Origin: Nitrosomonas sp.
GTDB taxonomy: Bacteria > Pseudomonadota > Gammaproteobacteria > Burkholderiales > Nitrosomonadaceae
Length of the DNA: 64,000 nucleotides
Reading direction: 5' to 3'
Assembly: GCF_019752415.1 (NCBI RefSeq)
Contig: NZ_JAIEME010000011.1
Span: 1 to 64,000, forward strand
Position numbers and translations under genes: made by a program
Shown: positions 1-64,000 of the stretch, piece after piece
Layout: each line of letters starts with the position of its first letter
Position numbering within the stretch: the stretch's first letter is position 1
The notes under the pieces: generated by a model
What the model was told of the DNA's origin: nothing
Seen by the model: the letters and a program-made list of their open reading frames with translations, nothing else
Database searches by the model: none

Positions 1-1
1 T

Positions 2-73
2 GGATTGCGTTTTGCAATACGTGAAGGTGGAAGAACGGTTGGTGCCGGTGTTGTTGCTAAAATTATTGAGTGA
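2..73 (+). CDS. tuf: Elongation factor Tu, C-terminal fragment (truncated by window edge)
   Basis: Frame 2 reads GLRFAIREGGRTVGAGVVAKIIE*, the EF-Tu C-terminus; position just upstream of rpsJ is typical. Confidence 0.93.
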   Translation, partial: GLRFAIREGGRTVGAGVVAKIIE

Positions 74-153
74 TTTAGAAATATTATAAAAAGTAAAGAA
101 CATTAAATATCTATGAAGATTGATAGTGAATTTACAAAATCAGGATCGAATAA

Positions 154-462
154 ATGCAAAAACAGAAAATAAGAATCCGCCTTAAGGCCTTCGATTATCG
201 GTTAATAGATAAATCAGCACTTGAGATTGTTGAAACGGCAAAAAGAACAGGAGCGGTTGTTAAAGGCCCAATCCCATTGCCAACCAGAATTGAGCGGTTT
301 GATGTTTTGCGATCACCCCACGTAAATAAGACATCACGTGATCAATTTGAAATAAGAACGCACCTGAGATTAATGGATATTATTGATCCAACAGATAAAA
401 CAGTCGATGCACTTATGAAGTTAGATTTGCCAGCTGGTGTGGATGTTGAAATTAAATTATAA
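154..462 (+). CDS. rpsJ: 30S ribosomal protein S10
   Basis: ORF protein [19 protein letters not shown]... ; first gene of S10 operon. Confidence 0.98.
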
Positions 463-559
463 ATAACCTGTATTATCAATAATAGAAAAAGGATATTTTT
501 TTAGTTTAAGAAATTCTCGAAATAGACTGAAATAAATAATTCCTTATAAGAGGATAAAA

Positions 560-1207
560 ATGCGCTTAGGACTAGTCGGTCGGAAGATCGGTATGACACG
601 AATCTTCACAGAAAATGGGGATAGTCTTCCAGTGACTGTAATTGATGTTTCTAATAATCGCGTAACTCAGATAAAGAAAACTGAGAAAGATGGTTATTCA
701 GCTGTTCAGCTTTCTTTTGGGGAAAAAAGATCAAGTAGGGTGAACAAAGCTAGTGCAGGTCATTTTGCAAAAGCGGGTGTTGAAGCTGGGAGCATTTCAA
801 GAGAGTTTCGGCTAACTAAAGATGAAGATCTTAATCACCTTGAAAATGGAATGGTAATTAAGAATGATATTTTTTCAGTGGGACAAAAAGTTGACGTATC
901 TGGCATAACGATTGGGAAAGGATATGCGGGCGTCATTAAACGACATCATTTTTCTTCCAATAGAGCAAGTCACGGTAATTCAAAAGCACATAATAAGCCT
1001 GGGTCTATTGGAATGGCGCAAGATCCAGGACGTATTTTTCCAGGCAAACGTATGTCTGGCCACCTAGGGAATGTTAAAAGAACTACCCAGAACCTTGAAG
1101 TAATAAGAGTTGACACTGAAAGAAGTCTATTACTGATAAAAGGTGCAATACCGGGTGCAAGAAATGGAAATGTTATTGTGCGTCCATGTATAAAAGAAAA
1201 AAAGTAA
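560..1207 (+). CDS. rplC: 50S ribosomal protein L3
   Basis: [16 protein letters not shown]...; operon order. Confidence 0.98.
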
Positions 1208-1246
1208 ATCAGTTGCTAAAATAAACAGTAATAAGGTGAACAGGTA

Positions 1247-1867
1247 ATGGAATTAAAGCTTATCGGTAAAAAGAATCAGAAAACAGATAGTATTATCGTT
1301 TCTGATGAGCTTTTTAATAGGGATTACAATGAGGCACTTGTTCATCAAGTCATAACATCATATTTATCGAATGCGCGTGGTGCGACACGAGCGCAAAAAG
1401 GGCGATCAGATGTAGCAAAATCTACACGTAAGCCGTGGAGACAGAAAGGTACAGGACGTGCGCGTGTAGGGATGGCTTCAAGTCCGATTTGGCGTGGTGG
1501 TGGAAAGGTTTTTCCAAGTAGTCCTGATGAAAATTTTAGAAAAAAATTAAATAGAAAGATGTATAGAGCCGGTGTTAGTGTGATTGTATCTCAATTAATA
1601 AGGGATAATCGATTGCTAGTCACAGATACATTTGATATTGATACACATAAAACAAGGGTTCTAGTAGAGAAATTGGAAGCACTTGGATTAGGTGAGGTTA
1701 TGCTGATAACTCATGAGATTGATGATAATTTGTATTTGTCGTCACGTAATATTCCAGGTATTTCTGTTGTTGAAGTGAAGAATGTTGACCCTGTTAGTCT
1801 TTTAAGATATGAAAAAACTCTTATTACAACTGAAGGATTGAAGAAATTTGAGGAACTTCTCTCATGA
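1247..1867 (+). CDS. rplD: 50S ribosomal protein L4
   Basis: [35 protein letters not shown] motif; operon order. Confidence 0.98.
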
Positions 1868-2199
1868 ATAATGTAAATATGACCCATGAACGTTTATTGA
1901 AAATAATATTAGCTCCGCATATTTCAGAGAAAACAACATTCCTGGGAGAAAAAAATAATCAATCAGTATTCCGCGTAGCGACAAGCGCGACAAAAAAAGA
2001 GATAAAAGCTGCTGTTGAATTATTGTGGAAAGAACAAAAAATAGAAGTTAAACATGTTCGAACTATCAATGTAAAAGGAAAGCGAAAAAGATTTGGACGT
2101 TTTATGGGATCTAGAACGGACTGGAAAAAAGCTGTTGTTAGTATCAAGGAAGGGCAGGAGTTAAATTTTACTAATTTTTCTAAGACAGAGGCTAAGTGA
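1864..2199 (+). CDS. rplW: 50S ribosomal protein L23
   Basis: [12 protein letters not shown]...; overlaps rplD stop by 4 nt. Confidence 0.97.
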
Positions 2200-3032
2200 T
2201 GGCGCTAGTAAAATTAAAACCAACTTCACCAGGACGAAGATCTGTAGTTAGACTGATTAATAAGGATTTGCATAAAGGTGATCCACATAGAAGTTTGATT
2301 GAAAAACAATCAAAAACTGCTGGCCGTAATCATCATGGTCGAATTACGACAAGACATCGTGGTGGTGGTCATAAGCAGCATTATAGATTGATTGATTTTA
2401 AGCGTGATAAAGATGACATCCCAGCTGTCGTAGAGCGTATTGAGTACGATCCAAATCGAACAGCAAACATTGCGTTAATTTGTTATATGGATGGTGAGAG
2501 AAGATACATAATTGCACCCAAAGGGTTGAGTGTTGGTGCAAGAATTAGCAGTGGTAGAAATGCGCAGATTAAAGTAGGAGAAACTTTACCATTACGTAAT
2601 ATTCCTATGGGAACAGTAATACACTGCGTTGAATTATTACCAGGTAAAGGTGCTCAGCTGGCACGTTCTGCAGGAACCTCGGTTCAACTACAAGCGCGCG
2701 AGGGGAATTATGCGCAAATTAAACTTCGCTCAGGTGAGATGCGAAAGGTTCATATTGATTGTCGTGCAACAATTGGAGAAGTTGGCAATTCCGAGCATAA
2801 CTTGAGATCTATTGGTAAAGCAGGTGCTGTACGTTGGAGAGGAATTCGTCCGACAGTTCGTGGAGTTGCCATGAATCCAATTGATCATCCGCATGGTGGA
2901 GGTGAGGGTAGAACATCAGCCGGACGCCATCCGGTAAGTCCATGGGGAACTCCAGCGAAAGGCTATAGAACTAGAAATAATAAAAGAACCGATGTGATGA
3001 TAATCCGTCATCGTTATTCAAAGAAAGGATGA
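2199..3032 (+). CDS. rplB: 50S ribosomal protein L2
   Basis: [17 protein letters not shown]... [15 protein letters not shown]; start trimmed to the second Met. Confidence 0.98.
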
Positions 3033-3039
3033 TTGTTAA

Positions 3040-3321
3040 ATGGCACGTTCAGTAAAAAAAGGCCCGTTTGTAGATACTCATTTATCGGCAAAAATAGAAA
3101 AAGCACGAGGTACAAATGATAAAAGGCCTATAAAAACATGGTCTAGAAGATCGACGATTCTGCCTGATTTTATTGGATTGACTGTTGCTGTTCATAATGG
3201 TAAGCAACATATACCAATTTACATAACAGAGAATATGGTTGGTCATAAATTTGGTGAATTTTCACTGACTCGTACTTTTAAAGGCCATGCTGGCGACAAA
3301 AAAGCTGTTACGAAGAGATAG
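3040..3321 (+). CDS. rpsS: 30S ribosomal protein S19
   Basis: [15 protein letters not shown]...; operon order. Confidence 0.98.
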
Positions 3322-3329
3322 GAACAATC

Positions 3330-3677
3330 ATGGAAACAACTGCAATTTTACGTGGCGTCCGCTTATCAGCACAAAAAGGACGTCTAGTGGCTGACCAAAT
3401 CAGAGGACTTTCTGTAGATAAAGCATTAAATATCTTGAAGTTTAGTCCAAAGAAAGGGGCTGAAATATTACGAAAGCTTTTAGAGTCCGCCATTGCTAAT
3501 GCAGAGCACAATGACGGAGCTGATATTGATGAACTTAAAATTTCGACAATATATATTGATCGCGGAACATCAATGAAAAGAACTAGTGCGCGCGCGAAAG
3601 GGCGCGGTAATAGAATAGTAAAACCTACATGCCATATATTGCTTACAGTGGGCGATAGTGATGGCCAGACTAAATAA
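3330..3677 (+). CDS. rplV: 50S ribosomal protein L22
   Basis: [20 protein letters not shown]; operon order. Confidence 0.97.
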
Positions 3678-3691
3678 AGGCATTGATTGAT

Positions 3692-4546
3692 ATGGGTCAG
3701 AAAATACATCCAACCGGATTTCGTCTATCAGTTCAAAAAAATTGGTTATCTAGATGGTATGCAAATAGTAATAATTTTGCCACTATGCTAAATGAAGATA
3801 TTAAAGTTCGCGAATTTCTTCATGATAGATTAAAGAATGCTTCGGTTGGTAGAGTCTTAATTGAAAGGCCCTCTAAGAATGCAAGAATTACAATTTTTAG
3901 TTCACGCCCCGGTGTAGTGATTGGAAAAAAAGGTGAAGACATAGAAGTGTTGCGAAATGAACTTCAAAAGCGAATGGGGGTACCTGTTCATGTGAATATT
4001 GAAGAGATAAGAAAACCTGAACTAGATGCGCAATTAATAGCTGATAATATAGCTCAACAATTGGAAAAACGAATAATGTTTCGTAGAGCAATGAAGCGAG
4101 CGATGCAGAATGCTATGCGACTAGGTGCACAAGGGATTAAAATAATGAGTTCTGGAAGATTAAATGGAATAGAAATCGCCCGTACAGAGTGGTATCGCGA
4201 AGGAAGAGTACCCCTTCATACGCTAAGAGCTGATTTGGATTATGGAACATCAGAAGCTAAGACAACATATGGAATTATTGGTATAAAAGTATGGATCTTT
4301 AAAGGCGAAGTACTTGGAAAGGGCGAGCAGGCTAGTTTTACGACACCTAACTCGAATGTAGAAAATGAAAGAAAGAAGCCTTCTAAGAAATCATCTGCTG
4401 TTTTTACAAAATCCGCGAGTATTAAAGGTGTAAAAGAAACCATAGGATATTCTGAAACGGAATTAATAAGTACAACGAATACTGAAAATTCAGCAAACAC
4501 AGAAGTTAATATGATTTCTGGAGAGAAAAATGCTTCAGCCAGCTAG
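3692..4546 (+). CDS. rpsC: 30S ribosomal protein S3 with extended C-terminal tail
   Basis: [18 protein letters not shown]..., KH-domain [12 protein letters not shown]; start at internal MGQK. Confidence 0.97.
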
Positions 4547-4946
4547 AACAAAATATAGAAAGCAACAAAAAGGTAGAAATACTGGAGTAGCTACACGTGG
4601 GTCTAAAGTAAGCTTTGGCGAGTTTGGACTTAAAGCTATTGGAAGAGGTCGGATAACAGCGCGCCAAATCGAAGCAGCCCGTCGAGCAATGACAAGGCAT
4701 ATTAAAAGGGGTGGCCGTATTTGGATACGAATATTCCCTGACAAGCCAATTTCACATAAACCAGCAGAAGTAAGAATGGGTAAAGGGAAAGGAAATCCAG
4801 AGTATTATGTGGCTGAAATACAACCTGGCAAAATGTTGTATGAAATGGATGGTGTTAATGAAGAAATGGCAAAAGAAGCATTCCGACTTGCAGCTGCTAA
4901 ATTGCCAATAAAGACAATGTTTACAATACGACAAATTGGCGGATAG
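4530..4946 (+). CDS. rplP: 50S ribosomal protein L16
   Basis: [19 protein letters not shown]...; start overlaps end of rpsC. Confidence 0.98.
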
Positions 4947-4948
4947 TT

Positions 4949-5146
4949 ATGAAAGCAAGCGATCTAAGAGGAAAGAAATTAACTGATTTAAATCAAGAAC
5001 TTGTTTCTTTACTAAAAGCACATTTTGGTTTGAGGATGCAATTAGCTACTCAGCAACTATCAAATACAAGACAATTGAAAATAATTAAAAGAGATATTGC
5101 AAGAGTAAAAACTGTTATAACTCAGAAGCTATCAAATCATGATTAA
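4949..5146 (+). CDS. rpmC: 50S ribosomal protein L29
   Basis: [18 protein letters not shown]...; operon order. Confidence 0.96.
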
Positions 5147-5408
5147 TGAAAAACTAAAGCGTACATTAAATGGTCGTGTTACAAGCAATAAAATGGATAA
5201 AACAGTTACAGTTCTTGTTGAACGAAGATTGAAGCATCCTTTATATGGAAAATTTATAACGCGAACGAAGAAATACCATGCACATAACGATAATAATCAA
5301 TTGTCAATTGGAGATCTTGTTGAAATTGTTGAATGTAGACCTTTATCAAGAACTAAGAGTTGGAAAGTTACTGGAATTCTGAATGAAGAATCAAGTATTA
5401 AGATTTAG
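5139..5408 (+). CDS. rpsQ: 30S ribosomal protein S17
   Basis: [21 protein letters not shown]; last gene of the S10 transcription unit in many proteobacteria. Confidence 0.97.
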
Positions 5409-5449
5409 TTGTAGTTTATAATTAATTTTTCTTATTGCAATTGATTAGG

Positions 5450-5455
5450 TATAAT
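5450..5455 (+). promoter_or_regulatory. Candidate -10 element (TATAAT) of an spc-operon promoter in the rpsQ-rplN gap
   Basis: Perfect TATAAT in the 171-bp rpsQ-rplN gap; E. coli Pspc lies at the same junction. No good -35 seen. Confidence 0.45.
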
Positions 5456-5495
5456 TGCAGGCTTATCAAAGTTCATAATTTGTCCAATAATTATT

Positions 5496-5517
5496 GAGGC
5501 ATAAAATTTTATGCTTC
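5496..5517. repeat. Inverted repeat GAGGCATAAAATTTTATGCTTC (perfect core GCATAAAATTTTATGC, 5499-5514)
   Basis: Direct inspection; lies between the TATAAT box and rplN. Confidence 0.7.
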
Positions 5518-5579
5518 GATTGCTAGTAAAAGGGTTTTAAAAGACACCAGTTTTTTATTAATATCAAAAGCGAATAAAA

Positions 5580-5948
5580 ATGATTCAAATGCAGTCAATA
5601 TTAAAAGTGGCGGATAATACTGGTGCACGATCACTTATGTGCATAAAAGTTCTCGGCGGCTCAAAAAGACAATATGCCGGAATTGGTGACGTAATCAAAG
5701 TAAGCATTAAAGATGCAGCTCCAAGAGGACGTGTAAAAAAAGGTGAAGTGTATAATGCTGTCGTAGTTCGAACCGCAAAAGGGGTAAGACGGCAGGATGG
5801 TTCATTATTAAAATTCGATGAAAATGCAGCAGTTTTGTTGAATAATAAATTTGAGCCTATAGGAACACGTATTTTTGGACCGGTAACTCGAGAATTGCGT
5901 AATGCGCGATTCATGAAAATTGTATCACTGGCGCCTGAGGTTTTGTAG
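5580..5948 (+). CDS. rplN: 50S ribosomal protein L14
   Basis: [27 protein letters not shown]. Confidence 0.98.
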
Positions 5949-5966
5949 TAGTAAAAAGGAACAATT

Positions 5967-6284
5967 ATGCGAAAAATTAGAAAAGGTGATGACGTCATAG
6001 TTATTGCAGGAAAGGATAAAGGGAAAAGAGGATCTGTTCTAAGAACATCTGGAATTGATCGCATTGTAGTTCAAGGTATTAATTCTGTAAAAAAGCATCA
6101 GAAACCTAATCCAACAATTGGCAATGCTGGTGGTATTGTCGATTTAGAAATGTCAATCCATATTTCGAATGTTGCAATTTATAATTTCTCATCTAAAAAA
6201 TCGGATAGAGTAGGATTTAAAGTAGATATTGATAACAATAAAACTCGTATATTTAAATCTACTGGTGATTTAATTAAAACTTAA
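5967..6284 (+). CDS. rplX: 50S ribosomal protein L24
   Basis: [22 protein letters not shown] (KOW motif). Confidence 0.97.
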
Positions 6285-6300
6285 TATGGGATCGTAATTT

Positions 6301-6840
6301 ATGGCGCGCTTGCAAGAATATTATCGTAACACTGTTACTAAGCAGTTGATCGATCAATTTAGTTACCAATCCGTCATGGAGGTACCTTGTATTAGTAAAA
6401 TAACTCTAAATATCGGATTAGGTGAAGCAACTGTTGATAAAAAAATTGTTGAACATGCAATTTCCGATTTGAAGAAGATTTGCGGACAGCAACCAGTTAT
6501 TACAAAGGCAAAGAAGTCAATAGCAACTTTTAAGGTGAGGCAGGATTATCCTATCGGATGCATGGTAACGCTCCGTCGAATAAAAATGTACGAGTTTTTA
6601 GATAGATTAATCACAGTTGCTATTCCGAGGATTCGTGACTTTCGGGGAATTTCTGGTAAATCATTCGACGGAAGAGGTAATTACAATATGGGTATAAAAG
6701 AGCAGATTATTTTCCCAGAAATTGATTATGATAAAATTGACGCTTTGCGTGGCATGAATATATCGATTACTACAACAGCAAAGAATGATATTGAAGCAAA
6801 AGCTTTATTATCTGCGTTTAATTTCCCATTTAAGAATTGA
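6301..6840 (+). CDS. rplE: 50S ribosomal protein L5
   Basis: [20 protein letters not shown]...; operon order. Confidence 0.98.
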
Positions 6841-6847
6841 GGTTAGA

Positions 6848-7153
6848 ATGGCAAAGCTTTCAATTATTAATAGAAATTTGAAAAGAATAAAGATAGTAAA
6901 AAAATTCTCACAACAACGTCTTTCATTATTTAAAATAATAAATGATAATAAAATCAATGATGAAGAACGTTTTAATGCGCGTGTGATTTTGCAAAATATG
7001 CCAAGAGATGCAAGTCCTGTACGCCTAAGAAATAGATGCACTTTGACCGGTAGACCTCGTGGAGTTTACTCAAAATTTGGTTTAGGTAGGAATAAGTTAA
7101 GGGAAATTGCTATGAGTGGCAAAATTCCTGGGATTATTAAAGCAAGTTGGTAG
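6848..7153 (+). CDS. rpsN: 30S ribosomal protein S14
   Basis: [20 protein letters not shown]... [28 protein letters not shown]; start trimmed from the supplied ORF. Confidence 0.97.
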
Positions 7154-7229
7154 CTTGATTATATAAATTAATCAAAAGAATTTCTTTATATTAACAAATT
7201 TATTTATTTTACAAATAGTAGGTACTGAC

Positions 7230-7625
7230 ATGAGTATGAGCGATCCAATTGCAGATATGTTAACTCGAATAAGGAATGCGCAATTGGCAAACAAACGATC
7301 TGTTAAAATGCCAAGTTCGAATATTAAGTTATCGATAGCGATCGTTCTTAAAGATGAGGGATATATTAATGATTACAGTGTGATATGTGATAATGATAAA
7401 AACACTTTAGAAATATCTCTCAAATATTATTCTGATTATCCTGTAATTGAACAAATTAAACGTATCAGTAAACCAGGACTTAGAATATACAAATCTAGTA
7501 AAAATCTACCTGATATTATGAATGGACTAGGGATAGCCATTGTTTCTACCTCAAAAGGCGTAATGACCGTTCGTAAGGCTCGATCAGTTGGTGTCGGTGG
7601 TGAACTTTTGTGCACTGTTGTTTAG
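7230..7625 (+). CDS. rpsH: 30S ribosomal protein S8
   Basis: [22 protein letters not shown]; operon order. Confidence 0.98.
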
Positions 7626-7642
7626 TTTAAAGGATTTTTTAA

Positions 7643-8176
7643 ATGTCTCGAGTAAGCAAGAACCCGATAACAATACCAGCTAATGTCGAAATTAAAATAT
7701 TGCCATTTCAAGTTTCAGTTAAAGGACCTTTAGGAACACTGCAGCAATCATTAACTAATGATGTTAAATTAGAGCTTAATCAAAATATTTTAAAGGTTCA
7801 AACAACTAACGACTCAAAGCATGCTAACGCACTGTCAGGAACTATACGGTCATTAGTTGCGAATATGGTTCGTGGTGTATCAGTAGGTTTTGAAAAAAAA
7901 TTGCAATTGGTTGGTGTGGGATATAGAGCTCAAGCTGGTTTAAATAAAATTAATTTAACTTTAGGTTTTTCGCATCCGATTGATTATGTGGTGCCGGATG
8001 GGATAAATATTGAAACACCTTCTCAGACTGAAATAATTATAAAAGGTATAGACAAGCAGAAGGTAGGTCAAATTGCTGCAGATATTAGAGCTTATAGAAA
8101 ACCTGAACCATACAAAGGTAAAGGTGTAAGATATCATGATGAGGTTATTCTTCTCAAAGAAACGAAGAAAAAATAA
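7643..8176 (+). CDS. rplF: 50S ribosomal protein L6
   Basis: [17 protein letters not shown]... [12 protein letters not shown]. Confidence 0.98.
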
Positions 8177-8187
8177 TTGAGATTAAA

Positions 8188-8544
8188 ATGTTGAATTTAA
8201 AAGAAAAAAGAATTAGACGATCATTAAAAACGCGAATAAAAATAGCAGAATTAGATGTAGTAAGATTGACGGTGCATCGTACAAATTCTCATATTTATGC
8301 TCAGCTCATCGATGATAAAAATAATAAAGTTATTACTTTTGCATCTACTTTAGAGCCAGATGTACGTAAATATTTTGCTACCGGAAGTAATATTGCGGCA
8401 GCGACTTTTATTGGTAAAAGAATCGCTGAGAAAGGTAAGCATTGTGGTATATCGAATATTGCTTTTGATAGATCTGGTTATAGATACCATGGGCGAGTTA
8501 AAGCATTAGCTGAAGCTGCACGTGAGAATGGCTTAAAATTTTAA
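8188..8544 (+). CDS. rplR: 50S ribosomal protein L18
   Basis: [25 protein letters not shown]. Confidence 0.97.
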
Positions 8545-8558
8545 TTTAAGGTTTGATA

Positions 8559-9101
8559 ATGGCTAAAATCAACAAGACCAATGGTAAGTCAGCAAGTACA
8601 GAAGAAAGCGGTGATGATTTACGTGAGAAAATGGTTGCTATTAATAGAGTTACAAAAGTTGTTAAGGGAGGTCGCATTTTAGGATTTGCGGCACTTACTG
8701 TGGTTGGTGATGGAGATGGTAGTGTTGGCATGGGAAAGGGAAAGTCACGAGAAGTTCCCGTTGCTGTACAGAAAGCAATGGATGAGGCTCGAAGAAGAAT
8801 TACTAAAATTAAAATAAAGAACGGAACGATTTATCATCCTATAACTGCTTCGCATGGGGCAGCAAAAGTTTATATGCAACCTGCTCCAGAGGGCACTGGA
8901 ATTATTGCCGGAGGACCGATGCGTGCGATATTTGAAGTTATGGGTATGACAAATATTTTGGCTAAATGCATTGGTTCCACAAATCCTTATAATGTTGTCA
9001 GAGCTACACTTAAAGGTCTAAATTCTATGAACACGCCAGCAAATATTGCTGCTAAAAGAGGTAAAACAGTAAAAGAAATCCTAGGGCATGATAATGGATA
9101 A
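8559..9101 (+). CDS. rpsE: 30S ribosomal protein S5
   Basis: [32 protein letters not shown]; start trimmed to MAKINK. Confidence 0.97.
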
Positions 9102-9285
9102 TATCAATAATTCAAAAACAATAAAAATTACTCTTGTGAGAAGCCCAATTGGAACAAAACAATCACACAGAGCGACAGTACGCGGATTAGGATTACGTAA
9201 AATGAATAGTTTTTCAAAGCTTCCTGATACCCCTGAGATACGTGGCATGATTCATAAAATTAATTACTTAGTAAAGTGTGAATAA
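9088..9285 (+). CDS. rpmD: 50S ribosomal protein L30
   Basis: [28 protein letters not shown]; true start may be 9094. Confidence 0.95.
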
Positions 9286-9291
9286 ATTATT

Positions 9292-9723
9292 ATGTTTTTA
9301 AATTCAATTAAAGCAGCGAAGGGATCTAAAAAAACTAGATTAAGAGTTGGAAGAGGTATTGGGTCAGGAATTGGAAAAACATGTGGTAGAGGTCATAAGG
9401 GCCAGAAATCACGAGCTGGTGGTTTTCATAAAATCGGCTTCGAAGGAGGACAAATGCCAATCCAAAGAAGACTACCAAAACGAGGTTTTTGTATAATAAA
9501 TAGATGCAAAGCTTCCGAATTGAATTTTTACGATTTAACTTCTTTGTCTGACAATGATGTCTCACTGGCTACATTAAAGAAACATAAACTAATTTCAAAT
9601 CGAATAACCAAAGTTAAGATTTTAAATACTGGAATTTGTAATAAATTATTTAATATAAATGGATTACATGTTACTGACAAAGCTAAATTGGCAATCGAAG
9701 AAAATGGTGGATCTGTTACATAG
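9292..9723 (+). CDS. rplO: 50S ribosomal protein L15
   Basis: [25 protein letters not shown]. Confidence 0.97.
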
Positions 9724-9740
9724 AAGTATAAGGATATAAA

Positions 9741-11072
9741 TTGTCTATAAAAGGAACATCAGTTAAACCAGTTGATAAATTTGCTGATCTGAAACGTCGC
9801 TTATGGTTTCTATTGCTAGCATTGATTGTTTATAGAATAGGAGCGCATGTCCCTGTACCTGGCATTGACCCTGTCACTCTGAAAGAGCTATTTGATGCAC
9901 AGGAAAGTAGTGTGTTAGGTATGTTTAATATGTTTTCTGGGGGGGCGCTTTCTAGGTTTTCTATCTTTGCTCTTGGTATAATGCCGTATATTTCAGCTTC
10001 AATCATCATGCAATTAGGAACAGTAGCAATTCCTTACCTTGAGGCGTTGAAGAAAGAGGGGGAAAGTGGTCGAAGAAAAATAACTCAATATACTCGATAT
10101 GGAACATTAGCATTAGCGTTAGTGCAAAGCTATGGAATTTCTATTGCCCTTCAATCACAACCTGGTTTAGTTATTCAACCTGATGGTATGTTTGTACTTA
10201 CAACTGTTATTACATTGGTTACAGGTACAATTTTTTTAATGTGGTTAGGTGAGCAAATTACAGAGCGTGGTATCGGAAATGGTATTTCGTTAATAATATT
10301 TGCTGGAATTGCTGCTGGATTGCCGAGCGCAATTGGTGGAACTTTAGACCTAGTTAGCACTGGCTCTATGCATTTTCTTGTAGCGCTAGGTATTTTTCTT
10401 GCAGCAGCTTTGGTTACTTCATTTGTTGTCTTTGTTGAAAAAGGTCAAAGACGAATTTTAGTTAATTACGCTAAACGTCAGGTTGGACAAAAAATATATG
10501 GTGGACAGAGCTCACATTTGCCTTTAAAACTTAATATGGCAGGTGTCATACCCCCAATTTTCGCTTCAAGTATTATTTTATTTCCTGCTACTTTAGCCGG
10601 ATGGTTTGCAAGTGGAGAATCAATGGCATGGTTAAAGGACATTAGTGGAGCACTATCTCCCGGACAACCTATATACGTAATACTTTATGCAGTAATGATT
10701 ATATTCTTTTGTTTTTTTTACACAGCTCTTGTTTTTAATCCAAAAGAAACAGGTGATAACCTTAAGAAAAGTGGAGCTTTTATACCAGGAATTAGACCCG
10801 GTGATCAGACTACGAAGTATATAGAGAAAATTATGTTGCGCTTAACTCTTTCTGGATCTATATATGTAACCCTCGTTTGTTTGTTACCTGAATTCTTAAT
10901 CCTTAAATGGAATGTACCTTTCTATTTTGGTGGTACTTCTTTATTAATTATTGTTATAGTAACTATGGACTTTATGTCACAAGTTCAATCTCACGTGATG
11001 TCTTCACAATATGATAGCTTGTTAAAGAAAGCTAATTTTAAAACAGGTAGTGGAAAACTACCTACTAGATAA
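9741..11072 (+). CDS. secY: Protein translocase subunit SecY
   Basis: Multi-[32 protein letters not shown] start. Confidence 0.98.
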
Positions 11073-11089
11073 TTTAATTATGATAATTA

Positions 11090-11308
11090 ATGGCTAAAGA
11101 AGACACGATACAGATGCAAGGTGAGATAATCGAAACACTCCCTAACGCAACGTTTAAAGTAAAATTAGAGAATGGACATATAGTGCTTGGTCATATTTCT
11201 GGAAAAATGAGGATGCACTATATACGAATATTGCCAGGTGATAAAGTGACAGTAGACCTTACACCATATGACTTAACGAGAGCAAGAATAACATTTAGAG
11301 CTAAATAA
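11090..11308 (+). CDS. infA: Translation initiation factor IF-1
   Basis: [30 protein letters not shown]. Confidence 0.98.
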
Positions 11309-11369
11309 AATCAATTATTAGTTCTATCCATTTTAGAAATACAAAATTATTGATTTATAGGATTAAATA

Positions 11370-11483
11370 ATGAAAGTAAATGCATCTGTAAAGAAATTTT
11401 GTAGAAACTGTAAAATAATACGACGTAATCGGATCGTTCGAGTGATTTGTATTGATCCTCGACATAAGCAAAGACAAGGATAA
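11370..11483 (+). CDS. rpmJ: 50S ribosomal protein L36 (37 aa; absent from the supplied ORF track)
   Basis: Hand translation [37 protein letters not shown]; retains CxxC...C...H; located between infA and rpsM as expected. Confidence 0.97.
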
Positions 11484-11521
11484 TTGTAATAACTTTGTAT
11501 ATACACAGACAGGAAAATTAA

Positions 11522-11881
11522 ATGGCGCGTATAGCTGGCGTAAATATACCAAATCATCAACATGTCGGAATCGCTCTTACAGCAATTTATGGTATTGGTA
11601 GATCCAGTTCAAGAAGCATATGTAGTGTAGTTGGCATCGAAACTGATAAAAAAATAAAAGATTTATCTGAAGAACAGATTGACAAATTGCGAGATCATAT
11701 TTCAAAGATTATTATCGAGGGTGATTTGCGTCGAGAAATATCTATGAATATTAAGAGATTAATGGATCTTGGTTGTTATAGAGGATTGCGACACAGACGA
11801 GGCTTGCCTGTACGAGGTCAACGTACTCGAACTAATGCAAGAACAAGGAAAGGACCACGTAAAGCTGTGCGAGCAAGATAA
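11522..11881 (+). CDS. rpsM: 30S ribosomal protein S13
   Basis: [26 protein letters not shown]... [14 protein letters not shown]. Confidence 0.98.
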
Positions 11882-11930
11882 ATTTTAAGTTTATTTAAGG
11901 TATGTAATATTAAAAAGGAATTCTTTTTTC

Positions 11931-12320
11931 ATGGTTAAGGTCGCTACAAGAGTTCGTAAGAAAATAAAGAAAAATGTGTCTGAAGGAATAGCACATATTC
12001 ATGCTTCATTTAATAATACAATTATTACAATAACTGATAGGCAAGGTAATGCATTATCATGGGCAACTTCAGGCGGAGCAGGTTTTAAAGGTTCACGAAA
12101 AAGCACACCGTTTGCTGCTCAGGTTGCTGCAGAAAATGCAAGTAAAATCGCAATAGAATGTGGCGTGAAGAATCTTGAGGTCAGGGTCAAGGGACCTGGA
12201 CCTGGTCGTGATTCAGCAGTAAGAGCTTTAAATTCAGCCGGATTTAAAATTACAAGTATTTCGGATGTAACACCAGTTCCGCATAATGGTTGTCGTCCAC
12301 CAAAAAAACGTCGTATCTGA
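11931..12320 (+). CDS. rpsK: 30S ribosomal protein S11
   Basis: [29 protein letters not shown]. Confidence 0.98.
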
Positions 12321-12330
12321 GGAGAGTACG

Positions 12331-12957
12331 TTGGCTAGAAATCTTGAACCAAAATGTAAACAATGTCGACGCGAAGGCGAAAAGCTTTTCTTAAAAGGCG
12401 AAAAATGTTTTACTGATAAGTGTGCAATTGAGAGAAGAAGTTATCCGCCAGGTCAGCATGGTCAGAAGAAAGGCAGACTATCTGATTATGGTGGTCAGTT
12501 ACGTGAGAAACAGAAAATTAGAAGAATATATGGAATTCTAGAAAAGCAATTCCGTAATATTTATAAATCAGCTGACAGGAAACGCGGTGTAACTGGAGAT
12601 AATTTACTTCAGTTATTGGAAAGTCGTCTTGATAATGTTGCTTTTCATATGGGTTTTGGCTCATCTCGATCAGAAGCAAGACAAATTGTTAGACACAACT
12701 GTATTCTTGTGAATGGGCTACGTGTAAATATCCCAAGTTATTTAGTTAGGGCAGGCGATACTATCGAAATTGCTAAGAATGCTAAGGAACAATTACGAAT
12801 AAAATCTTCTATAGCTGCAGCTGATAGACGAAATTTTCCTGTTTGGATTGAAATGAATGTTACAGAGATGAAAGGAATTTTCAAATCTAAACCTGAACGA
12901 TCTGATCTACCTGCAACAATTAATGAATCCTTAGTTGTAGAATTATATTCTAAATAA
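12331..12957 (+). CDS. rpsD: 30S ribosomal protein S4
   Basis: [23 protein letters not shown]...; TTG start at 12331 preferred over the longer ORF. Confidence 0.96.
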
Positions 12958-12996
12958 AATAAACTATTAGCTAGCTATTACCTAAAGGACATTACT

Positions 12997-14001
12997 ATGC
13001 ACGGTAATGAATTATTAACACCACGTATTATTGATGTTCAAAATATTTCCCCTTTACATGCTAAAGTGATTATGGAGCCTTTTGAAAGAGGATATGGTCA
13101 TACTTTAGGAAATGCGTTAAGGCGGATACTATTGTCCTCTATGACAGGATTTGCACCTACTGAGGTTAAAATCGCTGGTGTAGTCCATGAATACTCTGCA
13201 CTAGATGGTGTGCAAGAAGATGTGGTAGATATATTGTTGAATATTAAGGGAATAGTATTAAAGCTTCACAATAATGATGAAGCTATCATTTCATTAAGAA
13301 AAGCTGGAAAATGTGTTGTAACGGCAGGTGATATTGATGTTGGTCATGATGTAGAGATACTCAACCCCGATCATGTAATTGCACATCTAACAGCTGATGG
13401 AAAGATTGATATTCAACTAAAAATAGAAAGAGGGATAGGGTATGTTCCTGCTACGGCGCGAAAAATTAATAATGGTGAGACCAGCATTGGTACGATTTTA
13501 CTTGATGCTTCATTTAGCCCGATAAGACGCGTTAGTTATACGGTTGAAAGTGCCCGTGTTGAACAACGAACTGATCTTGATAAATTAGTGATGGATTTGG
13601 AAACTAATGGAGTAGTTGAGCCCGAAGAGGCTATACGTTTTGCATCACGTGTTTTAGTACAGCAATTATCGGTTTTTGCTGATCTAGAAAGCACACCTAT
13701 TCCTAAAGAACAGCCACAAATTCCACAAATTGATCCGATATTGTTGCGTCCTGTTGACGACCTGGAGCTCACTGTAAGATCAGCCAACTGCCTAAAGGTT
13801 GAGAATATTTATTATATTGGGGACCTAATACAGCGAACGGAAGCTGAACTTTTACGAACACCTAATTTAGGAAGAAAATCTTTAAATGAAATAAAAGAGG
13901 TTCTTGCTTCTCGAGAGCTGACCCTCGGAATGAAACTGGACAATTGGCCCCCGTCCAATCTTGATAATCTTGTTAAGGATTCAAATCATGCGCCACAATA
14001 A
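12997..14001 (+). CDS. rpoA: DNA-directed RNA polymerase subunit alpha
   Basis: [28 protein letters not shown]; alpha-CTD present. Confidence 0.98.
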
Positions 14002-14389
14002 TGCATTAAGGAAATTAAATCGTTCAAGTAGTCATAGGGCTGCTATGTTTCGCAATATGACTAACTCTCTTTTGCGACATGAAGTTATTAAAACAACTCT
14101 TCCAAAGGCTAAAGAACTAAGAAGATATGTTGAACCTGTTATTACCCTAGCTAAATATCCATCTCTTTCAAATCGACGTTTAGCTTTTAATAGACTGCGT
14201 GATCGTGAAAATGTTACTAAACTTTTTATTGAGTTAGGCCCTCGTTATATTGCAAGACCAGGGGGATATATTAGAATTCTAAAATTCGGATATAGAAAGG
14301 GCGATAATGCCCCTATGGCGCTTGTAGAGCTTGTTGATAGACCGGTAGAAAAGCTAATGGATAACCCTGGTGAAATCGAGAGTTTGTAA
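13988..14389 (+). CDS. rplQ: 50S ribosomal protein L17
   Basis: [24 protein letters not shown]; start overlaps rpoA end by 14 nt. Confidence 0.97.
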
Positions 14390-14458
14390 TTAATTTTTTC
14401 AATAAATTTGTTATTAATTGTTTGAACTATAATAATTTAATTAGTTTTAATTATTTTA

Positions 14459-15463
14459 TTGCCTTTGTCATGTATGAATCAGAGTGCATTATCTATTCTT
14501 AGGCTTTTAAATGACGGACAATATTGGAGTGGTGAATCTTTAGAGAAAAAACTTTTTTGTAAACGTGCAAAAATTTTAAATTCACTAAAAGATATTGATT
14601 CTTATGGAATTAAAATTGTTAATACTCGTGGTCTAGGTTTTCGCTGGATCAATCCAATTTCTTATCTGAACAAAAACTTAATACTTGGTTATAACTCAAT
14701 AGATCTCAGAAATTTCAATATAACTCTTTTTGATACCCTCGATTCAACTAATACTTTTCTATTAGATAACCTAAAAAATGGAGTGGTAGATAATAGATGT
14801 ATACCAGTTGTTGCTACTGAGTATCAAACAAACGGACGTGGCCGTGCAGGAAGATTATGGTATAGTGGATTTGGAGATAGCCTTACTTTTTCTTTTGGAT
14901 GGCGGTTTGATAAAGGCGTATCTGCGCTATCGGGCATTAGTTTAATAATCGGAATTGCTATAATTCGTGTTCTACGAACTTTCTCAATTACTTGTGCAAG
15001 TATTAAATGGCCAAATGATATTTTGGTCGGTAATAAGAAGTTAGCAGGCATATTAATTGAACTTCGTGGTGAAATATGTGGCCCATCTTATGCGGTAATT
15101 GGTGTTGGCTTTAATTATAAGCTCTCTGATAATATTAAATCCATTATAAATCAAAAAACTACTGATTTTTTATCAATCTCTGATGTTTATTTTGATCGTA
15201 ATCAAATTTTAAGTGCACTACTCACTGAATTTCAGAATATTTTACCTGTATTCGTAAACCATGGCTTCGCATATTTTAAGAAGGAATGGATCAGCTATCA
15301 TGCTTTTGAACGTCATCAGGTTAGTTTGATATTGCCTAATGATAGTGTCATCGTAGGCACTGTTGATGGTGTGAAGGAAGATGGTTCTATTTGTTTAATG
15401 ACTTCTTCGGGACGAAAATCATACCACGTAGGCGATATTTCTATCCGTTTGAACTCCCTTTGA
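14459..15463 (+). CDS. birA: Biotin--[acetyl-CoA-carboxylase] ligase with N-terminal HTH (BirA)
   Basis: TNGRGRAGRLWYSGFGDSLTFSFGW and IKWPNDILVGNKKLAGILIE motifs; N-terminal winged-helix-like segment. Confidence 0.94.
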   Translation: MPLSCMNQSALSILRLLNDGQYWSGESLEKKLFCKRAKILNSLKDIDSYGIKIVNTRGLGFRWINPISYLNKNLILGYNSIDLRNFNITLFDTLDSTNTFLLDNLKNGVVDNRCIPVVATEYQTNGRGRAGRLWYSGFGDSLTFSFGWRFDKGVSALSGISLIIGIAIIRVLRTFSITCASIKWPNDILVGNKKLAGILIELRGEICGPSYAVIGVGFNYKLSDNIKSIINQKTTDFLSISDVYFDRNQILSALLTEFQNILPVFVNHGFAYFKKEWISYHAFERHQVSLILPNDSVIVGTVDGVKEDGSICLMTSSGRKSYHVGDISIRLNSL

Positions 15464-15467
15464 GTAA

Positions 15468-16208
15468 TTGATGTCGTATATCCTAGCGATTGACTCTGGT
15501 AATTCATTCATAAAATGGGGTTTGTTCAATCATGGTTGTTGTTTAAAACTTGGCAAGATACAGTACGATAAAATACAAGATGTTAAAAATGATTTCAAAG
15601 TTCTGCAGGCTCCAGAATCTATAATTATTTCTCATGTTTCTCGTGAGGCAACAAAAAATCAAATCTGTGAGCAAATTTCACGTTGGCCGGTAAAACCTCA
15701 TTGGATTCGCTCCTGCGCTTTCCAATGTGGAGTTACTAATAGTTATTCCAATCCTGCTCAATTAGGATGTGATCGCTGGGCCTCTTTGATAGCTGCTTGG
15801 GAAATGCAACAGCAAGCTTGTTTAGTCATTAATATAGGTACTGCAGTGACGATAGATGCACTATCTGAGTCTGGAGAATTTCTTGGTGGAATTATTCTAC
15901 CTGGTTTTCACTTGATGCTTAATAGTCTCCAACGCGGTACTCAATTATTTAATGCTGGTATGAGTACTTATGAAGACTTTCCTATTAACACGAACAGTGC
16001 GATACAAAGCGGTATTATACATTCTGTCATTGGTGCTATTGAACGTATGTATAATTTACTGTCATTGAAGATAAATCACCCTGTAAAAACAAGTATTGTC
16101 AGCGGGGGGGGAGTATCTTTATTATCTCCTTTTATCACGATTCCAATCAAAACGATTGATAATTTGGTGCTGAAAGGGCTCGTTTTGATCGCTGAAGATT
16201 CTTTCTGA
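15468..16208 (+). CDS. coaX: Type III pantothenate kinase
   Basis: [39 protein letters not shown]. Confidence 0.93.
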
Positions 16209-16219
16209 TACATATAGAG

Positions 16220-16846
16220 TTGTTGTCTTATGAAAAGTTTATGTCTCGATTTAACAATATAACCTTCTACACATCAGTCAATGATGTTCGAGATTTACCA
16301 CTACATACAGGTATTGAGATTGCTTTTGCCGGGCGATCTAATGCTGGAAAATCTAGCGCTATTAATACACTTACAAATCGAAGTCGTTTGGCTTTTGTTA
16401 GTAAAACACCTGGGCGCACACAATTAATTAATTATTTTCAATTAAATTCAGACCAATTCTTTGTCGATTTACCTGGCTATGGATATGCGAAGGTTCCAGA
16501 TTCCATCCGACAACACTGGCAAAGTTTATTGAGTCGCTATTTACAAACACGTGAGCCACTCAAAGGCTTAGTTTTAATAATGGATATTCGCCATCCTTTA
16601 AAACCGCTTGATATCGAAATGCTTGATTGGTTTGCACCTACTGGGAAAGCAATCCATATTTTACTCACAAAATCTGATAAATTGAGCACGCAGAGGGCAA
16701 ATATTACCTTAAAGGACGTAACTCTATATTTAAAGAGTGCTTACCCGCAATGCAGTGTTCAGTTATTTTCCAGCTTATCAGCCACAGGCGTTGAAGATGC
16801 AACTACTGTCATTAGTGATTGGTTAGAAACTAAAATTAGTAGCTAA
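16220..16846 (+). CDS. engB: Ribosome biogenesis GTPase EngB/YihA
   Basis: [39 protein letters not shown]; start may be the internal Met (MSRFNNI). Confidence 0.95.
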
Positions 16847-16887
16847 GCGATAAACTTTTTGCTTCGCTCTATGGGTTCATGGAGAAG

Positions 16888-16925
16888 AAAAAAAGCCCCC
16901 GGTTAAAGGGGAGAAAAACCGGGGG
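16888..16925 (-). terminator. Intrinsic terminator on the minus strand
   Basis: Perfect 9-bp stem CCCCCGGTT (16896-16904) / AACCGGGGG (16917-16925), 12-nt loop, followed on the minus strand by UUUUUUU (complement of A7 at 16888-16894). Confidence 0.85.
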
Positions 16926-16985
16926 AACCGCCTTAATATCACTTAAGACTCTGCCTCAGAGAGGAAAGACAGGGGGACACAATTA
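16888..16985 (-). ncRNA. Candidate minus-strand small RNA ending at the terminator, between engB and hemB
   Basis: Minus strand reads ...GUGUCCCCCUGUCUUUCCUCUCUGAGGCAGAGUCUUAAGUGAUAUUAAGGCGGUUCCCCCGG...; two small hairpins (CUCUG/CAGAG, CUUAA/UUAAG) precede the terminator; possible promoter (TTGCAC ... TATTTT) upstream; no ORF. 5' end approximate. Confidence 0.6.
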
Positions 16986-17048
16986 AAATATCCATGTATA
17001 AGAGTGTGCAATAACTGAGTTAGTTCCCGAACAGTATTGTTTTTTTAA

Positions 17049-18080
<1,032 letters not shown>

Positions 18081-18103
18081 TGCAATAAAGAGTAGGAGTG
18101 ATA

Positions 18104-20422
18104 CTAGAATAACTGGTCTTTTAAATCTCTTGTTACTTTGGGCGCATCATCAACAGAAATCTCAGTGACCGGTGGTAGTTGTTCATTATAGAAGTATTCT
18201 GTAATATCTCCGGCGGGATCTCTGAATCCCGTTGCTGAATTAATTCTTGTTGCAAGAACACCATTGGGAATTTTGTATTCTGCCATGGGAATATCTTTTA
18301 GGGCTGGGCCCATATAATCCATCCAAATAGGCAGTGCGACACGCCCCCCTGTTTCATTATTTCCAAGTGATCGAGGCTCATCGTATCCTGCCCAGGCGAT
18401 TGTGACCAAGTCTTTTTGGAAACCACAAAACCAGGCATCAATAAAATTACTGGTGGTTCCGGTTTTTCCTGCTAAATCATTACGTCCTAGTTGTTTAGCT
18501 TTAATGGCTGTGCCGTGATTGATGACATCTTTCATCATGCTTGTCATGATGTAGGCATTACGGGGATCAATGACGCGTTTGGCGCCATTTAATGCTGTTA
18601 CGGGATGAAATTGTTCGATCGTGCTGCCTTTTTCATCTTCAATTCGCTTTATAAAGTAGGGTGTGACACGGAAACCGCCATTTGCAAAAATCGCATATCC
18701 AGTGGCCATTTGCATTGGTGTAACCGAGCCAGATCCTAATGCCAGGGGTAAATAGGGTGGGTGGCGATTTGCATCAAAACCAAATCGGGTAATGTAATCC
18801 TGCGCATAGCGTATGCCGATAGCCTGCAATATGCGGATAGACACAAGATTTTTTGATTTTACTAGTGCTGTTCGCAAGCGCATAGGTCCTTCAAATTTTC
18901 CATCAAAATTCTTCGGTTCCCATAATTGACTACCTGTTTGAGCTGCACTGAATGATAGCGGCGCATCATTAATGATTGTGGCCGTGGTGAAACCCTTTTC
19001 TAAAGCCGCAGAATAAATAAAAGGCTTGAAACTGGAACCAGGTTGCCGCCAAGCTTGGGTGACATGATTAAATTGATTTTTATGAAAATCAAATCCGCCG
19101 ATTAAAGCACGGATAGCGCCATCATTGGGATCAAGGGAAACAAGTGCAGCTTCTATTTCGGGAAGCTGGGCGATATGCCAACTGCTTTTTTGGTCTTTTT
19201 GTATACGAATTAATGTACCAGGCGTAATGTATTTTTTCCCAGCTTCTTTTTTATCAGCCAGAAATTTCTGTGCAAACTTCAGTCCTTCACCGGTAATTTC
19301 AATGATTTCTCCACCTTTACGATAAGCCTGCACTAAATTATGTTTAACACTTAATACGATAGCGGCATAGATATCGCCACTTTCATTGATTTCTTCCAAG
19401 GCATCATCAAGCGTTTTTTCCTGATTACTGCCATGTTTTAGTAAGTTAATCTGTGCTTCCGGGCCACGATAACCACGACGCTTATCATATTCGACGATAT
19501 TTTTTCGTAGAGCCTGATAGGCAGCCATCTGATCTAACTGGCGGATAGTTGTATAGACTTTGATACCTTTGCTATAGGTTTCTTCTTGGTATCGATCATA
19601 TATCACCTGACGAACCATTTCAGCAACATAATCAGCTGGCATTGCTAATGCGGTCGACTGTTTCTTGACAAGAATAGGTTGTTTTTCTAATTCGCGTAAT
19701 TCTTCGCTTGATATGTAGTTAAGTTTGTGTAATCGGCCTAGTACATAAAGTTGCCGGCTTTTAGCGCGCTTAGGATTGCTGATCGGGTTATAGCTCGAAG
19801 GGGCTTTGGGTAACCCTGCCAACATGGCAGCCTCAGCAATATTAATTTCTTGCAGTGATTTCCCGAAATATGTTTGTGCTGCTGCTGCAAAACCATAGCT
19901 GCGCTGGCCGAGGTAAATTTGGTTGACATAAAGTTCTAAGATGTTGTCTTTGCTAAGATTGCTCTCAATCTTGAAAGCCAAAAGGGCTTCACTGAATTTT
20001 CTCGTCAGTGTTTTTTCTCTGGTCAGAAAAAAATTCCGAGCTACCTGCATTGTTATGGTACTGGCACCCTGGCGCGCACTGCCTGCAGAAAAATTTGAAT
20101 AAGCTGCACGTAATACGCCCAAGTAATCAACACCGCCATGTTCATAAAAGCGATCATCTTCTGCAGCAAGGATCGACTGTTTAAGCTGTGCCGGTACTTC
20201 GGAAATATTGACAACATTTCTACGCTCCGCACCAAACTCCCCAATTAATAGACCCTCATCACTATAAATGCGCAATGGTATTTTAGGGCGATAATCCGTC
20301 AGTGTCTCTAATGATGGTAAATTGGAATGGATGACCAGAGCAGCAAACCCAGCTAGCAACACGCCAATCAGACCTAACGCAGAGAATGTGACAAAAAAGT
20401 AATACAGCCAACGTGCTAACAT
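18104..20422 (-). CDS. mrcA: Penicillin-binding protein 1A (bifunctional transglycosylase/transpeptidase)
   Basis: EDDRFYEHGGVD (GT51), RQGASTITMQVARNFF, WRQPGSSFKPFIYSAALEKG (SxxK), GKTGTTSNFIDAWFCGF (KTG). Confidence 0.95.
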   Translation of the reverse strand: MLARWLYYFFVTFSALGLIGVLLAGFAALVIHSNLPSLETLTDYRPKIPLRIYSDEGLLIGEFGAERRNVVNISEVPAQLKQSILAAEDDRFYEHGGVDYLGVLRAAYSNFSAGSARQGASTITMQVARNFFLTREKTLTRKFSEALLAFKIESNLSKDNILELYVNQIYLGQRSYGFAAAAQTYFGKSLQEINIAEAAMLAGLPKAPSSYNPISNPKRAKSRQLYVLGRLHKLNYISSEELRELEKQPILVKKQSTALAMPADYVAEMVRQVIYDRYQEETYSKGIKVYTTIRQLDQMAAYQALRKNIVEYDKRRGYRGPEAQINLLKHGSNQEKTLDDALEEINESGDIYAAIVLSVKHNLVQAYRKGGEIIEITGEGLKFAQKFLADKKEAGKKYITPGTLIRIQKDQKSSWHIAQLPEIEAALVSLDPNDGAIRALIGGFDFHKNQFNHVTQAWRQPGSSFKPFIYSAALEKGFTTATIINDAPLSFSAAQTGSQLWEPKNFDGKFEGPMRLRTALVKSKNLVSIRILQAIGIRYAQDYITRFGFDANRHPPYLPLALGSGSVTPMQMATGYAIFANGGFRVTPYFIKRIEDEKGSTIEQFHPVTALNGAKRVIDPRNAYIMTSMMKDVINHGTAIKAKQLGRNDLAGKTGTTSNFIDAWFCGFQKDLVTIAWAGYDEPRSLGNNETGGRVALPIWMDYMGPALKDIPMAEYKIPNGVLATRINSATGFRDPAGDITEYFYNEQLPPVTEISVDDAPKVTRDLKDQLF

Positions 20423-20645
20423 GAATTTTTTTTGATTAATTGATACGGTCGTTAAGGTACGCAGTTATAGGGGGTATATCTATTGTTTTTCTTTGAATAA
20501 GATTTTTTGGATTCTGTCAGAATCAGCATCAATCATTTATTCTGTTGAGTAACTATATTGAATTAATGCGGATAATTAGTATCTTACATATATTCAGTAT
20601 TAAGTAGTTTATTTATAATTTGCGAGTATCGCTTCTAATAAGCCA

Positions 20646-21749
20646 ATGTTCAAGGGAAATTTTTCTATCAATTTAGACTTCTTTAAGATGAAGTCACCAC
20701 CACTAATAGGCGTGGACATTAGTTCTTCTTCTGTAAAAATGGTCGAATTATCATTGATAGATAAAGAGAGTAAAGCCTATCGGATTGAGCGTTATGCGAT
20801 TGAATCCATGCCAGCAGATGCAATGTTGGATGGTGCAATCGAAAACATGGAGGCAGTCAGTGAATGCCTGAGGCGTGGATGGAAACGTATGGGAACACGC
20901 CAGAAGAATGTGGTTCTTGCACTGCCTGCTACAGATGTTATTACCAAAAAAATTGTGGTTCCAGATGGGCAACGCGAAGATGACTTGGTGTTTCAAGTCG
21001 AGAATGAAGCCAGTCAATATATTCCTTTTCCTTTAGATGAAGTTGATTTGGACTTTCAAGTAACCAGGCCAGCACCTAATAATCCAGAAGAAGTTGAAGT
21101 GCTTATTGCTGCATCGCGAAAAGAGAAGGTGGAAGACCGTGTGGCTGTTGCACTTGCGGCAAGTCTTAAAACAGTCATTATGGATGTTGAGCCCTATGCA
21201 GCGCAGGCTGCATTCGAATTAACGTTGAGTCAATTACCCGAAGGCGGAAAAGATCAGGTAATGGCACTGGTTGACATTGGTGCGACAATCATGAAAATTA
21301 ATGTACTTCTTAACGGTGAGTCATTATATACGCGAGATCAGCCATTTGGGGGGAACCAACTGACTCAGGAGATTCAGAATCAATTTAATCTTTCGTTGGA
21401 AGATTCCGAGACCGCTAAAAGAAATGGCGGCCTACCCGAAAACTATAATACGGATGTTTTGCAGCCATTTTGCGAGACACTAGCTATTGAAGTGATGCGT
21501 GCTATTCAGTTTTTTTACACATCGACGCAGTATACCGAAGTTAATTATATTTTTATTGCCGGGGGGTCCGCAGCTATTCCTGGGCTAGATGCAATCATCG
21601 CAGCACGTACGCAAGTAAGCACCCTCGTTGTGAATCCTTTTTCAACCATGGAGTTGTCAAGTCGGATCATTCCAAGGCAACTTAATCTGGACGCACCTTC
21701 TCTGTTGATTGCCTGTGGTTTGGCACTGCGTAGTTTTGATCCATCATGA
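20646..21749 (+). CDS. pilM: Type IV pilus assembly protein PilM
   Basis: LIGVDISSSSVKMVELS; actin-like ATPase; first of a pilMNOPQ cluster. Confidence 0.94.
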   Translation: MFKGNFSINLDFFKMKSPPLIGVDISSSSVKMVELSLIDKESKAYRIERYAIESMPADAMLDGAIENMEAVSECLRRGWKRMGTRQKNVVLALPATDVITKKIVVPDGQREDDLVFQVENEASQYIPFPLDEVDLDFQVTRPAPNNPEEVEVLIAASRKEKVEDRVAVALAASLKTVIMDVEPYAAQAAFELTLSQLPEGGKDQVMALVDIGATIMKINVLLNGESLYTRDQPFGGNQLTQEIQNQFNLSLEDSETAKRNGGLPENYNTDVLQPFCETLAIEVMRAIQFFYTSTQYTEVNYIFIAGGSAAIPGLDAIIAARTQVSTLVVNPFSTMELSSRIIPRQLNLDAPSLLIACGLALRSFDPS

Positions 21750-22333
21750 TTCGAATTAATCTACTACCGCATCGCGAACTTAGGCGTAAAGCGAGACAAC
21801 AACTGATTGTAATTCTGGCAGGATTGGTTGGTTTACTAGCGATCGTTGTTGTTATGAGCATTCAAACAATTGGCGCTGGGGAAATAGATTACCAGAATGG
21901 CCGCAATCAATACTTAACTGACCAGATTGCTATTTTGGATACGGAAATTGCAGAAATAAAAGAAATAAAAGCGCAGACTAAGGAGTTAATAGCACGTAAG
22001 CAAGTTGTTGAGACATTACAAAGCAGCCGATCTGAAGTCGTTGTTTTGCTGGATCAGTTGGTCAGACTGCTTCCGGATGGCGTATATTTACAGAGTGTCA
22101 AACAAGACGATCATAACATTACTTTAGTTGGGTATGCGCAATCCAATGCCTGGGTTTCAGTGTTGATGCGCAACCTTGAATCATCCCAGTGGCTTGAGTC
22201 ACCTTTATTGATAGAAATTAAGGCGATGACTGTGAATAATGTGCGTCAAAATGAATTTAACATGAAAATAAAGCCCAAGCGGGCAACGATGGACGCTGTG
22301 CAAAATTTACTTCCTGCTGCTGCGAAATCTTAA
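21746..22333 (+). CDS. pilN: Type IV pilus assembly protein PilN
   Basis: MIRINLLPHRELRRKARQ; pilMNOPQ order. Confidence 0.94.
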   Translation: MIRINLLPHRELRRKARQQLIVILAGLVGLLAIVVVMSIQTIGAGEIDYQNGRNQYLTDQIAILDTEIAEIKEIKAQTKELIARKQVVETLQSSRSEVVVLLDQLVRLLPDGVYLQSVKQDDHNITLVGYAQSNAWVSVLMRNLESSQWLESPLLIEIKAMTVNNVRQNEFNMKIKPKRATMDAVQNLLPAAAKS

Positions 22334-22346
22334 GACCGCGGTTGCG

Positions 22347-22961
22347 ATGAACAAACTACTTCTTGAATTACGCCAGCTCGATATCAACCAGGCAGGAAAC
22401 TGGCCAATAGCATTTAAGGCTGCCGCTTTGACAATTTTATTTGTTGCTATTATCGTGGCGGGGCATTTCCTGGTTTGGCAGGAGCAAATTGAAACACTGG
22501 AAAATATTAAAGCGCAAGAAGAAACTTTAAAAGATACCTATCTTACAAAAAAAAGAAATGCTGTTAATTTACCTGCTTTGCGTCTGCAATTAAATGAGAT
22601 TGAGCAATCTCTCCGTGCCTTGTTGAAACAACTGCCAGATAAGTCAGAAATGGAAGCATTATTAGTAGACATTAATCAGGCTGGTTTAGGGCGTGGATTA
22701 CAATTTGAATTATTTAAGCCAGCGACGAATGAAACGATACACGCGTTTTATGCCGAACTCCCGGTTTCTATCCGTGTGACTGGCAGCTATCATGATATTG
22801 GGGCTTTTACCAGCGATGTAGCACAGTTATCACGTATCGTGACATTAAATGACATTAGCGTAACCCACGGAACTGATGGAAAATTAGTATTGGATGCTGT
22901 TGCAAAAACATTCCGCTATCTGGATGAAGAAGAAATAACAAAGCAGACTAAGGACAAATGA
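22347..22961 (+). CDS. pilO: Type IV pilus assembly protein PilO
   Basis: One N-terminal TM, coiled coil, LPDKSEMEALLVDINQAGLGRGLQFELFKP. Confidence 0.93.
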   Translation: MNKLLLELRQLDINQAGNWPIAFKAAALTILFVAIIVAGHFLVWQEQIETLENIKAQEETLKDTYLTKKRNAVNLPALRLQLNEIEQSLRALLKQLPDKSEMEALLVDINQAGLGRGLQFELFKPATNETIHAFYAELPVSIRVTGSYHDIGAFTSDVAQLSRIVTLNDISVTHGTDGKLVLDAVAKTFRYLDEEEITKQTKDK

Positions 22962-22964
22962 TTT

Positions 22965-23483
22965 ATGATAAGACACATTTTCCTGCTAGCGTTGTTTATG
23001 ATTCCTTTAACTATGATGACTGCTTGTACTCAAAATGACTATGCTGACTTGGAAGCATTTATTCAGAGTTCCGGGGATGGCCTGCATGGACAGATTGATC
23101 CATTGCCAGAAGTTAAACCGCAGCAGTATTTTACTTATGAGGCGTTTGATATATCCAGTCCATTTGTTCCGCGTAAAAATGATCAAGCGCAAACTATTAC
23201 AAGTGGTATTCAACCTGATTTAAACCGGCATAAGGAAGTATTAGAGTCTTATCCGCTGGAAAGTTTATCGATGGTTGGCTCGTTGCAACGACACAATATG
23301 ATATTTGCTTTAATTAAATCTCCAGATGGTACATTACATCGGGTGAAAATTGGCAATCACTTAGGCGAGAATTTCGGGAAAATTAACCAGATTTCAGAAG
23401 CAGAAGTTAAACTGTCGGAAATTATGCAGGATGGTGTGAATGAATGGACTGAACGGACGAGTGTGCTTATGCTGAAAAATTAG
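22965..23483 (+). CDS. pilP: Type IV pilus assembly lipoprotein PilP
   Basis: Lipoprotein-like N-terminus (MMTACTQ); PLESLSMVGSLQRHNMIFALIKSPDG. Confidence 0.92.
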   Translation: MIRHIFLLALFMIPLTMMTACTQNDYADLEAFIQSSGDGLHGQIDPLPEVKPQQYFTYEAFDISSPFVPRKNDQAQTITSGIQPDLNRHKEVLESYPLESLSMVGSLQRHNMIFALIKSPDGTLHRVKIGNHLGENFGKINQISEAEVKLSEIMQDGVNEWTERTSVLMLKN

Positions 23484-23493
23484 GAATAAAGCC

Positions 23494-25605
23494 ATGAAGC
23501 TACTAATAATGAGAAGATATGGCCTAAGCGTGGTTATGCTAGCACTGTTAGTTTGTTTTACAACGGCAATTTTTGCTGAATCAACTGTAACTGAAGAAAC
23601 AGCCCAGAACAGTATCCGCTCTATTGATATTTCTACCTTCCGGAATGGCCAAGTAATCGCCAAACTCACTTTAGATCACCCCATAGGCACGCTTCCAACG
23701 GGTGTCGCGCTGGACAATCCCTACCGTATTTATTTTGACTTCTATCAAGTTTCTAATGGTGTGGGTAAGAACATCCAAGAAGCTGTCGATGGAGATTTAC
23801 GCAGTATTAATATCGTGCAGGTCGGGGATCGAACCCGGCTGGTGCTGAATTTATCGAAACTAATGCGGCACGATATCCAGGTGCAAGAGAATGTACTGTT
23901 AATCAATTTGGTTAGTGTGGCGGAGAATCAAACAGTCAATACAGTGGTTCGTTTTGCCGAAGAGACGCCCAATAAAAAATTGAATAGTCTGCAAGATATT
24001 GATTTTCGGCGTGGCGCGAATGGTGAAGGTCGCGTAGAAATTGATATGACAAAAGCGGGCTCAGTCGTTGATGTGCAGCAGCAGGGGGATGATATTTTTG
24101 TCGAGTTCGTGGACACGCTATTGCCTGATAGCTTGAGAAGACGATTCGATGTGGTGGATTTCGCCACGCCAGTGCATACCATTGAAACTTCCAAGAAGGG
24201 AGATAACGTTCGAATGGTGGTGAAATCAAGAGGCCGCTGGGAGCACTCTGCACGTCAGACTGGTACACGGTTTATTCTGGAAGTGAGAGCTCTGACTTTG
24301 GATGAGGAAGAACTGGCGAGAAAAAAACGAGTTGATGGCGGATATATGGGTGAGAGACTTTCGCTTAATTTTCAGGATGTGGAAGTGCGAGCGGTACTAC
24401 AAGTTATCGCTGATTTTACCAATTTTAATATCATTGCCAGCGATTCCGTTTCTGGAAATCTCACCTTACGTTTAAAAGATGTTCCTTGGGATCAAGCGCT
24501 TGATATTGTGTTACAAGCACATGACTTGGATAAGCGAAAGACAGGCAATATTATTTTTGTGGCACCGCGTAAAGAAATGGCCGACAGAGAGTTACTGGAC
24601 TTGGAAGCACAACTGCAGGTAACTGAAATGGAGCCTGTGCGCTCAGAAATTTTTCAGTTGAATCATCGTAGGGTTAATTCTTTATCGTTTGAAGGAATGC
24701 TGAGCAAGCGAGGTACGATTAATTTGGATGAGATAAGCAATACAGTAACGGTTACAGATATTCCCGTTAGATTAAGTGAGATTAAGAAGCGGATACAGCG
24801 GTTAGATGTTTTTGAGAGGCAGGTTATGATTGAGGCGCGTATCGTTGAAGCGATTGATACATTTAGTCGAAGTTTGGGCGCGCGTTTTGGTGTGCAAAAT
24901 TCAACAGGTGTGGGTGGTCAGGGGCTGGGAATCTCAGGTAATCTGGCTGGTTCAAGTGCTCTAGCTGGTGGCGGTGGCGCGGCAGGCGCTAACAATCTGA
25001 ATGTTAATTTGCCAGCTGCGGCTGCGACTGGATTACTAGGCGGGCCAGCTGCACTGGGGCTCAGTTTGATGAAGTTTAATAATGGTCGGTTAATCAATCT
25101 CGAATTATCTGCATTAGAAACTGATAACAAAGGAAGAGTGATCGCAAGTCCCCGTGTTGTGACTGCACATGGAATAGAAGCCACTATCGAACAAGGTGAT
25201 CGGGTACCCTTTCAGCAAGCAACCAGTAGCGGTGCTACAAGCATTCGTTTTATGGATGCGACACTCAGGTTAAAGGTTAAACCATTGATTACCTACAATG
25301 GTCAGATAGATATGGAATTAAATGTGAATCAAGATAAGATTGGCACACCTATTAATCAATTTCTGCCGCCACCGATTAATACCAAACAAGTAACGACTAA
25401 GGTTCTGGTAGAAAATGGCGGAACTGTGGTGATTGGTGGTATTTTTGATCGAACTGAGAATCAAGTGGTTAATAAAGTACCGCTTTTGGGTGACATTCCT
25501 GTGCTGGGCAGTATTTTTCGTAATACAGTTAAAGTAGATAATAAACGCGAATTGTTGATTTTTGTGACACCGCGTATCTTAAGCGAGAATCTTAATCTAC
25601 AGTGA
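23494..25605 (+). CDS. pilQ: Type IV pilus secretin PilQ
   Basis: AMIN-like N-terminus, STN/secretin-N domains, secretin VPLLGDIPVLGSIFRN. Confidence 0.96.
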   Translation: MKLLIMRRYGLSVVMLALLVCFTTAIFAESTVTEETAQNSIRSIDISTFRNGQVIAKLTLDHPIGTLPTGVALDNPYRIYFDFYQVSNGVGKNIQEAVDGDLRSINIVQVGDRTRLVLNLSKLMRHDIQVQENVLLINLVSVAENQTVNTVVRFAEETPNKKLNSLQDIDFRRGANGEGRVEIDMTKAGSVVDVQQQGDDIFVEFVDTLLPDSLRRRFDVVDFATPVHTIETSKKGDNVRMVVKSRGRWEHSARQTGTRFILEVRALTLDEEELARKKRVDGGYMGERLSLNFQDVEVRAVLQVIADFTNFNIIASDSVSGNLTLRLKDVPWDQALDIVLQAHDLDKRKTGNIIFVAPRKEMADRELLDLEAQLQVTEMEPVRSEIFQLNHRRVNSLSFEGMLSKRGTINLDEISNTVTVTDIPVRLSEIKKRIQRLDVFERQVMIEARIVEAIDTFSRSLGARFGVQNSTGVGGQGLGISGNLAGSSALAGGGGAAGANNLNVNLPAAAATGLLGGPAALGLSLMKFNNGRLINLELSALETDNKGRVIASPRVVTAHGIEATIEQGDRVPFQQATSSGATSIRFMDATLRLKVKPLITYNGQIDMELNVNQDKIGTPINQFLPPPINTKQVTTKVLVENGGTVVIGGIFDRTENQVVNKVPLLGDIPVLGSIFRNTVKVDNKRELLIFVTPRILSENLNLQ

Positions 25606-25612
25606 CAATCCT

Positions 25613-26077
25613 CTATTGTCCTGATGGGAACTTAGCTTGGCGCCATGCCTCATAAGCAACAATGGCAACGGCATTGGATAAGTTCAAACTGCGGCTGGTC
25701 GCGATCATCGGTACTCGAATACGGTGTGGTTCCGGGAAAGATTCTATGATGTGGATAGGCAATCCGCAGCTTTCTGCGCCAAACACAAAAGCATCTCCGG
25801 TCTTGTATATCACTTTGTCATAGCGCTGTTTTCCCTTCGTGGTGATCGCAAACATGCGATGTCCTGGCAAATTCTGACAGCAATCTGCCCAATTCTCATG
25901 CACTTTTATTTGTGCAAATTCATGATAATCCAGACCAGCACGTAATAACTGCTTGTCTTGTAGTGGAAAACCTAAAGGTTTAACCAGATGCAAATGCATG
26001 CCGGTGTTGGCGCAGAGGCGGATGATATTGCCCGTATTGGGCGGGATTTCCGGTTGGTGAAGAATGATGTTAAACAT
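25613..26077 (-). CDS. trmL: tRNA (cytidine(34)-2'-O)-methyltransferase TrmL
   Basis: MFNIILHQPEIPPNTGNIIRLCANTG (SpoU family), NLSNAVAIVAYEAWRQ. Confidence 0.94.
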   Translation of the reverse strand: MFNIILHQPEIPPNTGNIIRLCANTGMHLHLVKPLGFPLQDKQLLRAGLDYHEFAQIKVHENWADCCQNLPGHRMFAITTKGKQRYDKVIYKTGDAFVFGAESCGLPIHIIESFPEPHRIRVPMIATSRSLNLSNAVAIVAYEAWRQAKFPSGQ

Positions 26078-26102
26078 GCGGATAGTGTGGATTAAGTATT
26101 TG

Positions 26103-26906
26103 TCACAGCCTATGAGAGCCGATCTGATTTATCTCTGGTAAAGTTCTCGCGATAACCCAGTTACTGATTTCAGCAGCACCTTGCTTACGTAATATTTTAG
26201 CCAATTCGTTTAATGTAGCGCCCGTTGTCATCACGTCATCGACTAGCGCGATGTGTTTGCCAGACAACTCTATTTTACAGCTAAATGCCTTACGGATATT
26301 TTTCTGGCGATCCTTCCAGGGTAATCCGGTTTGCGGCGGTGTATGTTTGATACGCTGACAACTATCGGGTAGTAAAACAATCCCCATACGCTTCGAGATA
26401 TATCGACTGATTTCCATAGCCTGATTAAATCCGCGCTCACGCAACCTGATCGGATGTAGCGGCATCGGTATGATGATATCCGGTATTATCTTCTCTGTTG
26501 CCTGAAATCGTGTGATGAAGAAGTTGGCAAGAATCGGTGCGATAGCGAGATCGGTTTGATATTTTAACGCATGAATCATTGTATCGACAGGAAAGGTATA
26601 GCGAAGTGCTGCGATGGTGCGTGTGAATGCAGGCGGTTTTGTCAAACAAGCACCACAGATTTCCGCTGTTGGCACTGGCCACAGGCAAATAGGACAATGG
26701 TTAAGCGGCAATTGCGGTAAGTGATTATAACAAGGTTCGCATAAATCCTGTTTTGTGGGGGTGTCGCACAACACACAATTTTTCTGACTGAAGATCTGCA
26801 CGATAATTAATCCATTGTATAAAAATGGGGTATGGAAAAATTGACAATGTCCATTGAATCCTTGATCATCCAAATTTATCGGCAACTGGCGCGAATGATA
26901 CGCCAC
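26103..26906 (-). CDS. comF: ComF family protein (zinc ribbon + phosphoribosyltransferase)
   Basis: CVLCDTPTKQDLCEPCY, CPICLWPVPTAEICGAC, PRTase loop HIALVDDVMTTGATLNE. Confidence 0.9.
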   Translation of the reverse strand: MAYHSRQLPINLDDQGFNGHCQFFHTPFLYNGLIIVQIFSQKNCVLCDTPTKQDLCEPCYNHLPQLPLNHCPICLWPVPTAEICGACLTKPPAFTRTIAALRYTFPVDTMIHALKYQTDLAIAPILANFFITRFQATEKIIPDIIIPMPLHPIRLRERGFNQAMEISRYISKRMGIVLLPDSCQRIKHTPPQTGLPWKDRQKNIRKAFSCKIELSGKHIALVDDVMTTGATLNELAKILRKQGAAEISNWVIARTLPEINQIGSHRL

Positions 26907-26932
26907 TTAAACAAAACGACAGGTAAATTGGT

Positions 26933-27937
26933 ATGAATTTAGATTCTCTCACAATCAGCGAAACACAAAATGACGCAAGCAGAATAACCGGGAAATCAGA
27001 TGATTCAGTCTATTGGAGTGTGGCAGAAGTTCAGTCGTTACTGGATACGCCATTTAACGATCTGATTTACCGCGCACAATCTATTCACCGCCAGCATCAC
27101 GATGCCAATGGGGTGCAATTATCCACATTGATTTCAGTCAAAACAGGCGGTTGTCCGGAAGACTGCGGTTATTGTCCGCAAGCAGCGCGGTATCATACCG
27201 GGGTCGATAATCAGGACATGCTGTCGCTGGAGGAAGTCGTATCGGCAGCGGCTGCAGCAAAAGCTAACGGCGCGTCGCGGTTTTGTATGGGTGCGGCGTG
27301 GCGTGGGCCAAAGCAGCGTGATATGGACAAAATGACTGAAATGGTGCGCGCGGTTAAATCGTTGGGGATGGAAACCTGTGCGACGTTGGGATTATTAAAA
27401 CCCGGCCAGGCGCAACAACTCGGTGATGCCGGTTTGGATTATTACAATCACAATCTCGATACCGCACCGGAATTTTATGAAGAAATCATCACTACGCGAC
27501 AGTATGAGGATCGCTTGGATACATTGCAGCAAGTGCGCAATGCCGGAATTAACGTGTGTTGTGGCGGTATTGTCGGGATGGGAGAAACGCGTCTGTCGCG
27601 CGCCGGATTGATCGCGCAATTAGCCAATCTGAATCCTTATCCGGAATCCGTTCCGATCAATCATCTGGTGCAAGTTCAGGGTACGCCACTGTATGGCACT
27701 GCAGTATTGGATCCGTTGGAGTTTGTGCGTACGATTGCAGCAGCCCGAATTACCATGCCGAAAGCTATGGTGCGTTTGTCTGCAGGCAGACAGGAAATGT
27801 CCGACGCCGTGCAAGCACTGTGTTTTCTGGCCGGCGCCAATTCGATTTTTTATGGCGATAAGTTGTTGACTACGGGAAATCCGGAATCAGATCGTGATCG
27901 GGCGTTATTGGATAAATTAGGGTTACACGCGCTGTAA
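26933..27937 (+). CDS. bioB: Biotin synthase
   Basis: Radical-SAM motif [32 protein letters not shown]. Confidence 0.98.
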
Positions 27938-27940
27938 CGC

Positions 27941-29107
27941 ATGTTTCCAGATTTGGCTGATCAACTGCGCGCCCGCGAGCAGAAAGGGCTGCGGCGCTTC
28001 CGGCAAATCGTGGAAAGTCCGCAAGCAAGCCATATCACCATTGATGGCCATGATTATCTGGCATTCAGCAGTAATGATTATCTGGGGTTGGCCAATCATC
28101 CGGACTTGATTCATGCGGCTTGCGAAGGTGCACAGCACTACGGTGTGGGTGCAGGCGCTTCGCACCTCATCAATGGCCATTCTGTCGCGCATCATATTCT
28201 GGAAGAAACTCTGGCTCAGTTTACCGGTTTTCCAAGAGCATTGCTGTTTTCTACCGGGTATATGGCAAATATCGGTGTGGTTACAGCCTTGGTGGGACGT
28301 GAAGATGCGATTTTTGCGGATAAGCTGAACCACGCTTCGCTGAACGATGCGGCTTTACTGTCACGGGCTAAATTTATCCGCTATTCGCATCTTGATCTTG
28401 CTACTTTGGAACAGCGTTTGGCGGATTCCAATTCCCGGCGCAAGCTGGTCATCTCTGACGCCGTGTTCAGTATGGAAGGCGATATCGCACCGATCAAGCA
28501 GCTGATTGCACTGTGTGAAAAATATCATGCGCTGTTGTTATTGGATGATGCCCATGGTTTTGGTGTATTAGGGCAACAGGGACGAGGTAGCTTATTCTTG
28601 CCGGATAACACTAGTGTGCATTCACCGAACATCGTGTATATGGCAACGCTGGGTAAAGCTGCCGGTGTATTTGGTGCATTTGTTGCCGCGCAAGCCGATG
28701 TGGTCGAAACTCTGATCCAGTCTGCGCGCAGTTATATCTACACAACAGCGGCACCGCCATTGCTCTCGCACGCACTATTAACGAGTCTGAAACTGATTGA
28801 ATTAGATGAATGGCGGCGTGACGCTTTGCTACAAAACATTGCACAATTAAAAAATGACTTACTGTCTTCATCCTGGAAATTACTGCCTTCCAGCACGCCG
28901 ATTCAACCCTTGTTGATTGGTGAAAGCCATGAAGCAGTGCGGGTTAGTCAGACATTACGAGAACGCGGAATTTTAGTTCCGGCGATTCGCCCGCCGACGG
29001 TGCCGCAAGGTAAGGCGCGATTACGTATTTCTTTATCCACCACGCATCAGCCGCACGATATTCTGCGCCTGACGCAGGCATTGAATGAATTGGCACTCGA
29101 TTCATGA
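27941..29107 (+). CDS. bioF: 8-amino-7-oxononanoate synthase
   Basis: AFSSNDYLGLANHP; LLLLDDAHGFGVLG; TLGKAAGVFGAF. Confidence 0.96.
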   Translation: MFPDLADQLRAREQKGLRRFRQIVESPQASHITIDGHDYLAFSSNDYLGLANHPDLIHAACEGAQHYGVGAGASHLINGHSVAHHILEETLAQFTGFPRALLFSTGYMANIGVVTALVGREDAIFADKLNHASLNDAALLSRAKFIRYSHLDLATLEQRLADSNSRRKLVISDAVFSMEGDIAPIKQLIALCEKYHALLLLDDAHGFGVLGQQGRGSLFLPDNTSVHSPNIVYMATLGKAAGVFGAFVAAQADVVETLIQSARSYIYTTAAPPLLSHALLTSLKLIELDEWRRDALLQNIAQLKNDLLSSSWKLLPSSTPIQPLLIGESHEAVRVSQTLRERGILVPAIRPPTVPQGKARLRISLSTTHQPHDILRLTQALNELALDS

Positions 29108-29874
29108 CATATCTGCATGTCGAATCGATGGGGGATGGTCCTGATCTCGTTTTATTGCACGGTTGGGCCATGCACAGTGGTATCTGGAGCGGCGTTCAAG
29201 AACAACTGAGTCAACAGTTCCGGTTACATTTGATCGATCTGCCCGGGCATGGACTCAGCCCCGCGAGTGAACCGGGAACACTGAATCACCTTGTTGAGAT
29301 CATCACGAAAATTCTGCCAGAGCATTGCATAGTTGGCGGTTGGTCACTGGGCGGGCAGATTGCGATGGAATTGGCGCTGCGTGAACCGGAGCGTGTGAAG
29401 CAACTGATTTTGATTTCGACTACGCCCTGTTTTGCCAAACGCGACGATTGGAAGTGGGGCATGGAACACAAATTGTTGCAGCTGTTTTTGGAAAATTTGA
29501 AACTCAATTATGCAACCACGATTAACCGCTTCCTGACGCTGCAGATGAGCGGAGACCGGGATGCGAGCAAGATTCTGTTACAACTGCGCAAGCACTTTTT
29601 TCAACGCGCTGAACCGGATCCGGATGCATTGCTAAAGGGACTCAGAATCCTGCAGGAAAGTGACTTACGCGATCGCATGGGGGCTATCAAGCAGCCGGTT
29701 TTATTATTGCATGGTGAAAATGACGTGATTACGCATCCCGCCGCTGCCGACTGGATGTATCAGCAATTAGCGAAATCGCAACGGATGATGTTTCCGCATT
29801 GCGGACATGCACCGTTTCTATCTTACCCCGATCAATTTGTGACTTATCTCAATGAATTCCGAACATACGCTTGA
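29104..29874 (+). CDS. bioH: Pimeloyl-[acyl-carrier protein] methyl ester esterase
   Basis: Alpha/beta hydrolase, GGWSLGGQIAMELA; between bioF and bioC. Confidence 0.93.
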   Translation: MTYLHVESMGDGPDLVLLHGWAMHSGIWSGVQEQLSQQFRLHLIDLPGHGLSPASEPGTLNHLVEIITKILPEHCIVGGWSLGGQIAMELALREPERVKQLILISTTPCFAKRDDWKWGMEHKLLQLFLENLKLNYATTINRFLTLQMSGDRDASKILLQLRKHFFQRAEPDPDALLKGLRILQESDLRDRMGAIKQPVLLLHGENDVITHPAAADWMYQQLAKSQRMMFPHCGHAPFLSYPDQFVTYLNEFRTYA

Positions 29875-30733
29875 TAAAAAACAATTGCGCACTGCGTTTG
29901 AACGCGCAGCGAGCAGCTACGACCAAGCGGCTGTGCTGCAACGTGAAATCAGTAACCGCATGCTATCGCGCCTGGAATACATCAAATATCAGCCGGATGT
30001 AATTCTCGATGCTGGCAGCGGAACGGGTTACGGCAGTCAGCAATTGGCTAAACGCTATCCAAATAGTCAATTGATTGCGATGGATATCGCCTGGGCGATG
30101 TTATCGCACGCGCGGCCGAACACGGTTTGGTGGCAGCGCTTGCTGCCATTGTTGCAACAGCGCTCTTACTATGTGTGTGCCGATGTTGAGCAAATTCCGG
30201 TTAAAAATGAGAGTGTCGGCATGATATGGTCGAACCTCGCGCTACAATGGTGTAATGATCTTGAGCACACATTTTCCGAGATGCATCGCATTTTGCGTAC
30301 TGATGGTTTGGTGATGTTTAGCACTTTTGGCCCGGATACCTTAAAGGAATTACGCCAGTCTTTTGCGCAAGTGGATGCGTTCAGTCACGTTAATCGCTTT
30401 ATTGATATGCATGACATCGGCGATCTGCTGGTGCACAATGGCTTCTCTACGCCGGTGATGGACATGGAATATATTACCCTGACTTACCCGGATGTCACCA
30501 GTGTGATGCGCGATTTAAAAGCCATTGGCGCGCATAACGTGACACAAGGACGGCAGCAAGGGCTGATGGGGAAAAACAAATGGCAGAAAGCCATCTCGGA
30601 ATATGAAAAATTGCGCCGCGACGGTAAATTGCCCGCCACATATGAAGTGGTGTACGGCCATGCCTGGAAACCGCAATCGCGCCAATCCGTGTTGACGCCG
30701 GAAACACGCAGGCAACTGGGTTTAATGGGGTAA
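29852..30733 (+). CDS. bioC: Malonyl-ACP O-methyltransferase
   Basis: ILDAGSGTGYGSQQLAKRYP SAM-binding motif; operon context. Confidence 0.93.
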   Translation: MNSEHTLDKKQLRTAFERAASSYDQAAVLQREISNRMLSRLEYIKYQPDVILDAGSGTGYGSQQLAKRYPNSQLIAMDIAWAMLSHARPNTVWWQRLLPLLQQRSYYVCADVEQIPVKNESVGMIWSNLALQWCNDLEHTFSEMHRILRTDGLVMFSTFGPDTLKELRQSFAQVDAFSHVNRFIDMHDIGDLLVHNGFSTPVMDMEYITLTYPDVTSVMRDLKAIGAHNVTQGRQQGLMGKNKWQKAISEYEKLRRDGKLPATYEVVYGHAWKPQSRQSVLTPETRRQLGLMG

Positions 30734-30745
30734 GTCGGCTTCTCT

Positions 30746-31447
30746 ATGGCTAGAGGTTTTTTTGTCACCGGAACCGATACCGGAATCGGTAAGACCACCG
30801 TCAGTTGCGCATTGCTGCGGGCGTTTGCCGCACAAGGAAAAAAGGTAATCGGTATGAAGCCGATTGTGGCCGGTAGCGAAAATGGTCAGTGGATGGATGT
30901 GGAACAGTTATTCGCTGCCAGCAACGTGAACGTTACCCGTCAGCAAATCAATCCTTATGCATTCGATCCGCCCATTTCCCCGCACCTTGCCGCACAACAA
31001 TCGGGAGTGGAAATTGATTTGTTGGTGATTCATTACGCTTATCAGCAACTCAGTGCAAAAGCGGATCTTGTCATCGTCGAAGGCGCCGGCGGGTTTCTGG
31101 TGCCGGTCAATGAAAAACAGAATGGCTCGGATCTGGCGAAAACGTTGAATCTACCGGTGATTCTGGTGGTTGGCATGCGCTTGGGTTGTTTGAATCACGC
31201 CTTGTTAACGGCTCAGGCAATACAGGCTGCCGGTTTGACCTTGGCGGGGTGGGTGGCGAATTGTATAGATCCGCAGATGAGCGTGGTTGCCGAGAATATT
31301 GCGGCATTGGAACAGCGGTTGGATTGCCAATTGCTAGGGACTCTGCCATTTCTCAGTGAAACTAATATTGCGCACAATGCTGGCTTATTGGATACCAGGA
31401 TTTTGACAAATAATCATATCGTTACACAGATAATGAATCCTGGTTGA
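30746..31447 (+). CDS. bioD: Dethiobiotin synthetase
   Basis: FFVTGTDTGIGKTTVSCALL; VEGAGGFLVPV. Confidence 0.96.
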   Translation: MARGFFVTGTDTGIGKTTVSCALLRAFAAQGKKVIGMKPIVAGSENGQWMDVEQLFAASNVNVTRQQINPYAFDPPISPHLAAQQSGVEIDLLVIHYAYQQLSAKADLVIVEGAGGFLVPVNEKQNGSDLAKTLNLPVILVVGMRLGCLNHALLTAQAIQAAGLTLAGWVANCIDPQMSVVAENIAALEQRLDCQLLGTLPFLSETNIAHNAGLLDTRILTNNHIVTQIMNPG

Positions 31448-31636
31448 TGGCTTCTTGGATGTCCGTATTAATTTTGACGTCGGCTATCCAACTGTGCGAA
31501 ATGTCATATCCGGGAATGCCGTCTTATAGATATGCTTGTCTATCTTTTTAATGGCTGATCAATCATTAGTGAGTGTGACAGTGAATAAGTCATTCAGTCG
31601 ATTTCGTTTTTATAAAAAATAATCATTAATTTACCA

Positions 31637-32275
31637 ATGAGTTACTTAGATCTAACAGATAATCAACTCAACCCCATCGGCTATTGGGATCAACCGCTTG
31701 ACAGGTTGTGTCCGCCCTTGGCCTGCGATTTGGCGCTTTTTGATCAAAACGGTTACGATTTAACCGATTTGGAGCAATGTTTTGCGGCGATAAACTTGAC
31801 GCCTGTCCACGCGCATCGAGAACATCGGCATGCTTTAAAGGCGCCTTGGTTCACACAACCGGACAGGGTGGAAGGCGCAGTGCTTAACCACAGCTTGTTA
31901 TTCGAACGTAAAGGGTATGCCGGAAAAGCACTTGAACAGCTCGAACGCTGGGCGCAAATAAATCCCCTGGTCTACAAAATCATCAAAATGCGCCCCAAGT
32001 GGGGGCTGGATTTCAGCATGGACTATGCGGATCGCGCAGGCAATGTCTTTGAAGTGCTGCATTGGGAATACGACGGTTTTGATTTTGAGGAAGTAGCGGA
32101 ACGTAAGCGCCAGCTAGAGGTGAAATTTGCAGCCACGGATTGGGACGATGCCGCAATCCGTATCCTGAAACAAAAAGACCAATGGCATCACTTGGATTTC
32201 TTTGCGCAAAGCGATTGGAAGTGTAACTACTTTGGCATCGTTAAGGAACGCTTCAAAATGGTGATTTGGGAGTAA
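31637..32275 (+). CDS. Uncharacterised protein (212 aa)
   Basis: Uninterrupted ORF with normal codon structure; no family recognised. Confidence 0.7.
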   Translation: MSYLDLTDNQLNPIGYWDQPLDRLCPPLACDLALFDQNGYDLTDLEQCFAAINLTPVHAHREHRHALKAPWFTQPDRVEGAVLNHSLLFERKGYAGKALEQLERWAQINPLVYKIIKMRPKWGLDFSMDYADRAGNVFEVLHWEYDGFDFEEVAERKRQLEVKFAATDWDDAAIRILKQKDQWHHLDFFAQSDWKCNYFGIVKERFKMVIWE

Positions 32276-32446
32276 AAGTCTGCCGGACTTGAGACAAGTT
32301 ATTGAGAGATACCTGTCGTGATGTACGGGACATAGCAAGCCGTACCAAGCGATATCGTAAAGTGGATCTCATTCGACATGTTATGATGAAATGCAAATCA
32401 TGCGTCATTTCAGAATCTAATTCTAGTCCTACGAATAAGAGAGAGT

Positions 32447-32818
32447 ATGTCAGACCTCAAAGATCCTAGAGTTCTCTTCGCGGCAGAGCGCACTTTACTG
32501 GCATGGAACCGTACCAGTCTTGCTCTGATTGCTTTCGGCTTTCTGGTTGAGCGTGCCGGTCTTCTGCTGAATGCCATTGCGCCAAGCCAGGCGCACGCTG
32601 CTAGTATGGTGCTGACATTTTGGCTGGGTTTGGCCTTCGTCGCTTTGGGTGCATTGTCTGCGGTGTTTTCTTCCCGTCAGTATGCGGCCGTTCTGAAAAC
32701 CCTGAGTCCAGCCGAATTTCCTGAGGGATACGAAGCGCGATGGGGCATGCTGGTTAATGTCGTCGTGGCAATCTTGGGTGTGGGGCTCATCGTGGTTCTC
32801 TACATTGCACGCTCCTAA
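32447..32818 (+). CDS. DUF202 (YidH-like) membrane protein
   Basis: RVLFAAERTLLAWNRTSLALIAFGFLVER is characteristic of the DUF202 family; 3 TM segments. Confidence 0.9.
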   Translation: MSDLKDPRVLFAAERTLLAWNRTSLALIAFGFLVERAGLLLNAIAPSQAHAASMVLTFWLGLAFVALGALSAVFSSRQYAAVLKTLSPAEFPEGYEARWGMLVNVVVAILGVGLIVVLYIARS

Positions 32819-32864
32819 TTTGCTCTCACCTTGTTGTCAGACAAATTTCTTTGTCATCAGGGCC

Positions 32865-32947
32865 GTAGGGTGCAATAGTGATCCTCCGCGTATTGCACCG
32901 CATGAGTTACATGTAGCGCAATACGGCTATCGCCTATTATGCCCTAC
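32865..32947. repeat. Dispersed-repeat-like palindromic sequence (GTAGGGTGCAATA ... TATTGCACC ... CCCTAC)
   Basis: Perfect inverted repeat GGTGCAATA (32869-32877) / TATTGCACC (32891-32899); outer GTAGGG/CCCTAC. Resembles a repeat I recall from other proteobacteria; no second copy confirmed here. Confidence 0.5.
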
Positions 32948-33083
32948 TTATGAATGTGGATTACGAGTTTACTAATCCGCATTTGTCATTCCGAATGTGG
33001 CTATAAATATCTTATAATCAACAGGATAGACTTATCACTGTGCTTGCAATGACTGTTATTCAGCGAAGAAGAACAAAGGGGTT

Positions 33084-33683
33084 ATGTTTTACAAAGAGAT
33101 TTTAAGCGGTGTTGCGATCGGGCTCACATTGATGGCGTTTGTTCCGTATATCCGCGCAATCCTGAGGGGCACAGTGAAGCCACATGTTTTTTCCTGGGTC
33201 ATTTGGGGTGCGACCACCTTTTTGGCTTTTCTGGCGCAGTTGGAAGGCAAAGGCGGCGTAGGTGCGTGGCCGATCGGTGTTTCGGGTAGCATTACGATAT
33301 TTATTGCATTTCTGGCTTACTTGAAGCGTGCCGATGTGACTATCACAAAAACGGATTGGCTGTTTTTTGTTTCGGCATTGTCTTCTTTGCCACTCTGGTA
33401 TCTCACGTCAGATCCATTATGGGCGGTCGTTTTTCTGACTACTGTGGATGTAATCGGATTCGGACCTACAATCCGGAAGGCCTATCACTTCCCGTACTCG
33501 GAATCGTTGCTGTTTTTTGGGCTGTTCACGGTGCGTAATCTGTTGGTCATGATAGCGTTTGAGAACTACTCGGTGACAACCCTATTATTTCCTGCTGTCA
33601 TTGCGGCAGTGTGCTTGTTGTTAATGGGGATGATCGCGTATCGCAGGCGAGTCCTCGCAACTCAAGGAATGGGAGTGGTATGA
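33084..33683 (+). CDS. Uncharacterised multi-TM membrane protein, possibly PQ-loop-like
   Basis: About 7 hydrophobic segments; FVPYIRAILRGTVKPHVFSWVIW is PQ-loop-like. Confidence 0.75.
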   Translation: MFYKEILSGVAIGLTLMAFVPYIRAILRGTVKPHVFSWVIWGATTFLAFLAQLEGKGGVGAWPIGVSGSITIFIAFLAYLKRADVTITKTDWLFFVSALSSLPLWYLTSDPLWAVVFLTTVDVIGFGPTIRKAYHFPYSESLLFFGLFTVRNLLVMIAFENYSVTTLLFPAVIAAVCLLLMGMIAYRRRVLATQGMGVV

Positions 33684-33717
33684 TTTTGAGAAGTTGCTGG
33701 AGTGCCGTGCCAGTTAA

Positions 33718-33827
33718 GGAAGCTCTGATTAAGTTGATTACATTCATGGTTCGACAAGCTCACCACGAACGTAATCAATATATTACCGTTCGTCCTGAGC
33801 CTGTCGAAGGACTTAATCAGAGATTCC
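33718..33827. mobile_element. 110-bp MITE-like element with 17-bp terminal inverted repeats and TTAA flanks
   Basis: GGAAGCTCTGATTAAGT (33718-33734) vs ACTTAATCAGAGATTCC (33811-33827), 16/17 complementary; TTAA at 33714-33717 and 33828-33831. Confidence 0.75.
33748..33810. repeat. REP-like imperfect palindrome inside the MITE
   Basis: GGTTCGACAAGCTCACCACGAACG (33748-33771) and CGTTCGTCCTGAGCCTGTCGAAGG (33787-33810); 19/24 complementary; gives the recurrent spurious peptide MVRQAHHER...VRPEPVEG. Confidence 0.85.
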
Positions 33828-33902
33828 TTAATGACACGCAGGGTTCGAAGAATTTATTTTCTGAATGGACTTCATTCTGATTAAACCACAGGAGGTTGAA
33901 GG

Positions 33903-34115
33903 ATGGCTTATAAGGAATACAAAGTGTTACATGTGACAGAAGGCGGAATTGGAACGATTTTTCTGGGCGCATCCGGGATCCCGATAAAACGGCTGGAAAT
34001 GACGCTCAACAAGGAAGCCGCAGATGGCTGGACGTTGGTGTTTCAGTTTGTCGAGCAGAAGCGGTTTATGCTTTTCTGGAAACGGGAAGCGGTCATTATT
34101 ACGCTGGCCCGCTGA
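33903..34115 (+). CDS. DUF4177-like small protein
   Basis: MAYKEYKVLHVTEGG... LEMTLNKEAADGWTLVFQF fits the DUF4177 pattern. Confidence 0.75.
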   Translation: MAYKEYKVLHVTEGGIGTIFLGASGIPIKRLEMTLNKEAADGWTLVFQFVEQKRFMLFWKREAVIITLAR

Positions 34116-34138
34116 CAGTCAAGCGGATACGCAGCAAG

Positions 34139-34522
34139 GTGAAAACGAAAGAAGCAATCCAAGAAGAGGAAGAGCATATCCGAAAACTGGTGCGCGAATT
34201 GCCGGATGAGAAAAGATTGTTGTTTTTCCAGCAAGCAGAAAAAGAACTGAAAGATCCGGATACCTACGCGGCGTTAAATGCTCTGTTTGTCGCCGGGCTT
34301 CATCATTTTTATCTGGGTCAATGGGTTCGCGGTTCGATTAATTTATTCATTTTTGTGGCTGGGATGGTTTTTTTGTTTGCTGGACACGTGACAGTTGGGA
34401 TCGGGTTACTGATCGCGATCAGCCTGGTTGAGCTAAAGGCTTTGTTTGCCGCGCAGATCTTGGTTCAGGATTACAACAATGCGGTGATGGAAAGAATCTA
34501 TCGTGCAGTGATCAAAGATTGA
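34139..34522 (+). CDS. Small membrane protein, TM2-domain-like
   Basis: N-terminal charged helix then LFVAGLHHFYLGQWVRGSINLFIFVAG (TM2-like); GTG start. Confidence 0.7.
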   Translation: MKTKEAIQEEEEHIRKLVRELPDEKRLLFFQQAEKELKDPDTYAALNALFVAGLHHFYLGQWVRGSINLFIFVAGMVFLFAGHVTVGIGLLIAISLVELKALFAAQILVQDYNNAVMERIYRAVIKD

Positions 34523-34608
34523 TTAAACTTGAGTTCCGCTCGTGATTGCCATGTATGTACCTTATAACCGGGTTGTTGATATAAAAACTGCATCTTAGGA
34601 AATCTCCA

Positions 34609-35130
34609 ATGCAAGAGTTGCTACGCTTAATTTTATCCAAGGGCGCTTATGTCGTACTGTTCGTTGCCGGGGCGCTATTTCTGCAAAATGCAGGAGCCGA
34701 GAAGATATGGAACTGGACCTACAGGGGAGGCAGTATTGTTGCTAGCGGGACTTTTACGACGTCCGAAAACGTCGATTCGCTGGGTTTTTATCAAATCTCC
34801 AGCATCGCCGGTCATCGCAATGGTGATCCCATTAAAAAGTTGCATCCGACCGGTAGCGCGATTCCAGGTAACGAGCCCCATACGTTGGATAATTTGATCC
34901 GTATTGATACGAAAGGTCAGATTACCGTGCATGGATTCGGTTTTTCTACCGCATCAGGAAACTATGTCAACACCTTCTTTTCCGATTCTCTTGCAACACC
35001 GGGCTATATGGAAGTGTTTACAACGGTATCGACTTTCAGTGAGCTACCGGTCACATTCTTAGCCACGCCAGTGACAGAACCTGAAATCAATGTTGAGCCG
35101 ACAGCCAGAGAATCAAAGGATAGAGATTAA
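34609..35130 (+). CDS. Secreted protein resembling the ectodomain of PEP-CTERM proteins but lacking a PEP-CTERM anchor
   Basis: Signal-peptide-like N-terminus; WNWTYRGGSIVASGTFTTSENVDSLGFYQISSIAGHRNG; C-terminus hydrophilic (PEINVEPTARESKDRD). Confidence 0.65.
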   Translation: MQELLRLILSKGAYVVLFVAGALFLQNAGAEKIWNWTYRGGSIVASGTFTTSENVDSLGFYQISSIAGHRNGDPIKKLHPTGSAIPGNEPHTLDNLIRIDTKGQITVHGFGFSTASGNYVNTFFSDSLATPGYMEVFTTVSTFSELPVTFLATPVTEPEINVEPTARESKDRD

Positions 35131-35906
35131 TAAAGTGCGATGATGCATTCTTTCCTCAACCGTGAACCAATATCCCTTGCATCATAAGAATACAATCCGA
35201 TGTGATTCACCGTGAGTTCGATAGGTTCTTCTTTCAGATCTATAATCATGGTTGCTATTGATGCAACGGCATGATTGGCGTTATAAATACCAAGGGTAAC
35301 ATGGGGAATATAGTGCGTATTTCTGAAATCCTGTCTGTCGTCAATCAAAGTATGCCGGATGATTTCGAGCGATTTTGATGGGTCCATTACTTCAAGAAAG
35401 GGTGCTGACGAAAAGCTGTTGATGCCGCCGATTGATACGATAAAGGGTGCCAATTTCAGGGTATGAAGCGCTGCCTGCTGTTTTGTGATGGCAGCTTGTG
35501 TGATGTCGTCATTATGAATGATGTGCTCGCTTAAAAAACCGCTGATGGCAAGCGTAATATGCGCCTGTCGCTCATAGGGACGCAAAAGTAGATCCTTGAA
35601 AAGGGGATGGTGTTTTTGCAAGCGCTTATTGACTAATACGGTGTCACTATCGATAGCCCATAAATAATAGCGCGGACGGTTTTTATGCCATTCTGGGTAT
35701 TCGCGTCTCTCAGTTGCATGGGTGTGTTGCTGCTGTATGAACGATTGCCAGGTATCGATGTAGTACACGGGTCTGTATGCGGATGAATGTGATGAGTGCT
35801 CTATCGCCTTGAGCTTACTCCTGTTTGGCATGTTGTTGGCGCTTTCATGCTGGTTGGGGCCGGAAATGGGTCTCGCATTGCCGATTCCTCGGTTTGCGCA
35901 CATCAT
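35127..35906 (-). CDS. 2H phosphoesterase superfamily protein (2'-5' RNA ligase-like)
   Basis: Two HxTx motifs: AHITLAISGF and PHVTLGIYNA. Likely starts at an internal Met. Confidence 0.75.
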   Translation of the reverse strand: MMCANRGIGNARPISGPNQHESANNMPNRSKLKAIEHSSHSSAYRPVYYIDTWQSFIQQQHTHATERREYPEWHKNRPRYYLWAIDSDTVLVNKRLQKHHPLFKDLLLRPYERQAHITLAISGFLSEHIIHNDDITQAAITKQQAALHTLKLAPFIVSIGGINSFSSAPFLEVMDPSKSLEIIRHTLIDDRQDFRNTHYIPHVTLGIYNANHAVASIATMIIDLKEEPIELTVNHIGLYSYDARDIGSRLRKECIIALY

Positions 35907-36040
35907 TTATCAGCGGTGGTGCAGGTGAAAATGCAGCATTTTCACTATCCTGATCAAATAGCTGCTGGGTTGAAGCGAACCGAGGTACAAATCAGTGCGA
36001 TTTGTTGCGTTCTGGTTCGTGACAGATCATTTGAGGATTA

Positions 36041-36062
36041 AGGCAAAGACAGTCCTTTGCCT
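36041..36062. terminator. Hairpin downstream of cheV
   Basis: AGGCAAAG (36041-36048) / CTTTGCCT (36055-36062), 8-bp stem, 6-nt loop; no strong U-tract. Confidence 0.5.
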
Positions 36063-36077
36063 AATCTCTTCAGTCAA

Positions 36078-37028
36078 CTATCCCAGCACTTTGCGGATAG
36101 CTCCGGCCAACTCCTCAGCTGCAAATTTGGCGACGTAGGCATCAGCGCCCACCGACTTCACGTGATTCTCGTTAGCTTCACCTGTCAGCGAGGAATGAAT
36201 CACCACAGGAATTGATTTGAATCGCTGGTCATTCTTGATGTTGCGGGTGAGTGTGAATCCATCCATTTCCGGCATTTCCAGGTCGGTTAATACCAGAGCT
36301 ACCTTATCCTGTATTGTTTTGCCTTCGGATATTGCTGCATCCGACATAGACTGGATGCGGGTCCAGGCCTCAAGCCCAGTCTTGGTCATCACACAAGGGA
36401 CATTTAGCGCTTTAAGCCCGTTTTCGATCAGGCTGCGCGCGAGCGGTGAATCATCGGCAGCCAAGACAACCGTTCCAGCGGGAATTTTTATTTGTGGGCC
36501 AACATTTTCCGGTACTAGATCTCCAGTCGAGCTAGGTAATACATCACGCAGTATTTGTTCAACATCAAGCACCTGAGCCAACCGTGAATCTTCTGTATTA
36601 CCATCGAGCCGTGCAATGCTGGTGACCAGATTACCACCATTATTTTCTGCAGCAATCACCTGATTCCAGTCCAAGCGCGCAATCTCACTGACTTCCTCAA
36701 CTGCGAAAGCTTGGGTCGAACGTGCATATTCGGTGACCAAGAGAATAGGCGTTCCCCTTTTCGGTGTACAACCCACAACCTTTGGCAAGTTAATGACCGT
36801 AATGATTTGGCCACGAATATTGGCGACACCCATCACATTGTCCGGAGCATTGGCTACGGCAGTGATGGTTGGCATGACCAGGATTTCACGTACTTTGAAA
36901 ACGTTAATGCCATATAACTCGCGGTGATCGGTACCAGGTGCTTCGCCTAAACGGAACAGTAATAATTCAAACTTGTTGTTGGATGTTAAATTGGTGCGTT
37001 CGTCAATCTCGTGCAATGCTGTGTTCAT
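36078..37028 (-). CDS. cheV: Chemotaxis protein CheV (CheW-like + receiver domain)
   Basis: CheW-like YGINVFKVREIL...NIRGQIITVINL; receiver VLAADDSPLARS, LVLTDLEMPEMDGF. Confidence 0.92.
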   Translation of the reverse strand: MNTALHEIDERTNLTSNNKFELLLFRLGEAPGTDHRELYGINVFKVREILVMPTITAVANAPDNVMGVANIRGQIITVINLPKVVGCTPKRGTPILLVTEYARSTQAFAVEEVSEIARLDWNQVIAAENNGGNLVTSIARLDGNTEDSRLAQVLDVEQILRDVLPSSTGDLVPENVGPQIKIPAGTVVLAADDSPLARSLIENGLKALNVPCVMTKTGLEAWTRIQSMSDAAISEGKTIQDKVALVLTDLEMPEMDGFTLTRNIKNDQRFKSIPVVIHSSLTGEANENHVKSVGADAYVAKFAAEELAGAIRKVLG

Positions 37029-37310
37029 GGAGTTCTCCTCCCGCTGTCGTTAAATAGGAAATCGCAGTGTATCGTATTGATTGAATTTGAAGCATGCTAT
37101 AAGCGAGATGAAATGGCCGCTTTTCTGCGGATTTAAAATGGAGGTATGTGCGCTAGCCTTGTGTGGTGCCATTTTAATAGTAGTCCGGGGAAATGAGGAA
37201 AAACGAATTTCTGAGTGCTTGTTGAGCATACATAAACTGCGCTTCTTCACCTGTTCTTGACTTGTGTCGGTTGCCGCGATTACATTTTTGAGAGGATCTG
37301 CTAGTTCCAG

Positions 37311-38609
37311 TTAGTTCACTGTTTCTTCAAGGCGATTAGCCCATCCTATAGCTTGTGTTTCTATATTTGATAATTCATCCAGACTCAGAAAATCCAGTTC
37401 GGATAAAATGGAATGAATGGAAGTGATTTCGTCTTTTTCTTTGGCTTCAATTAATTTCAGCGCTTGACCTAAACGTCCACGGCGAGTCATTAAAGCTTGG
37501 TTTATGTCGTCGGAGACCCCTAGTTTCTCGACTATTTGCTGCATTTCAATGCCCAGTAATTCGTCCAGTAACGATAGAATTCCAACCATAAATGCTCTTT
37601 CTTGATAATTCTTATCATGCGGACGTTCAATGGTTGCAATTAACTCCATCAATTTGCCACGTGCGACGGTAGTCTGTTTTAAAGCATTGGATAGGTTGTC
37701 TTCCGATTGATTTGAAGAATAAAGCAGAAGTTGTATCCATCTTTGCAGTTGCTTGTGTCCCATTAACTTGATGGCGTGCTTGATGGAATTTATTTTCTGG
37801 GGCAAGCCGTCCGAACCTGAGTTCACCATGCGGAGCAAGTTGTAACTTAAGCCGGGTTGACGTTTAAACTCGTTTTCGATTTCACCGATGCTGCTATCAC
37901 TATCATTGTCACCTGCGTCATCGTGATTGCGCATAACCAATGCCAGTAGCTTCAATAATGATACCTTCCCTAGTTCAGCACGCTTTACTGACATGACTTC
38001 AGGTTTTGCAAAATAATAACCTTGAAACATTTGAAAGCCCAGCAATCTGCAATGTGCTTCTTGTTCGCGATTCTCAACCTTTAGGGCCAAAAGCAAGACT
38101 GGCCAACGATTGAGTTCACTGACCAGCTTAGTAAGTTCATCTTGACTCAGTGCAAGGATATCCACTTTTACTACGCTAACCAGTGGCAATAAGCGTTCAA
38201 CTTTGCTATTGATAGCAATGATATTATCAAGTGCAAATTGATATCCTTTTTGTTTTAATTCGTTACAACGGAGTAAAAATTCTGGTGTTATTGATGCCGA
38301 TTCTTTAACTTCTAGGACAATGTGTTTACTAGGTAGCAAACTAATAATGTCACTCATAATGAGATCAGGGTCAGCGTTGATGAAGCCACGCTGGTGTCCC
38401 AGGACATTGTGGATGCCGAACTTACCGTAAGCATTAACGATAACATTCGCTGATGCAGATAAGTCGCTTGTGACATTCGCTGTATCCTCAGTTTCTTCTT
38501 GTCTGAAAAGTAACTCAAATGCGACTAGATTGTGATTACGATCTAGAATTGGTTGCCGACCAAGACAAAAACCGCCCATATGCACCTCCGCATGTACCAA
38601 TTTGCTCAC
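37311..38609 (-). CDS. EAL-like/HDOD domain signalling protein (YuxH family)
   Basis: FCLGRQPILDRNHNLVAFELLFR (degenerate EAL) plus HDOD region. Confidence 0.85.
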   Translation of the reverse strand: MSKLVHAEVHMGGFCLGRQPILDRNHNLVAFELLFRQEETEDTANVTSDLSASANVIVNAYGKFGIHNVLGHQRGFINADPDLIMSDIISLLPSKHIVLEVKESASITPEFLLRCNELKQKGYQFALDNIIAINSKVERLLPLVSVVKVDILALSQDELTKLVSELNRWPVLLLALKVENREQEAHCRLLGFQMFQGYYFAKPEVMSVKRAELGKVSLLKLLALVMRNHDDAGDNDSDSSIGEIENEFKRQPGLSYNLLRMVNSGSDGLPQKINSIKHAIKLMGHKQLQRWIQLLLYSSNQSEDNLSNALKQTTVARGKLMELIATIERPHDKNYQERAFMVGILSLLDELLGIEMQQIVEKLGVSDDINQALMTRRGRLGQALKLIEAKEKDEITSIHSILSELDFLSLDELSNIETQAIGWANRLEETVN

Positions 38610-38957
38610 ATAAAATACCCGTCCTCACCAGCTGTATGAAGTATTTCTTAACAATTGTTTGAATTGATAAGAATGAAGGTGAGGAATTCTCTTCACTTGG
38701 GGGAGCATACAACAAAGCGGACAATGGCTTTAAAGTAAGAAAGCGGGTTTTTGAGGCCTTAATAGCTAATTTGATCAAATATCCGGCTTTATGTATATTC
38801 CACTTTAACGAAAGCAGCGTCTATAGTTGCTACAGACAAGTGATTATCTCAATTTTGAGTCGAGTTTCATTTGTTGAAGTAATGATTGAGCCTGCTTTAT
38901 GGAAACTATAAAAGGCACTCTTACTCCTTAATAACCATTCTCACTTTACCTTTTTGC

Positions 38958-39878
38958 ATGACAACTATTCTTTCGTATCTGCGAGGATATGCTGCGACGC
39001 TTGATGAAGCACTGTGGCTTTTTTGTTTGATCTGGATGAGCATTCTAATCACCCTAAACTATACATTGGGGATTGAGAGTGAATTGATTAAAGGGCTCGA
39101 TTCCCGTTTTGATCAATTATTAGCGCTTTTTCTGGTTTATTGCAGTGCTTTTGTGATCCCGTATTTATTTGCCATGACATACCGGAAACATCTAATTACT
39201 GCTACGCCGATGTTTTGGTTGCTACTGCTGATTGCACCCGCTTTGTTTGCGCTCAAAGTGAGTGTCGCTAATCCGTTGGAGAATAGCATGGACGGGATAT
39301 GGGGCAGTTATGTAATAAGTATCACAACGCTACCCTTTAAGTTTTTAGTCGTACTTGTTCCATTAGTCGTTTTATATAAAATTCTTCCTGTGGAGCAAAA
39401 TTATTGGGGAATGACACTGAAAAATGTTCAGTGGCGGCCTTACTGTCTGATGTTGGTTTTGATGGTGCCCTTGATCATCTTTGCCAGTACTCAACCGGAT
39501 TTCTTGAGCGCTTATCCTAGATTTAAGCAAGTGGCTTTTATTGTGCCGTACACAGAAAATCCGCTGTGGTATCAATTTCTTTATGAAATAAGTTATGGTA
39601 TAGATTTTATTACGATAGAATTATTCTTCCGAGGATTTTTGGTGTTTGCATTTATCCGTTATGCTGGGCCGTCAGCTATTTTGCCAATGGCCACATTCTA
39701 TTGCAGTATTCATTTCGGTAAGCCGCTGCTTGAGTGCATATCTTCTTTCTTTGGCGGATTGATACTAGGTATAATCGCCCATAAAACACACTCCATCGTG
39801 GGTGGCTTGTCTGTCCATCTGGGTATCGCTTGGATGATGGAAATTGGGGGTTATGTCGGAAATCTAGTGATGAAATAA
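38958..39878 (+). CDS. CPBP family intramembrane protease
   Basis: Multi-TM; IELFFRGFLVFAF and GGLSVHLGIAW motifs; start chosen at internal ATG. Confidence 0.75.
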   Translation: MTTILSYLRGYAATLDEALWLFCLIWMSILITLNYTLGIESELIKGLDSRFDQLLALFLVYCSAFVIPYLFAMTYRKHLITATPMFWLLLLIAPALFALKVSVANPLENSMDGIWGSYVISITTLPFKFLVVLVPLVVLYKILPVEQNYWGMTLKNVQWRPYCLMLVLMVPLIIFASTQPDFLSAYPRFKQVAFIVPYTENPLWYQFLYEISYGIDFITIELFFRGFLVFAFIRYAGPSAILPMATFYCSIHFGKPLLECISSFFGGLILGIIAHKTHSIVGGLSVHLGIAWMMEIGGYVGNLVMK

Positions 39879-39912
39879 TTTTTATAATGCAATTAAAGAA
39901 TGAGTAAATAAC

Positions 39913-40623
39913 ATGTCTAAAGTAGCGCCTGTAATTCAGAGCCCCAGCAACAGTGCAGGCTTAAGTGCACAAGCCATCAGTGAATTAAATCAGCATTACC
40001 GCCCGCTTAATTTTGAAGCGCGATTACGTAAGCTTTACACCGATTTCCAGTCGGAAAGAATCATGGTGACATCTTCCTTCGCAGCAACTTCTGCGTATTT
40101 TCTGCATATCATTTCCTGTATTCGGCCGCAACAGGTTATATTTTTTATTGATACGGGATTTCATTTTCCAGAAACTTTGTTATACCGGGATTATCTGGTA
40201 GGGCTTTATCATTTGAAAGTCGAGGACGTGAGAGCAGATGACTATCAGCATCAATACAGTAAAAAAGAAAAACTGTATGAGACCGATCCGGATTTTTGCT
40301 GCACGATTAACAAGATTAATCCGCTGGAAGCGATCAAGCCCAATTATGATATCTGGGTGTCGAGCCTAATGAACTGGCAGACGGATCATCGTGCCGGTTT
40401 GGATATTTTTGAAGAACGCCGCGGGATTGTTAAGTTTAATCCAATGATTGACGTGACTCGTGAAGAGCGCGATGCGTATATTCTCGAGCATAGACTACCT
40501 TTTCATCCGCTAGTCGCGGAAGGTTACTCTTCGATTGGTTGTACGCACTGTACCGTGAAAGGTGAGGGTCGTTGTGGTCGCTGGTCTGGAAAACCTAAAA
40601 CCGAGTGTGGTTTGCATCTTTAA
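39913..40623 (+). CDS. cysH: Phosphoadenylyl/adenylyl-sulfate reductase
   Basis: FFIDTGFHFPETL; CC...C..C cluster motif (FCCTINKINP ... GCTHCTVKGEGRCGRW) suggests the APS-type [4Fe-4S] form. Confidence 0.9.
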   Translation: MSKVAPVIQSPSNSAGLSAQAISELNQHYRPLNFEARLRKLYTDFQSERIMVTSSFAATSAYFLHIISCIRPQQVIFFIDTGFHFPETLLYRDYLVGLYHLKVEDVRADDYQHQYSKKEKLYETDPDFCCTINKINPLEAIKPNYDIWVSSLMNWQTDHRAGLDIFEERRGIVKFNPMIDVTREERDAYILEHRLPFHPLVAEGYSSIGCTHCTVKGEGRCGRWSGKPKTECGLHL

Positions 40624-40631
40624 ATGTTGCA

Positions 40632-40664
40632 AATAATTTCCGCTGGTTTGCAGCGGAAATTATT
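40632..40664. terminator. Putative bidirectional terminator between convergent cysH and pip
   Basis: Perfect 13-bp stem AATAATTTCCGCT / AGCGGAAATTATT with 7-nt loop. Confidence 0.7.
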
Positions 40665-40680
40665 GTGGCATCGTCTACGA

Positions 40681-41718
40681 TTAAGCCGTGGTCGATTTAA
40701 ATCGCTCCGTGGCGCTAATCAATGCCGCCTGTATGCCAGGTTCCCAAACCGAGTGTCCGGCATCATCAATGATAATGTATTCAGCCTGCGGCCATGCGTG
40801 ATGCAAGTCATCGGCACTGATGATCGGGCAGACTGCGTCGTAGCGGCCTTGTACGATGGTGGCGGGAATAGTATGGAGTAAATGGATATTATCCAGTAGT
40901 GAATTTTCCGGTAAGAAGATATTGTGGCTGAAGTAGTGCGCCTCCATGCGTGCAAGTCCTAATGCGACGGTATCACTGGCAAAGTAACTGACCGTTGCCG
41001 GATTCGGCAGCAAAGTAGAGCAGGAACCTTCATAGGTGCTCCAAGTCCGTGCGGCGTGCATGTGTATCGCTGGATCAGGATCCATTAGGCGCCGGTAGTA
41101 AGCGGAAAGTATGTTACTTTGTTCTGCGGCAGACAGTGGTGCAACAAAGCCACGCCAGGCTTCCGGGAATAAATTACGCAATCCATAGAGAAACCAGTCA
41201 ATCTCTGCTTTGCGGCAAAGAAAAATCCCGCGCAGCATAAAACTCAAGCAGCGTTCAGGATGCGCTTGACCGTACGCGAGAGCCAACGTGCTGCCCCAGG
41301 ATCCGCCAAAAATGTGCCATTTGTCGATTTTTAGGTGTTGCCTAAGTAATTCCAGATCATTAATCAGATGTAGTGTTGTATTATCTTGAATTTCACCGAG
41401 TGGTATTGAACGCCCCGCACCTCTCTGATCATAGATGACAATACGATAATGTGCTGGATCAAAGAAACGCCGATGCGCCGCTGTTGCTCCGGCTCCGGGA
41501 CCGCCATGAAGAAATACAACCGGTACGCCCGAAGGATCCCCTGATTCTTCCCAGTACATCGTATGTATTTTATCAAGGGATAATGTTCCATGCCGGTAAG
41601 GTTTGATCTCAGGATAAAGTGTAGCAGGGTGATGATTATTCATGATATGGCTATAAGAATCGCTGGTTAATAGGTTATAAAAATGATAGAAAAGAGTGGC
41701 AAACAGCACAGATTTCAA
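40681..41718 (-). CDS. pip: Prolyl iminopeptidase
   Basis: VVFLHGGPGAGATAAHRRFFDP, DQRGAGRS, FGGSWGSTLALAYGQAHPER; start probably at MNNHHPATLYPEIKPY. Confidence 0.93.
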   Translation of the reverse strand: MKSVLFATLFYHFYNLLTSDSYSHIMNNHHPATLYPEIKPYRHGTLSLDKIHTMYWEESGDPSGVPVVFLHGGPGAGATAAHRRFFDPAHYRIVIYDQRGAGRSIPLGEIQDNTTLHLINDLELLRQHLKIDKWHIFGGSWGSTLALAYGQAHPERCLSFMLRGIFLCRKAEIDWFLYGLRNLFPEAWRGFVAPLSAAEQSNILSAYYRRLMDPDPAIHMHAARTWSTYEGSCSTLLPNPATVSYFASDTVALGLARMEAHYFSHNIFLPENSLLDNIHLLHTIPATIVQGRYDAVCPIISADDLHHAWPQAEYIIIDDAGHSVWEPGIQAALISATERFKSTTA

Positions 41719-41793
41719 AACTTAGATGAATTATAGTTCTGATATATTGATTGACAGGCCACATACTGTGTCAATGTTAAAAGGATTAATCAT

Positions 41794-42051
41794 ATGCCTA
41801 ATACTATACTGAGAGAACAAGAAGTTTTCATGTTACGTGGAGAGATGGAGATATTAATGAATGAACGTCAATGCCTGTTGGATACCACAGGCGCTGCAGC
41901 CATATTTGTGGCTAATCTGGACAGTACCTTATTGCCGGATTCGGCCTGTCAAGCAGCTAAGGTTTTATCAAATTCTTTAAATAAGTTACCTGAAGAGACC
42001 TTGCGGGATGCGCTGGAGAAGGTGAAATCAGAGTTTGCAGTTCGTGCATGA
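41794..42051 (+). CDS. Uncharacterised small protein (85 aa)
   Basis: ORF upstream of and overlapping the patatin gene. Confidence 0.55.
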   Translation: MPNTILREQEVFMLRGEMEILMNERQCLLDTTGAAAIFVANLDSTLLPDSACQAAKVLSNSLNKLPEETLRDALEKVKSEFAVRA

Positions 42052-43213
42052 ACAGAAAACAGATTTAGTCACGCCTAAGGTTGGTCTTGTTCTAACCGGA
42101 GGTGGGGCGCGCGCTGCATATCAAGTGGGCGTATTGCGTGCCATTGCGGAGCTATTGCCCGATAAGACACGCAATCCTTTTCCTGTCATTTGTGGAACTT
42201 CCGCGGGTGCCATTAATGCAACCAGCATTGCAGTTTCAGCGAACAATTTTGCTGAGGGCGTGGAGCAACTTGAAGCTGTTTGGTCGAATTTTCATGTCAA
42301 TCAGATTTACCGCTCGGATTTTATGGGCGTAATGCATAACACTTTACGCTGTCTGCTTTCTTTAGTATCGAATGAATATAGTCAACATAATGCGATTTCC
42401 CTCCTGGACAATGCACCCTTAGAAGCACTATTAAAAGATCGCTTTCCGTTTCGCTCTATTCAATATTCTATCCGTTCTGGAGCATTGCATGCGCTGGGAC
42501 TCACTGCATGGGGTTATACGTCGGGGCAATCGGTTACCTTTTATCAGGCAGCCAGGGAAGTGATTCCGTGGAAAAGAGCACAAAGATTGGGTGTTCCCGT
42601 TGACATTGGTGTCGAGCATTTGATGGCTTCTTCGTCAATACCGTTTATTTTTCCCTCCGTGAAACTGAACCGAGAGTACTTCGGCGATGGCTCAATGCGC
42701 CAGATGGCGCCCATCAGTCCAGCGCTGCATTTGGGGGCAGATAAGGTGCTGATTATTGGTGTACGCAAAGCTGTTACTGACGAACCTGAACGCATGAGCG
42801 CTTCGAGTTATCCGCCCTTCGCGCAGATTGCAGGGCATGCGCTAAATAGTATATTTGTTGATAGCCTGGATGTAGATCTGGAACGTTTGTTGCGAATTAA
42901 TGAAACACTCAAACTGATTCCTCCTGATGTATTTAAAGCAAAAAATATATCGTTGCGCCCTGTTGAAGCGATGATGATATCGCCCAGCGAGGGCATTAAC
43001 GAAATTGCGCAAAAATATACGCATACCTTACCGTGGATCATGCGTTCTCTGTATCGTGCTATTGGTGCAATGGGACCCAATGGTTCAACTTTATTGAGTT
43101 ACGTGTTATTTGAAGCCCCTTTCTGCCGGGATTTAATCGCATTGGGATATAAGGATACCTTGCAACAGAAAGATGAACTTTTGAAGTTCATCGGCGTACA
43201 AGACAAAGTTTAG
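42035..43213 (+). CDS. Patatin-like phospholipase
   Basis: GLVLTGGGARAAYQVGVL, GTSAGAIN (GxSxG), FGDGSMRQM. Confidence 0.92.
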   Translation: MQFVHEQKTDLVTPKVGLVLTGGGARAAYQVGVLRAIAELLPDKTRNPFPVICGTSAGAINATSIAVSANNFAEGVEQLEAVWSNFHVNQIYRSDFMGVMHNTLRCLLSLVSNEYSQHNAISLLDNAPLEALLKDRFPFRSIQYSIRSGALHALGLTAWGYTSGQSVTFYQAAREVIPWKRAQRLGVPVDIGVEHLMASSSIPFIFPSVKLNREYFGDGSMRQMAPISPALHLGADKVLIIGVRKAVTDEPERMSASSYPPFAQIAGHALNSIFVDSLDVDLERLLRINETLKLIPPDVFKAKNISLRPVEAMMISPSEGINEIAQKYTHTLPWIMRSLYRAIGAMGPNGSTLLSYVLFEAPFCRDLIALGYKDTLQQKDELLKFIGVQDKV

Positions 43214-43264
43214 AAAATACGATGGTTACTTTTTTATTGAATTGAAATTCTGTTAGGGAAAAAA

Positions 43265-43987
43265 ATGGATTTTGATAGTCCGCAATTCTGGATTGCAGTC
43301 ATGCAGATCATTGCGATTGATATTGTGCTGGGTGGCGATAACGCCGTCGTGATCGCGCTTGCCTGTCGGCGCTTGCCTGAAAAACAACGCAAGCTTGGCA
43401 TTTTCTGGGGTGTTTTTGGTGCCATTATTTTACGTGTGGTGCTGATCTTTTTTGCTTTGAGCCTGCTGGCTATCCCTTACTTAAAGATTGTTGGTGCGGC
43501 TTTATTGATATGGATCGGTGTCAAGTTACTGCAGCCTGAACCGGAAGGGGCGCATGAAATTGATGCCAGTACGACCTTAGTAGGCGCAATCAAGACGATT
43601 ATTGTGGCGGACGCTGTGATGAGTCTTGATAATGTGATTGCTATCGCTGGGGCGGCTAAGGACGATATTGGGCTGGTGATTTTTGGTTTGGTGATTAGTG
43701 TACCTATCATTGTATGGGGCAGCCAAGTGGTGATGAAGGTCATGGATCGTTATCCGGTAACGATTGCTATTGGTGCTGGGCTGTTGGGATGGATTGCTGG
43801 TGACATGGTTGTTACTGATGTAGTCACGAAGGAGTGGATTAGTACGCAGGCGAAGTATTTACAATGGATTGCACCGGCCGCTACTGCTTTATTGGTAGTT
43901 GTGACAGGGAAAATGCTGGCTGCCCGGAAACCAGCTAAACCCCAACCATTGGAAGATTTAGCCGATGAAAAAATTTCCAAACATTAG
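43265..43987 (+). CDS. TerC family integral membrane protein
   Basis: FWIAVMQIIAIDIVLGGDNAVVIALACRRLP; VADAVMSLDNVIAIAGAA. Confidence 0.94.
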   Translation: MDFDSPQFWIAVMQIIAIDIVLGGDNAVVIALACRRLPEKQRKLGIFWGVFGAIILRVVLIFFALSLLAIPYLKIVGAALLIWIGVKLLQPEPEGAHEIDASTTLVGAIKTIIVADAVMSLDNVIAIAGAAKDDIGLVIFGLVISVPIIVWGSQVVMKVMDRYPVTIAIGAGLLGWIAGDMVVTDVVTKEWISTQAKYLQWIAPAATALLVVVTGKMLAARKPAKPQPLEDLADEKISKH

Positions 43988-44016
43988 CTTCTGTATAAAA
44001 AATTGAGAGACCGATC

Positions 44017-44442
44017 ATGTTGAAAATTCTGCTACCCGTAGATGGCTCTGAAAACTCCAGCAAAACAGTGACCGATTTCATTCAATTACTGGTTTGGTAC
44101 AAGGAAAAACCGGAATTCCACTTGTTGAATGTGCAGTATCCGCTGGATGGAAATATTTCATCGTTCATTAATCAGGCGGATATTAAGCAATACCATCAGG
44201 AAGAAGCCTTAAAAAGCCTACAGAATACCCGAGATTTGCTTGATCAAGCTGGGATTGCTTACCAGTATCATATTCTTGTCGGCGATCCCGCTGAAATGAT
44301 CGTTCGCTTTGCTACTGAAAAACAGTACGATCAAATCATCATGGGGCCGCGTGGAAAGGGAGGCCTAAGCGGCTTGTTGCTTGGGTCAGTAACCAACAAA
44401 GTAATGCAATTATCAAATATTCCCGTGTTATTGATCAAATAA
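44017..44442 (+). CDS. Universal stress protein UspA family
   Basis: ILLPVDGSENSSKTV; IIMGPRGKGGLSGLLLGSVTNKVMQLSNIPVLLIK. Confidence 0.94.
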   Translation: MLKILLPVDGSENSSKTVTDFIQLLVWYKEKPEFHLLNVQYPLDGNISSFINQADIKQYHQEEALKSLQNTRDLLDQAGIAYQYHILVGDPAEMIVRFATEKQYDQIIMGPRGKGGLSGLLLGSVTNKVMQLSNIPVLLIK

Positions 44443-44462
44443 TGAATTGCTGAGGAAATCTA

Positions 44463-45227
44463 TTGAAACTCAGAGTCTTGGGGTGTGGCGGAGGGATTGG
44501 AGGCGGCGCACAGACCACCGCTATGCTGCTGGATGATGATGTTTTGATTGATGCAGGAACGGGTGTGGGAAGACTGAGTTTCTCAGACCTGATCAAAATT
44601 GATCATATTTTTGTCACCCATGCGCATTTGGATCATGTGGCTTTTATTCCTTTTTTAGTAGATACCGTTGGTTCTATGCGCACCAAACCTCTAATCATCC
44701 ACGCGATACAAGCGACATTGGATGTATTGCAGGCGCATTTGTTTAATTGGCAGATTTGGCCGGATTTTACCAAAATTCCAGATCATAATTTGCCTTACAT
44801 GCGTTACGAAGCTTTATCCCTCGGTCATGCCAGTGATTTGAATGGACGAAAAATCACGCCGCTACCTGCGAATCATGTAGTTCCGGCTGTTGGTTATCAA
44901 TTGGATTCCGGTCGTGGGAGTCTTGTATTTACCGGAGATACAACGACTAATGATGCGCTCTGGACAGCCGTTAATAAAATTGAGAACCTTAAGTATTTAA
45001 TCATTGAATCAGCATTCTGCAATCAGAAAAGGGATATTGCGATCAGGTCTAAACATCTGTGTCCCAGTTTATTGGCGGAAGAATTGGAAAAACTTGAACA
45101 GACTGCGGAAATATTTATTACACACCTGAAGCCCAGTGAAGCAGATGCGATTATGCGCGAAATACAGCAATACATAGGAAGATATAGTCCGCAACGGCTT
45201 GAGAACGATCAATTATTCGAATTCTAG
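44463..45227 (+). CDS. MBL-fold protein, class-II cyclic-nucleotide phosphodiesterase-like
   Basis: THAHLDHVAFIPFLVDTV; LVFTGDTTTND; EITHLKP-type ITHLKPSEAD; TTG start. Confidence 0.82.
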   Translation: MKLRVLGCGGGIGGGAQTTAMLLDDDVLIDAGTGVGRLSFSDLIKIDHIFVTHAHLDHVAFIPFLVDTVGSMRTKPLIIHAIQATLDVLQAHLFNWQIWPDFTKIPDHNLPYMRYEALSLGHASDLNGRKITPLPANHVVPAVGYQLDSGRGSLVFTGDTTTNDALWTAVNKIENLKYLIIESAFCNQKRDIAIRSKHLCPSLLAEELEKLEQTAEIFITHLKPSEADAIMREIQQYIGRYSPQRLENDQLFEF

Positions 45228-45249
45228 GAAGCTCTGGAGAACCGATACC

Positions 45250-47634
45250 ATGAATACAACTGTTACGACACCACTCAAGCAAACGGATGCGACTGATATC
45301 AATAACGAATTGAATTTTGCTAAAAATTTGCAGATGGTCGTCAACAAAATAAACGCTGCCAATGATATCGACGAAATCATGCTGGAAGTTAGCAAGGATA
45401 TCTGTGCATTGTTCAATGCGGATCGATTGACTGTTTATGCGTTGAGCGACGATAAATCTGCTTTTATTTCCCGGGTTAAAACAGGCTTTGATTCTTTCCA
45501 GGACCTGAGATTGCCGGTGGCAGAAAACAGCATTGTTGGTTTTTCGGGTTTGCAGAAGCAAGTCCTCAATATTGAGGATGTTTACAATAAGAGCGAGTTA
45601 AAACAAATCAATCCAACGCTTGTCTTTTCGCATGAGGTTGATAAGCGTACCGGGTATCGAACCAAACAGATGGTGGTGGTGCCGATCCTGAATGCAGATA
45701 ATCAGGAATTGTTGGGCGTAGTCCAGGCCATTAATAACAGGAGTAACCAGCCATTCCCGGTAGCAACTGCTGTTGCAGGTATGATTGAGATCTGTAAGAC
45801 CCTTGCAATTATATTTAAACAGCGTCAGAAGCCTGTTCAGCTACTTAAATCGAAATACGATTATTTGATTTTCGATGCGGTGATTTCTGCTGCCGAATTT
45901 GAGTTGGCGACGCGTTCGGCGCGAAAAAAAGGGTGTGATCTGGAAGATGTGTTGCTCGACGAATTCCAGATTGGTTTGTCGCTCATCGGCAAAGCGCTTT
46001 CTTCATTTTTTTCGGTCCGGTACGAGCCTTTTAAAAAGGATCGGATTCGGCCGATGGATTTGCTTAAAAATTTAAAAAAGGACTATGTCGAGAGTAATTC
46101 CTTGTTGCCGATTGATGAAATTAAAGAAGGGCTGGTGGTTCTCACATTGGATCCTGAGCGGGTTAAGTCACAGCGCATCGCCAACACTATTTTCCCCAAG
46201 CATAAGATTATCTATGCGGTTACCACCAAGCGTGAGTTTAATGCAACGGTTGAACAGTTCTATGGTGGTCAGCAGGGTGAAAGTGATACAGGCGATATTA
46301 ATGAGATGCTGTTTAATCTTGCGGATGAGAATGTTGAAGAAGGGTTCAACGAAATAGAAGAATCTGCAGAAGCTTCCGACAATGAGCTGGTCAAGCTCGT
46401 CAATAAAATCATCATCGATGCCTATAAAATGGGAGTGTCGGATATTCATGTCGAACCTTACACAGGAAAAGAGAAAACCAAAATCCGCTTTCGCAAGGAT
46501 GGCTCATTAATGTCTTATATCGAGGTTCCGGCCAGTTATCGTAATCCGCTGGTGACACGCATTAAGATTATGTGTGATATGGATATTTCCGAGAAGCGCA
46601 GGCCGCAGGATGGCAAGATTAAATTCAGGAAATTTGCGCCATTGGACATTGAATTGCGCGTTGCGACTATTCCTTCAGCGGGCGGACTGGAAGATGTCGT
46701 CATGCGTATACTCGCTACCGGTGAACCGATTCCGCTGGATAAGATGGGGTTTACTGCGCACAATTTGGAGGAGCTGAAAAAAATAATCAGTAAACCGTAT
46801 GGGCTATTTTTTGTGTGTGGCCCAACCGGCTCGGGTAAAACGACCACGTTGCATTCGGTGTTGAAGTACCTCAATCGTACAGAAACCAAAATTTGGACAG
46901 CGGAAGATCCGGTTGAGATCACCCAAAAGGGATTGCGGCAGGTGCAGATCAATGTTAAGGCAGGCTTGACCTTTCCGGTCATCATGCGGTCTTTTCTGCG
47001 TGCCGATCCGGATATCATTATGGTCGGTGAGATGCGCGACAAGGAAACCACCAGTATCGGGATTGAGGCTTCATTAACGGGACATCTGGTTTTGGCGACA
47101 TTGCATACCAATAGCGCGCCGGAATCTGTGACCCGCTTGTTGGATATGGGGATGGATCCGTTTAATTTTGCCGATGCGTTGTTGGGAGTTTTAGCGCAAC
47201 GGCTGGCGAAGCGTCTGTGTCAATGTAAAGAATCGTATGTGGCCAGCGAACATGAAATCAAATCTTTATTAACAGAATATTGTGATGAATTGAATCATAT
47301 TGACCGGTTTAAAGCGAATCCGGAAGCCGCCTACCAAGAAGTTCATGATCAATGGATCAAACAATACGGTGATGACGCGGGGCAGATTATCTTGTGTAAA
47401 CCAGCCGGTTGTGATGACTGTGCCGGTACTGGTTATTCGGGCCGGGTAGGGTTGCATGAACTGATGATTGCCAGTGACGCATTGAAAAAGAATATCCAGG
47501 AACATGCCCGCGTCGCGGAAATGCTAGTGACGGCATTGGATGATGGGATGCGAACGCTGAAGCAAGATGGAATCGAGAAGGTGTTGCAGGGAGTTACCGA
47601 TATGCATCAGGTGCGGGTGGTTTGTATCAAGTAA
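45250..47634 (+). CDS. GspE/PilB-type ATPase with N-terminal GAF domain
   Basis: GAF-like FSHEVDKRTGYRTKQMVVVPI; Walker A GPTGSGKTTTLHSVL; Walker B DIIMVGEMRD; tetracysteine LCQC...CKPAGCDDC. Confidence 0.92.
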   Translation: MNTTVTTPLKQTDATDINNELNFAKNLQMVVNKINAANDIDEIMLEVSKDICALFNADRLTVYALSDDKSAFISRVKTGFDSFQDLRLPVAENSIVGFSGLQKQVLNIEDVYNKSELKQINPTLVFSHEVDKRTGYRTKQMVVVPILNADNQELLGVVQAINNRSNQPFPVATAVAGMIEICKTLAIIFKQRQKPVQLLKSKYDYLIFDAVISAAEFELATRSARKKGCDLEDVLLDEFQIGLSLIGKALSSFFSVRYEPFKKDRIRPMDLLKNLKKDYVESNSLLPIDEIKEGLVVLTLDPERVKSQRIANTIFPKHKIIYAVTTKREFNATVEQFYGGQQGESDTGDINEMLFNLADENVEEGFNEIEESAEASDNELVKLVNKIIIDAYKMGVSDIHVEPYTGKEKTKIRFRKDGSLMSYIEVPASYRNPLVTRIKIMCDMDISEKRRPQDGKIKFRKFAPLDIELRVATIPSAGGLEDVVMRILATGEPIPLDKMGFTAHNLEELKKIISKPYGLFFVCGPTGSGKTTTLHSVLKYLNRTETKIWTAEDPVEITQKGLRQVQINVKAGLTFPVIMRSFLRADPDIIMVGEMRDKETTSIGIEASLTGHLVLATLHTNSAPESVTRLLDMGMDPFNFADALLGVLAQRLAKRLCQCKESYVASEHEIKSLLTEYCDELNHIDRFKANPEAAYQEVHDQWIKQYGDDAGQIILCKPAGCDDCAGTGYSGRVGLHELMIASDALKKNIQEHARVAEMLVTALDDGMRTLKQDGIEKVLQGVTDMHQVRVVCIK

Positions 47635-47682
47635 TTGTTTTCCTTGGTATGTTACTAAAATAGGTTTTGTTGTGGTGTGTGG

Positions 47683-47705
47683 AAAGTGACAAAAATTGTC
47701 ACTTT
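47683..47705. repeat. Perfect inverted repeat AAAGTGACA-aaaat-TGTCACTTT
   Basis: Direct inspection; 9-bp arms, 5-nt spacer. Confidence 0.85.
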
Positions 47706-47812
47706 CTGACGTAATACGCCATATGTGAAGACGACCATCAAGTCTTCGTCGAAATCTTCCTAATGTATTCCGTATCCTTTCCCAATCAGGTGTCATTTCC
47801 AGTTAAGAAAGC

Positions 47813-47840
47813 TTGGAATAATGTACATTGGTTATTCCAA
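47813..47840. repeat. Perfect inverted repeat TTGGAATAA-N10-TTATTCCAA
   Basis: Direct inspection. Confidence 0.8.
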
Positions 47841-47980
47841 TAGGAATGAGCAATCTTTGTTAATCAGCAGTATCGATTGCTTGTTGTGCTTGCGATGATG
47901 AATAACCAGAAATTGCCGGTAAGGAATATTTGACTTGCTTGGATATTGAGAAGCGCTCGGTATTCTGAGCCGGGTGTGGA

Positions 47981-48013
47981 AAAGGCGCAATGCCATTTTG
48001 GTATTGCGCCTTT
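47981..48013 (-). terminator. Terminator-like hairpin downstream of pilin gene
   Basis: AAAGGCGCAAT (47981-47991) / ATTGCGCCTTT (48003-48013), 11-bp stem, TTTT run on minus strand. Confidence 0.75.
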
Positions 48014-48051
48014 CAAGTTAACTATCTAACCTTAGAACTAACTTTAATTTA

Positions 48052-48537
48052 CTAGCAAATAGCACCAGCAGCACGAGTTGAGCAACCGCCACCTCTAACC
48101 CAATTCACTTTGCCATCTGCTCCAAGTGTACCAACAAGCTGAAAGGTGTCTGCTACTGCTATTCCATTAACAGCTCTAGGCGCGAGTGTTAGTGTGGCTA
48201 CAGCACCTGCGACTGCAAGTGTGACTCCGGCCGGATTAAACGGGGAAGTGGCTGCCGCAGTTGCGATACCAGGAATGCCAGCAGTAACTGCTGCAGCATT
48301 GGGTACGCCAGCAGCTACTGCGATTGCTGTAAAAGCACCAGCATTCACACAATCCCCACTCTGTGCGCATACTTCTACTGCGAGTTTATAAGGTGCGGAT
48401 GCTGAACTAACTTCAGTAAACCGAGCTTTTAGAGTATAGTTTTGATAAGCAGGCACCGCTACAGCAGCCAGAATACCAATAATAGCCACAACGATCATTA
48501 ATTCGATAAGTGTAAAACCTTTTTGTGCTTGTTGCAT
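48052..48537 (-). CDS. pilA: Type IV major pilin (PilA-like)
   Basis: Prepilin motif [31 protein letters not shown]-terminal Cys pair. Confidence 0.95.
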
Positions 48538-48570
48538 TTGTTATTCTCCTTTAGGTTGAGTCGGGACACA

Positions 48571-48584
48571 CCGCGTGTGCGCGG
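48571..48584 (-). other. Hairpin in the predicted pilA 5' UTR
   Basis: CCGCG/CGCGG with 4-nt loop, between the sigma-54-like site and the start codon. Confidence 0.55.
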
Positions 48585-48594
48585 CTTAGAATAA

Positions 48595-48609
48595 GCATAA
48601 ATCGTGCCA
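48595..48609 (-). promoter_or_regulatory. Candidate sigma-54 (-24/-12) promoter of pilA
   Basis: Minus strand TGGCACGATTTATGC: GG-N10-GC spacing as in the -24/-12 consensus; about 60 nt upstream of pilA ATG. Confidence 0.7.
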
Positions 48610-48747
48610 GATTCTTTGATTACAAGAAAGTTGTAAAGTAATGACGTGCTTATTTTTCAAATGAATTGCGCTTTTTAATGGTGCTTCGAGTGTCAATCCG
48701 TATTTTAAGTTTCATTTTTATTGTACAGTGACCCGGTACAATTCGCA

Positions 48748-51537
48748 TCAATCCCCAAATACTTTCTCCCACAGCGTCAGAACGGCCATGCGATCGTCTT
48801 TCAAATGGCTGCCTTCTACGCGGGTAAATTTCTGCGCTTGCCCATCGATGGGCACACCGCCTGTCATATCCGCATCGCCATTTAATCGCTGGCGGTGCTG
48901 GATGCGCCGGAATTCCCGGTAAGCGGAGCGTACTTGCTCGGCCGTGTCGATGGGGATCAGTCCCAGTTCGCCAGCCAGTTTTAACAGTGCGATATTGCCG
49001 ATATTGCCGGTTAATTGAGGGTATTGGCAGGAATATCCCAGCACCAGATACTGCACAATGAATTCGACATCAATAATGCCGCCGCGGTCGTGTTTGATGT
49101 CAAATAATGGGGTTGGATTGGGGTGAACGTCCAGCATCTTTTCGCGCATTTTTAAAATATCTTGCTTCAATTCGATTAAATTGCGCAATTTGCACAGAAT
49201 TTCTTTGCGCGTGTTTTCGAAAGCTTCTGCCACCTGCAAATCTCCTGCCACAAAGCGTGCCCGGGTTAATGCCTGGTGTTCCCAGACCCAAGCTTGTTCT
49301 CGCTGGTATTGCGCAAAAGCTTCCATCGAACTGACCAGTAAGCCGGTGGCGCCGTTGGGACGCAGGCGCAAATCGGTCTCATACAGTAAGCCTGCTGAGG
49401 TGTGGCGGGTGAGCCAGGCGTTGATGCTTTGTCCAAGCTTGGTGTAGATCTCCGCAGCATCGGGGTGATCGTCTTCATAAAGAAAAATCAAGTCGAGATC
49501 AGAAGCATATCCGAGTTCTTTCCCTCCCAGCTTGCCATAGCCAATAATGGCAAATACAGGCTTTTCGTGATGGCGTTTTTTTAAACCGGACCAGGCCAGA
49601 TCGAGCACTGTATCCAGAATCAGATCGGCCAACGCGGTCAAGTGATCGCTCAGGGTTTCGAGCACTAACGTGCCTTCCAGATCGGTAACCAATAACCGGA
49701 ATACCTGGGCGTGCTGGAAGTGCCGCAGCACATCCATCTGCCATTCGACAACATCATTTTTTGGATTGTTGACATGATTCAACTGATAAATGAGTTCGTT
49801 GTGCAGTGCATTCCAGTCCGGGACGGGGTGTGGCGCGTCATGGCGTAATAATTCATCCAGCAAAATAGGATGTCGTGCCAGATAATCGCTGGCCCATTGG
49901 CTGATGCTGACAAGTTCAGCTACGCGCTGCAGTGTATGGGGATGTTCCAGTAAAAGCGCCAGATAGGATGTTTGCGGGCTAATCTTTTCCAGTAATTGCA
50001 GCATGCGTTCCAGTGTGGCTTCAACCGGTGGATGCTCAGCAACCGCCTCAATCAGTATTGGAACCAGCGTGTTGATTTGTTGCTGACTGGATTCGGAGAG
50101 TTGATGATAGAAAGTGCCTTGATAAAATAATCGTAATCGTTCCGAAATTTTTGCAGGCTCAGTGAATCCCATGGTGCTGAGTTGTGTGGCGGCGGCTTCC
50201 GTTTGCGAGATATCCTGTGTCTCAGCTTGCCACAGATAAGCCAGCATGTCATGAGTGGATGATTTTCTCGGAGTTGCAAAAATCAGCTCAAAATGACGCG
50301 TCACATTCTTGCGGTGGATATCCAACTGTTGCATAAAACTAGCATAATCAGGGAATCCCATAGCGGTTGCTATAAGATGCTCATCGGTTGGATTCAGTGG
50401 GAGTGTCTGTGTCTGTTGATCATCCAGGTACTGGAGGCGATGTTCCAGTTTACGCAGAAAGTGATAAGCATTCGTGAGTTCCGCGACAGCTTGTTGCGGA
50501 AGCTGTTGTTTATTCTGCAAGCGATGTAAAACACTTAATGTGGGTCGAATACACAAATCCACATCGCGGCCCCCCCGGATCAATTGAAAAACCTGCGTAA
50601 TAAATTCTATTTCACGAATTCCCCCGGGTCCCAGTTTGATGTTGTCGTGCATTTCACGACGCTCGACCTCCTTCCGCAATTGCGCATGTAAACGACGCAT
50701 TGATTCGTAAGCGCCAAAGTCCAGATACTTGCGAAATACAAACGGCCTTACAATTTTCTCCGTGAGGGTCGATTCAGCTTCGGTATCCGCGTGACCTGCA
50801 ATTACCCGGCCTTTGATCCAGGCATACCGTTCCCATTCCCGTCCTTGTTTGATGAAATATTCTTCCAGCATAGGAAAGCTGATTGCCAAAGGACTGTTTT
50901 CTCCATGCGGACGCAAGCGCATGTCGACGCGGAATACATAACCATCTACCGTGTAGTCATTGAGACTGGCAATCAGTTTGCGGCCGAGGCGGGCAAAAAA
51001 TTCATGGTTTGAAATGGGTTTGGCGCCATTGGTTTCGCCATCTTCCGGGTAAACGAAGATCAAATCAACATCGGATGATACGTTGAGTTCACCACCGCCC
51101 AGCTTACCCATGGCTACGACCAGCATACGCTGAGGCGCATTGCTTTGTTCTCCGATGGGTAATCCAAAGCGACCGGCTTGCGTTAGCCAGTTTTCATGGT
51201 ACTTAAGCGCAAAATTGATGGTGACTTCAGCGAGCTCAGTCATGCTGGTCATAACTTCGGATAAATCAGCTTGACCGCTGATATCACGTATGGCCAATCG
51301 GAGCATAACTTGCTTGCGTAAATCGCGCAGTACGCGATGTAAAATATCTTCGTTGGTAATCAGTGCGGAATGAGAATTCAGGAACGCCAGCATTTCCTCT
51401 CTTTTGAAAGAAGTTTGAAGCGTTGTTAGCAATACAATTTTTCGTGCAGGTTCGCTGTCGATTATGCGTTGTGCATAACGACTAAAAGGCAATGCGGCGG
51501 TGAGCGTTGCATCCGGTGAGTGCTTGATAGTGTGCAT
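48748..51537 (-). CDS. glnE: Bifunctional glutamine synthetase adenylyltransferase/deadenylase
   Basis: Two nucleotidyltransferase domains: VVAMGKLGGGELNVSSDVDLIFVY and IIGYGKLGGKELGYASDLDLIFLY. Confidence 0.97.
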   Translation of the reverse strand: MHTIKHSPDATLTAALPFSRYAQRIIDSEPARKIVLLTTLQTSFKREEMLAFLNSHSALITNEDILHRVLRDLRKQVMLRLAIRDISGQADLSEVMTSMTELAEVTINFALKYHENWLTQAGRFGLPIGEQSNAPQRMLVVAMGKLGGGELNVSSDVDLIFVYPEDGETNGAKPISNHEFFARLGRKLIASLNDYTVDGYVFRVDMRLRPHGENSPLAISFPMLEEYFIKQGREWERYAWIKGRVIAGHADTEAESTLTEKIVRPFVFRKYLDFGAYESMRRLHAQLRKEVERREMHDNIKLGPGGIREIEFITQVFQLIRGGRDVDLCIRPTLSVLHRLQNKQQLPQQAVAELTNAYHFLRKLEHRLQYLDDQQTQTLPLNPTDEHLIATAMGFPDYASFMQQLDIHRKNVTRHFELIFATPRKSSTHDMLAYLWQAETQDISQTEAAATQLSTMGFTEPAKISERLRLFYQGTFYHQLSESSQQQINTLVPILIEAVAEHPPVEATLERMLQLLEKISPQTSYLALLLEHPHTLQRVAELVSISQWASDYLARHPILLDELLRHDAPHPVPDWNALHNELIYQLNHVNNPKNDVVEWQMDVLRHFQHAQVFRLLVTDLEGTLVLETLSDHLTALADLILDTVLDLAWSGLKKRHHEKPVFAIIGYGKLGGKELGYASDLDLIFLYEDDHPDAAEIYTKLGQSINAWLTRHTSAGLLYETDLRLRPNGATGLLVSSMEAFAQYQREQAWVWEHQALTRARFVAGDLQVAEAFENTRKEILCKLRNLIELKQDILKMREKMLDVHPNPTPLFDIKHDRGGIIDVEFIVQYLVLGYSCQYPQLTGNIGNIALLKLAGELGLIPIDTAEQVRSAYREFRRIQHRQRLNGDADMTGGVPIDGQAQKFTRVEGSHLKDDRMAVLTLWEKVFGD

Positions 51538-51779
51538 AATATTAAGCGATAAATTTTATAGAATAACAAAGCCTATGTTTGCTTATAACCGATAAAGCAT
51601 AAATCAAATTAGAACGTTGTCAGAGTAAATGCTAGAATCCAGTTTAGCAAAGCGCGAATCCTTGATTTTATATGGAATAATTAGAAAAAGCGCTTGATAA
51701 TAACGAGAATTCATAAAGGTTTCAGTCAAAGATCAGTTTTTTCTTGAAATGAAATCCAGAAAATCAGAGCGAATTAAAA

Positions 51780-52640
51780 ATGTTAAACAATATCACTAAA
51801 CAACAACCATTAATTGAAAACGAGAAACGTAAAGGTTTTCGCGTAGCTGCCATTCAAATGGCCTCTGGTCCGAGTGTATCGGCAAATCTGGAAGAAGCGG
51901 CGCGCTTAATAGAAGATGCGGCATATAAAAAAGCAGAACTGATTGTTTTGCCTGAGTATTTCTGTATTATGGGAATGAAGGATACGGATAAATTGACTGT
52001 CCGGGAACAACCTGGCGATGGGCAAATACAGAGGTTTCTCAGCGATACGGCGAAACGCTTGGGTGTATGGTTGGTGGGTGGGTCGGTGCCATTAGCGTCT
52101 CCTGAGACGGATAAGGTTTATAATAGTTGCTTAGTTTATGCAGATAATGGAGAACAGGTTGCACGCTACGACAAAATTCATTTGTTTGGCTTGCAATTGG
52201 GCAATGAGTATTATGCCGAGGAAAAAACCATCAAAGCAGGGAGTCAAGTAGTGACTGTAGACTCTCCCTTTGGCCGTATTGGTTTGTCGATATGCTACGA
52301 TCTGCGGTTTCCGGAGTTGTTCCGCATGATGAATAAAGTTGATATCATCTTGGCACCTGCGGCATTTACTGCGATTACTGGGAAAGCGCATTGGGAAGTG
52401 TTGGTTCGTGCACGTGCGGTTGAGAATATGGCTTATGTGATAGCACCCGGGCAAGGCGGTTACCATGTGAGTGGACGCGAAACGAATGGGGACAGTATGA
52501 TTGTCGATCCCTGGGGTGTTGTGATGGAGCGTTTGCCACGTGGTGCCGGAGCCGTGGTAGCGACAATCGATCCAGAGTATCAGACCAGTTTACGGGCAAA
52601 CTTGCCCGCATTAGATCATCGAATCTTGCAGTACTGTTAA
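51780..52640 (+). CDS. Carbon-nitrogen hydrolase (nitrilase family)
   Basis: RVAAIQMASG; ELIVLPEYF; GLSICYDLRFPELFR; catalytic E-K-C present. Confidence 0.94.
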   Translation: MLNNITKQQPLIENEKRKGFRVAAIQMASGPSVSANLEEAARLIEDAAYKKAELIVLPEYFCIMGMKDTDKLTVREQPGDGQIQRFLSDTAKRLGVWLVGGSVPLASPETDKVYNSCLVYADNGEQVARYDKIHLFGLQLGNEYYAEEKTIKAGSQVVTVDSPFGRIGLSICYDLRFPELFRMMNKVDIILAPAAFTAITGKAHWEVLVRARAVENMAYVIAPGQGGYHVSGRETNGDSMIVDPWGVVMERLPRGAGAVVATIDPEYQTSLRANLPALDHRILQYC

Positions 52641-52868
52641 GCTTCTAAGAATTTAGAAATTAACAGACTCTTTAAGTTGTTGTGTAATCTATTGCAGGAG
52701 TTATTGAACGACTCATTGGATTTTATAACTAAAATGGGTGAGTATAATCATCGTTGGCAGTACTGTGCTGTATCGAAGAATGTTTTTCGAGCGAGTGGCG
52801 CCTGAAGTGATCGTTGATTCGGGTACAGTTTTCTGGATAGGCAGTAAATAAATAAAATAAATCTTCAT

Positions 52869-54344
52869 ATGATGACGACTGAGTGTATGACAGAAACAAA
52901 AGATTTTTATGCAATAGCCGACCGTTGTTTGTTGTCGCCATATGATATCGATGCTGCTCGATTGCAACAGGTGTTGGGTCAAATACTGACGCATCATATT
53001 GACTATGCTGATCTCTACTTTCAATACAGTCGCTCGGAAGGTTGGATGCTGGAAGAAGGCATTGTTAAGTCGGGCAGCTTCAATATCGAACAGGGCGTTG
53101 GTGTTCGCGCTATCAGCGGAGAAAAGACCGGGTTTGCTTATTCCGATGACATCAGTATGCCAGCGCTTGTGTCGGCTGCTCAAGCAACACGGGCGATTGC
53201 TAATCAAGGCGGGACGCACTCAGTACAAGTGGTGAAACGTAATCAAATGGGGCGGCAGACGCAGCTTTATTTACCGGAAGATCCAATAGCAAGTCTTAAG
53301 GATGCAGATAAAGTAGCCTTATTGGAAAGGTTAGAACGCTATACCCGGCAGCTTGATCGGCGAGTTACCCAGGTGATTGCCTCACTCGCCGGTGAATATG
53401 AAGTGGTATTGGTAACACGCAGCGATGGGTTGCTTGCGGCTGATGTCCGGCCGCTGGTTCGATTGTCATTGCAAGTGATTGCTGAAGAAAATGGCCGTCG
53501 TGAGCAAGGTGTGGCCGGCGGTGGCGGGCGCTTCAGCTATGCTTATTTCAACGATGAAATTTTGCGGGATTATGCACAAAAAGCTGTTCATCAGGCTGTG
53601 GTTAATCTGGATGCGCGTCCTGCACCGGCTGGCACCATGACGGTTGTTCTGGGGAGTGGCTGGCCTGGGATATTGCTGCATGAAGCAATTGGTCATGGAC
53701 TGGAAGGAGATTTCAACCGGAAAGGTAGTTCGGCTTTTTCGGGACGCGTGGGCGAACGCGTTGCTGCTCCCGGCGTTACGGTTGTCGACGATGGAACAAT
53801 TCCGCAGAGACGCGGGTCGTTAAATATTGATGACGAAGGTAATCCGACACAATGTACTGTATTGATAGAAGATGGCATACTGAGAGGCTACTTGCAGGAC
53901 AGCCTGAATGCCCGGTTGATGGATTTACCCGTGACCGGGAATGGCCGGCGTGAATCTTTCGCGCATATACCGATGCCACGCATGACCAATACGTATATGC
54001 TGAATGGTGATAAGGATCCTGCGGAAATTATTGCTTCAGTGAAACATGGTTTGTACGCAGCAAATTTTGGCGGCGGACAGGTCGACATTACCAGCGGGAA
54101 ATTTGTTTTCTCGGCAGCAGAAGCTTACATGATTGAAGATGGAAAAATTACCTATCCGGTTAAAGGCGCTACACTGATTGGTAACGGTCCCGATGTATTG
54201 ACACGGGTTTCCATGATTGGGAACGATATGTTGTTGGACCCGGGTGTAGGAACATGTGGTAAAGAAGGACAAAGTGTGCCGGTTGGCGTTGGGCAGCCGA
54301 CATTACGCATCGATGGATTGACTGTGGGTGGTACAGGAATTTGA
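52869..54344 (+). CDS. tldD: Metalloprotease TldD
   Basis: [36 protein letters not shown] (HExxxH). Confidence 0.96.
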
Positions 54345-54417
54345 CGGTACTATGATGGAACTATTACTGTTAGAATATTTTATAACTTGTTGAAATTGAT
54401 ATTGGGATGCAGAAAGC

Positions 54418-56121
54418 ATGAGTGTGGAATTGACCGGCGCTGAAATTACAATACGTTGTTTGCAGGAAGAGGGCGTGCGTTGTATTTTCGGCTATCCTGG
54501 CGGGGCAGTATTGTTTATTTATGATGAATTATTCAAGCAGGATAAAGTCCGGCATATATTGGTGCGTCATGAACAGGCCGCGGTACATGCAGCAGATGGT
54601 TATGCCCGCTCTAGCAATAATGTGGGTGTAGCGCTGGTTACTTCGGGGCCAGGCGTGACAAATGCAGTGACAGGTATTGCAACAGCTTATATGGATTCAA
54701 TCCCTATGGTGATTATCAGCGGGCAAGTGCCCACAAGTGCCATTGGTCTGGATGCATTTCAGGAAGTTGATACGGTGGGTATTACACGTCCTTGTGTTAA
54801 ACATAATTTTCTGGTTAAGGATATAACCGAGCTGGCACAAACTATTAAAAAAGCCTTCTATATTGCTTCGACAGGTCGTCCCGGTCCTGTGCTGGTGGAT
54901 ATACCCAAAGATGTTTCGCAACAAAAAACTAAATTTGCTTACCCGGACAAGATAACCATGCGGTCCTATAATCCGGTGACCAAGGGACATTCCCGGCAAA
55001 TTAAGAGAGCTGCAGAATTGATTCTTAGCGCCAAACGCCCAGTGATCTATGCAGGTGGTGGCGTGATATTAAGTGATGCTGCACCACAGTTAACTGAATT
55101 GGTGCAAATGCTGAATTTTCCTTGTACTAATACGCTGATGGGATTGGGCGGATATCCTGCGACAGATAAGCAATCCTTGGGTATGCTGGGCATGCACGGT
55201 ACGTATGAAGCTAACATGGCGATGCAGTATTGTGATGTTTCGGTGGCAGTGGGTGCGCGCTTTGATGATCGTGTGATCGGTAACCCTAAACATTTTTCTA
55301 ATGAAAATAGAAAGATCATTCATATTGATATAGATCCGTCCTCCATTTCAAAACGCGTTAAGGTAGATGTGCCGATTGTGGGTGATGTTCTGGATGTGCT
55401 GAAAGAACTCATCAAGCTACTAAAAGCCGAAAAGGGAAAACCCGATCAAGCTGCATTGAAAGAGTGGTGGAAACAGATCGAGTTATGGCGTGAGCGCGAT
55501 TGTCTTAAATATGATCGTGAAAGTAAGATTATTAAACCGCAAATGGTGATTGAGAAATTGTTCAATATCACTAAAGGGGATGCATTTATCACCTCGGATG
55601 TCGGACAACATCAAATGTGGGCCGCACAATTTTATAAATTCGATAAACCGCGCCGCTGGATTAATTCCGGTGGATTGGGCACGATGGGTTTCGGTATGCC
55701 TGCCGCAATGGGTGTCCAACTGGCTAACCCGAAAGGCAAAGTGGCTTGTATTACGGGTGAGGCGAGCATTCAGATGTGTATTCAGGAATTATCAACCTGC
55801 AAGCAATATAAACTTCCTCTAAAAATCATTAACTTGAATAATCGGTACATGGGTATGGTAAGGCAATGGCAGGAGTTTTTTCACGGTAATCGCTATGCGG
55901 AGTCCTATATGAATGCACTCCCGGATTTTGTGAAGCTGGCTGAAAGCTACGGACATGTCGGGATGAAAATTGAGCGGCCAGAAGATGTGGAAGGTGCCTT
56001 GAAGGAAGCATTTAAACTGAAGGATCAACTGGTATTCATGGACTTTATTACCGATCAAACTGAGAACGTTTTTCCCATGGTGCCGGGTGGTAAAGGGCTT
56101 TCTGAAATGATTCTGGTGTAG
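54418..56121 (+). CDS. ilvB: Acetolactate synthase large subunit
   Basis: MSVELTGAEITIRCLQEEGVRCIFGYPGGAVLFIYDEL; TPP domain. Confidence 0.97.
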   Translation: MSVELTGAEITIRCLQEEGVRCIFGYPGGAVLFIYDELFKQDKVRHILVRHEQAAVHAADGYARSSNNVGVALVTSGPGVTNAVTGIATAYMDSIPMVIISGQVPTSAIGLDAFQEVDTVGITRPCVKHNFLVKDITELAQTIKKAFYIASTGRPGPVLVDIPKDVSQQKTKFAYPDKITMRSYNPVTKGHSRQIKRAAELILSAKRPVIYAGGGVILSDAAPQLTELVQMLNFPCTNTLMGLGGYPATDKQSLGMLGMHGTYEANMAMQYCDVSVAVGARFDDRVIGNPKHFSNENRKIIHIDIDPSSISKRVKVDVPIVGDVLDVLKELIKLLKAEKGKPDQAALKEWWKQIELWRERDCLKYDRESKIIKPQMVIEKLFNITKGDAFITSDVGQHQMWAAQFYKFDKPRRWINSGGLGTMGFGMPAAMGVQLANPKGKVACITGEASIQMCIQELSTCKQYKLPLKIINLNNRYMGMVRQWQEFFHGNRYAESYMNALPDFVKLAESYGHVGMKIERPEDVEGALKEAFKLKDQLVFMDFITDQTENVFPMVPGGKGLSEMILV

Positions 56122-56128
56122 AAAATAA

Positions 56129-56620
56129 ATGCGACATATTATTTCTTTATTGATGGAAAATGAAGCAGGTGCTTTGTCTCGCGTAGCAGGCCTGTTTTCA
56201 GCTCGTGGCTACAATATTGAATCACTTTCAGTAGCACCAACTGAAGATCCGACGTTGTCACGAATGACAGTAGTGACTATTGGCTCTGATGAGGTGGTGG
56301 AACAAGTGACCAAGCAATTGAATAAGTTGATTGAAGTTGTAAAAATAATCGACTTGAATGAAGGTAATCATATAGAGCGCGAGTTAATGCTGGTCAAAGT
56401 ACGTGCGATTGGTTCAGATCGGGAAGAAATCAAACGGCTGGTTGAAATTTTTCGTGGTTGTATTATTGATGTCACAGACAAATCCTATACCATCGAGTTA
56501 ACGGGCACCAGCTCGAAACTGGATGCGTTTCTTGAAGCAGTAGAGCGGAGCGCCGTTCTGGAAACAGTGCGTACAGGTGCTTCCGGCATAGGGCGCGGGG
56601 AATGGATTTTAAAGGTATAA
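56129..56620 (+). CDS. ilvH: Acetolactate synthase small subunit
   Basis: MRHIISLLMENEAGALSRVAGLFSARGYNIESLSVAPTEDP (ACT). Confidence 0.97.
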   Translation: MRHIISLLMENEAGALSRVAGLFSARGYNIESLSVAPTEDPTLSRMTVVTIGSDEVVEQVTKQLNKLIEVVKIIDLNEGNHIERELMLVKVRAIGSDREEIKRLVEIFRGCIIDVTDKSYTIELTGTSSKLDAFLEAVERSAVLETVRTGASGIGRGEWILKV

Positions 56621-56680
56621 TCTCTATTTGCTGATTAATCCGAATCTTGAGGTTAGCAATCTAGAGCATTTATACTTTGA

Positions 56681-57757
<1,077 letters not shown>

Positions 57758-57827
57758 AGAATTGTTGTTTCTTCTATGATTTGAACTTTGGTTTCTTCAC
57801 CATTCAAACTCTTGTTGTAATTTATCT

Positions 57828-58493
57828 ATGGCTCACTATCCTCATCCTATCATTGCTCGCGAAGGTTGGCTTCATATTGTCATTGCGTTTTCTGCCGCAT
57901 TGGGTGCAACGTTTTTATTTGGCTGGCTTTGGGCAATTCCATTTTGGGTGATTGCTTTATTCGTTTTACAGTTTTTCCGTGATCCACCCCGAGAAATCCC
58001 ACTGGATCCGAATGCCATTTTAGCACCGGCTGACGGCAGAATTGTTGCCGTAGAAAAGACTCAGGACCCTTATCTGGAGCGCGAGGCCGTTAAGATCAGC
58101 GTTTTTATGAATGTTTTCAATGTACATTCCAATCGCAGCCCAGTCGATGGCGAGGTGCGGGATAAATGGTATTTTCCAGGGAAATTCATCAATGCGGATT
58201 TGCCGAAAGCTTCGCTGGAAAATGAAAGGAATGCACTCTGGATTAAAGCCGCGAATGGCGCTGATGTAACCTGTGTTCAAGTGGCTGGATTAATCGCGAA
58301 ACGTATTCTTTGTCATGTTTCTCCGGGCGATCATCTGACGCGTGGTCAACGCTTTGGTTTTATCCGGTTTGGTTCGAGAGTGGATGTTTATTTGCCGCTG
58401 AATACTAAAATTAATGTCAATATTGGTGATAAAGTGTCGGCAACACTGACGATATTGGCGGAATTTCGTGAAGAAGCAGAAGCGATTAGTTAA
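57828..58493 (+). CDS. psd: Phosphatidylserine decarboxylase proenzyme
   Basis: [40 protein letters not shown] (autocleavage GS). Confidence 0.94.
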
Positions 58494-58638
58494 AGAGAAT
58501 ACAATTTCAATATTCAATGTAACGGAAGTTTGGTACCAACGAACGGTGCTGCACCGAAAATCCTTTACACAAGATGCCTGAGATGAATTATCGACTAGAA
58601 TATTTTACTGTTAGCATTCTTTTAATCAAAAAACAATA

Positions 58639-59412
58639 ATGCCAGATTCTCTACCAGAACGTCTTGTGCTCAAATCTCGATTGCGGCGTCGTGGTATTTA
58701 TTTGTTGCCTAACTTGTTTACCACGGCTGCTTTGTTTGCGGGTTTTTATGCCATTGTGCAGGCGATGAATGGAAATTTCGAATCTTCAGCAGTAGCTGTT
58801 TTTATAGCCATGGTATTGGATGGATTAGATGGCCGAGTGGCGCGGCTGACAGGTACGCAAAGCGAGTTTGGGGCCGAATACGATAGTATGTCGGATATGG
58901 TTTCTTTTGGTGTCGCGCCCGCATTGATTGTGTATGAGTGGGCTTTGAAAGATATGGATCAATGGGGTTGGATCATCGCATTTATTTACTGTGCGTGCGC
59001 AGCCTTGCGACTTGCGCGATTCAATACCAATATAGAAGTGGTTGATAAGCGTTTTTTTCAAGGCCTGCCCAGTCCTGCCGCAGCCGCATTAATCGCAGGA
59101 CTTGTTTGGGTAATGCTTAATTTTCAAGTGCAAGGGAGTGATGTAAAATGGCTTGCTAGCATCGTTACCTTATTTGCTGCTTTAACCATGGTCAGTAATA
59201 TTCCTTATTATAGTGGTAAAGAAATTAATTTACGTCGCCGGGTTCCATTCGTTACGGTCTTGTTATTAGTACTGTTCTTTTTTGTTTTAATTCCCAGTCA
59301 CCCGCCGCTTGTATTATTTTTTCTGTTTGCGGCGTATGCATTTTCGGGTTATTTTGTTAAGTTATGGCGATTTAGTAGAAGTAAAAAGAATAATGAAACA
59401 CCAAGTTCCTGA
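58639..59412 (+). CDS. pssA: CDP-diacylglycerol--serine O-phosphatidyltransferase
   Basis: CDP-alcohol phosphatidyltransferase motif LDGLDGRVARLTGTQSEFGAEYDSMSD. Confidence 0.94.
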   Translation: MPDSLPERLVLKSRLRRRGIYLLPNLFTTAALFAGFYAIVQAMNGNFESSAVAVFIAMVLDGLDGRVARLTGTQSEFGAEYDSMSDMVSFGVAPALIVYEWALKDMDQWGWIIAFIYCACAALRLARFNTNIEVVDKRFFQGLPSPAAAALIAGLVWVMLNFQVQGSDVKWLASIVTLFAALTMVSNIPYYSGKEINLRRRVPFVTVLLLVLFFFVLIPSHPPLVLFFLFAAYAFSGYFVKLWRFSRSKKNNETPSS

Positions 59413-59461
59413 CGTTTATCTATTGCACAGAAAGAAAAAACTATTTATATTCACCGCCATT

Positions 59462-59548
59462 ATGTTTGCAAAAAATTATAACTACTCGCTGTATTTTCTT
59501 TCAGGTCCGATGGCTCTATCGGGACCGTTATTGCGCCTTGCGCGCTAA
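59462..59548 (+). promoter_or_regulatory. Candidate leader peptide upstream of leuA (28 aa)
   Basis: MFAKNYNYSLYFLSGPMALSGPLLRLAR*; 7 Leu of 28 residues, hairpin-forming DNA at 59504-59526, then T-run. Confidence 0.4.
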
Positions 59549-59640
59549 AATTTTTTACCCCTATTCCCCTTTCTTCCCTATAAAATTCGAAAAACGAGTT
59601 TTATCTTACTTTAAGTTTTCTTCCTGAAGTGGAGAGCATA

Positions 59641-61173
59641 ATGCAAGAGCATTTGATTATTTTTGATACGACGTTGCGTGATGGTGAACAAAGTCCTGGT
59701 GCGTCCATGACTAAAGAAGAAAAGGTGCGCATCGCCTGGCAGCTGGAACGTATGGGTGTGGATGTTATTGAAGCCGGATTTCCAGCAGCATCTAACGGAG
59801 ATTTTGAAGCTGTTAAAGCGGTGGCTGACTCGGTGAAAGCAAGTGTGGTATGTGGATTGGCACGTGCGATAGAGGCTGATATTCAGCGTGCAGGTGAAGC
59901 GTTAAAAGGTGCACAATCGGCGCGTATCCATACGTTTATTGCGACATCACCGATCCATATGAAGAATAAGCTAAGGATGTCACCTGATCAGGTGATTACA
60001 CAAGCCGTGAAGGCTGTGAAATGGGCACGCCAGTATACCGATAATGTTGAGTTCTCTCCGGAAGATGCCGGCCGCTCGGAAATAGATTTCTTGTGCCAGA
60101 TACTTGAAGCTGTTATTGACGCAGGTGCGACGACATTGAATATTCCAGATACGGTGGGCTATACCATGCCGGACCAGTTTGGTAAGTTGATTCGTAGTTT
60201 GCGTGAACGTATTCCTAATTCGGATAAAGCGATTTTTTCGGTACATTGCCATAATGATTTAGGATTAGCGGTCGCTAATTCGTTGGCTGCCGTGATGCAT
60301 GGCGCGAGGCAAGTGGAATGCACCATTAATGGCTTAGGAGAGAGGGCAGGCAATGCTTCGCTGGAAGAGGTCGTTATGGCTGTGCGAACGCGACAGGATT
60401 ATTTTCCCTGTGATACAAAAATAGATGCCAGACATATTGTGTCGGCAAGTAAACTGGTTTCCGGCATTACCGGTTTTCCGGTACAACCCAATAAAGCGAT
60501 TGTTGGAGCCAATGCTTTTGCACATGAATCAGGTATTCACCAGGATGGGGTGCTGAAACACCGAGAAACCTATGAAATCATGCGCGCAGAAGATGTTGGT
60601 TGGGGTGCAAACAAGTTATTACTGGGGAAACATTCCGGTCGTAATGCATTCCGTAATCGTCTTATGGAGTTAGGCATTGAGCTGGAGTCGGAAGAAATGC
60701 TCAATAATACTTTTATGCGTTTCAAGGAGTTGGCGGATAAGAAGCACGAGATATTTGATGAAGACCTCCATGCGTTGGTTTCAGATGAAGTATTGGTACT
60801 GCAGGAGCGCTACCGGTTAATATCACTTACCATTCACTGTGAAACAGGTGAAGTCCCTTATGCACGTATTGTGATTTCTGAAGATGGAAGTGAAATGCAC
60901 GCTGAATCTCAAGGAAGCGGTCCGGTGGATGCGACTTTCCGTGCGATTGAAATGCTACTATCCAGTGGGGTTAAATTGCAATTATTTTCGGTTAACAATA
61001 TTACCAGTGGAACGGATGCACAAGGAGAAGTAACTGTACGGCTACAGAAGTCTGACCGTATCGTCAATGGAAATGGCGCAGATACCGATATAGTCGTGGC
61101 GTCAGCAAAAGCCTATCTCAGTGCACTCAATAAGCTGCACAGCAAGCTGGAACGTGCTCATCCGCAGGTGTGA
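59641..61173 (+). CDS. leuA: 2-isopropylmalate synthase
   Basis: [41 protein letters not shown]; start trimmed. Confidence 0.97.
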
Positions 61174-61703
61174 CTGAATTGAGTATGTATATAAGAATTA
61201 AAAGGAAGTTTTGCAACAAAGTGATGAAACACAAACTGATAGTATTGTTTTGTTTGGTAACACTGATAGTAAGTGGTCAGGTGCAAGCATTTCAGTTTCA
61301 AGATGCAACAGGGAAGATTCATAAACTGACAGACTATAAAGGGCGGTGGGTATTGGTTAATTTTTGGGCAACTTGGTGCCCGCCGTGTTTAAAAGAAATT
61401 CCTGATTTGATTGCGTTATATGAGAGCCGAAAAGATATTATGGTAATTGGTGTGGCAATGGATTTTAGTGATTCGCAAGTGGTTATGGATTTTGTTCAGT
61501 CGATGTCAATTACATATCCCACGGTTTTGGGTGATCGGCAGATTGCCTCTCAACTCGACGATATTTCACTTCTGCCCAGTACTTATTTTTTTGATCCTGA
61601 TGGGAAACCAGCTGCTCGCCAGCTTGGGATCATCTCGAGAGAAAGTATAGAAGCGTTTATTAAGTCAAAGTCAATTGGAAAAAGTGTGGACCAAACACGC
61701 TAA
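61170..61703 (+). CDS. TlpA-like thioredoxin-fold protein, periplasmic
   Basis: [20 protein letters not shown]; signal-peptide-like segment from internal [12 protein letters not shown]. Confidence 0.9.
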
Positions 61704-61760
61704 TATATTTGATTCAGTTTTTCGATTGATAATCCATAGGAATCCTAATTATTTATTTGG

Positions 61761-62351
61761 CTATGATGCGGTATAACGCCATGTAGTCTGCCATTTATTA
61801 AACACAAGCTGTGGGTAAGTAATTTCACCCAAACTGCCATTATATCGTCCAAGAGCACGGAAATAATCGCCTTTCTCCTTATTGAGGTAATGGCGCAGAA
61901 TGGTACATCCATAACGTAAATTAACACGCAAATGAAAAAGATTGTGATCCCGATGACCAATGGCTTCAGTCCAGAATGGCATCACTTGCATATAGCCGCG
62001 CGCGCCCGCATGCGAAAGTGCGTATTTCTTGAAACCACTTTCAACTTGAATCACACTTAACACAAGTTGCGGATCCAATCCTGCACGCGTTGCTTCATAA
62101 AAAACTGTTCTCAGAAATTCTTCCCGTTCGATTGGATCGGGTATGAATTTCTCTAAGCGGCGACTCATGCTGATAAGCCAAGTAATACTGTCAGCTACGG
62201 CGGCATATTCAGTGTATGAAGCGGCCTGATCACTCCTTTCATGGAGAATAACTGTCTGGGTATTGGCAGAAAGCGTTTCATAATGCAGATTATTGGCATG
62301 TATGACGCCTGTAAAGAGCAAAAGTAGTATCGTGCAGATTAGTTTGTACAT
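61761..62351 (-). CDS. Lytic transglycosylase (SLT domain)
   Basis: [32 protein letters not shown]; signal peptide. Confidence 0.92.
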
Positions 62352-64000
62352 ATTTTATTTGCTATAAATGAAAAAATTAGGTCCATGGGTATCGCTTGTG
62401 ATGCTTGATCTTTTCTTCCTTGATATTCAATGATGGATTGCTTAAGCCCTCGTTCGCCAATCACAATCCGATGCGGAATACCTATTAACTCCATATCGGC
62501 GAACATGACACCAGGGCGTTCGTCACGATCATCTAAAAGCACTTCGATTTGAGCATCTGAAAACTGTTGATACAGTTTTTCCACGGCGTCTTTTACCAAA
62601 CTACTTTTCTGCAGACCAATCGGTATGATTGCAAGCTGAAAGGGTGCCATCGTGGCTGGAAAAATGATGCCATGATCATCGTGATTTTGTTCAATGGCGG
62701 CGGCAACAATGCGTGAAATACCGATACCATAGCAACCCATTTCCATGTATTGGGTTTGACCCGATTCGTCGAGATAGCTGGCTTTCATAATTTCAGAATA
62801 TTTTGTACGCAACTGGAAAATATGGCCTACTTCAATTCCGCGGCAGATTTCTAGTCTTCCTTTACCGTCCGGAGAATCATCACCTGCAACAACATTTCGG
62901 ATATCGAAAACATGATCGGGTATTTTGAGGTCACGATCAAAATTCACCTGAGTCAGATGAACCCCTTCTTTGTTTGCCCCACAAACAAAGTTATTCATAC
63001 TCATGACAGTTTGATCAGCAATCACACAAGTATCTAATCCAACGGGACCAATGTATCCAGGTATTGTTCCAGTCTCAAGTAGAATATCTGATTCGCTTGC
63101 CATCTGGAACTCGGATAAAAAGGGTATTCTCCTCACTTTTAATTCGTTGAGTTGATGATCACCCCGCAGTAATAGTAAAAATATTTTATTATTTGCCTTT
63201 ACTGCAAGGGTTTTGATTGTTTTTTGTAATGGTATTTCTAAGAATTCCGCAACTTCAATACAGGTTTTTTTATTGGGCGTTGGGATTTTCAGCATAACAC
63301 CTTCGGGTTTAGCCCGTTCTTGTTGTGCTGATAATGCCCTAGCCAACTCAATATTGGCGGCATAATCTGATTCTGGACAAAATGCGATCGCATCCTCACC
63401 GGATTCAGCTAAGACATGAAATTCATGTGAACCACTGCCTCCTATAGCACCAGTATCAGCCGCAACGGCACGAAATTTTAAACCAAGACGTGTAAAAATA
63501 CGGCTATAGGTTTCATACATGAGTTGATAGGTTTGCATCAGACTGTTTTCATCAGTGTGGAAAGAATACGCATCTTTCATTAAGAATTCTCGTGCACGCA
63601 TTACTCCAAAACGTGGTCGAATTTCATCACGAAATTTTGTTTGTATTTGATAGAAATTGAGTGGTAATTGACGATAGCTTTTGATTTCTCTGCGTGCTAT
63701 GTCGGTTATGATTTCCTCATGCGTTGGGCCAAAACAGAAATCATGCTCATGCCGATCTTTGATTTTTAGCATTTGTGGACCGAATACATCCCATCTTCCA
63801 GTTTCTTGCCATAATTCAGCAGGTTGTATCGCAGGCATCAAAACTTCTATAGCGCCACTTTTATTCATTTCATCACGAACAATGTTTTCTATTTTTCGTA
63901 GTACTCTTAAACCCATCGGCATCCAAGTATATAGTCCACTACCTAAGCGTTTGATTAGCCCGGCGCGTAGCATAAGTTTGTGACTGACTAGCTCTGCTTC
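62339..64000 (-). CDS. proS: Prolyl-tRNA synthetase (N-terminus beyond window edge)
   Basis: [48 protein letters not shown]; frame stays open ([10 protein letters not shown]) to 64000. Confidence 0.97.

Follow-up and report, generated by a model that had tools for sequence, protein, structure and literature searches.

An anti-hemB small RNA of Nitrosomonas with a predicted sigma-E-type promoter and a likely kinship to the Pseudomonas stress RNA ErsA

The window, a 64,000-nt stretch of the genome of Nitrosomonas sp., contains a small RNA (sRNA) gene on the minus strand between engB and hemB. We hold with good confidence that it encodes an independently transcribed, trans-acting sRNA of the anti-hemB family, which would very probably be induced by RpoE and would repress mRNAs by loop pairing with their Shine-Dalgarno sequences, without antisense action on hemB. 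The features seen in the sequence that form the basis of this reading are the family match, a promoter and a terminator of its own, a four-hairpin fold, a nearly invariant exposed loop, the sigma-E type of the promoter and the locus (Table 1). Counting against it are a Burkholderia relative whose level did not change in any tabulated condition, the lack of the sigma-E-type site at a few loci, the failure to find a conserved target and the degenerate state of the window copy. The sRNA family was already known, whereas the corrected structure and promoter and the link to the sigma-E response and ErsA are new. A sigma-E-type promoter at an ErsA-like locus would give this widely conserved betaproteobacterial RNA a testable role in envelope stress.

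Table 1. Features of the engB-hemB region (window coordinates)
Feature	Position	Strand	Basis or remark
engB, GTPase	16220..16846	+	Pfam MMR_HSR1; neighbour convergent with the sRNA
sRNA gene, about 105 nt	16888..16993	-	RF02837 match 16888-16974, fold, conservation; start at about 16993 predicted from the -10 position
Terminator tail, C and seven U	16888..16895	-	Read from the sequence
Intrinsic terminator hairpin, 9 bp	16896..16925	-	Loop with conserved UCCCC
Hairpin 2, core UCUUAA-GUGAUA-UUAAGG	16930..16949	-	Covariation: 2-13 both-side changes at most pairs
Hairpin 1, CUGUCUU-UCCUCUCU-GAGGCAG	16951..16972	-	Stem varies with compensation; loop CCUCCCU nearly invariant
Exposed anti-Shine-Dalgarno loop UCCUCUCU	16958..16965	-	Family consensus UCCUCCCU
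5' hairpin	16975..16993	-	Outside the Rfam model; in 75 of 79 distinct relatives
Sigma-E (RpoE/ECF)-type promoter GGAACTA-N17-TCTTA, predicted	16999..17027	-	-35 at 17027-17021, -10 at 17003-16999; exact match in the window
hemB, porphobilinogen synthase	17073..18080	+	Pfam ALAD, 462 bits; neighbour divergent from the sRNA

An Rfam scan at the gathering threshold gave no match anywhere in the window, and an E-value search was needed. The Rfam comparison of this region, which a reading of the sequence alone had proposed, then returned the anti-hemB model RF02837 over its full length (1-81 of 81) with 47.4 bits and an E-value of 4.8e-10, which is below the curated gathering score of 49.5 bits. 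The shortfall of 2 bits most likely reflects the divergence of one copy and not a different family, because the sRNA is syntenic with above-cut-off copies in relatives. In the window copy, the terminator loop is longer and the stems are weaker, and a single C has become U in the otherwise nearly invariant loop. RF02837 has a single match in this genome. Of 125 genomes of the same bacterial family, 113 carry it (89 with a match above the cut-off), and so do 305 of 399 genomes of the order. The window sRNA lies opposite to hemB and adjoins it, the location characteristic of anti-hemB. Judged by its sequence, it is a member of the catalogued anti-hemB family and a real small regulatory RNA gene. 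The sequence-only reading had correctly seen an sRNA, but its family went unrecognised. The candidate named there, the two-hairpin 'Betaproteobacteria toxic small RNA' family (RF02278), reached only 19.7 bits (E 0.14) against a cut-off of 50; it had no match elsewhere in the genome, but the controls gave none either.

A member of the family (also Burkholderia RNA 7) that has been seen experimentally is ncS04 of B. cenocepacia J2315. It is 105 nt long, with its start mapped by dRNA-seq and its 3' end by RACE, is reported to bind Hfq and showed no significant change across the tabulated conditions (PMC5688073). In B. pseudomallei, anti-hemB is listed as a trans-acting RNA (PMC3521395). The window sRNA resembles the family in its full-length match, its place on the hemB side and its three 3' hairpins with the loop, and its predicted length agrees with that of ncS04. 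It differs in having UCCUCUCU in place of UCCUCCCU and a terminator loop that is 7 nt longer.

Between engB and hemB, the minus strand has a dense series of hairpins that ends in an intrinsic terminator. From the predicted start, 107 nt of this strand fold into four hairpins with a minimum free energy of -36.8 kcal/mol (z -4.1), and 0 of 200 shuffles were as good. The sequence-only reading had described three hairpins and a start at 16985; it missed the 5' hairpin (16993-16975), and transcription probably begins about 8 nt further upstream, near 16993. For the structure comparison, 160 loci were fetched and collapsed to 79 distinct sequences, 75 of which have the four-hairpin fold. Both-side changes occur at 10 of the 12 predicted pairs of hairpin 2 and the terminator. 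The hairpin CUUAA-GUGAUA-UUAAG recognised earlier is our hairpin 2. The combination of MAFFT and RNAalifold overlooked stem 1 because the loop length shifts; this stem was therefore scored from loop anchors. It turned out to be replaced wholesale around a fixed loop, with compensation on the opposite side (CCCGC/GCGGG, CUGUC/GACAG, UCGCC/GGCGA, UACCU/AGGUG and CAUGC/GCAUG).

In all 79 sequences, at least 5 of the 6 bases in the CUCCCU core of the hairpin 1 loop are unpaired, with a mean unpaired probability of 0.98, which agrees with the earlier proposal of exposed C/U-rich anti-Shine-Dalgarno stretches. The letters of the alternative stem CUCUG-AGG-CAGAG proposed there are present, but this stem is 5.2 kcal/mol worse than the minimum-free-energy stem CUGUCUU/GAGGCAG and is possible in only 10 of the 79 relatives. 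The window copy alone among the aligned relatives has UCCUCUCU for the nearly invariant UCCUCCCU, and its C-to-U change has a matching counterpart, G to A, in the 3' strand of stem 1. These paired changes, which would preserve CUCUG-AGG-CAGAG, look like a product of chance.

As had been noted, the terminator has a perfect 9-bp stem (CCCCCGGUU/AACCGGGGG) followed by UUUUUUU, but the two are not directly joined: a single C stands between them. Its place directly after engB might indicate that the whole element is just the engB terminator or a piece of its 3'-UTR and that there is no separate RNA gene, an explanation to which we give almost no credence. The U-run is restricted to the minus strand, and the plus strand has no T-run behind the stem; the element also has a promoter of its own and covarying upstream hairpins, and relatives have been seen experimentally (PMC5688073). 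No open reading frame of at least 60 aa on the minus strand explains the element, in keeping with the earlier observation. The earlier proposal of a minus-strand sRNA with transcription of its own, about 100 nt in length and probably trans-acting, is supported, and the structure is conserved in the bacterial family and far beyond it.

The predicted promoter of the window sRNA agrees with the known consensus of RpoE (sigma-E). Across the 160 loci, the pattern GAAC-N16-20-TCNNA is present upstream of the RF02837 model in 128, mostly 20-24 nt before it. By comparison, its background frequency is 1.7% in shuffled sequence and 1.1% elsewhere in these loci. A looser pattern is found in 142 of the 160, a few spurious sites included. 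The genome encodes RpoE and the anti-sigma factor RseA in the order rpoE-rseA-rseB, the last gene of which we take by eye for rseB, judging by where it lies and how its sequence reads. As rpoE is self-regulated, a site of its own type is expected before it. Among 30 rpoE genes from the order that we inspected, most are indeed preceded by a GAACT-N-GTCNNT motif (GTCTTT-like) with the same -35 element and spacing as in the sRNA promoter. The sigma factor SigE of Bordetella recognises sigma-E promoters of the E. coli type (PMC3490749). By these comparisons, the sRNA promoter is of the sigma-E (RpoE) type.

The sequence-only reading had placed the promoter at TTGCAC-TATTTT, which is not conserved; the conserved one is GGAACTA-N17-TCTTA. 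A constitutive sRNA transcribed by sigma-70 from TTGCAC-15-TATTTT, with the GGAACTT motif being incidental, is unlikely in our view. The two weak hexamers do exist in the window, and the Burkholderia member is expressed without clear regulation (PMC5688073). However, their spacing is 15 nt, TTGCAC lies within the sigma-E spacer and TATTTT falls in the RNA's 5' hairpin, whereas the position of the sigma-E-type motif is conserved in the 128 loci. At a few anti-hemB loci from large genomes (L032 and L033), a sigma-E-type site is absent from the expected place, unlike in the window. These loci have a TATGATA/TATCATA-like -10 element at a similar distance instead, and in some lineages, such as these, the promoter and its regulator have probably been swapped. 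Within the literature accessible to us, which included few subscription papers, we found no work that joins anti-hemB with sigma-E or ErsA.

The family name hints at yet another function, namely that the sRNA is a cis-antisense regulator of hemB or of an engB-hemB read-through mRNA. The gene order is compatible with it, as hemB and the sRNA are divergent in 147 of the 160 loci (and engB and the sRNA convergent in 143), and the sRNA would be antisense to a shared mRNA if hemB were transcribed from engB. We nevertheless regard this function as very unlikely. Transcription of the sRNA runs away from hemB. The sRNA is on the engB strand in 7 loci, and adjacent hemB is absent in 13, one of which is truncated; in the former and in the 12 untruncated loci of the latter the structure persists, and the promoter is kept in most. 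Elsewhere in the Gammaproteobacteria, polA is often found as the neighbour. Antisense action on hemB and pairing with its ribosome-binding site were rejected, as the start regions of hemB gave no complementarity signal: a Shine-Dalgarno sequence is present in only 10 of the 83, and the regions are not complementary to the sRNA loop (mean z +0.2). The name anti-hemB is misleading and describes a location only.

The loci in which the sRNA is inverted onto the engB strand (L054, L126, L137, L139, L145, L148 and L151) have no adjacent hemB, and most of them retain the sigma-E-type promoter. Some genomes of the window's bacterial family carry two or three tandem sRNA copies beside engB/hemB, for example at L062 (G018:C126, 34737, 35006 and 35272) and in the L004 region (G094:C17, 8675 and 8799).

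In the mechanism that we favour, envelope stress would cause RpoE to transcribe the sRNA, the C/U-rich hairpin loops of which would pair with the Shine-Dalgarno regions of a set of mRNAs and block their translation, similar to ErsA and sX13, and the sRNA would probably use Hfq in this organism. In order to search for targets, we looked for the exact loop complement in the arrangement TCAGGGAGGA-N3-9-ATG in 84 genomes of the genus. It occurs at 45 sites, whereas the reversed pattern gave only a handful, but ordinary Shine-Dalgarno sequences are included in this count. The recurrent genes behind it, which we named by eye from their translations and take to be ftsA and genes of a TIR-like and a carotenoid-hydratase-like protein, each recur in a few genomes only. 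A conserved target was not found by this search for exact loop complements before ATG in the 84 genomes, and none of the recurrent genes encodes an outer-membrane protein. In L228, L230, L233, L237 and L238, all from members of the genus, an FtsA-like protein starts after TCAGGGAGGA-N7-ATG, which is perfectly complementary to the consensus loop. This site may be where the sRNA acts, or a Shine-Dalgarno sequence that fits the loop by chance.

The family extends beyond the order. Of 281 genomes sampled across the whole class, 129 have an RF02837 match at E<=0.001, 16 of them over the cut-off, but 3 of 14 control genomes matched as well and weak matches may be due to chance. For 20 of the best matches outside the order, the surrounding sequence was fetched. 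The element is convergent with engB in 11 of these 20 loci, a sigma-E-type promoter is present in most, and in 8 of the 20 what we take to be the end of polA, from its C-terminal letters QVHDELVFE...NWDEAH, is found upstream of the element. The polA-sRNA-engB arrangement is that of the Spot 42 locus.

A similar arrangement is seen in P. aeruginosa PA7 (L326), where engB (3001-3594, plus strand) is followed by ErsA (3614-3729, minus strand; RF01719, 137.8 bits). The distance from the engB match to this ErsA is 20 nt, the two are on opposite strands, and ErsA is preceded by GAACTTT-N-TCAGA. ErsA depends on sigma-22 (AlgU, an RpoE homologue) and acts with Hfq on algC, with oprD as a further target (PMC8395346, PMC7565897); engB has also been given as the neighbour of SPA0122/ErsA (PMC3349714). 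The window sRNA and ErsA are alike in their convergence with engB, the promoter (GAACTTT-N-TCAGA in ErsA), the C-rich loops and a terminator with a CCCC loop. They differ in that ErsA is a separate Rfam family: RF02837 gave no match on ErsA at E<=1, and RF01719 (Pseudomon-1/ErsA) none on the window sRNA at E<=5. Gammaproteobacterial elements do match RF01719 weakly, with 37.1 bits (E 0.0013) in L260 and 34.8 bits in L251. A covariance model built solely from gammaproteobacterial elements detects the window sRNA with 37.3 bits (E 3e-6). It also matches 8 of 10 engB loci from Pseudomonadaceae, at a place shortly after the engB 3' end, with E-values of 0.0015-0.0076. Six of the Pseudomonadaceae loci were scanned with Rfam too, and in these its matches coincide with ErsA. 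It gave no match in 12 rpoE control loci. The ErsA matches are weak and cover chiefly the C-rich 3' half; common descent is therefore likely, but not proven. The promoter class and the locus suggest that the window sRNA is a relative of ErsA.

The L260 element also matches the sX13 model RF02232 (48.3 bits, E 5e-6), and the coordinates overlap the matches of the other families. The sX13 RNA is always downstream of polA, and its apical C-rich loops repress mRNAs with G-rich ribosome-binding sites (PMC3771888). Like the elements described here, it is a polA-locus sRNA, and its model and RF02837 match common elements; unlike them, it was published as Hfq-independent and confined to Xanthomonadaceae (PMC3771888). 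Our results bear on the question, raised in the same study, of whether the polA loci of other bacteria encode sX13-like sRNAs (PMC3771888). With Spot 42 the window sRNA shares the locus, but no sequence match was seen. Spot 42 (spf) of E. coli is located at the polA-engB locus. Its locus context is conserved (PMC3349714), and it is described as cAMP-CRP-repressed and acting on carbon metabolism (cited in PMC3771888). The window sRNA differs in sequence and locus from RybB and MicA and is likened to them by function only. These two E. coli sRNAs are sigma-E-dependent and repress translation.

Taken together, these likenesses incline us to the view that anti-hemB, ErsA and probably sX13 are lineages of one ancient sRNA of the engB/polA (Spot 42) locus under RpoE-type control, spread over Beta- and Gammaproteobacteria. 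If this is true, anti-hemB would be a betaproteobacterial envelope-stress sRNA that has hemB in the place of polA as its neighbour.

Several of the loci have additional peculiarities. Four tandem engB-adjacent copies are present in L260 (1501-2239), most with a sigma-E-type promoter of their own, and single copies among them match the anti-hemB, sX13 and ErsA models. L245, L246 and L248 have short two-hairpin versions of about 65 nt with a CCCCUCCCU loop, single or in tandem, and with a promoter-like GAAACTTT-N-GGTCTTA; the one in L245 weakly matches RF02278 (31 bits). In L252, a c-di-GMP-I riboswitch (2037-2121, 77.9 bits) is found near the engB-linked sRNA.
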